Assembly (NCBI GenBank): GCA_030248135.1
Contig: JASANC010004851.1
Coordinates: 1-64,000 of the forward strand
From: Theristus sp. LFF4_11
Taxonomy: Eukaryota; Nematoda; Chromadorea; Monhysterida; Xyalidae
DNA length: 64,000 nt
Direction: 5' to 3'
The position numbers and the translations under genes were made by a program. Shown piece by piece: positions 1-64,000 of the stretch; the first letter of the stretch is position 1; each line of letters starts with the position of its first letter. A model generated the notes under the pieces. It did no database searches. It was not told where the DNA came from and saw only the letters and a list, made by a program, of their open reading frames with translations.

Positions 1-971
1 GGTCAGAAAATTATGACTAGCTGCATACCTTGCGTGCTAGCCGAAAGGTCTTCAAACAAGGACCGAAGGAGTCAGGCACTGACTCCCTAGCCTAATTGAC
101 AACCCTGAAGTTGTCATAAGCAGTTTTTGATAAAACTGGTTTCTGCGTGCAGGAACCAGTCGCCTTATCAAGCACACCTGTTGGCAATATGGCCGACAGA
201 GCATGCTTCTGATAGAGTGCACCGGCCAGGTACACTCAATTTTGGGGGAATGTCCGGTAACTAATTACCGTACACCTCATTTGAAATGGGTTTTGAGGAG
301 AATGTCCTCTAACCCTGCAAAAGAGAAAAGACAACGCCATTAATCGTTGTCTCTATCGCCGAACATCGACGACGATTTTTATTTCTTCGTCGATATTTCA
401 ACGAATAATAATTCGACGATTATTCCGCCGACAAAAGCGACGAGCATAAGTATATTTTCACTGTTAGCATTGCACTAACCTTTTTTTTCCTTTTCCTAAG
501 GAAGATTTTATAAAAATTTAAATTTCAAAACTTTTTTATAAAGTTCCCACCAAATTTGCTGGTGGCTCACTTCGAAAGAAGTGAGTCTCCAGCTAAAAAT
601 CGTCCTTTTGTCGGGTCGGGCTTGAAAAATAGCCCATAAGCCCCGACAGAAGGAGGGGGGTGAAAATTTCGGGGCCCCCTATTCAAAAACTCCAACCAGG
701 GAGTAAATTTTAAGGCAAATTTGCGACATCAGAATGTCGCTGTTTGACACAGAAAGCAGAATGCGTTTAGCATTCTGCATATTGAGAGCACAAAGGGGCG
801 AATGAGCCCTGCTCACTCAAAGAGATCGGCCGGGCCGATCAGTAATGCGCACAATTAGTGCGACCTTTTGTTTGTGTGTTGCGTGCACTTGGTATAGTGC
901 ACAAAACACCGTTTTTGCTTCCACTCTGTGTGTGTTTGTGTCTGTTTCAGGCTCAACATAATTCATATTGA
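1..971 (+). other. Non-coding leader of the retroelement, dense in hairpins
   Basis: No plausible coding frame is present. Perfect stem-loops follow one another: CCACCA/TGGTGG at 547-552/560-565; CTCACTTC/GAAGTGAG at 566-573/578-585 closing a GAAA tetraloop; GCGACAT/ATGTCGC at 723-729/734-740; GCAGAATGC/GCATTCTGC at 756-764/770-778; GATCGGC/GCCGATC at 824-830/834-840. A good 3' splice-site-like string (pyrimidine-rich, TTTCAG) ends near 949, just before the long frame opens at 972, so the downstream ORF may be expressed from a spliced or trans-spliced RNA. That last point is inference. Confidence 0.5.
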
Positions 972-1445
972 GCAACAAACACAACAACAAATAATAATTG
1001 TTGCGCGCACGAGCCCGCGGGGCCGCTGAAACACACCACGGAGGGAGAGCAGCCGCCGTCGACCGGGACCGCCGTTCCTGCCGCCGCGGCGTTGGGCACG
1101 TCGGCGACGACGCCGACGACCGCTGGGCAACCAGCGGATCAAGATGGGTCGCATCAAGGCGGCGACCCATCCCGAAATGCCATGGCAGTGGTTTCGACCG
1201 CTGCTGACGGCAGCCATAGTGAGAGTCCGTCACATTTGGTGATGGACATCAGTGGTGAGGGAGCCACTGATGATAATGCTGCGGCAAATGCCGCAGACCA
1301 AAATCCACCGCCACCGGCGGATGGAATTGTGAATCCCGCCGATGACGGCGCGGATGATAACGTCATGGAGCATGACGATCAGCTTGGGTTGGAGGAACCC
1401 ATGGAATACCAGGTGGCTGAGGCCCCGCCCTCCGGTTTTCTTTGA
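972..1445 (+). CDS. N-terminal open segment of the giant element ORF (acidic, low complexity)
   Basis: The frame is open from 972 to the stop at 1443-1445. The first ATG is at 1182 in a good context (CCATGG); upstream codons in frame are open but lack ATG. The translation from 1182 is acidic and rich in Ala, Asp and Pro. It is in the same frame as the 2090-codon ORF that follows. The stop lies at the edge of a G-homopolymer-rich stretch (1446-1510) that looks like poor consensus, so this is probably the true N-terminus of the same protein, separated by sequence errors or by a real mutation. Hairpins continue here, for example a 10-bp stem with arms at 1143-1152 and 1162-1171. No domain recognised. 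Confidence 0.4.
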   Translation, partial: ATNTTTNNNCCAHEPAGPLKHTTEGEQPPSTGTAVPAAAALGTSATTPTTAGQPADQDGSHQGGDPSRNAMAVVSTAADGSHSESPSHLVMDISGEGATDDNAAANAADQNPPPPADGIVNPADDGADDNVMEHDDQLGLEEPMEYQVAEAPPSGFL

Positions 1446-1510
1446 AAGGGGGGGGAAACGTCGCGCGGGGGGTTTTGGGGGGGCGGCTGGGTTTAGGGGG
1501 AAGGGTCCAG
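1446..1510. other. G-homopolymer block, probable assembly damage
   Basis: Runs of seven to eight G separated by short T and A runs interrupt two open segments that share a frame. The composition is unlike both flanks, and the local hairpin pattern is lost here. Similar G or C blocks occur at 41640-41770, 59911-59932 and 60961-61440. A consensus or gap-filling artefact is more likely than biology. Confidence 0.5.
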
Positions 1511-1517
1511 AACGCTA

Positions 1518-4500
1518 GTGGAGACTTATCCACTAGCAATAAAAGTAAGCCAGACGGACTCTGAGCAGCATTGCAAAGAGACCGTCATGGTCTTCGTGAG
1601 AGACGATCGGGATCAGTTCCCGAACGTATCAGAAGGTTGGATGAACCTTGCCAACCTCAACAACTGGGTCGTGTTGCCCAGTATGGAGAACTACCGGCCG
1701 ATTGCCGCGATTCGCGCCAATCGCCAGTATTTCTTGATGGACGACAATGTCGTCATGACGGTCTGGGCGACTAAAAACCGCCCAGACAATTTGAGCGAAG
1801 CCGAGCTCCGGTTTCGCATTCATGCACCAAGGGGCACTCCAGGCCCTTGGGTTGATCTGCAAGCCAATTTGCGGCTTACACCGAAAAACTTATTCGCGTT
1901 GTCGCGAGTAACGTCTCAGTGGTCCATTACGGACTTCGGCAACGACTACCCCACAGGTGCCGTCCACCTGTTGGTGAATAGTCTGAAGTCAAAAGCACCA
2001 AGCCCCCGCTTGGTGATGTATGCGTTCGCAGCAGTCTGCGACCCGATAGCTTCGTCGCTGCAAATTCCGCAGTATGACGAAGATTATTTGGATGCCGACA
2101 TGTCTGTCTGGCCCATGACATTGATCCAGCTGATGGATTTCAGCGAGCAGATCAATTTGGAGCACCAATTTTTGGTGCATGGTCACGCCTCGCTCGCGAA
2201 AGAGCAGACGTATGTTGTGCCACGCGGAAATTTTCTGCATGGTCAAATTAGGCCGCATATGCCGATATACACAAAAGGCATGCGACGTCATAGGGACAAT
2301 CCGAAATCGGAAATTCTCCCGAATTTGAAACAAACGGGGACCACCAAATTCCCGTTTGATTTGAACGAATCACTGTTGGAAAACAGTGAACGTGATAAAA
2401 TCGCTGATGACCTTGTTTGGCAACAGCGTGTTAATGTCTGGCTGATGCTAGACCAGTTGTACAAGCGCACCGCGCCTTGTTTTGAAGGTGGCAGGGACGA
2501 TCTGCCACAAGTTTTGCTGCAGCATCACGAGTATGAGGCCCTCTGGTCCTCTCGTGAAAGCAGCTATACACGCTCGGAAGCATTCCGGCGGCACTCACGA
2601 TTGATCGGTCGTGAGATTGGTAAGGCTGAGGCCGTCATTTGGGTCACAGACCTGAATGAAAACCAACTCGGTGAGTTGGTGGATTTTATGCACCAACAAA
2701 TGTGCACCATGAATGGTAATGCAGTGCTGCATTACACGTATTTCGAGCCGGATAAGAAGTATCCCGCTCCTGCAAACGAACAGCAGGAACCTCGGTTCCG
2801 AGCTGCCTCGGTTAGAGCCGGGAAGGGCTTTTTGATGAACGTCAAGTACCCCTTGACGGTTTTCTTCGGTGTGGGCGCATACTGCGTCGCCATCGATTTG
2901 AGCTTGATCTTTGATCCGCTCTTGAGAAAAGAGAACAGTACGAAGGTGACTGTTCTGTTGGAGTTCCTGTTGAACAAGGAAAACACGTTTCACCATTGGG
3001 ATGACCCAACGGAATTTTTCAAAGGCATGAATGCTGCCTATTCTGAAGACATGAACAACACTCCGTTGTTCGATCAGGTCCAATTCGAAAATCACCTGGA
3101 CACACGTCCATTGGTGAAAGCGATTGGATTCGCCAACATGATTGACGCAAGGCCATACCGGTTTGAGCCGTATGGTGGTAATTATGTGAGCCCAACACCG
3201 GGAACGGTGTTGACGGCATTCACATGCAAATTGCACGATCTCGTGCATTTCACCATGTACGGGTTTGAGAGGAATCTCAAATACCCGGAAGGTTCATGGG
3301 ATCAAAATGCGATCTCACAGAAACGCCATTTGATCGAATGGCATAAAGATGCAGGCAAGCATTATGCCATGCAGTTCAACTGGACAGTGCTCGTTTACGA
3401 CGCACTGTTTTTCTGCTTAGCGTGCAGCGACAAGTTCGCGACGCTATCACATAAACCTCGTTCGAAGGGCGAGGTGAATCAGAGGTACAACAAGTACCGC
3501 GCCGCTATCGACGTGGGCTTGGCGTACCTGCAAAAGGCCGAAGAGTGGCCGTTTGATTTCGTGCACAAGATGCCGATAGTCACGCGAGATCTCTCGCTTG
3601 ACAAGATCTTGAGCAACGAACCGATGCGTCTGATCTTCGCTCAGACATTGATCGAATACGTACGCGCTGTGCGCTACGTAGAGAAACACCCTGCGAGAGT
3701 GATCGCAGGGACGAACCCACAAGTTCCGCACGCGGTGCCTCGCGTGCCGGACGAGACAAACAAAAACAGGTTCCAGCCTGCTTTTCGTTCTGACAGGCAT
3801 CTGATGATGCACCAATACGTCCTCAAGAGGGAAACCAAATTGAGGAGATGTTACATTCTTCAGTTGAAAGAATGCTCGAAATCGGCAGCATACACGCCGT
3901 ATGCTCTGTATAGCACGGCAGAAGTTTTTCTGCAGTGGTTCAAATACCGACTCCTGAAGTCGACTATTGGCATTGTGATGACCAATGCATCAAGCGACTA
4001 CGCCTATCAGCTGGCGAAAGTCGTGTACAGCAAGTGTGCTGAAAGACGCACACTGTGTTTCATGCGTGTGGGAGGTCCGCACACATGCAGAGGAGGCTGT
4101 CAGCCGACACCGCCGACAGAGTTCGAATTGCAGCCACACGTGCCTGCAAGCTATCTGGGAAACCAGATGGAGAAAAGGACTCCATGGTTTAGCGTGGAGT
4201 TTATCAAGGTGGGCCGCCGCTTTGACGACCCACACAAAAAGCATCTGCTTCACAAGCAGAATCAGGTCATTAGGACGCAAAGAGAGGCTGAGTTTATCGC
4301 TCAGGCTATTAGAACGCCAGCCAGTTGGGCCGGTTCGTTTCACATCAGTGAAATTGAAAGGTTGAGTCACTTTGGTGTGATACCAAAGCCAGATTTGATG
4401 GACGTAAATCCAACGTTTGTGTCCACGAAATGGCCGCATGCAGTGATGTATGCGTGCACTAATGACGGGGTGTACCCGCCTGGAATCACTCCTGACAATG

Positions 4501-7500
4501 TGTCAGAAGATTGGCGACGTCGTGAGACGTCGGAGCCGACGCATGTCTACGAAGACTTTGACATGCTACACGCTCTGTCCTGTCGTATGAACATCAGTAC
4601 GACAGATTTGATTGAGTTGCCGCTGAACATGCAATTCAGCTACGAAGACGTCAAAGCTTTGACGTTGGCAATTTTGGTGCGTGTCTCAATCGAACGCATT
4701 TTGCACCTGCTGTATCAGCATGGTCTGGAAAGGTATGAGCGTCTGATTCAGAAGCTCATCGATTTGAACAACCTAGTGCCACAAACGGCACGAGGCACGA
4801 GCACTCGCACGAGTGTGTTTCGTTTCTGGAATCCGTTCGTGTTCGACATTCCAGCCAAAAGGAATGACCACCAATCAACGTGGCATTCATTGAAGCCCGT
4901 CTGCGCACAACAACTGTGCGACAGTGACGAGTACAATCTGCTGAAAGACATTGCAGCAGCACGTGCATGGTGGACCGTGTTCCACCATCATAAAACTCTG
5001 CCGCTCAGGGAAGAGCTGCAGGAAGCGATTGTGCTGGGTGACGAAGCCCAGAAGAAAGCACTGATCGAAAAGATCAGAGGTATGGTTGCAGTGCCGACAG
5101 CACCTGCAAGAGATCCGGTTCTTGAAATGCGTCAAGAACGATTCACGGCCGACGTAGAGGCCCAAGCGGCTGTGAATCCACAGCAACCTAATGTGCGTGC
5201 CATTGAGCAGCAAGAAAAGCAACCGTTGTCGGTTGAAGATCATCCATCCTCGGATGCACAAGAGCAATCGAGTGCATCTGAAGATGACGACAGCCAGTCG
5301 CAAGTTTCTACGACTGACAATCCACAGCAACAACAGGGTGCTGCACAACAGGGAGCCTCACGCTTCCGAACTCTCACACCGAGAGCACAAGTGCTCGTAC
5401 AAAAGTACGGCCAAGTGCTGCAGCCACCAGCGGCGCAGCAATATCAACAACAGTTTCCGACTCCGGCAACTGTGGCACCAACGGGAGTAACACCCAGGAT
5501 GCCATTTATGCACACCACTCGTGGTGTCAGTTTTGCAGCCGCGGCCGAAAACCGTGCCGCGCTCGATCAAATGCAGCGCGTGTCGATCCTTAGACCTCGA
5601 CTGCCTGCTCCAGATTCTCAAGGCTTCAAAGTGCCTTATGCAAAGCAATCGCGTTCAGCGCGATCGCCGTTGCAGGGAGCCCCTCCAGCAAAACGGGTCC
5701 CTGGACAAGTTCTTCAACGAGAAGAAAGTTTTTCGGGTGAAAGTAACCCGGGCAGAAACCTCCCGAGAGGTCGTAAGCGCAGTAAGTCTCGTGAACAGAG
5801 ACTGTTGCTGCAACAACAACAGCAGGTGGAACAAACCTCTGCTGATTTTATTTATTGCCCAAAACGCAATTATTTGACGCCTCCGATGAATACATCGCAG
5901 GTTGATGATCTTCGTCACTATTACGAAGGTGCAGTGGTGAACCACGAGCTGGTTCCCGAGTTGTCAGAAGCCGTGTACCAAAATGCACAGGCTAAACAGA
6001 CACCGATCACGTTGTCTGATGCAGTGTCTTGCAAAGTGGTGCAAGACAATAAGAGAGCGCAAGAATACATGCGCCCGACCTATGACACACTGCCACGACC
6101 AGTGTATGTGAAAGATCGCAAAACAGCGAATCTGATAGACAGCTCACCGGAAATGGAGAAACGGCGAGCAGATTATTATGGCAAACCGAAGCCATTGTTG
6201 ACAACGGACATCCTACCGTTGGATGCGCCATCATGGTTCGCAGTGCAAGACTTGGGCACGCGAATGAAGGAGAATCCAACAGGATTCCTTGGGGATGCCA
6301 GACGTCAGTCTGCATCGCACGTCGCTAACACGATCAAGTGGCTAGCGTATTTTGTGTCACTCAGTGAACAGGAAGAATTCAACGGCGATCCGCCGGATAT
6401 TCGTTTGATTGGTGCTGGAACACCAACAGAAAACCTCATTCGCATGAGAATTCTGGCTCAAGCAGAAGCTGAGCGAGAAACACGCACAAATGTGCAACTG
6501 CACTCTGTGCTACAACCTATGTGGTTGCCGCCACTGCCGGGACCGCATCGTTATTGGAACGCGAACGAACAGAACGCGTTCGTGAAAAATTTCTCGGTCG
6601 AACCGAGTGCAATGTTGGAACCAGGCCTCGTTGAGGACCTGAAGAAACCGAATGTGCCTAAACTCACATTCCTTGATGCTGTGCCACCGCCGAAAAAGGA
6701 CGACGCACAGGAGAAAAAGAAGTCGAGGACGGTGAAACCGAGTCTCGAAATGCCAAAGAAGCTCGACAAACTGATGTCGGAGCAAAGAAAACGATATAGC
6801 AAGAAAGCTACATCGTATCAGCTGCCTAAGAAGACAGTCGAAACCAGTTCGACACGAACTGATGGTGATGACACCGAGGAAATGCAATCCGGTGACGAAA
6901 ACGCTGAAGCAGAAAAGCGTCAGCGAGAACTGCTCGAACAGATCAGTTATGATCCGACGATCACATGCAGTGCATGTGGCAATAAAGGACATGAACACTC
7001 AGTGTGTCCACTGATGTACATGTCGCTCGAAGCGGACGCAGCTGAAAAAGCCAAAGCGTCTACAAAATCGGACACAGCCAGTTCGATGACTAAAAAGCAG
7101 AAAAATGCTGAGAAATTGGCTGCACTTGCGAAAGCAAGAGAGGCCGAGAGGCTGGCTAGAGAAAAGTCAGCTCGTGAACACGCGGACCCAACAGCCGCTC
7201 AGAAAGCTGCCAAGTCGACAGCAAGTCAGGTGACTGATCAACAGTCACAACAAAAACAGTTGAACACAGCCAGTTCAACTGGTCAGTTTGAAGACACAGG
7301 CCCAATCGATGTATTGGAAGCTTGTCGGCGTCTTACGCTGGAGACTCTGCCGCAGAGCAGACCGACAGCAGGAGACGCCCCGAAAACACAACAACAATCG
7401 ACTGCCGTTTCGACAGCCGCTGATGCACCGTCGGGCCAGGCGTCGAGCGCCAGTTCAGCGCGCGTCTCGGTCCCGACTGGACACCGCTCACGCTCGCGTG

Positions 7501-7790
7501 GCAAGAGCAGAAGCACGTCGCGATCGAAGTCGCGCCGTCAGCTGCCGCGAACGACATTGGTGGCGTCACCGCCGGCGTCGGGCTACAGCACGTCCGACGA
7601 TGAAGATCGACCGGCGACTGAGGCACCGATAGAGCAGCAACGGCGATCGCGACTGCAGACCGACCCGCCGACCGCGTCGCGCACGGACAAAGACTCGTCG
7701 AAGACGGCGTCCGACGCGAGCGCGTATTCGACCGACGGCGGCAGACGGGTTGGCACGCCACGAGGCAAGGGGCGCGGCAGACGGAAGTGA
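1518..7790 (+). CDS. Giant 2090-codon element protein with CCHC zinc knuckle and Arg-Ser-rich tail
   Basis: Uninterrupted frame. Position 1518 is a GTG, and the first in-frame ATG is 1587; the true start probably lies upstream across the damaged block. About the first 1200 residues look globular with no family I recognise. Residues about 1200-1450 are Gln/Pro/Ser-rich with basic Arg-Ser clusters. Near residue 1815 (nt about 6961-7015) is a zinc knuckle with spacing C-x2-C-x4-H-x4-C, as in retroviral Gag nucleocapsids and in cellular RNA-binding proteins. After it come an Ala/Lys/Glu-rich, coiled-coil-like stretch and an Arg-Ser-rich tail (about 1960-2090). A C-terminal knuckle plus basic tail suggests a nucleic-acid-binding, Gag-like role (inference). 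No protease, RT or integrase motif was seen. The coding DNA carries perfect hairpins every few tens of bases. The frame has no stop over 6.3 kb, so the copy is recent or under selection. Confidence 0.7.
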   Translation: METYPLAIKVSQTDSEQHCKETVMVFVRDDRDQFPNVSEGWMNLANLNNWVVLPSMENYRPIAAIRANRQYFLMDDNVVMTVWATKNRPDNLSEAELRFRIHAPRGTPGPWVDLQANLRLTPKNLFALSRVTSQWSITDFGNDYPTGAVHLLVNSLKSKAPSPRLVMYAFAAVCDPIASSLQIPQYDEDYLDADMSVWPMTLIQLMDFSEQINLEHQFLVHGHASLAKEQTYVVPRGNFLHGQIRPHMPIYTKGMRRHRDNPKSEILPNLKQTGTTKFPFDLNESLLENSERDKIADDLVWQQRVNVWLMLDQLYKRTAPCFEGGRDDLPQVLLQHHEYEALWSSRESSYTRSEAFRRHSRLIGREIGKAEAVIWVTDLNENQLGELVDFMHQQMCTMNGNAVLHYTYFEPDKKYPAPANEQQEPRFRAASVRAGKGFLMNVKYPLTVFFGVGAYCVAIDLSLIFDPLLRKENSTKVTVLLEFLLNKENTFHHWDDPTEFFKGMNAAYSEDMNNTPLFDQVQFENHLDTRPLVKAIGFANMIDARPYRFEPYGGNYVSPTPGTVLTAFTCKLHDLVHFTMYGFERNLKYPEGSWDQNAISQKRHLIEWHKDAGKHYAMQFNWTVLVYDALFFCLACSDKFATLSHKPRSKGEVNQRYNKYRAAIDVGLAYLQKAEEWPFDFVHKMPIVTRDLSLDKILSNEPMRLIFAQTLIEYVRAVRYVEKHPARVIAGTNPQVPHAVPRVPDETNKNRFQPAFRSDRHLMMHQYVLKRETKLRRCYILQLKECSKSAAYTPYALYSTAEVFLQWFKYRLLKSTIGIVMTNASSDYAYQLAKVVYSKCAERRTLCFMRVGGPHTCRGGCQPTPPTEFELQPHVPASYLGNQMEKRTPWFSVEFIKVGRRFDDPHKKHLLHKQNQVIRTQREAEFIAQAIRTPASWAGSFHISEIERLSHFGVIPKPDLMDVNPTFVSTKWPHAVMYACTNDGVYPPGITPDNVSEDWRRRETSEPTHVYEDFDMLHALSCRMNISTTDLIELPLNMQFSYEDVKALTLAILVRVSIERILHLLYQHGLERYERLIQKLIDLNNLVPQTARGTSTRTSVFRFWNPFVFDIPAKRNDHQSTWHSLKPVCAQQLCDSDEYNLLKDIAAARAWWTVFHHHKTLPLREELQEAIVLGDEAQKKALIEKIRGMVAVPTAPARDPVLEMRQERFTADVEAQAAVNPQQPNVRAIEQQEKQPLSVEDHPSSDAQEQSSASEDDDSQSQVSTTDNPQQQQGAAQQGASRFRTLTPRAQVLVQKYGQVLQPPAAQQYQQQFPTPATVAPTGVTPRMPFMHTTRGVSFAAAAENRAALDQMQRVSILRPRLPAPDSQGFKVPYAKQSRSARSPLQGAPPAKRVPGQVLQREESFSGESNPGRNLPRGRKRSKSREQRLLLQQQQQVEQTSADFIYCPKRNYLTPPMNTSQVDDLRHYYEGAVVNHELVPELSEAVYQNAQAKQTPITLSDAVSCKVVQDNKRAQEYMRPTYDTLPRPVYVKDRKTANLIDSSPEMEKRRADYYGKPKPLLTTDILPLDAPSWFAVQDLGTRMKENPTGFLGDARRQSASHVANTIKWLAYFVSLSEQEEFNGDPPDIRLIGAGTPTENLIRMRILAQAEAERETRTNVQLHSVLQPMWLPPLPGPHRYWNANEQNAFVKNFSVEPSAMLEPGLVEDLKKPNVPKLTFLDAVPPPKKDDAQEKKKSRTVKPSLEMPKKLDKLMSEQRKRYSKKATSYQLPKKTVETSSTRTDGDDTEEMQSGDENAEAEKRQRELLEQISYDPTITCSACGNKGHEHSVCPLMYMSLEADAAEKAKASTKSDTASSMTKKQKNAEKLAALAKAREAERLAREKSAREHADPTAAQKAAKSTASQVTDQQSQQKQLNTASSTGQFEDTGPIDVLEACRRLTLETLPQSRPTAGDAPKTQQQSTAVSTAADAPSGQASSASSARVSVPTGHRSRSRGKSRSTSRSKSRRQLPRTTLVASPPASGYSTSDDEDRPATEAPIEQQRRSRLQTDPPTASRTDKDSSKTASDASAYSTDGGRRVGTPRGKGRGRRK

Positions 7791-8652
7791 TTGTCGAAGA
7801 CGACAACCGTTTGGATGGCACCACCGCCATTTGATGGACAACGACAGCGTCGTTGCCCGGCTGGACACTGAACACTGGACACTCTGGTGAAAAACGTTGT
7901 TTTTCCGTTTTTGTTTTTGAGCAGGCGTTGCTTGCTGTGTTCACGTGCCATCTTAGCCGTCTAATGCCTTCTGCCTTTTGTCACAGACGTTGTCTGTTGA
8001 CTGTTGTTGTAACAGTTTTGTTACCTTGTGCCACGCTTGTGTGCTTGTTTTGAGTCCCTTTAGAGGGCTGGTAAAGGTAATTTTAATGCTTTGCCACAAC
8101 ACTAACCCAACTTCGATTCCAACAGTTTTTTTTCTTTCGTGATTTTTTTTGTGATTTGTTGTTTTTCGTGTTTGTAAAACACTCTAATAAAATAACACTT
8201 GTTATTTTCTCACTCACACTTTCGATGTGGTAACATTGAGGGGAACAACCACACGCACTGTCGCATGTGGCCCCGATCACCATTGTGATCTATTTTTGTT
8301 TGTGTTTCTACTAGTTTGTTGTTTTGCCGGAAGTGTTTGTTTTCATTTTTTTTACTTACACGTTTTCTCAAACACAGATCCTTAAGTCTGTGTATTTTGA
8401 AGCATTCGTGCTTGTTAAAAGTCATAGGCGACTGCACTGTTGTATTCGCCCTTAACAAACAGTTGTAATCACCAACAAAATCCACAGTTTTCTCCACTCT
8501 TTTATTCACCGTTTTTCACACCACATCTTTTCAACAACAATCACCATCAATTGTAACAATACACAATAGTGTAGCGTTTCATAAACGTTACTCTTTCACG
8601 TCCCACATTTGTGGCCTCGTGGAAGAGGCCTTTTTAAAGGGGGGGGGGTAGT
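7791..8652 (+). other. 3' untranslated region of the retroelement with polypurine tract
   Basis: No coding frame of note. Hairpins continue, for example GATCAC/GTGATC around 8275-8290 and ACACAGA/TCTGTGT near 8374-8396. GGCCTC/GAGGCC at about 8611-8628 is followed by a T run. A purine run dominated by G (about 8635-8648) sits directly before the TG that opens the terminal repeat, the expected place for a plus-strand primer (polypurine tract). Confidence 0.5.
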
Positions 8653-8745
8653 TGTCAGGTCCATACAACGACCGTGTCAACCGCTTCCAACGTTTCAACG
8701 CTAAACTACTCTTTTATCTTCACCAATCTCTACCTTTATCTATTC

Positions 8746-8754
8746 TTTTATACA
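8746..8754 (+). promoter_or_regulatory. TATA-like box in the LTR
   Basis: TTTTATACA about 95 bp into the terminal repeat and about 115 bp before the AATAAA. Placement fits a retroelement U3 promoter; no experimental support. Confidence 0.35.
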
Positions 8755-8863
8755 AACTCATCTATTCTTTGCACATTGGTTGATACGTGATGTGTGTCTT
8801 TTATCAGTGTCTTCCTTTGTGTGCTCACATTATTCTACACTTCACTTCTTCATCGCCTTGACC

Positions 8864-8869
8864 AATAAA
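8864..8869 (+). terminator. Polyadenylation signal in the LTR
   Basis: AATAAA in the middle of the terminal repeat, downstream of the TATA-like box, as expected at the R/U5 boundary of an LTR. Confidence 0.45.
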
Positions 8870-9296
8870 ATGCACAAGTATGCGACTTGTTCGGCCGAAG
8901 CCGTCTACCGCCTACTATTAAGGCGTATAGGCGTCCAGGCGATTCAAGGCGTCTAGGCGACAAGGCGTCTAGGCGATATAGGCGACTCACTCGCTGGGCC
9001 CCTATTGGTACCAGTGCCGGTGAACGGTTCGCCTATAACCGTTGTCTTGTGTGCGACATTCGCGCAGCGATGACTTCATCCAAGTCAGTTGTCTCCAGTC
9101 TGAAAACTCAATGTACAACCCGGTCAGAACAAGTGAGAGTTGTTCCGCCGTTCGGTCAACATGTGAGTGCCCTGTCAGGCCATGTGGCAGATGGTCTACA
9201 GTTTGGTACGTTGACTCAACGTCCGAAACCGCTGCCTCGGGCAGTTGATGTAAAAGCAACCACCCCAGTGGCAGTGGGGTCGGGCGTTGCTTCACA

Positions 9297-10363
9297 ATAG
9301 TTTTGATAAAAAGTTCAAGTTCAAGTGCACTCGACTCCAAAACTCCATTCAGTCAGTCGGTCAGTCCATCCATTTTTTTAAAACAAATCGCGCTTCCGAA
9401 ATCAGAACGAACACACCAACGAAACTCAGATCAGCGAAACTCACTGGAATTTGTCTGGAAGCGGCGGTGGCAGTCGCCCGCCGACGCTGTCGCGAAAGAG
9501 CTTTGACATGGCGCGATGCGACTGTGCTGGGCGGGCGATCACATGTTAGACGCTGCTGCAAGTGGAAGAACAGACCTCTCAACGAAAACGTCTTTTATCT
9601 TCGTGGAAGCTGGGCTTGGTAAAAAAACCGGTTTTCAATTGGTCAGAAAAACCCGATTTTATATTCGTTTAAAAATGTTTTATTTCCTAATTTTTCCCTG
9701 TTCGTATGTCATACAAAAAAAAATAGAAGTCAAAGTGCTGTAGTAGGGTTGTGGCCTTGAGAAAGCTGGCATCTTTCTGATTGGTTGGTCGTTTTATTTT
9801 TGTTTAGTTTTTTATTTTGTTTTGTTTTAGTTTTGTTAATTTTTGAATGTTTGACGGATTCATCTGAATGAAATGCAACATTGATTACAATTTTTGTTTT
9901 TGAACATATCATTGTTCATTGTCATCAATCATTGATCACACAACGTTTCACTCAATGATTCACACAACAATTCATTCACACAACGATTGCTACAACGTTT
10001 CACACCACGTTTCACACAACGATTCATATGAGGTTATAAGCAACGTTTCACTCAATGATTTATACAACGATTTCCCACACAACAATACACACAACAATTC
10101 ATACAACGTTCAACACAAAGGTTAACTCAATGATTCACACAACGGTTCACGCAACGATTCAGGTAATTATTTGTGGATGGATGCTGTCTCAGAATAGCAA
10201 CTGTGCCAAAAAGCTAAGCGATTCTGGTTTACATTATGCCAATAATGCTAAGCTACTTTTTGACACGTTTTCTTTTTCAAGAGTTTGATATGACCTTGGA
10301 ATGGGAAGGGCATTCAAAATTTTGAAACGACAGGTAAGTATTGAAGCAGAAAACTGCAACACA
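9297..10363. other. Gap between the retroelement and the TIL gene
   Basis: No convincing gene. Short open frames at 9303-9622 overlap in two frames and resemble no family I know. 9770-9850 is T-rich. The only structured part is the degenerate tandem repeat at 9918-10165. Confidence 0.5.
9918..10165 (+). repeat. Degenerate minisatellite of CACACAACGATTCA-like units
   Basis: A 13-15 base unit (variants CAACGATTCACA, CAACGTTTCACT, CAACAATTCATA) recurs about 15 times with scattered substitutions. The short open frames over it simply reflect the repeat. Confidence 0.7.
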
Positions 10364-12268
10364 ATGCGCAAATCGTCCGTGTCTGTGCAACTTCAGTTTT
10401 ATGGTTTGCTCGTGGTTTCCGTGGTGGTCAGCGGGCACCACGTGGGGACCAGCGGTCCAATTGAGCCGATTGGCCCAAGTCGAGGTTTTGTTCCTCTTTT
10501 TCCAGTTTATTTTGTGATTATCACTGTCCGACGAACAATGTGGTGGGCGGTGGCTTTAAAAATTGTTATTCAACCGAACTTTCATCAATTCAACAAATCA
10601 GTCAAAATTCAACAATCAAAAACCAACCCGATGTTTATGGCTACAGCGAACTCGGAAGAAGAAAACTGTACTTCGGGCCGGTTTTTTAGCAGTCGAAAAT
10701 TTGACGCTGAATGAACACACGCAGAAACAAAATCAAATGCAGTTGCAAATGTGCAGACATCAATGCAGATGAAAAATGAAATTTCCGAAGCAAAAAATAG
10801 CCATGCGGTCAATGTGAAGTTTCCATTTTGATTGAGGCTTGCTTTTCACTGTTGTCCTTTCTTTCATTTCTGCGATCCCAGCGTTTGCAGAAGTGTCGAA
10901 TAGAAATCAGTTGGATCCCGATCAAAACAAATCCAGAAAGAACTGCACAGAAAACGCGATTTTTTTGAAAAACCACGAACAGTTTTTCCACCCCTGCAAA
11001 ACTCCGTTCCCAATCTCCGTTTTCTAAGACCACCCTTCGTTTATCAGACTGTCTGCGGAAATTTCACTTTTTTGATTTTGTTGTCACCTAAAAAACCCTC
11101 ACATGAGTCATGCTGTTTGCAACACTTTAACGGGCATTCATGAAGTAGTATTTAGTGTCTCCGTAGCTTACATTTTAACACAGCAGCGCGTCACGAAATA
11201 GTGCTTCATGAATGCGCCTTTACAGCATCATTGTGCAGAAGATTGCGTGGGCCGACAAAATGAGCGCTACACCGGCTGCGGCTTCGAGGCTGGCTGCGAG
11301 GCGCGATGCTCCATCAACGACGGGGGGCCACGTCTTGCGTGCGGTGGCGCCTGCACTTGGCCCTACAGAAGAACGTGGTGCGTCTGCATCCGGGGTTTCG
11401 CCCGCAACGACGACGGCGTTTGCGTGCCCCCCGCCGATTGTCCACGTTCCGGTTATCGTTTTTGTTTTTTTTTTGGTTTTTTCACGTTTTTTTAGTTTCG
11501 TGCTGTTTATATTTTTAATGGTGGGGTTTCTTTGATTTTCTGCGTTTCGTTTCCATCATACGTTGGTATGCACGCTGCATAACAAAAGATACCAAACGTT
11601 ATTGCCGCAAGTGATACAACGGAGCGTTAAAATAGGGTTTTTGCAACAATGACTGTTATCAAGTTTTCAGGTTCTGCGACTGAATGCGTGTGCAGCGTAG
11701 AAACGAAACTACAGTTTCAATCTTTATGTGACAATTCAAAATCGCCCAAGTGACTCTATTTAGATCGGATCGATTCAGATTTAGACTCGGATCACTTGCC
11801 AATTTTGAATTCCCGCGTCAGGCATAAGCCTGTTCATCTATCCATGCGCGCATTGAGTCTCTTAGCCAAAATAAAAGATCATTATTCAATAACTACCGAA
11901 ACGATGTGCACGCGAGTCGCTTGCTTGCAGCTTGCCCCGGCGAGTTTGAGCGTCTGAACGAATGCGGCAATCGCTGCGAACGACGCTGCGACATCGACGA
12001 CGGCGCACCACGCAACTGCACGGCCGCGGACGACTGCGGCGCGCCGGCGTGCGAGTGCGTCGACGGGTACGCTCGCGTACGGGACGCCATTGACGCAGCG
12101 GACGAGGGCCGATGTGTGCGTGTTCTGCCACGGCTGTCTGAATGCGCGTATCGCTCGAATCGCACCTATCGTCATTCCGTAGACGCCAGAATGCTGTTCG
12201 GTAGAAACCAGGCTGTCGCCGTTGCTAGCCGTGAACAGAATGAATTAAATCCAGAACACACTGATTAG
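10364..12268 (+). CDS. Secreted protein with two TIL (trypsin-inhibitor-like) domains
   Basis: Three exons: 10364-10484, 11239-11445 and 11931-12268, giving 221 residues. Exon 1 supplies a start Met, basic residues and a hydrophobic core (LLVVSVVVSG), a convincing signal peptide. Exon 2 holds a complete ten-cysteine TIL domain and exon 3 a second one, each with the CG-x2-C / C-x3-C spacing of the family. Phases are 1 and 1 and all junctions keep frame. TIL proteins of nematodes and insects usually inhibit chymotrypsin/elastase-type serine proteases outside the cell; specificity cannot be told here. The exon 2 donor is uncertain (11446 or 11452, same phase), and exon 1 could be joined by further small exons. 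A MITE ends 23 bp before exon 2. An unrelated Leu-rich open frame at 10839-11027 was left out because it lacks ATG. Confidence 0.7.
11132..11217. mobile_element. MITE A copy 1 (palindromic, about 85 bp)
   Basis: Ends are GCATTCATGAAG and its complement CTTCATGAATGC, with an inner ATTTAGTG / CACGAAAT pair around a short T-rich centre. It lies in intron 1 of the TIL gene, ending 23 bp before the exon 2 acceptor. Confidence 0.8.
11640..11890 (+). repeat. Dispersed repeat E, copy 1
   Basis: About 250 bp, including TTCTGCGACTGAATGCGTG and GCCAATTTTGAATTCCCGCG, shared with 12550-12790 in direct orientation and with 45435-45590 in inverted orientation. It lies in intron 2 of the TIL gene. No coding potential or clear terminal repeats; probably a non-autonomous transposon. 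Confidence 0.75.
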
Positions 12269-12549
12269 AACGCGTCTCTGTGTTGAATTTTGTTGTTTAT
12301 TTGCATCTTTTTTGAATTTTTATTGTTGTCGATCATAATGGGATTCAGTCACCATGCCAATGACCGTGTGGAGTGTGGACTATTTGGTTAATGACCGTAT
12401 TTCTGAGCGCTGATTTCTGCATCGGTCAAAGCCACAGATTCGATTTTTATTCACAATCGCCAGTCATTTCGATAAGAATCTGTTTTTCAATTGAGCGGAA
12501 TGTTCTTTGATCAGTAACACAATCATAACAACGCAATCACAGACCAGTT

Positions 12550-12790
12550 AAATTATTGTGGATGATTTTACTGATGTCAATTTTTTAAGTTCTGCGACTG
12601 AATGCGTGTGCAGACGTGAAAAGAAAACTAGTTTCAATCTTTATGTGGCAATTCAAAGTTCTCTTAGTGACTCCGGCCCTATGTGGGGGACACGGATCAC
12701 TTTGCCAATTTTGAATTCCCGCGTTGAGCATGAAACTGTTTACTTATCCATGAGCGCACTGAGTCTCGGGACCAAAATGAATGATCATAC
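12550..12790 (+). repeat. Dispersed repeat E, copy 2
   Basis: Same sequence as 11640-11890 with scattered substitutions and small indels, downstream of the TIL gene. The short open frame over it is accidental. Confidence 0.75.
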
Positions 12791-13356
12791 ATTGTATGAA
12801 CTTTTTCGTTGACATCACTGATCAGCTAGCTGTCTGTCAATTTGAGCACAGAGACGCAAATGGAAATGCGATTCATCCCAGCTCTGCGGCCGGCCGTTGG
12901 GTCTCTGGTTAATTCGTTTTTTTACTGCAAAACGGTTCTCACACCTAAACCTTGTCTGAGAGCCAGCTTTCGCACACAAACCTTGTCCAAAAGCCAACTC
13001 TTACACCCGAACCTTGTCTCTGAGCATATTAAAGCTTTCCCTTTCGTCGACCATTTTGCGATTTATGCTTCTCGTAATTCAATTGGTCTGCAAACAAAAC
13101 GCTTCCACTCGCTGGAGGGATATCGAAATCATTTGCAAACAAGAAAACTCTGCATCTCTGCGCAAGTGCGGGTGAAAGCAAAACACATTTCAATGATAAG
13201 TTGTCACAGCCGAAAAAAATCTGAGAGAAGAGGCGTAAATACTATAAAAACTTTCATTTTTTCACCAGGGTGAAATTCTGCAGAAATCCGTTCGTTTTTC
13301 ACAGTGTGTGTTGCTGGCTGACAAAACCATGAATTTGGTAGTGTGGTGCGCAGTTA

Positions 13357-13447
13357 AGGGGCATTTATGAAGGACTATTTAGTGACCGTGTAGCTATATT
13401 TTAACACTGTTACGCGTCACTAAATACAGCTGCATGAATGCCGCTTT
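13357..13447. mobile_element. MITE A copy 2
   Basis: GGCATTTATGAAG...CTGCATGAATGCC, with the inner TTTAGTGACCG / ACGCGTCACTAAA pair. Same family and length as 11132-11217. The only one of four copies not next to an annotated splice site. Confidence 0.8.
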
Positions 13448-14288
13448 AGAAATTTGAACAGACAGTTAGCTTCATTCCAAAAACGCAGAAAATCACTGCG
13501 ATATTCGTCAGTCAGGTACTTTCTGTCTGACAACTTACTTCACAGCACACTGATTTCGCCAATAACCAACATTTTATGTATGAATAATTTTTCAAATGCA
13601 TAATTTTCACTCTTCGCCCACAAAAACGGCAAACGAATATATTACAACAGTAAACAAACGTGCGCTGAGTGTTAGCCGTTGCAAACGCATTTTTGCAGCA
13701 AAACTGGTTGCTGACACTGTGACAAAACGTAACCGGCAGCAAACAGTGCCTGCAGAAATATAAAACATAAATTTTATGTGCACAGTTTGTCGTATAAATG
13801 TCCAAAATGCTGTGCTATGCTGCACAATTGCGTGCGTTTTACATTTCCAATACCAAAACAACAACACTTAACACAACATGCAAAAATCGAAAATCACCGT
13901 TTGTTTGCATGTGCCGTCCTTTTTCAATGTCGCAGACATGCAAAACTTTTATAGTCATTGCATGCGCTTGTGTTTGCGTTTACTTTTTCGATGTATGAGT
14001 TTTTTACTTTCTCCGTCTGAGTCACCGTTTTTTCGGTGACAATTTTCAGGTGGTCGTATTTAACATCTTAAAAACACTGCCACTGTGTGGTTTATGTGGA
14101 AGTTGCTGGTTTGTTCCGCTGTTACTGTTAACATTTTTGTTCCTAATGGGATCAGGGGCCACAATGATATGGGAGTGCAATCGAGCTATCAAGCTTGTGG
14201 TTTTTTTAAACAATTGTATTGTTTCCACCAAAAGTGCTTGCTTGAACGGCTTTTCTTTCAGGTGTAGCCAGTAAAGTCGAGCTCTAGA

Positions 14289-15773
14289 ATGCCTAGAACA
14301 CAACTGAGCAAGCGGCTGTTGATTGCAACAATCGGCCTCTTTCTCCAGAACGTCGCAACGATTTTTGGACAGGAATCCCCGCCTGTGCACGAAGATTTCC
14401 TGCCGCTCTCTGCCGGGCAAACCGTGACGCTCAACTGCTCCGAATCAGGTGCGGTTTATTTTTTTTTCAAAAAAACTACACTGAATCAAAATTATGCCAA
14501 ACAGTTTACAAAACGTTCCATTTTGTTGGCTACCACCGGCTGTGGTGGCTAATAAAATGGCTCCATGTTAAGACAGATTTCGGTGGCTACCAGACTGTTT
14601 GCTAAATATGCAACTTTTAAGAAGTTGCGTTTCAGTACCCACTTTAGTAGCCAAATTAGTAGCAACGTTTTCTCAGCTTCTGGATGGCTACGGCTTTCAG
14701 CCAGCAAGCGAAAACCGCGCGCGAGACCTCTGGGAGTCATCCGGGAGTGACTGCCCACAACATAGCTCGCGCTCAGCCTGTTGTCTCAGTGTAATCAATC
14801 ACATACTCACAAATGGTACATGAACTTATAGATTTCGCCTGAAAAAATCGTGCGCTGAACAAGCCTGAAAAATTTCGCAGGTCACTCGGCACAGAGCGGG
14901 CGCGTCACGTGGATCCTGCCTGGCGGCCAGACCATTCCGGCCGTCTTCTACAACGGCACCGCCATCCCCAACGCCGACTATCTCTTCATCGGCAGCAACT
15001 CGTCGTTGAAGATCCACTCGGCCTCGTCGAAAGACGTCGGTCGCTTCGTGTGCATCCGTGCCTACCGCAACTACGTGACCGAGGTGCTGTTCGAAGTGAT
15101 CGTTTCGTTGGACGCATGACGCATTTGACATGACACACTTGACTTTTATTCCACACAACTTCGACACAAGCTTACACAAATTCAACCGTTTCAAACAAAT
15201 GCAACGCATATGCTGAACAGCAAGCAGAAAAGCTGCATGAAAACCAAGCTCATGTTGTGTCTGATAAAAACTTCATTGCGTGTGTTTCGTAATCACGTGA
15301 AAACGCATGCACATAATCCTTACACCGTTTATTTACAACAGGTGGCACGTATCACCGTGCCGTACGTGATCGAGATGAAGAACTACGGTCTCGCGACGCT
15401 CTGGGCGTTCGCTGCGGCGTTGTTGTTCATCGCGATGTGCGCGGTGCTGGTCGGCACGTACGCACTTCGGCACGGCTCAAAACAGCGCGTGATCACGCTG
15501 CACACGTTGCACGGAGTCATCGGCGGTAAAGCGACCGCTACGCGACCCGCGGAACAACAACCGCACCACCACCAGCAGCAGGAGCTGCCCGCGAACAGCG
15601 ACACGACGGTCGCGATTGACGAGCCGACGAATGACGCCTCGTACACGAACCCGGCGATGGAAATGGCGGGCGGTGAAGTGAACACGGCGGCGCAGTCGAA
15701 CACGCAACAACACCACGACCACGGTGACCAGCAGCATGACACGGGCAACGATGAGATTAAGGAGAGATTGTGA
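14289..15773 (+). CDS. Single-Ig-domain type I transmembrane protein
   Basis: Three exons: 14289-14448, 14881-15095 and 15342-15773, giving 268 residues with all phases kept. Exon 1 carries a signal peptide (hydrophobic core about residues 9-24) and the first Ig cysteine (NCSES). Exon 2 carries the Ig core Trp (VTWIL) and the D-x-G-x-F-x-C signature (KDVGRFVC), a normal V/I-set pattern. Exon 3 opens with a short stalk, then one transmembrane helix (about LATLWAFAAALLFIAMCAVL) and a cytoplasmic tail rich in Gln, His and Thr, ending in charged residues. It is probably a cell-surface adhesion or recognition protein of the small one-Ig type common in worms; no orthologue named. The exon 2 donor (GTGATC) is weak, but reading through it gives a stop 8 codons later, and a secreted isoform from that retention is possible. 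Confidence 0.7.
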
Positions 15774-16221
15774 TTGCTTTTGTTGGTGCTTTCGTGCTAA
15801 ACGTACCGGTCGGAAGATTGTACACTTGATTTCTGTCACGTGAGGACTTTCGCACTTCGCAGTGAACGACAAACGCACCGGCATACATGTGCAGTGTGTG
15901 GTTACGTTTACGTGTGTGCTGGTGTGTTTGGTGTGTTCAATGTTCGACAGAAAACACACGGCTTGAAGACGATGAGTAGTTTTCACACTGGGACTTTTTG
16001 TATATGGATTGATTGGTGGGACTTGTCAGACGGTAGAAAGTATGCAGAGTTGCACACATGTACTTTTTGTTTGCTTTTTTTTGTGCATTTTTGATCACAC
16101 ATTCGAAATTCTGAGGCGTTAAATTATAATTTATCAAAAAGGCTTGTTATCAAAAAGGTGCATAATGCTGTTTGTTTGTTCATTTTTGTGATTTTTATCC
16201 CTGCAAAAAAATCAAAATTTG

Positions 16222-16693
16222 ATACCGTATTACCCCCATTAAACCCCCCCCCCCCCCCCACCCCCCCCCCCCCCCCACCAATAAACCCCCACCCCCCCCG
16301 ACCAGTTTCCAAATAATCCCCCCCCCCACAAATAATCCCCCATGGGGGTTAATTGGAAACCTGTTTGAAACACATACCCAACGATATCAGTGGCTGGTTG
16401 CAGTGAAAATGATGAAATTGTGCTACGAAAGGCCCCAAATGAGTGAGTTAATAGTAATTTCATTACAAAAGGCTGTTAGAAAAGGAAATTTCTATGTAGA
16501 GTAGAAGTTTCTACGACTTTCTTGCCTGCCATGCAAGGTATTTTTGCCATTTTTCAACAAACCCCCACCCCTAGAATTTTTTTTGTAAATAAACCCCCCC
16601 ACCAATAATCCCCCCCCCCCACCAATAAACCCCCACCCCTAAAAGTGCTGACGTATTAATCCCCCATGGGGGTTTATTGGGGGTAATACGGTA
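16222..16693. mobile_element. C-rich MITE with TACCGTATTACCCCCA ends
   Basis: The left end (16222-16237) and right end (about 16678-16693) are exact inverted copies, each followed inward by TTAAACCCCC/ATAAACCCCC strings and C runs. Total about 470 bp, no coding frame. The interior about 16401-16510 is also found at 22763-22862. Shares the TACCGTA start with the element at 63144-63412. Confidence 0.7.
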
Positions 16694-18281
16694 CGTTATT
16701 TCTGTGTTGTCCCCTTGTGTGTTTGCTTTGCCCGACAAACGACTGTATGAAAAACCACTTCAAATTTCAACGTTGTTCGCTGTTCGTCACTCCATGCTCG
16801 ATGCGCCAAAATAATATTTACACGAATTTTCTGCTTTTTTCTGAAACACCACACCGAACCAACCGCAAGCGTGCATGCAAGTTTTTTTGCTCGCTTTTTT
16901 GCGTGATTTTGCAAAAAAATAATTGAAAATCAACAAACAACGGCATACACACATAAAGAAAGGTTCTTGTGTCGGGGCAGTAATTGAACAAATAACAACA
17001 CAGCCATTTTGAGCCAGTCAAACGTTTGTATGTACCGTTCAAAACGTTCATATGGTCTGAGCGTTAACCGTCTTCAAAATACATTATTGTGATTTGGATG
17101 TTTGTTCCACCGAATGTCCAACAAACAGCGTTCAGAAGTCCCTCAAGAAATCAAAAGTTCGAACATAGCTCCAGTTATAGCATTGAAAAAAGGAATTCAA
17201 AATGATAAACAACCAAGAACAATGAAAAGAAAAAAATACACAAAAGTTGTCGCCCACCACAAATCAAACGGCAGAAGCAACCGCCATTTCATGAAACAAA
17301 AGTTATTCCGCCTAAAAGTGGCTGTCAAGTAAATGTGTGCATGTGCGTGTTTCGCAAAGTCGTTTTTGCTTTCCAGTAAGCAGCTAGACAGTTTGTCAAT
17401 TTGGATTACGACTTGAAAATCAAATAAACGTGTAACATGCAAATCTTGCTGGTTTAACCGCTGGTTCCTTCTTTTTGCCTTGAGAAAGAAAGCTGTAAAT
17501 TTCATTTGGACCTTTCTGGGTGTTTTTGTTCGTTTGCATTTGCGAATGTCAGTAACTTTCGAATTGACAGAATTCTGCGGTTTTTGCCTTTGAATGATTT
17601 GTTTTACTTCTAATCGCTTCGGTTTTTGCCTTAAATGACATATTATTTTATCATAACTTTTCAGGGTTATTTTGGTTTTTTGAGACTCAGAGTTACTTCA
17701 GAGTGATTTCCGAACAGAGACGATTTTCATTGCATCTAGTGCGCTGATTGGCTGTATTATTGAAATGCAGCCAATCAAAAATAATTTTCAAAGCGTAGAT
17801 ACATGAGGCCACGAGCAATATAACATCAAACGTCGTAAATGTGAAACAAGACAAAATCGTGCATAAGAATCCATTGATATGCCCATGGCCCCAATCGTAT
17901 GAACCGTTATGATGAAAAAGTTATAAAAAACCGTCCGATAGGAGAATGCCAGCGCCACAGAAAAGGCTAGAACACAAAGAATGTGAAATTGCGGCTATAA
18001 AACCCCGTTTGCGTGCCTTCAGAATTTCAGGATTGCTCAAGTGGTGCTGTTGCTATGTGTGCGTCATTTTTTTTATTTTTAAAGCATACAAATTTTTAGT
18101 TCCTATTTTCGAATAATTCTCGGGTCTGAATCGTTCCTGAGTCGTTGGCACTGTTACTGTTGAAAAACTGCGTGTTTGCTTTATTTTCAGGGGAATTTCT
18201 CCATCATATCACGAGAATACGCAGTTAAGTCCTAGTCTGAACTGAAGATATAGATATGACACTCATGTAGCACAACAGTGA

Positions 18282-18324
18282 GAAACAAACACACAGGCAT
18301 ATACCTGTATGCCTGTGTGTTTGT
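18282..18324. mobile_element. Minimal palindrome family C, copy 1
   Basis: Arms ACAAACACACAGGCAT and ATGCCTGTGTGTTTGT are perfect, with about 9 bases between them. Related arms occur around larger centres at 44163-44236 and 45347-45412, and a half-copy lies near 32465. Probably the shortest form of a foldback element. Confidence 0.65.
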
Positions 18325-20579
18325 GGTGACCGTGCAACATTACTTCGTTAAAAACCGCCTGATTTCACAGTTTTCAGACTGGAACTTCAGGGCCCAAGGT
18401 CATAACGCTGCAGAACATTCACAGGTTTCACTCAAAAATGACCGTCGTCGCACTGTAGACTGCATCATGAGAGACAGATTGATAGGAACCACATTTGTCC
18501 CATGTGAAAATTTAAGACTCTTTTTTTTAATTTTTGATACTCTCGAAGAAAAGCTGACCAATATCACAAGTAACCGCTGGTTGTTGTCAGGAACTGACCA
18601 TCGTGGCCGATGGCTAACGGTTTACTGAGCAAGATTTGAAATTGCAATTTCTCAAACTTTTGGCAACAACCAACGGTTACTGAACATATCCTATCTTAGC
18701 TGTGCTCACATTTTAACATCGATTTTTGTCAAATTTTCTTTAGTCATACCCGAAAACTGCATTTTTACACAACGTAGGTCATTTTATTGGTGAATGACAA
18801 CAACACGGACCTTTTAGTGTTAAAGACGCGTATTTGAAACACAAGGTTAAATTAAGTTTTTCCTGCAATATGTTCTCCAATTGTGTTCCCACAACAGATT
18901 TCTCAACGTGTTTTACCTCATATGCTCGCAAAAGATCATTACATATTCGAAGACGCCAAAGGCTCAGAGACGCGCATCCACAAAACAACAAAACTGGCAA
19001 AACGCAACAGCGCACAGCAAAAGGCGAAAAGCGTACTCGAGGGGGAGGGACTCCGTGTTCGCGAGAAAAACTTTTTGTTCCACAAAACGCCAAAACGTTT
19101 CGCGAACACACACCCACACACACCACATAACTTCGGTGCATTCTTATATCATAAAATGGATGGGCGAAAAACGGGATATTGCGCATATGTATGTCCCTTG
19201 TGCCAGTGGACTAAAACTTTTACTAGAGACGGTATCTACAGTAAAATGTCTCTCTCGACACGAACATTTATGTCAAGATATTGAGAAAAAGAAGCATTTC
19301 AAAACAGTTTGGTGCAGTTGAGTGTTTAGTGAAGTGTTTTTACCCAGCAGTCATCGTGATATTTTACCAGTATCTGCCAAATGGTACGGCGGGTACCGTA
19401 TTCGTTCCAAATGCCTTTTAGAACTGTTCTTGCTTATAATACGCATCTCCATTTCTGGATGATAGTTTGGCGCGGGAATTTTTGACGCTTTCTCTCTTCC
19501 GTCAGCTTGATAACATCGAAATATTTGGTCGATTGTGTGCGAGTTTTAAAACTGGACAATGCCAAATGGTGCCAGGAATGTTTAAAGTTTTCTAAAACTA
19601 TGATATACGTTACCCCGAAAATTCAACATATACAGTATGGCTGAATAAATGAGGCCGTCTATCAAGGCGGGATCAACCGCAGACTAGGAGTTGTCTTTTT
19701 CAAAAAAGCCAACATAAAAGCCCATTCATGTGTACAAGGGATAAAGAATGAACAGAATAGCGCGGATAATCCATTCGTTTAAAAAAACGCGTCCAATTTG
19801 GCACACAATTTAGTATCTGAGCGTCTTTTTTCTTTCATTGAAAATTCGCGCGCTCCTTGCACCCTGAAAAAAACTGCCATGTTTAACCGGCCATACCGTA
19901 CCTAGTTTTGGGAGTTTTTGGTAGATTGCTGTTTTTACAACAAATTGCGTCTGGGTGTTTTTGACGAACATATGCCAACCACAAGCGCACAAATCATTTG
20001 TGGCTGAACTGATTGTTCAGCCTTAGTTTCAAAAAAATTCGTTTCTCTGTTTCTGTTTATGTTGCTAGGTGTTTTGACAGACTTTTATTGTTTTTTTCGG
20101 CTGTTAATTGTTCATTTGTTGGACAGGAAATGTGAAAAATGTAAAGTCAGCAAATCAAAAAGATGTGGTTGTGTCCCAACTTCCTCAGTGTCAAAGACAC
20201 CATTGTTTCGTCAGTGTGTATCTGTTTGATTATTCAGCAAAAATCAGAACAAAAAGACATGATAAAAAGCACGGGTTCATGAATTTCACGCTACTGGACG
20301 ATTTTGCACAGCAGATAACCATCGTTGGTAATAAATAGTTTCCCGTCATAATAACAGAGAGATTATATGTTTTTGTTGTATCGTAATGATGTTTTATTCA
20401 TGTCGTTGTGCATCGCATGTCGACACAGATGTATTTTATTTGATTGCTTCTGGTATCGCATTGGCAAAAAGTTGCCATTCTTGCCATAATTTGTCATTTA
20501 TATAAAAGTCAGCCATTGCTACTGTTTTGTAAAATACCACTTATCGTTTGTTTGTTTTTTTGTTGAACATATCCGTGGG

Positions 20580-20946
20580 AGAGTGCGTTCATGTGTGCAC
20601 ACGTGCGTTCAGGCGTGCAGTATACGTGCTTTGTGTGTGTGCATGCATGCATACATGCGTGAGTGCGTGCAAACATGTGCCCGTGCGTGTCCTAGGCGTG
20701 CGTGTGCGTGTGCGTGTGTGCGCTTGGTTGCGCGTGCGCGTGTGTTAGTACGTACAGTATGTGTGCATGAGTGTGTGCGTGCGAGAGAGCGTGCTTGCAG
20801 GTGTGCCTTGTCTGTGCGTGTTTGTGTGTGCGTTCGGGCGTGCATACATCCGTGAGTGCGTGCGTTCGTGCCTGTATGCGCACTTAGATGTGTGCGCGCG
20901 TGCGTGCAGGCGTGCTTGTGCGTGTGCTTGGTTGCGTGCGTGCGTA
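20580..20946. repeat. GT/GC-rich alternating purine-pyrimidine tract
   Basis: About 370 bp of GTGTGCGTGCG-like sequence with little else. Open frames in several phases on both strands are a by-product. Alternating purine-pyrimidine of this kind can adopt Z-DNA (general knowledge); no function is claimed. Confidence 0.8.
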
Positions 20947-21710
20947 AATGTCGATGATTTTGACCATAGTGACTACTTCTTTGAATATGGCACTGCATTC
21001 GAACTTTGTTTGTTGCGTGGCCGCCCACCAAGCTCAGCAAAGCTATCATATGGTAGTAAAACATTGTTCAAACGCAATTCTTTGTTTTCTGCCGTTTTTA
21101 TAAGTTGTTCATTTGATCTCTGTCTATTTTTTAAGCATCAATGAAACAATCCATGTCTGCTGCATTTTTTCATTAATGTAGGACGCCGGTTTTTTCAACG
21201 CGTACGTTAGCAAGAGAATGTACAATTTTTATGGTCATGTTATATCTAACATTCAAATAAACGGGAATGAAAATGCTGCTGGTGACGTGAACATTCGTTC
21301 ATTTAAAAAACTCTTTTGTTGCTTTGTAGATTTTACTCAAACTGTTACGCATTACTCAAACACTGAGACATGGCCGTCGGCTGCTGAACGGAATTGTTCA
21401 GTTTTCTGCTCAATTTTTTGCCCAGTTCTTTTAGGTAATTAAGTATCATCAACAGAACATTTTGCGACCTTTTCCATCGTTCACTTTGAGTTATACCTGT
21501 GCTAGATCGTTTTTTTCCTCCCTAATGCACCATGTAATCAAATCACCCGTTTGGGAGAAGCGTAACGTCGTTTGAAACAAAAAATAGCATTATTGTTTCA
21601 GAGCAATTCAAAAGATCAACCAACCGCTAAAATTGGAACTACAATGTCTGAACAGTGAAGTCCATCAATTTTCAAAGTTTCAAAAAATTAAAAAAAAACC
21701 ACAGCAAAAA

Positions 21711-23532
21711 ATGGTGCGCAACGATGAAACGCCGCCGGTGGCACCGGTTTGGCGGAGCTACGAGACGGAAGAAATAATGCGTTTAATCGAGGATGGCGCC
21801 AAACAGGACGAATGGAAGCCGAACAATTTCCTGAAGAAACGCGACTTCCAAGACCACAACCCGCCGCGCACGAGGGAGGAGTTCTACGCGCAGTACGACC
21901 CAACCATCGGCGTCTCGACCATGGTCACCCTCGGCGCCCTGATCTGCCTGCTTGTCAGTCAAGTTCGTCACGCGAAAACGAAACGAATTATTTCATTTTA
22001 TTTCGCGAATAAACGCGGAACTTCGATATAAAACTACACGAAGGACATCGGTTTAAACACCCCCGTGTGGCGTGTTTAGCGATGTTTTTTGTTTGCTGTC
22101 GCTGAAAACGCGAGAAACACAACGTTCACTGGCTTGTTCGCTTGTGACGTTTTCTGCTGCTTTTATTGCTCAGCGTGATAAGTTTTCAAACCCATATCAT
22201 CTGATTTGAAGCCTTTTCCGAGCGATTTTTGCAGAGAATTTTGGTTTTCAGAATGCAAAAATCTTGCTTTCAGTTTGTCGTGAAAATCGTCTGCAAAAAA
22301 TGGAGCAAGATCAAGGAGCGTTACGACACGGACGATTGGCGCACGTACACTCGGGCCGTCTGTGGTCGGCCAAAATTGAGCACTGCTGAACTGCATATTG
22401 ATCAGGTATAAAATTTTTTGCAAAACGCTTCAGGAAAAAACAAACGGTCTTTAAAAAATGCAACGTTTATTACCGTAATGTAAGAAGGAAAATGGTCTTA
22501 CTACGGTTTGCAAAGGTCACGACGCAGTCTTTACAACACAAGTTCCTGAACGTCAAGGAAAAATGATGATCAGAAATACTTTTCTCGTTCTTCTTTATTC
22601 TTCTCATTTGCCTTCTAAAAATCTATCGTGTCGATGCAAGGCGATTGCAAAAACGTTGCACTTCGACAACAAACGAACACAATCACAAACCTGTCTCAAT
22701 TCCCAATGACCAGATGTTATGCTTTAGTTCACTTCAAATTCAATTGGTTGATGTACTATTGCGACACAGTGAAAATGATGAAAATTGCGGTACCAAAGGC
22801 CCCAAAGGAGAGTAATGGAATTTATTAAAAAGGTGTGAAAAGGAAATTTTATGGGAGTAGAGTTGCGAGCGACCCGTACGATTCCGGCCTGAAGAATTCT
22901 GGATCCCAGAACGAAATCAAACGGTCCGCAACTCTTCCGGCCGCAATTGAACACACTTTGCATTTGGACAGGCACGAGTCGAGGCATACAACCACCACCA
23001 CCACAACAACAACAACAACACGACCGCTCTCAATGGACGAGCGGTACGCTGCTCAAACGACGACGATGAACTGCCGAGCGACGAGGGCGTCTGGACGACG
23101 CCCGACACGGAGTCGGACGGTCATCAGCGGACGAGATTCGACAACAATCAAAGTGGCCGTCACAATTCCGGCCGTCCGCTGGTGCACCAGAAACAGACGA
23201 CGACGACGACGACGAGACGAGCGGAGCCGGTGCTGTCAAGTCCGGACGAACACGAGGTCACCAGCACGCCGGAGAGTGGGCCCAGCGACGACCGCCACCA
23301 CAACAACGCCATCACGACGCCGTCGTCGTCGACAGCGGCCGATTGGGGACAGGAGCCGTGGACGAGCAGACTGCTGTCGTTGGAGATCCCGCAGAGCGCC
23401 GGCAGAACGGCGACCGTCACGTCCGCTGCGTCGTCGTGCGGCATCTTGAAGCTGGTCGACAGGGTGAACTCTATTGGGCCGATGCACTGCGACGACGCGA
23501 CGGAGCGCAGTGTCAGGGGCAGCGTTGTTTAG
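21711..23532 (+). CDS. Single-pass membrane protein with low-complexity tail, function unknown
   Basis: Proposed exons 21711-21953, 22274-22405 and 22972-23532, phases 0 and 0, 311 residues. Exons 1 and 2 are solid. A charged N-terminal region with WRSYETEEI and EEFYAQYDP comes first, then a transmembrane helix spanning the junction (about STMVTLGALICLL plus FVVKIV), then a basic Cys-Lys-Lys-Trp juxtamembrane segment. No N-terminal signal peptide, so the helix is probably a signal anchor. Exon 3 is less sure: it starts with Asn/His runs encoded by CAA/CAC repeats and continues as a Ser/Thr/Asp-rich tail to the TAG at 23530. A different frame over 22840-23060 also looks protein-like, so the third junction may be elsewhere or alternatively used. 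I do not recognise the family. It converges on the aminotransferase gene. Confidence 0.55.
22763..22862 (+). repeat. Dispersed repeat shared with the C-rich MITE interior
   Basis: AGTGAAAATGATGAAA, AAAGGCCCCAAA and AAAAGGAAATTT follow in the same order as at 16401-16510. It lies in intron 2 of the membrane-protein gene. Confidence 0.6.
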
Positions 23533-23854
23533 AATTAGATGTGCATGTACGCAGTACGTTGTGTTGTTGCTGTTGCTGCTCCAAACCCAACAAAGATCAC
23601 AATTCGAATTCACAATCTGATTGGTGAACAACAATTGTACAGTGACTAATGTTTGAATGCGATTTTTAGGCGCCTTCAGACATCTCGATTTTTTTAATTT
23701 CAAAATTAGAATCTCAGACTCATTTGCTCCAAAAAAACCATAACAGTGATAGGGATTTCAATATTTGAAGTCGGGTGCATAGCAATTGTGCAAAATTGTG
23801 CCCCGTTTTCTTGATTCGGTTTTTGAATTTTTTTCATTGTTTTTGGTTTGACGT

Positions 23855-23860
23855 TTTATT
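23855..23860 (-). terminator. Polyadenylation signal of the aminotransferase
   Basis: AATAAA on the minus strand, 230 bp after the stop codon at 24090. It lies in the 558-bp convergent gap to the membrane-protein gene. Confidence 0.5.
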
Positions 23861-24089
23861 CTTAACTTCAGAAGAGATAAAAAACATTGGTAAATAGTAG
23901 TGTATCAAGCATATCTAATAGTGTCCAACAAAACATAGAACGAATAAAATTTGGAACCCTCAAATGTACATTATAAGTGACGTTCCACTTCTGGTCACGT
24001 TTTGCTGATCACAATTGGCTAAAAATTGTCGAATAGAAAGAATATCATGAGTAAAAAAATGTTCAAAAATTACACGTTTGTCGTACAAC

Positions 24090-27000
24090 TTATCGCCGCT
24101 GCTCGTCTCGGATTAATTCCGCAAGTCGCTTGCAACCCTGAAAGTGAAAAATCGTGCCGACTGAGTGGCGGAGTGGATAGCACTTGGGACTTCCAATCGA
24201 AAGGACCGTTCCGGATCGAAAGGGTTCGACTCCGCTCGTGACCACTCGGCTGCCCCGGGTTGCGTGGGGCTTAATGGTTCGGCAGCATAAACGTCGGCTT
24301 TCTTGACTCACAAGATTGCTGTTCCGGTGGCGAGGAACTTAATGACATCGCGCCCATGCATGCCAGCGCAGCTTGCCCAACGCCCACTTCTATAGCAGAA
24401 AAACTGCTTCCAACGTCGCAGCCCATGTGGTGGACAATAAAAAATTGCGACACTGCCTTTCCCCCAAGGGCGTTGGGTAAGGATAAAAAGGGGGCAACAA
24501 ACAACAACAACAACAAAGTGAAAAATCGTTTCTTGTTGTTGTGGAACAGAGAAACAATTTCAATTGTGACCGGACGCCAATTTTTCTAAAAATTGATGCG
24601 TTGTTTCGCTTTTAGCGATGCCGCCCATTATGGGAGCTTCAGCTGAAATCTCAGGTTACCAATCCAACTAAACTTAGGTATTTCCAGCTTAACTAAATCT
24701 TTGCCAAGCCCTTTCAAGGTTATTTGTTTAAAAGATTGCTGCGTACAATTTTGTGCAAAGCCGTTTTTCGGTTAATGCGCGACAGGCTGTCCCGCGCCCA
24801 CCCCTAATTGCAGGTATGTTTCAAGGTGAAAAAAGATGCCACTGAAACTGAAAGAACTGACCTCTTCAATTTGCTCCTGGTTGACGTTCGAAAACGAAGC
24901 ACGCAGATTACTGGTCGGTTGCGCAGTATCAATGTAGAACAAATTACCGGGTGCAAGGACAACCTGCAGTTAAATTTTCGTTCATTGCGGTGTTTAAAAA
25001 AACTTGAAATGATAATTTACTGTGCACCTAGTTTTGTATTTTTTTTGCTGTAATTATGTATAATGGTTGTTGTAAAAAACCGCAAATATCCAGATACTCA
25101 GCATGTTTTGACTTTAAAGTTATAAAAAACACTTCATTTATGGTGTCCACGATAGCTTGTTATCATAAATGTGTTTTACCGCTTTAAAGTGAAATCACGG
25201 GACTAATTTGACGTTTTTTCTCCGTGATAACAACATTCTTTAAGTTTCTTTACGTTTGCTGACAGGAAAGTAAGTTGAAAACATTATTATTTTGTTCGAG
25301 TTTGTGGCACACACGCCGCAAGTGAGCATCAGTGTGGCCAGAAAGGAACAACAATGACGGCTGTGTTGCAAAAAACGCTTTTTCACAACGATCAACGAGA
25401 TTGACTTTTAATATGAAGGAAACCGTTTTTTAAAATTTAAAAATGTGAAAATTAAAAAGACCCGACAGTTTGTGGTACTTGTTTTGAGAACAACCGGTTG
25501 CACGAACGGGTAAGCGGTCTTATTCGTGTTCTTGTAATGATTACAACTATTTTCAAATCTCTTTTTTAGCTTTATTGTACCCGATGTGCTTGCCATAAGT
25601 CAAAAAGGCAACGATAACTGCTCCGGAAAATTAGAACTACATACAAACCTAAAACCTCGGTTGTTACTGAACTCAAGTTTTCGGTCTTGCCTGAAATGAA
25701 ATGGACATGGATGTCAGTCGTGTCGGTGAGCACAGCAGCAATGAAAGTTGGAAGATTCAAAATGCCCCGGCAATGATTGTCAGATCTCAGACACAACTGT
25801 AATCGTTCTCGAGAATGGTATGGAACAACACTAGGAGAGGGAAAGAAAAATATTTTCGGTGTGCCCCATTCGCTTGTGATTTCACTTGTCATTTGTCGAT
25901 TGTGTTGTCAAATATCATTAATTTAACTGTTTTCATGTTTGAGGTGCAAATGTATCGTGTGCGTGTATGCAAAAACCAGCATTTTTAATTTGTTTGTGAC
26001 TTCCATTGTCTTGAAAAAATAATAAAAGACAAATGAAGACGAAAACATGAGTCTAACTTTGGTCACGACCCCACTGTGGACTGCAGCGCATAAATGACGG
26101 CCGTGTCATTCCAAGCTCCAACATGTGCCATTAATTCAAAAATATGAACACATTTGGCACGGTGATTGGCTACAACGAGCCGATCGAAGCAATCAGCGAG
26201 CTGTGCACAGTTCTCAGTTGTACCTGTTTACTGAGCGCCTTCTGTTCGATCATCTGACGTGTGTCGTTCGCTGCAACAAGCTGCAACCAGAGGAACATTC
26301 CACCGTCCGGGCGGTTCCATTCCGCCAAGCCTGCAAAAACGCTTGGTACAAAAGCACAGTGGAATTTGAAAAACGTGCACGGCACAAGTGGAGTAAAGCG
26401 GCATTCATGAAGCAGTATTTAGTGACGCGTAGCTTGTTAATACATAGCTGCGCGGCTATTAAATACTGCTTCATGAATGCAGCATAAGTGTGCTCAGCCG
26501 TCCATGTGTGGCTTTTCGGGTTTTCAAACTGGTGAAAGCAGCAACAACAAAGTTGTTTGGCTTTTCAAACTGTTTTGGGGTGTTTCCGCATTTTTCTGCT
26601 TTGTTTTTTTTTTGTTCAAACCCAAACCCTAGAAGTGCACCCACCGTGCAAATGACGTTCCGCTGCGTTTAACATCAAATCGCATTGATTCGCATAAAAA
26701 GTTGCAACCCTAAAAAGCTAGAAGACTGTGCACTCTGAGAATTGAAAATGACGAAATGAAATTGCATGTGGCGATGCAAAAGTCTGCACTCACGATCTTG
26801 CATGCTCCAAGAAACCGTCCTCGCCAAGTTGGCACAAAAGTTCGTGAACTAAAATCTGAAAAAGGAAAACAAATAAAAAAGAAAAGTGAGTTTCTTGCAA
26901 TATTATTATTATTTTTTGCAACTTTGAGACAAACTGCCATGCAACTCGCCTGTGACAGTGAGCTGCAGTGCATGCTCGAAACTTGCAGATGCAACGTGAT

Positions 27001-30000
27001 GCGCTCAATCAGCGCTTTCGGACCAGTGACAAACCCTACGCGAAGCCTGAAACGAAATTCAAACAAGGGAAATCCTTGACGTCCAGGCTTTGAGATTCGA
27101 TTTTGTTTCTTCTAATAAACATACGAGACCTGGCGTTCAAAAAGTGCACACCAAACACGCTGATTGGCTTCATCAAACTATCAATCAGTTCAGCCTTGTT
27201 ATATGTTATATGTTAGATGTTATAAAACGGTGAATCTAAACAACACCGCAATCCAAAACAAACCACGAGTTACCAAAAAAGAACACCACATCATGAGACA
27301 ACAAATTCGTCGCGAGAAAAGACAGGGAATCCTGGGATGTAACAATGCACAAAAAACACCCGTTGAAAAAAAACTCCGTCCAAAAACAACCCAAAACCTA
27401 CCCCGACGAGAGAATTTTTGAAAACGAGTCCAATCTGAGCACCCGACCCTGTGTGTCGAGCGACAGTAAACTTGGCAACGGATGGTGGTCAAACCGAAGG
27501 AAGTAGTACGGGTCATCTTCAATGACGAGCAAATCGAATTCTTCCGCAAGCTGCAAAACGAAAAAAAGTTAAAAGATTTTGTCAATACGTAAATAACTTG
27601 CAGTGTCGCAGCCAAACGCCAAATATATCACGCTTTTATTTCCCCGCATGGGCAAAGAGAAGAACGACAAAGCCAGTCGCAAGTTAGACAACGGTTAGGA
27701 GAAAACACCATTCAGTTTTTTTGTCTGTACGCACATACGTCGCTCTAAATCTCGTGCGCAAACTATCGATAATTTTGTCCGTAATGCATTAAGATAGTGC
27801 ACACGACACGATTTCTGAATCGCGTGGCCATTTTTTTCAGTGTCGTGTTCGTGCGTACGCACAAGAAACTCTTGCTGAATCTCCCTTAAGAAATCGTGTC
27901 GTGTGTCCGATCTTAATGCATTACGGACACAATTAGTTTTCACACCAGATTTAGAACGTCTGTGCGCACGGGCAAAAAACGAAATGGCGTCTTCAGGGAC
28001 ACAAAAAGTTATTCTGTTCAGTCGAAGTCCAAACCTGCAACAATTGCCTTCGTCTGTCGAGCGTCATGCTGACGCCGGTCGGGTTGCTGCAGTTCGGCTG
28101 CACGTACAGCAGTTTCGGTGGTTTATTCGAGTGTTTCGCATTGTTTTCGAGAACGTTCTTCAGAGCTGCGGTGTTCATACCGTGGCCGTCACACGGAACA
28201 CGCAGGAATGCGGGGCGGTACGGACGTAACTGAAAGCAGGGACGTTTTGACATTGGTGGCAAGAGGAGACAATGGAAATAATCACCAGACCAAGTGAAGT
28301 CCGATCAAAGTCGCTTTGAAAGGACGGAAACAAACTCAAATCAAAACAAGTGCCCGTCATTTTGCCAACTTACTCCTGCAAGGGTACCTGGATAAGTGGG
28401 CTCTTCAATAACAATCGAATCACCGGCGCTCAGTGTCATGTCGAAAATCTAAAATTGATGAGGGAAGTAGAATAAAATTATTGACATAAAATAAAAGAAT
28501 AATGACAACAAAATTGCTCCCAAAAAAATTGCTGCAATTATTGCAAAAATGTTCTTGTTCTTATAGCCAGAAATGTCTGCAGGAAGATCGTGCCAAGACC
28601 GAATACGGTATGGTATACGGTAGTGGTAGATATTGCCCAGTGCGCCCACGATTCTCGCATTCAGTTTAAAAAAACTGATTGATTGCACGAAGTAGGCATA
28701 CTGATTGCTCTGATTGACGTAAATCGGTCCATGGTAGATGAAAACCCCGCGTTGCGTGAAGCTCAACCCCACGTCGACCCATTAGCGACCGTTTCAACCA
28801 ACCAACTTTCGACAGCGCGTCCTGACTGCCGGGTGTGACGGCCAGCTCGAGTTCACTCGGGTTTGCAGCGTAATAAGCGCACCGGTGCAGACGTCGTTGC
28901 AGCGACAGCAGCCATGAGCGCAGCTCGGGCAAACTGCAAACGTGTGGCGCGTTGGACGATTGTCTGTGTGTTCGAGGAATCAAGCCCCGCCGAGGGGTGT
29001 TGTCGGCATTTAATGATAGAGAAAACTTGATGGGCGACCTACTCAATGGCGTTCTGTACGCTTTGCTGGATTAGCCCTGGCTGAAAACATTGCCTAAAGT
29101 CCCCAACAACAACGTGCGACGTGGACGAATAGGATGCACAGAGAAAACATTCGTTTCTACCGGAAGGCAATATTGTTTCAAACAACAAAAAATACACAAT
29201 CGAGTCAAGTGGGTCGGCAATCGAGTCTACGCGCAGAGTGTAACGATGACAAGCCACAAAAATGACAAAGCTGCAGGCAGAGCTGGTGATTGGTTGATCC
29301 GACGGTGGTGCAGTGAAGCGTGCTGAATTTGGTCGCCATAACGAACGAACCGTTTTGTTTTCGGTAAGATCACGCCGAGAAAAGCGTTCAGAACGCCGTC
29401 AAGTACAGTCGAACTCTACATTACAGGGAATCAGCTGATTGGTTGGTGATCACGTGATGCATGCATTCTAGGCGGGCATTGCTGTGGCGAGGGTTTCTTT
29501 AGCGCAGAAAGCATGCATACCGTACAGCTGATTCCCTATAATTTAGAGTTCAAGTTCAACTGTAGGGCTCCCATCGGGTCTTCTCTGTTTTATAAGCGCC
29601 TGTACACCACTCGGGCGGGGCTCAATCGTCGAACGCACGGACAACCAATGACGCACAACCACACAGGCCACAAGGGTGGCCATGCAATGAGCACGGGGGA
29701 GGGGGTTATTCACGTTAATGGTCACATCATGACAGCAAGGTTATCACACGTTCCACCCCTCTGTTGCACAAGTGCGATATAAAGTGAACACAAACCAACC
29801 CCGGCGTAGGTCCGTACTGCAGCGCCTTTGACAACTTCGACCCGCTGAGATTGATGTCTCCGTATCTGAAAATGGTGAAAAAAATCAGGAGAAAATGTGA
29901 AAAAAACAGAAAACATTGTCATTTCAGATGTTCAAACGCCGAAGTGCGAAGCGTATTCAGTCTCGGAACGATCGAAACACAAAGGTTGCTGGTCCAACAA

Positions 30001-31092
30001 TCATGGTCCTCTGGTCATTTTGAAGCCAGTTTGTTTGTCGGGAAAAGTGTCACAGAGACTTTGTCTGAAAACTGTGCACTTTGTTGTGAGTGGCGTCACA
30101 ACACACACACACACACACACAAACACGTGTGCTGACACGCGCGCTGCACCGATACCGTTGTGTCTGCGCAACATCACAGTTTACAACGGAGTGAACTGTC
30201 TTCGGTCAAACTGACACCCAAGACAGGTAATGTACAGTCGAGCTCTGAATGATAGAGAATCAGCTGATTGGTTGGTGATCACGTGCATGCATGCTTTCTG
30301 TGCAAACCAAACACCGCCGCTACAGCAATTTCTGCACAGAAAGCATGCATCACGTGATCACCAATGACGACGCTGATTCCCTATAATTTAGAGTTCGACT
30401 GCAGTAAATTTGAGGATAGCATGCTAAGCACGGGAATCCCTCCTGTTTGTGTTCTTTACTGGTTGACCCAGCAAAGGTGCACGATCTTGCAGAAAACATA
30501 ACTTTTATTGACACACGCTCACTTTGTGCCGATCGCGATTGACGTGAACGGGAAACACGTGACATTCGGTGCGCCGGTGCCAAACGAGATCAGGCTGGGG
30601 CCGCCAGCAATGGTGAGCTCGGCTGCAACAGTGACAGACCATACAGCCGAACACTAAATTATAGGGAATCAGCTGATTGGTTGGTGACCACGTGATGCAT
30701 GCTTTCTGTGCAAAAGCGATTCCGCTTCCACAGCAATTTTTGCACAGAAAGCATGTATCACGTGACCACCAACCAATTAGCTGATTCCCAATAATTAGAG
30801 TTCGACTGTAGAAGACACATTTGCGTCAACACTGACATGAATTGCAAGATCGTAAATCAGAATCTCGCAGGCTGATTGGCTACATCAGTACATCAAGCTG
30901 GTAGGAACAATAAGTCAACACAATTCATGATCAAACCAATCAGTGCGTAGCGTGATTTTTTTGGTTTCGACTGTTTGCGTTTCTGAAACATGTTTCCATT
31001 CAATCCGAATTCCACCGACTCAATTTTCGAATGGGAGATGCCATCCGTGCCGCGCTGATTTCGTTCAAAAAGCGCGCGTAATTCACAACCAT
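24090..31092 (-). CDS. AADAT: Kynurenine / alpha-aminoadipate aminotransferase-like, PLP fold type I
   Basis: Thirteen exons on the minus strand: 31092-31020, 30622-30523, 29865-29800, 28933-28807, 28448-28374, 28229-28035, 27550-27402, 27046-26950, 26855-26794, 26709-26645, 26330-26224, 24963-24862 and 24137-24090. They give 421 residues (human AADAT is about 425). The product transfers amino groups from kynurenine, 2-aminoadipate or similar donors to 2-oxoglutarate using pyridoxal phosphate. Visible marks are NYARFL and SPIR at the N-terminus, the PLP-binding NPTG, the D of IEDDPYY, the Schiff-base Lys in DSFSKI, and the substrate-carboxylate Arg in NLRASFS. Exon 8 ends CAG followed by GCGAGT, so intron 8 is probably GC-AG. 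No mitochondrial presequence is obvious. It lies 337 bp downstream of the RNF25 stop on the same strand. Introns hold a SINE, a foldback MITE, one MITE A and three MITE B copies. Confidence 0.9.
24141..24529 (+). mobile_element. tRNA-derived SINE with 15-bp target duplication
   Basis: An exact 15-base direct repeat (AAAGTGAAAAATCGT) at 24141-24155 and 24515-24529 brackets the element. The head has Pol III box A (TGGCGGAGTGG, 24166-24176) and box B (GGTTCGACTCC, 24223-24233) at tRNA-like spacing, but the T-stem does not pair, so it is not a functional tRNA. A GC-rich body follows, ending in a (CAA)n tail at about 24496-24514. It sits antisense in the last intron of AADAT, with its left duplication overlapping the 3' splice site of exon 13. 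Confidence 0.85.
26399..26486. mobile_element. MITE A copy 3
   Basis: GGCATTCATGAAGCAGTATT...AATACTGCTTCATGAATGC, nearly perfect inverted arms of about 24 bp. It lies in AADAT intron 10, 70 bp upstream of the exon 11 acceptor on the minus strand. Confidence 0.85.
27713..27980. mobile_element. Foldback MITE in AADAT intron 6
   Basis: Arms about 27777-27820 and 27888-27930 pair almost perfectly over about 43 bp (GTCCGTAATGCATTAAGAT and complement), and a weaker outer pairing extends to about 27713 and 27980 (GTCTGTACGCAC / GTGCGCACGG). The centre is also partly self-complementary. No coding frame. Confidence 0.7.
29404..29564. mobile_element. MITE B copy 1, Tc1/mariner-like ends
   Basis: Starts TACAGTCGAACTC and ends GAGTTCAAGTTCAACTGTA. 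Inner arms include GGGAATCAGCTGATTGG and the GATCACGTGATGCATGC / GCATGC pair. CAGT ends bounded by TA fit a Tc1/mariner-type target duplication. It lies in AADAT intron 3-2. Confidence 0.75.
30233..30402. mobile_element. MITE B copy 2
   Basis: TACAGTCGAGCTC...GAGTTCGACTG with inner AAAGCATGCATCACGTGATC pairing. Same family and length as 29404-29564. The right flank no longer has TA. Confidence 0.75.
30653..30810. mobile_element. MITE B copy 3, left tip lost
   Basis: Lacks the outer CAGTCGAACTC on the left but keeps AGGGAATCAGCTGATTGG. The right end is intact (GAGTTCGACTGTA). It lies in intron 1 of AADAT. Confidence 0.7.
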
Positions 31093-31108
31093 TTTTAGCG
31101 TTTTGCGG

Positions 31109-31118
31109 TGTCTGCAAA
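31109..31118 (-). promoter_or_regulatory. Candidate trans-splice acceptor of the aminotransferase
   Basis: Minus-strand TTTGCAG with its AG at 31113-31112 leaves a 19-nt leader before the ATG at 31092. Combined with the upstream RNF25 poly(A) signal about 160 bp away, this matches nematode downstream-operon spacing. Inference only; no spliced-leader data. Confidence 0.4.
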
Positions 31119-31274
31119 GTGTGTGAAATTTCCGTTTTTGGCAGTTTTCAGGTGATAGTGTTGCAAAAAGAAGCCTCCTGGGGCTTTCCCAATGCGAAGA
31201 AATGAACAGCAAATTCAAAGGTATTCAAAAAATGGTCTTGTATTCTTTTATCTCAAAAAAAGGTAACAAAAGCT

Positions 31275-31280
31275 TTTATT
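31275..31280 (-). terminator. Polyadenylation signal of RNF25
   Basis: AATAAA on the minus strand, about 150 bp after the RNF25 stop (31430) and about 160 bp before the candidate trans-splice acceptor of AADAT. Confidence 0.5.
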
Positions 31281-31429
31281 CAAGCAAACACAGTTTATTT
31301 CGAGTGAAAGAATCTTGATCATACCAAAAAAGCATTTGAAGCATATCACGTGCACGCAAAGCAGAAGTATCACAGCAAATCGTTTATTTAACCTAAAAAA
31401 AGTCAAAAAGACCAGACGCTCAGCAAATA

Positions 31430-34400
31430 TCACAAAAGTTTGTTGCTCTGCACTTCCAAATTGGCCGGTTTCTTGTTGGCAGAGGCGGATATCCGGCCTC
31501 CATTCGCTTTCGGGCGATGAAAATGGTGATAACTGTTTTGGTAATTTGAATTGCGATAATGACCGCCGTGATTTTGTTGATTGTGTTGCCTTGGTTGTTG
31601 TGGTCTCTCTTGCAACTGTTGTTGTTGTGACGATGGGAACTCCTTGTGTGCTTCTTGTTGTTGATGTTCACCCGCTTGTTGCATTGTCAATCCTCGTTCT
31701 CCTCCAGGCATTTGATACTGATGTCGACTATTATCATTGTTATGTTGTCCAGGAGAACTCGATTCCTGGCTCACTCTGTATTGCTGATGACGCCCCCTTC
31801 CCCTCGCTCGACAGTAGTTGTGCTTGTATCGATGGTGACGATGATGATTTCGACTGCTTTGCGACCCTGACGACGTTTCTTCGTTGTTGTGCTTTGAGCA
31901 AGATGCTCCGTTCGAACCATCGTTTTGGTGATCAGCGTTTGCAGGTGACTCTGCTGTCTCAGTGGACGGCGGCGGAAGAACAACTTGCTAAAAAAGTGGC
32001 AGTGGAATAAAATAGTCGTCTGAAGACAGTGCACACGGTAATTTACAGTTCGACACCCGAATGTTGCTTCAAATTTACCCCTGTTCAAATTGCCATTTTT
32101 GCGACAACACAGAAAAAACCGCGCGCACCGTTTGCTCGTCGACGCGGCCTTTTTCTATCAGACTCTGCAAGTCAATCAGCCCACCCTGTTGCTTCTGTTT
32201 TTCATAAAGCGGCTTCAGGCGAGCGCAGTGGGTCCGCCACGCCGATAGGTCGATATCTATCACGCTAAAAAAAATTTAAAACAGAAAATTTTCTGAAAAT
32301 ATAAAAAATTCTGATTTATAAAGTCTACAATCTGGCCTGTTGGTTGATTGGCTGCATTACAGTGTTTCGACCAATCAATCAAAACGCCTGATTCAAATGC
32401 AGTCAACCAGTTGGCATTCTGTGATCTCTTTCTCACACACATGAACGGTTTTCAATATCACATTTCCATGAGTCACCAACAAACACACAGGCAGACCGTG
32501 GCAGCCTAAGATTGCCACTGTAACCGTAACGCGACAGAAAAAACAGGTGCAGATAAAAATCATAGTATAGTCTTCAGACAAGAAAATTCGTTGACTGAAA
32601 CAAGAATTTACTTGGTTGTCGGCGACGTTGGTGGTTGGTCGTCGGCATTGTGTCGCGCGAAATTCAAATCGTCATCGGTTAAATTCGTACGACAAATGGG
32701 ACATGAAGGCACCTGAAATTTAGTGGAGTTGAAATTTAGTGTTTCAGAATTCAAATGTTTCATCTTCACAACTCACGGTTCCCCTGGGCCTGGTCGTAAT
32801 CGCTCGTGAACCTTTGATTTACTATGCTGACTGTTTTTGACTGCGAATGCACTTACAGCCCATCTGGATAACAACGTGCTGATTGGATGGTTTCACATAG
32901 GTGCAGTTGATGCATGCATTCTTGCAGGCAAACTCCACTGGCAATGTCTGCACTGAATGCACGCATCAGCCTGCACAGTAATGCATGTATCAACTGCACG
33001 TGTGTGCAACCAACCAATCAGCTACTGGTATATATTGGCCAGATGGACTGTACTGGACAATCACAGTTCAGTGAAGCGAAGAAGACTATGTCTTGGCGAC
33101 TACGGGTGCATGTCTCCGTTGGAATCCACGTGTAGAGTTGCATTTCACTCATTGCAACCGCAAAGTGCGTCCCTTGCACCCGCAAGCCCACATGCATCTT
33201 CAGTTCACCCGGTCGGCAAGCAGCCCCGCACAATTGGTGCTCTTGCCACGAACATTTACTTCTTCCTTCACCAAACACCAGTGTCACCTCGCGATTGTTG
33301 GTAACCATCAAACAACGACAACAATAAGCAATCCAAACCATTCAACACCACCAATCAGCAAATTACTAAGAAGAGCGTTCCTCGTTCACTAAACCCCACG
33401 ATGTCCTTCAACACGTTCAACTCCACTGGACGCACTTTATCAAACGTCGTCTGCTCCACAGCCAACAGCACGGATTTTTCGCTCTCGATTTGCTCCATCT
33501 GCACGTCGACGCACCTCGAAAGACAGTAACAGTGATAAAAATGGCCGCATGCCGTCGCACGGATCGAGTCGTCGTCGGTGAACGTCGACCAACAAATCGA
33601 GCACGACAAGTGCAACAGTTTGTGATCGTCGAGAAACGACTGGCACAACTGAAGAGCAAACGGAGCAGCAAGCGCAAAGGAAAGGTGAAAAGGGGGGTTC
33701 AAAGTTGAAGTTACACGGTAAGGTTTCGAATGTGAATCTGGGATACTGATTGGTTGCATTATCTAACGTGGATGGATCGATTCACTGCGTGATGAGATGA
33801 CATCCATGATGAAGGATATACCGTATGTTTTGGCATCATTAAGGGAGGCAAGTTTTTCATTAACTTACACGTGATCACACACTGCAATACCTTTTGTAGC
33901 AATGTTTTGTATCTGGTCTATGCACTATGTACATGAACAAAAGTTCCAAACAAACCTGAAATATATCAAACAACAAAGGCCCATTCGGATTTTGTGTCAT
34001 CAATTCGCTCAGTTGCCTGCGTAGTGTTAAGAGCGAATCATCACTGATGCCACGAGCCAGTTTGATCTCAACGGTTGGCTGCTTCGCTCGTGAGATGTAC
34101 TGAAAGAAAATTTTGATGAACATCCACAAAAAACTATGATTCCGACTGAAGATAGTTTATAACATGAGATTATAACAGAGCATTCATGGACTTGAAGTTA
34201 AAAAACGCAAAGCTATAGTTGGGTCCACTGGTTATTGATTTAGCGCCGAATCATATTTTTCATGAATATCAGTGTTTTTCGGTGATAACTTTGGTTGAAA
34301 AAAATCATCAGCTGAAAAAAAATCTGGTTGCAATAGCAATAGAAAAATTTTAGTTAATAATGTTAAGGCAACGGTAGCAAATTACCGTCAATTGAAACAG

Positions 34401-34803
34401 CTAAAAAGCCAAATAATCTCGTTGGTTATTCACTTCAAAAACTAATTCAAACTAAAAGCGAAAGTTATTGAACGCACGTTTTCCACGACCGTTGTTTCGA
34501 CTTGCATCGAAATTTGCACGGTACTTCTTGACGTCACAAAGTTGGAAACGATTTGCAGCGTCAGTTTCACTCTAAAAAAGCAATGGTTTGGTTGAAAAGA
34601 GAAAAACAAAAAAAACAGAATCAACAACACCACTACGGCACCACTGCCACATTATACAACCAGAAAACTGAATTGGATGGAGGATAATAAACTGACCCTT
34701 TTTCAGAATCGCTATTACATGGAGTGATTTTCAGTTCGTCGCCATATATTGCAGACATTGATTCAAGTTCAATTTCCAATTCGTCTGTATTTGGTGATCC
34801 CAT
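31430..34803 (-). CDS. RNF25: RWD-RING E3 ubiquitin ligase, RNF25 orthologue
   Basis: Seven exons on the minus strand: 34803-34697, 34571-34478, 34099-33956, 33648-33436, 32712-32612, 32264-32129 and 31987-31430. They give 450 residues (human RNF25 is about 459), every phase consistent. Exons 1-3 form an RWD domain (ELESMSAIYGDEL at the start), the E2-binding or dimerising fold. Exons 4-5 form the RING: CSIC, then CGHFYHCYC, a long insert, and CPIC, the split arrangement known in RNF25. Exon 6 carries the GGLIDL block found after the RING in RNF25. Exon 7 is a Gln/His/Asn-rich low-complexity tail. RNF25 family members ubiquitinate substrates with UBE2D/E-type E2s and act in NF-kB signalling and stalled-ribosome responses in mammals (family knowledge). 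It is the probable first gene of a two-gene operon with the aminotransferase. Confidence 0.9.
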
Positions 34804-36518
34804 TGCAGCAGTAACAAACTCCCTACCTAATGAGTGAGTAACAACAACAATGCAAGACGCAAAGGTTGACGCAAACGCAAATACGGTACATAATACAGCA
34901 CAGAGAGGTCCTAATTTAAGAATGCACGAGAGATCCTAGTATAAAAAGGATAATCTGCCAACGGACAGAGCGTGAGTTGTACAAGTTAACGAATATCCGT
35001 GAACACGTTATTTGCAAAATTCACCAATAAAGCTTCAGGCAAAATTTACCCATCAATACTGTACTTTCTGCTGAAAATGCGTTCGATTTTCTGCCCAGAA
35101 TGTCGTGTGGAATTTTGTTTTTGGCAGAAATTTTGGTTTCATGAGCTAGCTAAACGTTTGGCGTTTGGCGATTTTTGGAGATGTCGTCTCTGGCTGGCGC
35201 TGGCGCTGGACGAGTTTGTTGTTGTTTCGTGTTGTGTTTGTTTGTCAGGTGAAGATGTGATCTGTCTGGTTTTTGTAGTCGTAGTTTTACCAGGTAAAGA
35301 ACCAAGCATCTTTCTGAGGTTTTACTAGGTAAAAAATAGGCATTATCTTTCTGAGGTTTTACTGGGTAAAAAGGCATCTTTCTGAGGTTTTACTAGGTAA
35401 AAATAGGCATCTTTCTGAGGTTTTACCAGGTAAAAAATAGGCATCTTTCTGCGGTTTTACTGCGCTTTCTTTACTGAATTGTGTTGTGTTTGTCTGTGTA
35501 CCACCGACAACCAATTTAACGGACTGCCCTAATAAATTTAATTGATTGATTGATTGATTGAAAAACTCTTTCTGCAGTGAACAAAACTGCTGGTCAGCAA
35601 CTCTTAGCTGTTGCCAATTTGTCATGTAGCGCGGCGTTGTCCATCAAGAACAACGTCAAGTTCAAACTCAAGCAATAAAAACTCATGTTTCACAACTGAT
35701 GTGTGCCAATCCAACATCAATTTTGGATTTTGGAATTTTTTGCAAAAACCTTTTGCAGCATGTGGATTCAAAACCAGGTCGTGTTTCTAGTTCAAAATGA
35801 TTTTTCTGTGTTCCGTGGTAGTTTCTTGATAACTTCAAAAACAAAACGAACTGTTTCACGTTGTTGTTGATGGACAACGCCGCGCTTCTTCGAGACGACA
35901 AATCGGCAACAGCCAAGAGTTGACAATGACAAACAGTTTTCTTTCTTCGCAGTTGCAGCGTGAAAATGGGTGTTTTACTGCTGCTCCGCTCCAATAACGA
36001 GCCCATGAAAAATTCTGCCAAAGTCCACACGAAAATATGGGCAAAACATGATAAAGTCACTTTCTGTAGAAAGTATCTTGAACGCATTTTCAGACGAAAG
36101 TACAATTTTGATGGCAAAAAACGAATTTAAAAAAATCCCGATCAAAAAAAAGAATTAAAAAATCGAATCCTCCTCTCGACGCCTTCCCCGTTTCTGTAGT
36201 TTTATCACACAGTTTTCATCGGGTGAGGGTCTGTTCTGTAGTTTATCAATACCCTAGATCACAACAATCTTCGAGTGAATGAAACTGATTGCCAATTTTT
36301 TTCTGTTGCAGAATTCCGATTTCTCAACGACGACAACAGAAACAAACAAACAAAGCACAACATTTAGGCGCCGTTAAAATCCGTTGCATTGATTCTGATT
36401 CTGATTGTTCGAAAAAAAAGGAAACAAAACTGTCATACATTTTTTGTTCTTTTGGAATTGGAAAGCAGACACCACACTTCTGAATTCTATTCAATAAACA
36501 AAATCAGAGAATAAAAAA
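34804..36518. other. Divergent intergenic region RNF25 / ANT
   Basis: Holds the upstream regions of both genes and the 35283-35465 minisatellite. A TTGCAG at about 36308-36313 could be a 5' UTR or trans-splice acceptor for the carrier. Overlapping open frames at 35.0-36.1 kb are unconvincing. Confidence 0.5.
35283..35465 (+). repeat. Minisatellite of about 35 bp with an internal palindrome
   Basis: Five units of the form GTTTTACTAGGTAAAAA then TAGGCATCTTTCTGAG. Each unit contains the inverted repeat TTTTAC-y-GGTAAAA. Confidence 0.85.
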
Positions 36519-39163
36519 ATGGGCGAAGAAAAGAAGGCGATTGTTCCAGTGAAGAAAGAGGATGAGAAAAGCAAAGTGAAAAAGTTTCTGATCGACTGGC
36601 TGACGGGCGGCATTTCGGCAGCGATTTCGAAGACGGCTGTGGCGCCGATCGAGCGAGTGAAGCTGCTGCTTCAGGTCCGCTGTTTATGAAAGCTGCATTT
36701 AATCACTTCATATTCTGCCGCTATGATTGGAAAAATTCCGCTTGTTTAGATTTTTTGGAAAGGCTGAATATTGTCCGTTAAACAATCGTTCGAGTTTGCA
36801 ATTGCGAAGTGAAAAGTGTATGTGTCCCATTTAGTATGTGCGTGCGTGTATCATGAAAACCACTGTTGATATACGTTCTGTTGCGTATTCTCACCAGACG
36901 CAGTTTTGATTGCAAGAAACAAAAATAAGTACAAGTACTCTATTCGATCAGAGAAGATATGAAACCACAGAACTGAAAAAAACGGTGTATTTCGACTTTC
37001 GAGCACAAAAAAAAACGTTTCGTTGCGATCGCAGGTGCAAGACGCGCAGAAGACGATGACGAAGGAGATGCACTACAAGGGCATCATCGACTGCTTCGTG
37101 CGTGTGCCGCGCGAGCAAGGCTTCTGGTCGTTGTGGCGCGGCAACTTGGCCAACGTCATTCGTTACTTTCCGACGCAGGCGTTGAACTTCGCCTTCCGCG
37201 ACACCTACAAGCGAATGTTCCTGGAGGGCGTCAACAAGGAGACGCAGTTCTGGAGGTTTTTCGCCGGTTCGTCCCTGGCTTTTTGTTTTTTTTGCTCTGG
37301 TTTGCCGGGTTTTTGTTTGTTTGTGAGATCACATCACGCTTGCGGTGTGTGTGTCCAAAAGGTGCAACTATCGGTCTTTCTCTCAGTTGGTACACGGTAC
37401 AATCTGGACCGTGATTTCAATGATGCTGTTGCGGTTTTGCGGTTATCGACAAACACAATGACACATTAGACCGCGTGTGAATTAGCGTGATTGTAGTGTT
37501 GTGCTGGTCGTGTGTGTCAGACGCCTCAGATTCCAGAACTCCACCACCACCACCAAGCTTTTTTATAGTTTCTGGACTCCGAACTTGGCCAGTGAAGAAA
37601 ACATTTAGCATCAGCGTAGCGGTTGTAATTATCAAAATCAACTAATTTACACCAATCAACCAATCAACCAACCAAAACAACAAAAACAACCAATCAAAAT
37701 CAACTAGCTACATTTGCAAAGCCAAACAAGCCAACCGCTGTCGCACGTTGCGTTTCCAGGCAACCTGGCGTCCGGCGGCGCTGCCGGCGCGACCAGCCTT
37801 ATGTTCGTCTACCCTCTGGACTTCGGTCGAACCCGGTTGGCCGCGGACGTCGGCAGCAAGGGAACGCGCGAGTTCAAGGGGCTCGCCGACTGTCTGGTCA
37901 AGATCTTCAAATCGGACGGTCCCATCGGCCTCTACCGGTATGTCGTGCGCAACGTTGGCGCGGTGTTTCTTGATTAGCAGCGCACGTTTTCTTCGCTTTT
38001 CGATTAAAGTTGTTCCATTTGCTGGTGTGCGCGTGTGGTCATACGTTCTGCGTTGGCCACCGTCGGGCGACTTGTCGCACTGACGAGCGAGAGTCAGAGC
38101 TGAGGTCGTCGCGGTCTTTGCTTGCCGGGCAAACCCTAAAAAAAACAATTGTCCAGCCTACAATGCAAGAAGCGAACGTCAAAATAGTGCTATTATTGAC
38201 TGATACCAAAGCAATCACATAATTTCACGAAACTGGGCTAAACCGCACCATAAAGCGCGAGTTTTCCTGTCCCAAATATAATCAGCTGATTGTTTGTTTG
38301 TTGCAAAGCAAATAAGCAGCTAATTTTTGTTTTGCAGCGGCTTCGGCGTCTCGGTGCAGGGCATCATCATCTACCGCGCGGCCTACTTCGGCTGCTTCGA
38401 CACGGTCAAGTCGGTCGTCAAGGGTGACAAGAAGAACCTGAACTTCTTCGTCACGTGGGCGATTGCGCAGGTTTGCGTGCGCGTGTTGTTGCATTTTTTT
38501 GGTTTCGCGACAGATGCGCTGCTGTTATTCATCCTCTTGTTTTAGATCCTCTATTCTTGTTCTCAGAGCGTTCTTTATCTTCTCAGAACATTGATTGATC
38601 TGAGTGCAATGGTGGCTCGTGTGGTCACAGACAAACACACTGGCACGCTTACGCATGCTGCTGGCATGCACATTCGTGTGTGGCATCGCGTTTGTGTGCG
38701 GTGTTGCCTGTGTGGTGTGTCTTTGTTACACACCAGCAACAGTAGATTGAAACCACATGCAAACTCAATGTGCGCATGTTGATTCAATGAAGAAACGAAG
38801 CTGCCGCTTCACTCACTTCAATCACTGTGAACGTCACAAAGTTCGCTAACTTTAACTTTTTTACTAAAAAGTTTTTTTAATTTTTTTGTGAACTGTGATT
38901 TCGCGCGTTGCCAGGTGGTGACCGTGTGCTCGGGCATCCTGTCCTACCCGTGGGACACCGTGCGACGTCGCATGATGATGCAGTCCGGTCAGAAGCAACG
39001 CCAATACAAGAACACCATGGACTGCTGGCGTAAGATCGCCAGCCAGGAGGGTCCCCGCGCCTTCTTCAAGGGCGCCCTCTCGAACGTGTACCGTGGTACG
39101 GGCGGCGCGCTGGTCTTGACCATCTATGACGAAATCCAGAAATACATCAAGCATCTGTACTAA
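36519..39163 (+). CDS. ANT: ADP/ATP translocase (mitochondrial carrier)
   Basis: Five exons: 36519-36674, 37035-37266, 37760-37937, 38338-38470 and 38915-39163, 315 residues, phases 0, 1, 2 and 0. Exchanges cytosolic ADP for matrix ATP across the inner mitochondrial membrane. All three carrier repeats are present with their Px[D/E]xx[K/R] signatures: PIERVK in exon 1, PLDFGR in exon 3 and PWDTVR in exon 5. The last continues into RRRMMM, the hallmark that separates ADP/ATP carriers from other SLC25 members. Also visible are [18 protein letters not shown] and [11 protein letters not shown], near-identical to the nematode carrier as remembered. A Lys-rich N-terminal extension precedes the first helix. 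The ATG at 36519 is preceded by an A-rich context. Introns show no notable insertions. Confidence 0.95.
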
Positions 39164-41053
39164 GTAGAACACCGCGTTTGTAGCCTCGCTGAAGCAGCCG
39201 ACGTTTTTTTTCTTCGTGTTTTTTTGGCGCGATCTGTGTTTTTTTCGGTTCCTCCGTGTTTTTGTTCGTTCCGATTTGTGGATTGGCGTGGAAGTTTTGT
39301 TGTGGTATTGAGAGTTTTGAGATTCAGATGGACACGTTTGCCCTTTAACTTTGTTGGACTGTTGCAGTTTGAAACTTTCATGTCAATCTGCTAATCCGCC
39401 AATCAGTAGTTCAAGTTCTTCGGTAGATTTGTGTTTTTTTTTGTTATTCACGTTCTTACCCACACCAAACAAGCAAACAGAAACGTATAGCGCTCAAAGC
39501 ATTTTTTATTGTCACGGTTTTTGCACCGACAATTGCATTTTTGTTGTTACACTCGGTTTGAACGTGTTTAGAGTTAAAAAAGCAAATTCTGAGACATGCA
39601 GCAAATCAGAATACGAAAGTTTTTTTTTTTGTTTATGGGTGATGACACTTAATTTTTTATACGAAAATAGATCTTGTATTTTATTGTCACACCACCCTTT
39701 TCTGTCGACCTTTTGGACTTTGATCTGGTTCCGTTCATTAGTGGATTATGCGATTAGCGCTGTGATTTTTTCGTGATTTTTTCCCTGTTTTCGTGAAAAA
39801 GCGGATCTTTTCGCGAAACAACCCGGTTTTTCATGTCCACAAAAAATCTGATCTGTTTTTTGTCCTTGTCGTATTCTTAAGCGAGCTAAACTAGGTAGAT
39901 AGCATTAAATAATTGTTCATTGAACCGAAGCCTCTGTTTCAGTGTTGCTGCGACACTTTTGAATTTCAGAGTTGGTGAAAAAAGCTGACACAGTTCGCTC
40001 TGTTTTTGTGGTTTTGTTTTTGCGTTGTTTGTTTTCGTTGTATTTGCTAGAATAAGTAGGCATTTCGTAAACCGAATAATTGTTAGGCCGTGTGCTTTAT
40101 CGTGCAAAGCATCTTAGCGTTCCTTTTTTGTTAATGGTGTTGATTCAAAAACGTGCAAATTAAAACCCAACTGTTTGCTGCAATGCTTTGGAGTTGTTTT
40201 GTCCGTTAAAATTATTCGATTTAGCTTTTTTATGGCAGTTTTCAAAAGAATTGATTCCAGAATTGTCACTGTTTGTTTCTGTTTCTGTTCAACTGTTGAA
40301 AATCGCCGATAAAAATCGTGTTTGACCAACGCATATGCACTGATTTGATTTTCCATGGTTTGACTGCCCCCGTAAGATCGTTAGTGCACTCTTTTTCGTG
40401 AGGATATTGGAAATTTCAGCAAGTTTTGTGGGAAAATTAAGAAGACACCGTTGACGAAACTATTTTTGCACTATTTGTAGCTGACTTTGTTGGTATTTTA
40501 CTATCTATCTTATTTTTTGTTGCGTTCACACACATTGGAGATGCAGATGTTTTTTGAGCTTGAAAAATTCGAAATTCTGTCTGTGTGTGATTTGACAGCA
40601 GTGAGAAATGAAAGGAATTGTGTTCTAACAAGTCCATCGAAAAAACTGGTTCCACGTAGTACGGTTCTTACCATATTTGGTCTTGATACGATCTTGCTGT
40701 TACTTTACTGGCGACCAGCGAAGATGTATTCCCACCTCATTTTGTAATTGTTTCAATATTTTTTTCGTTTTCTGTGGTTCACTGTAACAAAAATCACGAA
40801 ATCGGCGGCAAGATCGTGTCGAGACGCTAATGTGGAAGCCGGACTCCGCAAGAACTTTGATGTTGTTTGGTGGTTGAAACTGAGAAACAGCCGTTTGTAC
40901 AAATTTTTACAAGACAAGACAACGGCATGTTTACAGTTCCTGAGACATTGACTTTGGTGATAAAACGCGTTTTTATGCATACGTGACAAAAACGGTTGCA
41001 TCAAAACTTTGACACCCCTGACAACGATACGATGGTCTTTGACGATCGATTAA
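39164..41053. other. Intergenic, AT-rich
   Basis: Carrier 3' flank and T-rich sequence up to the miniature LTR element. No gene or repeat recognised beyond T runs. Confidence 0.5.
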
Positions 41054-41982
41054 ATAGAGTTGATGATGGACGATTATCGTAATTATCTAGCTGTAATTAT
41101 GTATAATTGTGCGTGATATCCTATATAATGTGATTCTTTTCCTGTAATTTGGGTTGTTCTCCAGTCCAGTAAATTGCCAGTCTCTCGCTACTTGAAGTGG
41201 TGAGCCCGCCGTTGAGCGTGGCACGTAGGCGGTCATCATGACCGGCCTTCTGTGGTCGTCTGCTGCTATTTGTTGTCGTGTGTACCCTGTTTGGGCACGA
41301 CTTGTTTTGTCGCTTTATGCCGTGGAAGGCGCGACTTGTCCCGTATCGCCTGTTGTGGCTTTGTCGCTGACCCGCGAGATGGCAGCGTGTGCAGTAAGTC
41401 GAGCAACTGCGGAGGAAATGGCTCGCAGCACTTGGGACATTGGATGGACGCGAAGGAGACAACCGTTCACGCAGCGGAGTGTGGCGTACCAACAGCGCAG
41501 CGACCAGCAGTCATGTATCCGGCCGAGGATGTGCCGAGAGATGAAGGTCGTCAGCCAATGGGCGATGACGCGTCGCGAGGACTGCGACGAGGCCAAGGGG
41601 CGAAATTCCACGGGCCCGGGCGGCGAACGAGCGCGAGAAGGGGGGGGGGGGGGGGGAAGGGCCCCCAGGGGGGATGTGGGGGGGGCCCGGCGAGGGGGGG
41701 GGGAGAGGGAGGAGGGCGGGCGGGGGGGGGGGGGGGGGGGGAGGCGGGGGGGGGGGACGGGGGGGGAAAAATTTGTGAAAAAAAAAAAGGGGGATTTTTG
41801 TGGCTTCTCCCTCCCTCTTTTCGTTGATGGGGGAGAAGTTGATGATGGACGATTATCGTAATTATCTAGCTGTAATTATGTATAATTGTGCGTGATATCC
41901 TATATATTGTGATACTTTTCCCTGTAATGTCTGTTGTTCTCCAGTCCAGTAAATCGCCACTCTCTCGCTACTTGAAGTATAG
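41054..41982 (+). mobile_element. Miniature LTR retroelement with 4-bp target duplication
   Basis: Direct repeats 41058-41198 (141 bp) and 41837-41978 (142 bp) begin AGTTGATG and end CTTGAAGT. They are flanked by ATAG at 41054-41057 and 41979-41982. AGT-starting LTRs with 4-bp duplications are typical of many Ty3/gypsy elements. Directly after the left LTR comes GGTGAGCCCGCCG, a possible primer-binding site, and before the right LTR the purine string GGGGGAGA. The interior (about 640 bp) has no intact gene, and its right part (41640-41800) is a G-homopolymer mass that looks like assembly damage. The real element could be longer and collapsed. Plus-strand frames in 41238-41640 could be a gag fragment but show no motif. 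Confidence 0.8.
41640..41770. other. G-homopolymer block inside the miniature LTR element
   Basis: Runs of up to about 18 G with sporadic other bases. Composition is unlike anything around it; treated as probable consensus error or unresolved gap fill. Confidence 0.6.
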
Positions 41983-44492
41983 TAGAATGCATTGGCGTGA
42001 AAGGTTGTTGCATTGAAGAATTTTATTTCACAACCGAGTAAAACACCCAAACCAGGACATATGATTTGCTGATAAGTTTGAGAAGTCGCTTTGCTCGTTT
42101 TTGGTTTTTACGTCACCTTTGTCGCACACTTCAATGTTGGACAGACTGTTGCGGCAGACGAAAGTCGCTGCATTTTGCAGGCTTGTCTTGCACTGTCCAA
42201 AACACTGCTACAGCGGCTGTTGCTCGATGCAAGGGACCTTGCGGCTGTGTGCGCGGTTTTCTTTTAAAATCGGTGTTGATTTTGGTGAAATGAACTGAGT
42301 CACCCTTCATTGCAACCCGCGCGAAACTCAACAGTGTCTGCTCAGTAGACAATGGCCTAATCGCAAAGGGAAAGGTATGGTTGGCTGGTTCAGTTCAGTA
42401 GTCTACCGCAAAACTGTCGAAGTTCTGAAATATCGGTATTCGGTATCTTCAGGTTTCCGAACAAAACGATCTGAGCCAGCTCAAATGTTAAAAAAAATGC
42501 ATGCCTCATGTTGGCAGACAACAACGGTGCAAGTGCGACTTGGCACTTTTCGGCCATTCCAAGCATCAACGCGCTTGTGCACACGCGTGCGTGTGTGTGT
42601 TGTTTCCGTTGCCGCTGCTGTCTGTGTGGCTCTGGTGTGTGTGTGTGTGTGCATAGCGTCATTTGACGCACACAAACAACACATACAGCGTGTTGTGTTT
42701 TGTGTTGGCGCAGCCTTGCTTTTCCGTGCGCAACGTGGGGGACCGTGTCTCAGCTGAATTGGTTTTCGGAACGAAACGAAATGAGTGCTTGTTTAAAAAA
42801 TTTCCCCTTTTTCGTGCATTTCAACAAAAATTCGTTTTCGACCGGCTGGCATGGTTTTGAATCTGACGTTTGAGACGCAGGTTTTCATTGGATGGAACTG
42901 CATGGATAAAATTTCTGACGTACCACAGAATGACACGTGTCCCACAATGGCACCGCGTGTTTTTCCCGTGCATTTTTTATAGCACACTTGTCGATCAACA
43001 TGCAATGAAATGTTGCACTGATGATCAACTTTATCATGCGCAACCGGCTGCTTTTGAATTCGGTCCACTGATTGACCCCCACCAGCTCGATACAGCCAAT
43101 CAGCGTGCCAGGTTGAAATTCGAGTTTGGTCCACGGCAAATTTCGCATTTTTGTCTCGACTTCAGACCATCCAAGATTCGCAAATCGCAAGCAAATGTAT
43201 TTTTACGAGCATTGCACATTTGGAGTAATCACAAGCAATTCGATCCCTTTGTTGGTATATTAACTGTAGCACACTGATTGGCTAGAATCGTGTTGATACA
43301 ACAGCCAGATTTCAAAATTCAAAATCAACCAATCACATGAGTCATGTTTTCTTTCAATGCTTCCAAAATTGTGCCGAATATCGATTCGTTGAATGAAAAC
43401 AACCTTCCGCGTCAAACGTAAAAACACAAAAGCCGTGAACTTCTTTTATTTCACTTTTCACCGGCTGAATGCTGAAAGTTGAAAAAAACTAAAACACAGA
43501 CACAACTGTACAGGAAACGCAACAAACATGAGCACAGAAACTCGAGAAAAAACGCGTGGATGCCGGCTGAATCTTTGAACGAGCTGAAAAAAAACACATT
43601 TGTGATAACAACCGACGAGGCAACAGTTGTAGCAAGCCAAACTGTACGGTGAAACATGTGAACATCAGGCAAGCGTCAGACCTGGTACGCTGATTGGTTG
43701 TCTACCAATCACCACGTCAAGCTCAAATTCCACCAATCAGCTGGTTGCACACAAAACAGCGCACGCACTTGGCTGCAACAGCAAAGCACTATGTTTTCGT
43801 AAGCACTGTTTCAGGCGGTGAAAAAAAGAAAGATGGTGAAATAAAAGAAATTAAAGAAAAACGATAAAATGGTGAAAACGGAGAGGTCGTAAAACTTTGT
43901 GTTTTCTTATGCATATATCAAAACGAAAGCAAAACCGAATGACAAGCTGCAATTCCAAGCGTTTGATGAAACTAGATGATTGGCGAAATTTGAAATTGAC
44001 GCGATGATTGGGAATGCCCCAAAAACTTCATGCGGAAAATATTATTGTTATGTATCATATTCTTCTTGACTTTCACCTATTGTCATACAATAAATAAGAA
44101 ACAAACAATAAATAATTGTAGTCCTTTTGCTCAAGACCGCGCACTCGGTTACAACACAGTCATAAACAAACACACAGGCACTCACACACGCGCGACAAGC
44201 TCGCCGTTGCAATGTGCGTGCCTGTGTGTTTGTTGGTCGTGCCATATTTTTATGCGTGTGTAACAAAGTGCACGTTCTTCAGCAGTTTTTTTTCAACAGT
44301 TTGATTAGGTATTTCACATCCAACACCAAATAAATAGAATACATTTCAGATTTGTGTTCAGGCGAAATCAGAGCGTGGATTACAAAATCGCGTTATGTAT
44401 GATGCCTGCTTGAAATGCACGCTCCGGGTTTCGTCTGAACGCAGGTCTGAAACGCCGTTTTTTCTATACAACCCACGTATCACCGGCACGGG
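41983..44492. other. Intergenic between the LTR element and CDK5
   Basis: No recognised gene. Contains GT microsatellite (about 42590-42655), several GCTGATTGG/CCAATCAGC motifs (43093, 43691, 43735) and palindrome family C copy 2 (44163-44236). Confidence 0.5.
44163..44236. mobile_element. Palindrome family C, copy 2
   Basis: Arms AAACAAACACACAGGCA and GCCTGTGTGTTTGTT around a roughly 40-bp centre. Same arms as at 18282-18324. Confidence 0.65.
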
Positions 44493-48522
<4,030 letters not shown>

Positions 48523-48600
48523 TTGTTTCTCTCGTCTCGTGTCGCGGGTCGCCTCGCGTAGCACAGAACAAAAGACAGACAGCTATCACATAAAATATAA

Positions 48601-49634
48601 ATTATCTAAAAATGCGGGAGACGCATATAAAAGGAGGAATATGGCCTTGTGTAAGCAGTGAAAGACTTGGCTCGACAACGCTTTTCAAGTCTCTAATGTG
48701 GTACACACGGATACAAGTACATAAGAGCCATATTTTTGCGCCGTTTATTTATGATTTCGGTTGCACATGGCAACCCTCGTACTTTGTATTGTAGACAAAT
48801 GAAACTTTGACATTTGCGGATTTCGGGCAGTTAGCGACCACTAAAACTACTAAAATAACAATCAGACTTTAGCTCGCTGACACTGGTTTGTCCAGGACAA
48901 ATTGTACCGCAGAAGCATTGCGGAACGCAAGGTCTCCTGTGGCAAAGGCAATGACTCACGGGACAGACGGTTTATCTTGCCACACTAGTTGAAGTTGACA
49001 CCGGTAAAAAAGGTGAAAATCAATGGAAGACAACTCCTTTTTGTCACTGGTGCTGGTGTGTACACAGCGGTGCGTACGTTAACAACAACGAAAAAGCTAC
49101 ATGCAACAATGTTTTGCAATCTCTGATTTTTCTGTTTTTGCACAGAATTTACAGAATTTCGCACATGGCGTGATTTTAGATTAAATCGAAGAGGACAATT
49201 ATAAAATAACTTCAAAGTTTTACGCTTTTCAGCAAAACGAAAACGAAAACGAAAGTTTCGGATTCGCTGCCCTCCGGGGATATAGCGACCGCAGGCCACC
49301 GAAACCGAAATCGGGCTAAGATCACTGGTGCCCCCCAAGACAGAGCGGGGCTTAGAGGCTGTCCCCCTCACATGGCGAGGATATTGGTTCCACAGGATGG
49401 TGAGCCGTCCATTCCCCAATCCCACCGCAGTTTGGTACCTTCGGGTTTCCGGAATCGGTGGGGGGCGTGCTTAAAAACAAACAAACAAACGCGGCGCAAA
49501 AATATGACTCTTATGTACTTGTATCCGTGTGTACCACATTAGAGACTTGAAAAGCGTTGTCGAGCCAAGTCTTTCACTGCTTACACAAGGCCATATTCCT
49601 CCTTTTATATGCGTCTCCCGCATTTTTAGATAAT
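48601..49634. mobile_element. 1.03-kb TIR element upstream of CDK5
   Basis: Terminal inverted repeats of about 140 bp (48601-48742 and about 49490-49634) begin ATTATCTAAAAATGCGGGAG and are almost identical. The centre includes a GC-rich block (about 49255-49470) followed by an (AAAC)n tail, which could be a SINE nested in a foldback element. A 146-codon minus-strand frame over it shows no domain. No transposase seen, so non-autonomous. Confidence 0.8.
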
Positions 49635-49689
49635 ATTCTGACTTTTACATAAGCCCCGAAGGTCGGACCAAAATCACAGTTCGACTCAG

Positions 49690-51180
49690 GTTTTTCATTT
49701 TTCGTTTTTTAGGCCGATTTCGCATATGCTATTTCTACCGCCGATTCGCCCAAAATCGTCACGATTCAGTACCTAGAATTGCTCACGCAAGAAAACTGAC
49801 CCAAAAGACGTGATTGGCTCAATGAATTACCATGGAAAACACCGTTTTCTTGTTTTTCATTTCTGGACCGTTTTCGCCGATTTCCACGGCCGATTCGCCC
49901 GAAATCGTCACGATTCGGTATCTAGAGTTGCTCACATAAGAAAACTAACCCAGAATCCGTGATCAGCGCATTGAATTACTATGGAAAACACCGTTTTTTT
50001 TGTTTTTCATTTCTGAACCGATTTCGCCAATTTCCACGGCCGATTCGCCCGAAATCGTCACGATTCAGTATCTAGAGTTGCTCACGCAAGAAAACTAACC
50101 CAGAATCCGTGATCAGCGCATTGAATTACCATGGAAAACACAGTTTTCTTGTTTTTCATTTCTGGTCCGATTTCGCCATTTTCCACGGCCGATTCGCTTG
50201 AAATCGTTAAGATTCAGTACCTAGAATTGTTCACAAAAAAATTAACCCAAAATCGGTGATCAGCGCATTGAATTACCCTGGAAAATACCCTTTTCTTGTT
50301 TTTCGTTTATGGACCGATTTCGCCAATTTCCACGCCGATTCGCCCGAAATCGTCGCGATTCAGCATCTAGAGTTGCTCACGTAAGAAAACTAACCAAAAT
50401 CTGTGATCAGCGCATTGAATTACCCTGGAAAACACCCTTTTCTTGTTTTTCGTTTCTGGACCGTTTTCGCCGATTTCCACGGCCGATTCGCCCGAAATCG
50501 TCACGATTCAGCATCTAGAGTTGCTCACATAAAAAAACTAACCCAAAATCCGTGATCAGCGCATTGAATTACCCTGGAAAACACCCCTTTCTTGTTTTTC
50601 GTTTATGGACCGATTTCGCCAATTTCCACGGCCGATTCGCCCGAAATCGTCGCGATTCAGCATCTAGAGTTGCTCACGTAAGAAAACTAACCCAAAATCC
50701 GTGATCAGCGCATTGAATTACCTTGGAAAATACCCTTTTCTTGTTTTTCGTTTCTGGACCGATTTCGCCAATTTCCACGGCCGATTCGCCCGAAATCGTC
50801 ACGATTCAGCATCTAGAGTTGCTCACATAAAAATACTAACCCAAAATTAGTGATCAGCGCATTGAATTACCCTAGAAAACACCCTTTTCTTGTTTTTCGT
50901 TTCTGGACCGATTTCGCCAATTTCCACGGCCGATTCGCCCGAAATCGTCACGATTCAGCATCTAGAGTTGCTCACGTAAGAAAACTAACCCAAAATTCGT
51001 GATCAGCGCATTGAATTACCCTGGAAAACACCCTTTTCTTTTTTTTCGTTTCTGGACCGATTTCGCCAATTACCACGGCCGATTCGCCCGAAATCGTCAC
51101 GATTCAGCATCTAGAGTTGCTCACGTAAGAAAACTAACCCAAAATCCGTGATTAGCGCATTGAATTCCCACGGACTAGAC
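49690..51180 (+). repeat. Satellite array, about 148-bp unit, about 10 copies
   Basis: Each unit contains GACCGATTTCGCCAATTTCC, GGCCGATTCGCCCGAAATCG, CATCTAGAGTTGCTCACG and GATCAGCGCATTGAATTACC in that order. Unit starts fall near 49865, 50014, 50163, 50311, 50458, 50607, 50756, 50905 and 51054. Units differ by scattered substitutions. GATTTCG and CGAAATC are inverted within each unit. Confidence 0.9.
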
Positions 51181-51219
51181 GTTTTTCCTGTTATTTTTCG
51201 TTGCTCAGACAAAATTTGT

Positions 51220-51562
51220 AAGAGTGAAAAACTGATATCCAGTCAAAATGCGAACTTTCAAAAAATGCACAATTTTCACCCAAAAAAGTGCCCGGGCAAA
51301 AAAATAAACTAATTTTTCAAAATCTACGGATGAAATTACCCCAGGAAACATTTTTGTTCAACTGTGAAAGTGTCCCAGCTAAAAATTGAAAGAGCGAACA
51401 CTTAAAACCAGGTGAAAACCCTGCGAACTTTTAAAAATACCCAATTTTTACCCAAAAACAAGGTCGGGGCAAAAAATTAACCCAAAGAGCAAAATCTACG
51501 GATGAAATTACCCCAGGAAACATTTTTGTTCGACTGTGAAAGTGTCGCAGGTAAAAATTGAA
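51220..51562 (+). repeat. Two-copy direct repeat, about 170-bp unit
   Basis: Both units contain AAATCTACGGATGAAATTAC, CCAGGAAACATTTTTGTTC and GTGAAAGTGTC. It abuts the 148-bp array and may be a decayed satellite edge. Confidence 0.7.
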
Positions 51563-52620
51563 AGGGCGAACACATGTTGATTACATACCTGAAAAAAAAA
51601 TACCAAGAAAAATAAGTAACACTGTTTTCAGAATAGGTTTTTCGTGTCTACAGCGTATGAAAAGTCGTCCGATGAAAATTTTTTCGCGGCTCAGAACACA
51701 ACTTTGGGTGTTCGTTTCGTGTGCACAGAGCCAAGTTTGTGGCTTATACTATGCTCGCTGGAGGCAGCGAGCAAATTTGAAAAAAGCGCGCTGGGGTATA
51801 ACGGCTCATATTATGCGTGATGCGCTCTCCGCTCGCTGCGCTCGCTCGCGCATCCGCATGATATATATTTCCACATCTGCGTGCACTTTTTTCCAATGTT
51901 CAGGAATGCATTTCTGATGTTTCACGAGAACATATGAAACATTTCGTGATTCTGTGAAACATTGGAAATCCATTCGTGAAACATTTGAAAGGTGCACATG
52001 GGAGAAGAACCCCTAAAAACTGTTGAAACTGGGTGGAAACTTGCCTCAACGAAATTATGGTTTGAAACCCAAACAAAAAATTGCAAATTTATGCTTTTTT
52101 CGTTTTTTTTCGACTATTGACCAAGTTCAAAGCATTTGCAAGCGTTCGCAGTTTTGATCGTCTTTTCATTTGTCAGACAACTCAGTCTCTATATTTCTGT
52201 TTTTTTTCGTTTGTTTTGTCATGCTTTTGCACCCAGGAGAAACGCAAAAACCGGTCGAAAACCGGAACTTGATGCCATGAACCTTTCTCAGCGCGTTCTT
52301 TTTCCTTTTTCACCTTCCGATCTATTATTTGGTTCGTCAAAGTTCTTATAGTCGTTTTTGTGTGATTTTTTCTGAAGATCTCCCATTCGCAATATTTTCT
52401 TTCCCAAAAAAATGTCTAATTTTTCACAAGTTCCCAACAAAAATTTTGAGTATTTTTTGTTGTTGGGTCTTTTTTGGCCAGCAGCTGAATGACTTTTAGA
52501 TTTTTCCCCAACTGTCAAAATGACTGCATGTTCAACGGAAGTGAACAGTACCGAAGATGAGGGAGTGGAGGTCCCGTGACACCCACCCCCTAACCCCGGG
52601 ACCCGCAGACCCCCCCCCCC
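51563..52620. other. Gene-free stretch between repeats
   Basis: No recognised gene or ordered repeat. Ends in C-rich sequence (about 52580-52630). Confidence 0.5.
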
Positions 52621-52899
52621 CACCCCGTGGGTACCTCCCTCTCCCACACCTTTCACGAATCAGCGTCGGCACCACCGGTGTTTCCTCCCACCATTATTTT
52701 TTGTTGCCATTTCAAATTCAGGTGCTAAAACCGTGACAGAAGTGGGGCTTTCGGGCACGCTGAGTTCAAAAATCTTATTTAGAACTTCTGTTGTGCTCTA
52801 AACGCGTGTGCCATTGAGATGAGGAATGAAAATTCTTTAATAATTAATTTTAAATAAAAAACGCGTCACAAGAAATCTGAAATTTGTTACAATTACAAA

Positions 52900-53530
52900 T
52901 CGAAGTCCCTGAGCCCGAAAATAAGGTTTATTTTGCTATACGGATCACTCCGTACCCTAAAAAACGGTTTCTATAGGGACGAGAAGGAAAAAAAAATTTA
53001 GAAAAAACGGAAACTAATCAAAATAATTTGAAAACTGTACCATAAATACAAATCGAGGTCACTGAGTTTTCATATGATGTTTATTTTGTCACAGGAATTA
53101 CTCAGTACCCTAAAAATGTCTTGTCTAGGGACGAAAAAGGAAAAAAATCAAAAAAATCGGAAACTAGTCAACAAAATCTACAAACTGTGCCATAAATACA
53201 AATCGAAGTCGCTGAATTTGGATATGATGTTTATTTTGCCACACAGATCACTCCGCTCCCTAAAAACGGCCTCTTCGGAGACGAAACGGGAAAATAATTA
53301 AAAAAACGGAAACTAGTGAGTTTAAATATAATGATTATTTTGCCATACGGTTTACTCCGCAATCTGCACCCTAAAAACGGCTTCAGTAAAGACAAAAAAG
53401 AAAAATTGAAAAAAATCGGAAATCAAAATTAAATTGAAAAAATGTGCCATAATTACAAATCGAGGTTGCTGAATTTGAATATGATGTTTATTTTTTACGG
53501 ATAACTCCGCACTCTAAAAACAGCTTTTAT
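52900..53530 (-). repeat. 140-bp repeat family, main array (4-5 copies)
   Basis: Units contain TACAAATCGAAGTC, GATGTTTATTTTG, ACGGATCACTCCG and CCCTAAAAACGG. Copies in the opposite orientation occur at 54755-54970 and 58800-58960. Confidence 0.75.
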
Positions 53531-54959
53531 TGGGACGCAAAAGAAAAACGTTGGGCAGAAGGTCTTCCTGAAAAGAGTAAAGAGAAATTTTTTAAAACTT
53601 GGGAATTCACAAAAACAGCAAAGGATTGCACAAAATAGTTTGTATAACTCAAGCAAACGTGTAAATAGAAATAAATCAATTTTTTACTAGCAACGTCATC
53701 CATAACCAACGTAAAAATGAGAGTTCAATTTTTTTACTAGGTTCAAAAAAGAAATTGGAATGGATATTTTCTTTTTTCTAGCTTTGTGACTTCTGACCTT
53801 TTGTTTTGTTTGGTAGACAAACAGTGAGTCTTTGATGGAAAAAATCTTGTTTGTGATTCATGAGATGAAGACATCAAAAGCAGCGTACGGCTTCATATTT
53901 AAAAGTACATGTACGGTGGAGGTGGTCCTCTTCCTCTTTAACACAGGAAAGAAAAAAATGCGAAAACCAATTTGATCCTTTTTCACCTTATAAAAAAGGC
54001 TTGGCTTAGGATTAGGATTAGATTTACGATTAGGAACCTACAACGACTTTATTGCAAGCATCATCTGATCAAAAATCAAAAATCATTTTTTCAAAATTTT
54101 TAAATATGAATACCAATCCAAAAGCAGCAGTTTTCATGGCAAAGAAAACTTTATTTTGTTCAAAAAAGAACTACGGCGACGACGAAAATTGGAAACCTGA
54201 ATTCGCTGTCAAATATTAGCTGCTTTATTTTTTTGCTCAAGAAAAACACTTTGAAGGATTTGTGTGACGTACATTTTGTAAACAGCGGACTTGTTTTGCT
54301 GTCAATTCTTTTTCCAGTAACAACGACGGCGGCGACGACGACGTTCGTTGTTCTTTCTTTGTCAAATTGAAAATCCGTTTTGAAAAATGTTTCTTTTGAA
54401 TCATAATTCCTGTTTTACCTGCAAGGTTTAAATTCAAAGCGACTATTTCTGCAGCAATTTTTTCCGAAGGTAAACGTCGTCGTCGTCAGTTATCTTCCCT
54501 TTTTTAGAAAAAAAAGTTTCTTTACGATGAAATTTGCTGCTTTTGATTTGTCTGCAACTCCCAAACTATGAACAAGATTTTTCCATTAAAAATCTGTTTG
54601 CTCACGCAAAATAAACGCACAGAAAATCACAATACTCAGAAAAAAGGAAAAAAATTCTTTTTTAAACCTGATGTTCAGGCAACCAATCAGCTAATACTAC
54701 AAAATATCCAGAGCGACTATGGTTTCTCATTTTTTAATTTTTTTTACTTTTTAGTCTTCGTAGAGGCCGTTTTTAGAGTGCAGAGTGAACCGTATGGCAA
54801 AATAAACATCTTATTCAAACTGAACAACCACGATTTGTATTTATGATACAGTTTTCACATTTTTTACTGGTTTCCGATTTTTTTTAATTTTGTCGTTTCT
54901 ATAGAAGCCGTTTTTAAGGTGCGGAGCAATCCGTATAGCAAAATGAACCTCATATTTAA

Positions 54960-55540
54960 GATAGGCTTTTTCACAATACCGACCCTCCTTAGGCACAATT
55001 TCAAAAAAGTTTTCAAATTCAGTCAAATTTAGGACCAATCAAACCGTCTTGATGCCCTGAGTTCGAAAATCATATTTTTATCCTAATCCAAGCCTTTTTT
55101 ATGCTTCAAAATTAGGAAAAACCTAATTTTAGACCCCCTTGTAGTAAAACTGCTCTAGCTCGCTTCTGCTTGAAGCTATTAACAAAAATTAAACACCAAT
55201 CGATTCCCCTTGTGCTCGCGCACATTTTTCGTTTCCATACTATGGGTTGAAAACGTTTTTTCATGCTCTGTATTTTTTAAAAACTGCAGAGGTTGGTGGT
55301 TTTCTACGTTTTTCGGTACTTTAGAAACGTTTGTGGGGTATAGTTGCTAAGTAATTCTGAAAGATCTACGAAAAATGTATATCCATGTAAAATTTCAGCT
55401 TCATAAAGCGTCGCCGGGAGTCACACGATACAAAACAAAATGGCCTGTCGCATGCGTTTTTGGTACATGTGCCGCATGCATACTGTACATGCGCGCGCAC
55501 ACACAGTCACAGTGCACGCAAGCAGTGTGTGCGAAAACTG
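54960..55540 (+). repeat. Left arm of the inner palindrome
   Basis: Complementary to 58200-58790 over about 580 bp, with blocks such as CTGCTCTAGCTCGCTTCTGC, CACCAATCGATT and CGCGCGCACACACAGTCACA. Three inverted 56-bp satellite units follow at 55540-55705. Confidence 0.85.
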
Positions 55541-55705
55541 CGCTTGCAAGTTTTTGTTGTTTGCTTTGCACAATCACGATGTAGCGCGTAAACTGCGCTT
55601 GCAAGTTGTTTGTTGTTCGCTTTGCACAAAAAATCACGATGTAGCGCGTAAAGTGCGCTTGCAAGTTGTTTGTTGTTCGCTGTGCACAATCACGATGTAG
55701 CGTCT
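55540..55705 (-). repeat. Three inverted units of the 56-bp satellite
   Basis: Contains GATGTAGCGCGTAAACTGCG and GCTTGCAAGTTGTTTGTTG, the complement of the array at 56829-57940. Confidence 0.85.
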
Positions 55706-56399
55706 CGTTGCAACGCAACAGAACAACTCAAATACGCATCGAATACAGAAAGATGCGCATGCGTGCACGCTTTTTGTGCAACGTTGATCAAATGAAGCTT
55801 CAAATAAAAATATCGCAACTTTCATTCAACAAAAAAGTATCAGAAGTATAATGAGCGGACCGGAACTCTTCAGGCCTTTTCAGGCCACATTTAGAGGGCC
55901 GCAATTATACCCCTCCCGTCGGGGTCTTGCCCCGAGCGTTTTTCCGAAACTTTGAGTTCAGGGACCGGACACCGCGGCGGACAGGAGTAGGACATCGGAC
56001 ACAAAGTCGGACATTTTCATTTAGCGTGCGGTCACTACGCGATCTTTTGACTGTGGCTGTGTTGTCTTAATCTTCTCATTGTGCCGTGTTTGTCCGTCCG
56101 TCCTTTTTTCGGTACTCCTTCAAAATATGGGTCCGCTCAAACTTCATCGCAGCGCGCTGATTGATGGCTCATATGAAAGCCCTCGTTCTGCTGGGTAATC
56201 CTGTGTATGGGTTTTTTTTTGAAATTCAAAATTTTGAAGAATTTTTGTTATTTGAATTTGAAATTTTTGATTAAAAGCGTCTGTGGTGGGCGTGTACAGT
56301 GCACTGAAAGTTGTATTTATGTGCTTGATAGATATTTATGATGGATACCGTTCACATGATATTGCATGAGCATGAAACAGTCATACGTCTGAAAGTAGG

Positions 56400-56828
56400 G
56401 CCCACGGGTTCAGTACCGAAGACGTGGGGGGGTACGTACACCCCCCCCCCTAGAGCACCCGAGACCTCCGCGTGGGGGGTGGGGTCACGCGACACCAAAC
56501 CTTAAAACCTGAACACTGGACCATCCACACTCCTTTCGAAATTTGCTTGACACCCCACCCACCCCCCCCCTCACATGGACCTTAAGTTACAGTGCCAACC
56601 CCAAAAATTTTCTCGGACCATCCAAAAATCATGAACTTTTGCTTAAAAATCATGATTTTTTTGTCTATAAAGTCCAAAAGCTGAATATATGATAACTTGA
56701 CATTCTTCATTGTAATTTTGCCGCAAAATTTAGCGTTTTCCCTTCAAAATTTAAGCGAAAAAATATCATGGGTGGGGTGGGGGGGGTGTGCACCCCCAGA
56801 AATTTTTTTACAATAGTGCACCCCAACA
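56400..56828 (+). repeat. C-rich dispersed repeat G, copy 1
   Basis: Shares GAGCACCCGAGACC, AAAAATCATGATTTTT, GTCTATAAAGTCCA, GAATATATGATAACTTGAC and GCAAAATTTAGCGTTTT in the same order with 60950-61340. C and G runs make alignment and assembly uncertain. Confidence 0.75.
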
Positions 56829-57940
56829 AAGTGAACAACAAACAACTTGCAAGCGCAGTTTACGCGCTACATCGTGATTGTGCAAAGCGAACAACAAACA
56901 ACTTGCAAGCGCAGTTTACGCGCTACATCGTGATTGTGCAAAGCGAACAGCAAACAACTTGCAAGCGCAATTTACGCGCTACATCGTGATTGTGCAATGT
57001 GAACAGCAAACAACTTGCAAGCGCAGTTTACGCGCTACATCGTGATTGTGCAAGACGAACAACAAGCAAGTTGCCAGCGCAGTTTAGGCGCTACATCGTA
57101 ATTGTGCAAAGCGAACAGCGAACAACTTGCAGGCGCAGTTTACGCGCTACATCGTGATTGTGCAATGTGAACAGCAAACAACTTACAAGCGCAGTTTACG
57201 CGCTACATCGTGATTGTGCAAAGCGAACAGCGAACAACTTGCAGGCGCAGTTTACGCGCTACATCGTGATTGTGCAATGTGAACAGCAAACAACTTACAA
57301 GCGCAGTTTACGCGCCACATCGTGATTGTGCAATGTGAACAGCAAACAACTTACAAGCGCAGTTTACGCGCTACATCGTGATTGTGCAAAGCGAACAGCA
57401 AACAACTTGCAAGCGCAATTTACGCGCTACATCGTGATTGTGCAAAGCGAACAGCAAACAACTTGCAAGCGCAATTTACGCGCTACATCGTGATTGTGCA
57501 ATGTGAACAGCAAACAACTTGCAAGCGCAGTTTACGCGCTACATCGTGATTGTGCAAAGCGAACAACAAGCAAGTTGCCAGCGCAGTTTACGCGCTACAT
57601 CGTAATTGTGTAAAGCGAACAGCGAACAAATTGCAGGCGCAGTTTACGCGCTACATCGTGATTGTGCAATGTGAACAGCAAACAACTTACAAGCGCAGTT
57701 TACGCGCTACATCGTGATTGTGCAAAGCGAACAACAAGCAAATTGCCAGCGCAGTCGGACAACTTGCAAGCGCAGTTTACGCGCTACATCGTGATTGTGC
57801 AATGTGAACAGCAAACAACTTGCAAGCGCAGTTTACGCGCTACATCGTGATTGTGCAAAGCGAACAACAAGCAAGTTGCCAGCGCAGTTTAGGCGCTACA
57901 TCGTAATTGTGCAAAGCGAACAACAAACAACTTGCGAACG
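56829..57940 (+). repeat. 56-bp satellite array, about 19-20 copies
   Basis: Unit CAACTTGCAAGCGCAGTTTA, CGCGCTACATCGTGATTGTG, CAAAGCGAACAGCAAA, with two main variants (CAAAGCGAAC and CAATGTGAAC). The 62-73 codon frames over it come from the repeat. Three inverted units lie 1.1 kb to the left. Confidence 0.95.
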
Positions 57941-58199
57941 CTTTTTTATCGTATTGGTTTTTTACATTTCAACTGCATGTAACAAAAGATAAAACGTTCA
58001 CTAATCAACCAATGTAGAATGGTTCTCTGCATTTCGCCCTTGGCAACATCATATGCAGAAGAGGGATGGCCTCAATGTTGTGCAACATGTGAAACTGAGC
58101 AATTTTCAGCAGCTTCTTTTTTGGTACGGCTAAAGTGTCATGGGTAATATTTTTAGGTGTATTGCATAACAGCAGGGTGAATGGGGTGAATAGCAGTGC

Positions 58200-58790
58200 A
58201 CACACTGCTTGCGTGCACTGTGACTGTGTGTGTGCGCGCATGTACAGTATGCATGCGGCATATTGACCAAAAACGCATGCGACAAGCCATTTTGTTTTGT
58301 ATCGTGTGACTCCCGGCGACGCTTTATAAAGCTGAAATTTTACATGGATATACATTTTTCGTAGATCTTTCAGAATTACTTAGCAACTATACCCCACAAA
58401 CGTTTCTAAAGTACCGAAAAACGTAAAAAACCACCAACCTCTGCAGTTTTTCAAAAATACAGAGCATGAAAAAACGTTTTTAACCCTTAGTATAAAAACG
58501 AAAAACGTGCGCGAACACAAGGGAAATCGATTGGTGTTTGATTTTTGTTAATAGCTCTAAGCAGAAGCGAGCTAGAGCAGTTTTACTACAAGGGGGTCGA
58601 AAACTAGTTTTTTTCTAATTTTGAAGCATAAAGAAAATTTGGATTAAGATAAAAATATGATTTTCGAACTCAGGGCATCAAGGCGGTTCGATTGGTCCTA
58701 AATTTGACTGAATTTGAGAACTTTTTTGAAATTGTGCCTAGAGGTGTGGAGGCCGGGTCGGTCGACTCAAAAAGCCTATCTTAAACTCAG
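58200..58790 (-). repeat. Right arm of the inner palindrome
   Basis: Reverse complement of 54960-55540; see the left arm. Closely matched apart from small indels. Confidence 0.85.
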
Positions 58791-59904
58791 CGACCTCGGT
58801 TTGTATTTAAGCGACCTCGGTTTGTATTTATTGCACAGGTTTCACATTTTTTTGAATAGTTCCGATTTTTTTCAATTTTTCCCCTTTTCGTCCCTATAAA
58901 AACCGTTTTTAGGGTGCGGAGTAATTCGTATAGCAAAATGAACATAATATTCGAAATCAAAGATTTTGATTTGTATTTGTAACAGGATTTCAGATTCCTT
59001 GTGACCCGTTTTTTATTTAAAATTAATTATTAAAAAAAATTTCCCTCCTCATCCCCATCGCATACACGTTTAGGACACAATTGAAGCGTCGGGCAAAGTT
59101 CTAAATAAGATGCTTGAACTCAGCGTACCCGAAAGCCCCCCTTCTGTCACGGTTTCAACACTTGAGGTGGCAACAAAAAATTTTGGGGGTGTGAGGAAAC
59201 ACCCTGCCCGTGGGTACCCCCACCATCTCAAAATGTTCCCACAATCAGAAATTTTGTTTCAAACATCATGATTTTTCGGTTTCTAGGTGCCTAATATCCG
59301 CTAAATATAAAGTTGCGATGGGTTCCCCCATCTTAAAACCGATTAGCAATGCATCCGGTGCACTCTGCTAGCAGGCGATCGAGGCGAGGGAAAGGAGTCC
59401 CACGCCCACCCCCTCAAAAAAATTTGGCACCCCCACGGGTATGTTGGAACTCCCAACCTACAGTCGAACTCACTAAAATGTGGAATCAGCTGATTGGTCG
59501 ACCGAGCGGAGGCTGCTCACACTCCGCACCGTTCTTTTTTCGTGGATTTGGATTTTATTGAAACGTGTTTTTATGAATTTCCAGCACCCCTTTTGTGCTA
59601 AAAATAAACTCAAAGGTAAGAGACCGCGAAATTTAGAAAATTTTTATTCCACAGCTCAACTCAAAATGTATTTTTTGTTTAATGACGACGACGACGTCGT
59701 CGCTTAATTTTTGCGTGTACTGAAAAATAAAAGCCTGAAAGGAGTGCGCTGTGCATGGTTTGCTGCGTGCACCAAGTAAATGAACACAGCAGCTACCAAA
59801 AACAACTTGAAAACGGTGAAAATGAAAAATGAAAGCAAAGTCGTCGTCGTGTCGTCGTCGTCCGCGAAGTCGGAACGCATTTTTTCAGTTGCGGACAGTA
59901 CCGT

Positions 59905-60020
59905 GGGCGGGGGGGGGGGGGGGGGGGGGTACACCTAGGGTTAGGGGAAAAAAAATCCGGATTTTTTTTTAAATTAAAAAAAATTTTTTTTTTTAAAAAA
60001 AAAAATTTTTTTTTACAAGT
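59905..60020. other. Homopolymer block, probable assembly damage
   Basis: About 20 consecutive G (59911-59932) followed within 30 bp by long A and T runs. Similar G/C runs recur at 60961-61120 and 61300-61440, and A/T runs at 60860-60945. Confidence 0.5.
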
Positions 60021-60949
60021 TAGGTTTGTTCGAAGCGTCTCGTCGAGCTGAGTTCATCTAGACTATTTTCAGAACGATCCGGAAAACTATAAGAGCGAAA
60101 ATCGTGTTTTATTGAAATTATGTCCATTTCATAGAGGGAAAGTTGCATTTTCAACAGTAAAACAGGACAATTTTCGACGTGTACTTGAATATTGAACCGT
60201 TCTTAGTTGTTCCTCTTTAGAAAATTACCAAAATTTGACTGTGTTCAAAAATTCCTGTTTGCTGTAGCTAAGTCGGCAACCCCTGTCGACCCGGTCGCCC
60301 CCCCCCAAGACACTTACTTTCAGGTTCAACCAGCTATGCTATCTGCCACATGGCGAGAGCCCACTCTTCAAATCATCGTATCGAAAACACGTACCATGAT
60401 TTCGCGATCACGTTGCGGGCAACTGACAGACGCAAGTTTAACACGTTAGTTTAGCTCAGCACGCAAGTTTTAACATGTGACCATATGTGGTATTAACCAA
60501 CATCCCCGCTCCAATTGTTTAACAATATATCGCACAACTCCATTGTAGACCTATAACGTACGCCAATCAACAAGATATCATGTTCATCTCATGGCCTACC
60601 GACTGAAAAAACATGTTCTAAGTTGCAAGAAAACGATTTCTGAAACGATATTTCAATTCAGTTAAGTCATTTCAACGCTAAAAATTGACTCTAGATGTCA
60701 TCCAAATCGAAAAACATGGAGTACGTCGGTCAAAATGACCAAATAATGACATGTACCTAAGCACACAAAGAAGTTGGGAAGAAAATTTGGTTTGAACTTT
60801 CAAAAAATTATGCCATAAATCGAATTTTCAGAGCAAAGTAGAAGAAAAATTTTTCAAATTTTTTTTTTAAGTTTGAAAAAAAAAATCCAAATTTTTTTTT
60901 AAAAAAAAAACGAAAAAAAAATAAAAAAAAATTTTTTTTTTCAAAGCCC

Positions 60950-61340
60950 CTAACCCTAGGTACACCCCCCCCCAGAGCACCCGAGACCGTCGGGTGGGGG
61001 GGGTGGGGGGGCACCGTGCCACCCCCCCCCCTAAAACCGGGCACCCCCCCCCCCCCCCCCCCCCTCGAAAATTTGGCCGACACCCCCCCCCCCCCCCCAT
61101 GAAATTTTGTCTGGCGGACACCCCCCCCCAAAATTTTCTGCACACCCTAAATTTTTTTCGAAAATCATGATTTTTTGTCTATAAAGTCCATAATATAAGC
61201 TGAATATATGATAACTTGACCATCTTCATTGTAATTTCAACGATTTTGCAGCAAAATTTAGCGTTTTTCCTTCAAAATTTAAACGAAAAATTATCATGGG
61301 GGGTGGGGGTGGACCCCCCCCCACAGAAAATTTTGAAAAA
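60950..61340 (+). repeat. C-rich dispersed repeat G, copy 2
   Basis: Same ordered blocks as 56400-56828, inside the 2.4-kb TIR element. Confidence 0.7.
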
Positions 61341-62039
61341 TGCACCCCCCCCCCCATGGGATGGGGGGGGTCCCACGTTACCATAGGTTGGACCCCCCCT
61401 CACTTTTTGGTCGGCACCCCCCCCCACGGTCCTACCCCCCCCCTCGAAATTTTTTTTGGGCCCACGGTACTGGTTGCGGACGCATGTCGATCGGTCAGCT
61501 ACAGGTGTAGGAATGAAACCCCCTTCAGCTGGCTACACAGCGCACTCATTGCAGGCGTTTGTCTTTCAGTTCACACGTAAAAATTAAGCGACGACGTCGA
61601 CGTCGTCGTCGTCAGTAAAAAATGCATTTTGAGCTGTTGAATAAAAAAATTGAATTTCGCAGTTCTCCAACCCTTTGAGTTTATTTTTAGCATGAAAAGG
61701 GTGCTGGAAATTCACACTCATTCAAAAGAAACACGATTCAATAGAATCCAGATCTACGAAAAAAGAAGGGTGCGGAGTGTGAGCAGCCTCTCCTCGGCCA
61801 ACCAATCAGCTGATTCCACATTTTATTGAGTTCGACTCTGAAATAGAAGCCTAAAAATGTCCGTCATCTTCGGTACTGGGAGTGGGAGTGAAGTTGAGTT
61901 TTTGCATGCAGCTTTCTTTTCGATTCAATTGCCTGATTTCGGTTTTATCTTTTCTTTTGGTTCAAAAATGTTGAACAATTTTAATCCTTCAAAATTTAAA
62001 TTATTTCTTGGTCTATAGTTTCTGGTTTGAAAACCTTTT

Positions 62040-63060
62040 AAGGTTGTGGTCGGAGTAATAGCCTCCGCGTCGGTATCATCACAGTTCACTTTTGCTTTTC
62101 CATGCTAAGCTCCGTCTCGCCGTCTTAATAGGCCTCGTACTATCATCATTGGTTTGCAGCACGACATGGCATGTTCAGTCTCACGACACTTTTTAAGATC
62201 CCTTGCTTTTCCTTTCTGGGCTTCGCCTCAGGACATTGTTATCGGCTCCGCTGCATGGGATTACAATAGACGGTTATAGGATAAGCCACACATAAGATTG
62301 ATATGTTCAGTCTTGCAACTCTTTGGTGAGCTCCGCCCATTGCTCTTTTATCATGCCAGGCTCCGCCTGATGTCTTTGCTATAGGCTCCGCCTCATGCGA
62401 TTGCAATAGACTCCGCCTCGTGTCAGCGCTATAGGAAAGCCACACTCATTAAGATATGCTCAGTCTTTTGCAAATTTTTGGTGGGCTCCATTGCTCTTTC
62501 GTGCTAGGCTCCGCCCCGTGCCTTTTCTATAGACTCCGCCTCACGCGATTATAATAGACTTCGTCTCGCGTCAGCATGGGCTGTAAGTTTAGTTTGGTGA
62601 AGTCTAACATTTCGGGTTGCAACACTTTGGTAAAATTGTCTCCGCCTCATGACATTTATGTTCAGTCTTGCGAGTTTTTGTGAGCTCCATTGTTTTTTAT
62701 GCTGGGCTCCGCCTCATGCCTTCGCTTTAGGCGCCGACTCATGCGATTATAATAAACTCCGCCTCGCGTCACCGTTATAGGATAAGCTACCACATTACAT
62801 TGTGATATGTTCAGTCGTGCAAGTCTTTATGAGCTCCATTGCTCTTTTTCATGCTAGGCTCCGCCTCATACCTTCGCTTTAGACGCCGCCTCATGCGATT
62901 ATAATAGACTTCGCCTCGCGTCAGCGCAGGCTGTAAGTTTATTTTTGGCAAAACCCAACATTTAACGTCACAACACTTTGGTAAAGTCCCTTGGTATTCC
63001 ATGCTTGGTAGGCTCCGCCTCATGACATTTTAATAGACTCCGCTTTGATGAGCTGTCTTG
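62040..63060. repeat. Degenerate satellite rich in GGCTCCGCCTC (GC-box-like) motifs
   Basis: Units of about 150-200 bp each start near GTTCAGTCTTGC (62303, 62457, 62656, 62808) and contain GAGCTCCATTGCTC, TAGGCTCCGCCTC and CATGCGATTATAATAGACT. GGCTCCGCC or ACTCCGCCT variants occur more than a dozen times. Small minus-strand frames are repeat by-products. Confidence 0.8.
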
Positions 63061-63143
63061 CGTTTTCATTGTCATTTTATTTCATTTTATTTTGGAAACG
63101 CAAAACTCCGATAGAACTGTGAGAGCGTTATAATACGGAGACG

Positions 63144-63412
63144 TACCGTAAAGTCTTGCATATAAGGTCTCCTTATATAAATTTGAAAATCAAAAATTTC
63201 TGAAAAATAGTGGAAATTCGCGTGACCGCCTTATAAGTGGGAGGAGGTCTTATAAAGCGAACATTAGGAATTCCGGGCCTTATAAACGGAGTAGGATTTC
63301 GACCAAGTCAAAATTTTAAATTTTTTGGTTTCCCGCCATGTGACATTCCGCCCACTTTTGGGTGGGGGTCTTATAAGTGGGAGGAACCTTATATGCAAGA
63401 CTTTACGGTATT
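63144..63412. mobile_element. 269-bp MITE with TACCGTAAAGTC ends
   Basis: TACCGTAAAGTCTTGCATAT at the left and its complement (ATATGCAAGACTTTACGGTA) at the right. Inside, ACCTTATAAG / CTTATAA-type strings repeat in both orientations. No coding. Confidence 0.85.
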
Positions 63413-63633
63413 TCATGTTGGGCTTCACCTCAAATGCCGTCGAGATAGGTCGTTTTCTTGCGCTTCCATGTTGGGCTCTTTGGTCTTATTTGTAAACTTT
63501 GTGTGTTGACATTCTTTTTTCACGAATGGTTTTTTTAATTGACTGTGTTACTTTTGTTTTTATGAATCAGGCTCAACAATCGAAATGGCCTCTTTTCCGT
63601 ACTTGATCGGCGTAGGCGTTTGCGTGTGACAAA

Positions 63634-64000
63634 ATGCGTGACAGTCCATGTGAACAATTCAAGGATGTGTCATCACAAGATCAGCAAAGCAGATTGGTTT
63701 ATCAGTTCGATGCTAAAAACAATGAAATTACTGTGAAAGTTCCACAGCGATCAAGAGCATTTCAAGAACCCAAGTATTCATGCTTCTCAATTTATCAAAG
63801 AAAAGATGTTGGGGTTCGCCAATACAGCCCGTCATTAAACAAACGGGTAAAATTCGGAACCAATTATCAACGATCGTGTCGATTCTGCTACAAACAGCTT
63901 TATTCTCATGTGAGCTCAGCGCTTCATGATGCGCAATGCTGCGCGAGAACAGTGCCCGCCAAGACCAAGTCAGACTATCTTGCGCTGCTTGGTCTTGTTC
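63634..64000 (+). CDS. 5' part of an unknown protein, runs off the window
   Basis: Open from ATG 63634 to the window edge (122 complete codons). The composition looks coding: varied residues, no low complexity, no stop. A CRFC motif followed by a spaced His (about residue 91) and a CC pair could be a zinc-binding site, but no named finger fits well. The upstream TTTTTC/TCAGG context near 63570 could be an acceptor, so this may not be the first exon. Function unknown. Confidence 0.5.
   Translation, partial: MRDSPCEQFKDVSSQDQQSRLVYQFDAKNNEITVKVPQRSRAFQEPKYSCFSIYQRKDVGVRQYSPSLNKRVKFGTNYQRSCRFCYKQLYSHVSSALHDAQCCARTVPAKTKSDYLALLGLV

Follow-up and report, generated by a model that had tools for sequence, protein, structure and literature searches.

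Genome-scale ordered RNA structure (GORS) is known from RNA viruses, in which folding energy lies far below that of shuffled sequences along the coding sequence, and sense-strand pairing in which G.U is tolerated is a trait of RNA folds. Perfect inverted repeats within coding sequence, up to 284 bp long and subject to dynamic gain and loss, were described in mitochondrial genes of Nematomorpha, and repeat conversion was suggested by the authors (PMC6649704). In another report it was proposed that polymerase template switching creates and perfects stems (PMC8794818). Here we describe a hairpin-saturated retroelement in the window, a stretch of 64,000 nucleotides from the nematode Theristus sp. 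LFF4_11. It resembles Ty3/Gypsy LTR retrotransposons in its TG...CA LTRs, its polypurine tract and, in relative B, the order Gag, RT, RNase H, integrase, but differs from them in its size of about 19.9 kb, a first ORF that runs to 3,220 codons in relative B, a further orphan frame (ORF-B) of about 2,090 codons and its saturation with hairpins. An earlier note on this DNA knew of no described element of this kind, and a literature search likewise found no description of one.

The element and its layout

Positions 1-9296, which the earlier note took for a retroelement, do belong to one, a Ty3/Gypsy element about 19.9 kb long of which they hold only the 3' half. The stretch 1-1517 (this and the following features, save the low-complexity tract, are on the forward strand) separates ORF-B from the pol ORF, which lies beyond the left end of the contig, and it carries the densest hairpins; in relative B, where ORF-B opens earlier, a portion of it is part of that frame. 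At about 1426-1503 the window's copy has a low-complexity tract by which it deviates from five other compared copies that agree among themselves, and which looks like a consensus error. When scanned in thirds, the hairpin-saturated ORF-B (1518-7790, 2090 aa) matched no Pfam or NCBIfam family; a 600-aa piece had no match in the PDB, a search of 5.8 billion proteins with residues 1-900 found no homologue, and a structure prediction of 699 aa from 8 sequences reached a mean pLDDT of 38. A CCHC motif, C-x2-C-x4-H-x4-C, was read by eye at 6966-7007, and we take it to be zinc-knuckle-like. The 3' non-coding region (7791-8652), in which copies differ at many sites and the hairpin excess is moderate, contains a polypurine tract (8636-8650, AAAGG then G's, read in the sequence) directly 5' of the 644-bp 3' LTR (8653-9296, TG...CA).

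The same LTR stands at the 5' side in a further copy (C286), and relative B (C2891) has a diverged form of it at both ends, its two LTRs being 98.8% identical over 685 columns. Pfam matches in relative B were Retrotrans_gag (1.4e-07), RVT_1 (1.6e-36), RT_RNaseH (4.4e-34) and rve (2.9e-19), in the half of the element that the window lacks; no protease was matched among the pieces scanned, and an Rfam scan returned no RNA at gathering score. Corrupted-looking low-complexity tracts in the window's copy and in C286 might point to a sequencing or assembly artefact as the source of the hairpins. Such an origin is hardly conceivable, as the window's region was found on eight contigs at about 100% identity with copies agreeing at 98-99%, while the excess persists under codon-preserving shuffles, its density is clade-specific and host DNA of the same contig is near the shuffled level.

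Density and shape of the hairpins

Counting perfect stems with an arm of at least 6 and a loop of 3-15, we found 156 in 1-9297, against 27.4 +/- 5.8 (maximum 47) in 100 dinucleotide shuffles, which is more than five times chance and about 17 stems per kb. For arms of at least 7 and at least 8 the same shuffles gave 6.8 and 1.9 against 68 and 25 observed, and the count of 156 is unchanged without the low-complexity tract 1426-1503. Within ORF-B (1518-7787) there are 101 stems against 22.8 +/- 4.4 (maximum 33) in 200 synonymous-codon shuffles, and 15 against 1.3 with arms of at least 8. Stem density is thus far above the shuffled range in both, ruling out chance and codon composition as the cause and bearing out the earlier note's claim that the arms are exact beyond what random codon sequence would give. 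Direct repeats were also rejected as the cause, since those of 7 bp occur at 1.2-2.9 times expectation (highest at spacers 6-8), far below the inverted excess.

It had also been claimed that non-coding and LTR sequence share this texture and that it ends at the right border. In comparison with one shuffle each, stems cover a fraction of 0.353 of the bases of 1-1420 (0.065 shuffled) and 0.269 of the 3' non-coding region (0.109), in agreement with the first claim, but only 0.146 of the LTR (0.073), which together with 7400-7800 (two tiles, z of -0.4 and +1.4) is far poorer in hairpins than the rest. As for the border, the neighbouring DNA is near the shuffled level, although with a small excess (175 stems in 9298-48000 against 144.1, standard deviation 12.4, maximum 166, in 20 shuffles). 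Stems are dense again at 58-62 kb, but there the sequence is homopolymeric and of low complexity, and the block is different in kind.

All eight example hairpins put forward earlier proved exact. On the forward strand these are 566-585 (8 bp, GAAA loop), 756-778 (9 bp), 1143-1171 (10 bp with a 9-nt loop, the longest), 1761-1787 (9 bp), 1827-1850 (7 bp), 3193-3212 (8 bp, 4-nt loop) and 3689-3710 (8 bp), and the eighth, at 8275-8290, has 6 outer perfect pairs. Only eight stems in 1-10000 have arms of at least 9. The excess is limited to arms of about 5-8 bp and whole hairpins of at most about 35 nt, with a peak at spacers of 4 nt, and enrichment by span declines gradually with no step at any small-RNA length. 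For loops of 3-5 nt the odds of extending a stem climb to about 3 for pairs five and six and are 0.6-1.4 for the ninth, the latter being based on 5-10 paired cases per loop class. With arms of at least 6, spacers of 1 and 2 show 3.3- and 4.2-fold excess and a spacer of 0 shows none, which rules out palindromic DNA or cruciforms.

Base pairs, strands and relatives

Base-pair statistics were pooled from 10 hairpin-rich pieces drawn from A, B, C, D and E (11, with L022, for the in-stem G.U and A.C counts and the analysis behind the codon shuffles and stem GC), the pool being exclusive of L020, L024, L025 and L030. After four Watson-Crick pairs the odds against a mismatch are 2.41 for GC, 3.03 for CG, 2.38 for AT, 2.20 for TA, 1.15 for GU and 1.22 for AC, so that only Watson-Crick pairs are clearly enriched and G.U no more than A.C. 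Inside stems 31 G.U and 55 A.C were counted (expected 6.8 and 8.5), and in retained stems 25 and 43. CG exceeds GC next to four-pair stems (727 vs 545, in 9 of 10 pieces), but hardly across all stem pairs (1179 vs 1149). Stem GC (0.484) equals the background (0.480; shuffled stems 0.455), and members of the hairpin-rich clade have a lower GC3 (0.44-0.55) than poor lineages do (0.53-0.63), which argues against selection for stability.

Folding gave a mean sense z per 200-nt tile of -3.32 in 1-9297 (46 tiles, 80% of them below -2), against -0.55 in 10001-40000 (150 tiles). Excess folding is equal on the two strands (sense -13.43, antisense -13.22; 156 windows, p=0.66); among six element pieces compared one favoured the sense strand (p=0.019) and the others gave p of 0.14-0.76. 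GNRA tetraloops number 32 on the sense strand (11.7 expected) and 12 on the antisense strand (8.2 expected).

Selection on the sense RNA alone, whether for hairpins that Gag or ORF-B would bind in packaging or for genome-scale ordered structure, would account for the mean z of -3.3 over the window's half of the element, the sense-strand GNRA loops, the CCHC knuckle and the paired changes described below. We nevertheless regard it as unlikely, and as the main cause it was rejected, because G.U is not preferred over A.C, the strands fold equally and simulated sense-fold selection predicted GU above AC, raised GC and stronger folding of the sense strand. Stem GC at background level, GC3 below that of the sister lineages and the conservation of few stem positions at 70-76% identity also speak against it. 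The element is like GORS in its folding energy, but differs in being strand-symmetric, strictly local and without use of G.U, with positions that turn over. Four ssRNA phages taken as a control (MS2, PP7, AP205 and GA) share a local stem excess (6.4 vs 2.9 per kb), but their pairs are ordered by energy with G.U above A.C (after four pairs GC 1.95, CG 1.77, AT 1.56, TA 1.37, GU 1.20, AC 1.01; after three, GU 1.24 vs AC 1.02), whereas the far denser stems of the element show no such order.

Five related sublineages are hairpin-rich, sister lineages have a weak excess, and seven other Gypsy-type loci of the genome show none. The rich clade has a support of 0.997 in a rooted tree that took five of those seven outside loci (L036 and L037 are near neighbours); the density alignment covered 14 of 16 loci, L020 and L030 being partial. 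Where checked, related lineages have open frames and the same two long ORFs. Across RT, RNase H and integrase, 8 rich and 5 poor loci are told apart by 18 fixed residues, none of which falls in the YLDD motif. In comparisons at 70-76% identity another rich lineage retained no more than 0-7 of 26-42 stems intact, yet the density is kept. One outcome that the earlier note named as refuting, other copies that lack the stems and show no compensatory changes, was thus half seen. Paired changes of the arms, for which it had proposed to look, occur in relative B, where double changes in stems of A keep pairing in 63 cases and not in 45, the comparison covering 1-8652 in five segments (overlapping by about 100 bases three times and skipping 5241-5414). 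Three pairs of the 1761-1787 hairpin, and two of a 7-bp hairpin at 1953-1971 (forward strand), are altered on both sides with pairing kept. Across the RT comparisons only 287 of 667 double changes left the bases paired, a share not far above one third.

Selection or self-copying

Among near-identical copies 281 positions vary, 76 of them SNPs once gaps, multi-allelic sites and variable non-coding stretches are set aside; 62 of these, in 1510-7960, made up the ORF test. With expectations matched for codon position, type of change and synonymy, stem losses were 8 against 21.6 expected and gains 14 against 6.4. At 900-1420 the 14 SNPs showed no depletion of losses (1 gain, 5 losses). Singletons also avoid stems (1 loss in 22), and a stop-bearing copy (L024) with 22 private substitutions had no losses and no gains (5.3 and 2.0 expected). 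As such changes should hardly be visible to selection, part of the effect may come from clustered errors or from a lower mutation rate of paired bases. That stems arise at random and then mutate or are damaged less, in line with which stem positions show lower divergence at every codon position (0.176/0.132/0.344 vs 0.238/0.170/0.436), is quite improbable as the whole cause, since it would alone yield neither the fivefold excess nor the excess of gains.

A serious rival, which we consider possible, is hairpin-templated mutation, in which the nascent strand would fold back during reverse transcription and copy one or few bases from its own arm, so that mismatches in small hairpins would likely be corrected to Watson-Crick pairs without any benefit. 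It is consistent with a pair enrichment blind to energy and wobble, with a trait that tracks the element clade as an RT property would, with the template-switch proposal cited above, and with a toy model of single-base self-copying that kept GC and strand symmetry, its spacer range being set by hand; simulated fold selection did not keep GC. However, changes in gained or lost stems are not clustered in one arm (all in one arm in 36 of 192, 39.7 expected; 1 of 7 when polarised, 3.2 expected), and clustered changes show no clear excess explained by local reverse complement, under a shifted null that passes alignment ends in places. On these grounds multi-base template switching was rejected. Of the template-switching enzyme suggested in the earlier note the rewriting of whole arms is not supported, while single-base self-templating is still viable. 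Correction should also be too slow to deplete fresh stem-breaking SNPs, and extension odds that fall near the ninth pair would need very short patches. The falling odds and the SNP depletion together favour selection over templated mutation, and we infer that selection, not mutation, drives hairpin density.

The element shares perfect, energy-blind Watson-Crick stems with those ascribed to template-switch mutations, but the multi-base one-arm changes expected of such mutations (PMC8794818) are not seen. As in the nematomorph palindromes (PMC6649704), perfect inverted repeats lie within coding sequence and are gained and lost, but here they belong to a nuclear retroelement, their arms measure about 5-8 bp and nothing points to conversion. 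Confined to Watson-Crick pairs and to a length of about 8 bp, local, free in position and shared by the two strands, the pattern fits neither ordinary structured RNA genomes nor described palindrome mutagenesis.

Selection for RNA structure, the other proposal of the earlier note, fits local hairpins, since in the ORF stem-breaking SNPs are depleted, stem-making ones enriched and changes paired, but not for the usual sense-RNA kind, with no G.U preference, equal strands and no rise in GC. The best explanation, to which we give a probability of about 0.35, is that selection for the folding of each of the two strands maintains the hairpins, which would shield the RNA from antisense small-RNA silencing. 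Both strands would matter because a pair that is G.U on one of them becomes the mismatch A.C on its complement. The predicted selecting agent is host small-RNA silencing, and the genome has 50 Argonaute/Piwi matches on 15 contigs and 23 RdRP matches on 5 contigs. Hairpin-folded sense RNA would be a poor small-RNA target and a poor RdRP template, and an antisense guide from a hairpin stretch would fold on itself, so that each stretch may need some small hairpin but no particular one. Against the both-strand reading, its simulation raised GC strongly (0.67; stems 0.79), unlike the element, and the stronger sense GNRA enrichment points to sense RNA. The small share of double changes that stay paired in the RT comparisons, the SNPs of 900-1420 and the lack of a span step at a small-RNA length also weigh against it. 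All simulations used random sequences, small samples and hand-set strengths and show direction only, and two of the sets fell short of the element's stem density.

More doubtfully, the clade may be armoured against small RNAs throughout its coding and non-coding sequence by hundreds of tiny, perfect hairpins that fold on both strands, a position-free counter-defence written largely into synonymous codons that would leave neither the element RNA nor antisense small RNAs single-stranded. One genome offers a natural experiment, in which one clade of giant retrotransposons is saturated with hairpins and other lineages are nearly without them. The contrast would reflect either a counter-defence that spans the element's genome or a reverse transcriptase that inserts hairpins into the very genome encoding it, and each of the two is directly testable.

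Architecture of the element and its orphan protein

The hairpin-rich stretch belongs to an LTR retrotransposon, of which it is the 3' half; the window opens contig C3072, and the remainder of the element was read from other contigs. Contig C2891 carries a complete relative, B, which spans 1 to about 19,901; its LTRs, one at each end, are 98.8% identical over 685 columns. The first ORF of B, at 407 to about 10,066, has matches to Retrotrans_gag, reverse transcriptase, RNase H and integrase, and judged by these domain matches the hairpin-bearing element belongs to Ty3/Gypsy. In the window the second ORF, ORF-B, lies at 1518-7790 (2090 aa) and the LTR at 8653-9296, which confirms the right border drawn for the element in an earlier note on this DNA. 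Seven more near-identical copies of 2001-3000 were found, plus relative B. Across the genome the LTR piece 8901-9296 matches at least 43 times (with 40 out of 49 candidates scored), several times at 87-94% identity; some of these matches, on contigs where no match to the interior was seen, may be solo LTRs.

ORF-B itself gave no match in Pfam or NCBIfam, nor did the one piece that was tried against PDB, and a large protein search with residues 1-900 did not find a homologue outside the genome. Relatives of it occur in B, and tblastn recovered them from each lineage to which it was applied, C to H. It contains a motif which we take to be a CCHC knuckle.

Elsewhere in the window, tandem arrays occupy 49731-51166 (149 bp unit, 9.7 copies) and 56827-57935 (56 bp unit, in rows of 16.6 and 3.2 copies). 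At about 59450-61840 two stretches appear by eye to be mutually inverted around a low-complexity core, an arrangement that may be a foldback or TIR element. Apparent consensus errors, as runs of A, C, G and T, were seen at 1426-1503, at 59900-61480 and in non-coding stretches of another element locus (L009, contig C286); those of the element vary among otherwise near-identical copies.

Excess, turnover and distribution of the hairpins

The earlier note described perfect short hairpins throughout the element, and all eight of its examples were exact. Counted as perfect inverted repeats (arm 6 or more, loop 3-15), stems numbered 156, compared with 27.4 +/- 5.8 in dinucleotide shuffles. In the ORF there were 101, compared with 22.8 +/- 4.4 in the codon-preserving control (synonymous-codon shuffles), and windowed folding gave a mean z of -3.3 in the element half and -0.55 in host DNA. 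The hairpin excess is real, and the hairpins are strictly local: inverted repeats show no excess at spacer 0, are most enriched, 9.1-fold for arms of 6 or more, at spacer 4, and lose their excess past a spacer of about 25 nt or a span of about 35 nt. For helices closed by loops of 3-5 nt, the odds that a further pair is Watson-Crick are about 1.1 for the second pair and reach 2.6-3.7 for the fifth and sixth; for the ninth, with few cases, they stand at 0.6-1.4.

Stem positions turn over between relatives. At 86% identity 16-17 out of 41-42 stems were still intact, and at 70-76% identity 0-7 out of 26-42. The earlier note proposed to look for co-variation of arms. Where both sides of a stem pair of A, the window's element, have changed in B, 63 pairs still pair and 45 do not; across all hairpin-rich RT comparisons, which are not independent, the excess of double changes still paired is slight (287 of 667). 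One-sided changes between A and B gave 69 G.U and 65 A.C.

Stem counts by lineage were made on 14 aligned RT-region loci (2.9 kb), all lacking in-frame stops except L024, which has two. Loci of sublineages A-E carry 26-42 stems each (7-9 shuffled), and those of F, G and H 12-16 (8-10 shuffled). Both long ORFs recur in F, and parts of each were seen in G and H. The DNA tree of the 14 loci unites F, G and H as a clade; a protein tree to which five outside loci were added unites A-E with a support of 0.997 and has its root among the hairpin-poor lineages, at nodes of 0.52-0.79. The simplest history would be a single gain of hairpin saturation on the A-E branch. No excess was seen in seven further loci of Gypsy type, each 1.3-1.5 kb long, which together have 23 stems against about 30 expected.

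No description of such a hairpin-saturated element was found in the literature searched, a search that did not reach most subscription papers. The nearest published phenomenon among those compared is that of perfect palindromes in the coding sequence of Nematomorpha mitochondria, for which the authors suggest conversion and which are far longer than the hairpins of the element (PMC6649704).

Mutation and proposed selection on the stems

Two explanations had been offered in the earlier note, template switching that rewrites the arms and selection for RNA structure. Polymerase template switching has been proposed as a way in which stems arise and become perfect (PMC8794818). Rewriting of arms found no backing here, as changes in gained or lost stems fall on the two arms much as they do at random positions (0.188 vs 0.190), without clustering in one arm, and local reverse complements give no clear explanation of clusters of changes. 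Among 62 SNPs of near-identical copies (1510-7960), with expectations matched by codon position, type of change and synonymy, stem-weakening SNPs were depleted (8 vs 21.6 expected, p=9e-5) and stem-strengthening SNPs enriched (14 vs 6.4 expected, p=0.004), a pattern that speaks for selection on stems. The 14 SNPs of 900-1420 depart from that of the ORF (1 gain, 5 losses). Stems are also avoided by singletons and by changes private to L024, a broken copy; selection by itself would leave this unexplained. The 76 SNPs of A-family copies in 900-7960 include 42 C>T/T>C and 14 G>A/A>G on the sense strand.

The depletion in the ORF agrees with the proposed selection for RNA structure, but selection for the stability of the sense RNA is opposed by pair types, strand folding and base composition. 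Pair odds in the rich clade are 2.2-3.0 for the four Watson-Crick types, 1.15 for G.U and 1.22 for A.C; single-stranded RNA phages, used as a control, have energy-ordered pairs with G.U above A.C, whereas the element favors Watson-Crick pairs only, without such order. Both strands of the element fold equally, stem GC equals background GC, and GC3 is lower in the rich clade than in the poor lineages. GNRA loops favor a role for the sense RNA.

Selection that recognizes Watson-Crick pairs alone and acts equally on the two strands would be expected from a process in which both strands are single, since what is a wobble on one becomes a mismatch on the other. The strongest rival is self-templating, in which the reverse transcriptase would copy single bases from a hairpin arm of the very strand that it is making. 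This would account better for the energy-blindness, as simulated selection on the folding of both strands raised GC, but less well for the SNP depletion. Antisense small-RNA silencing is one process with both strands single, and we tentatively infer it to be the selecting agent. In the 159-Mb genome, Argonaute/Piwi gave 50 matches, spread over 15 contigs, and RdRP 23, spread over five; both sets are split as if by introns. Against such silencing, hairpins no longer than about 35 nt, scattered throughout the element, would suffice whatever their location.
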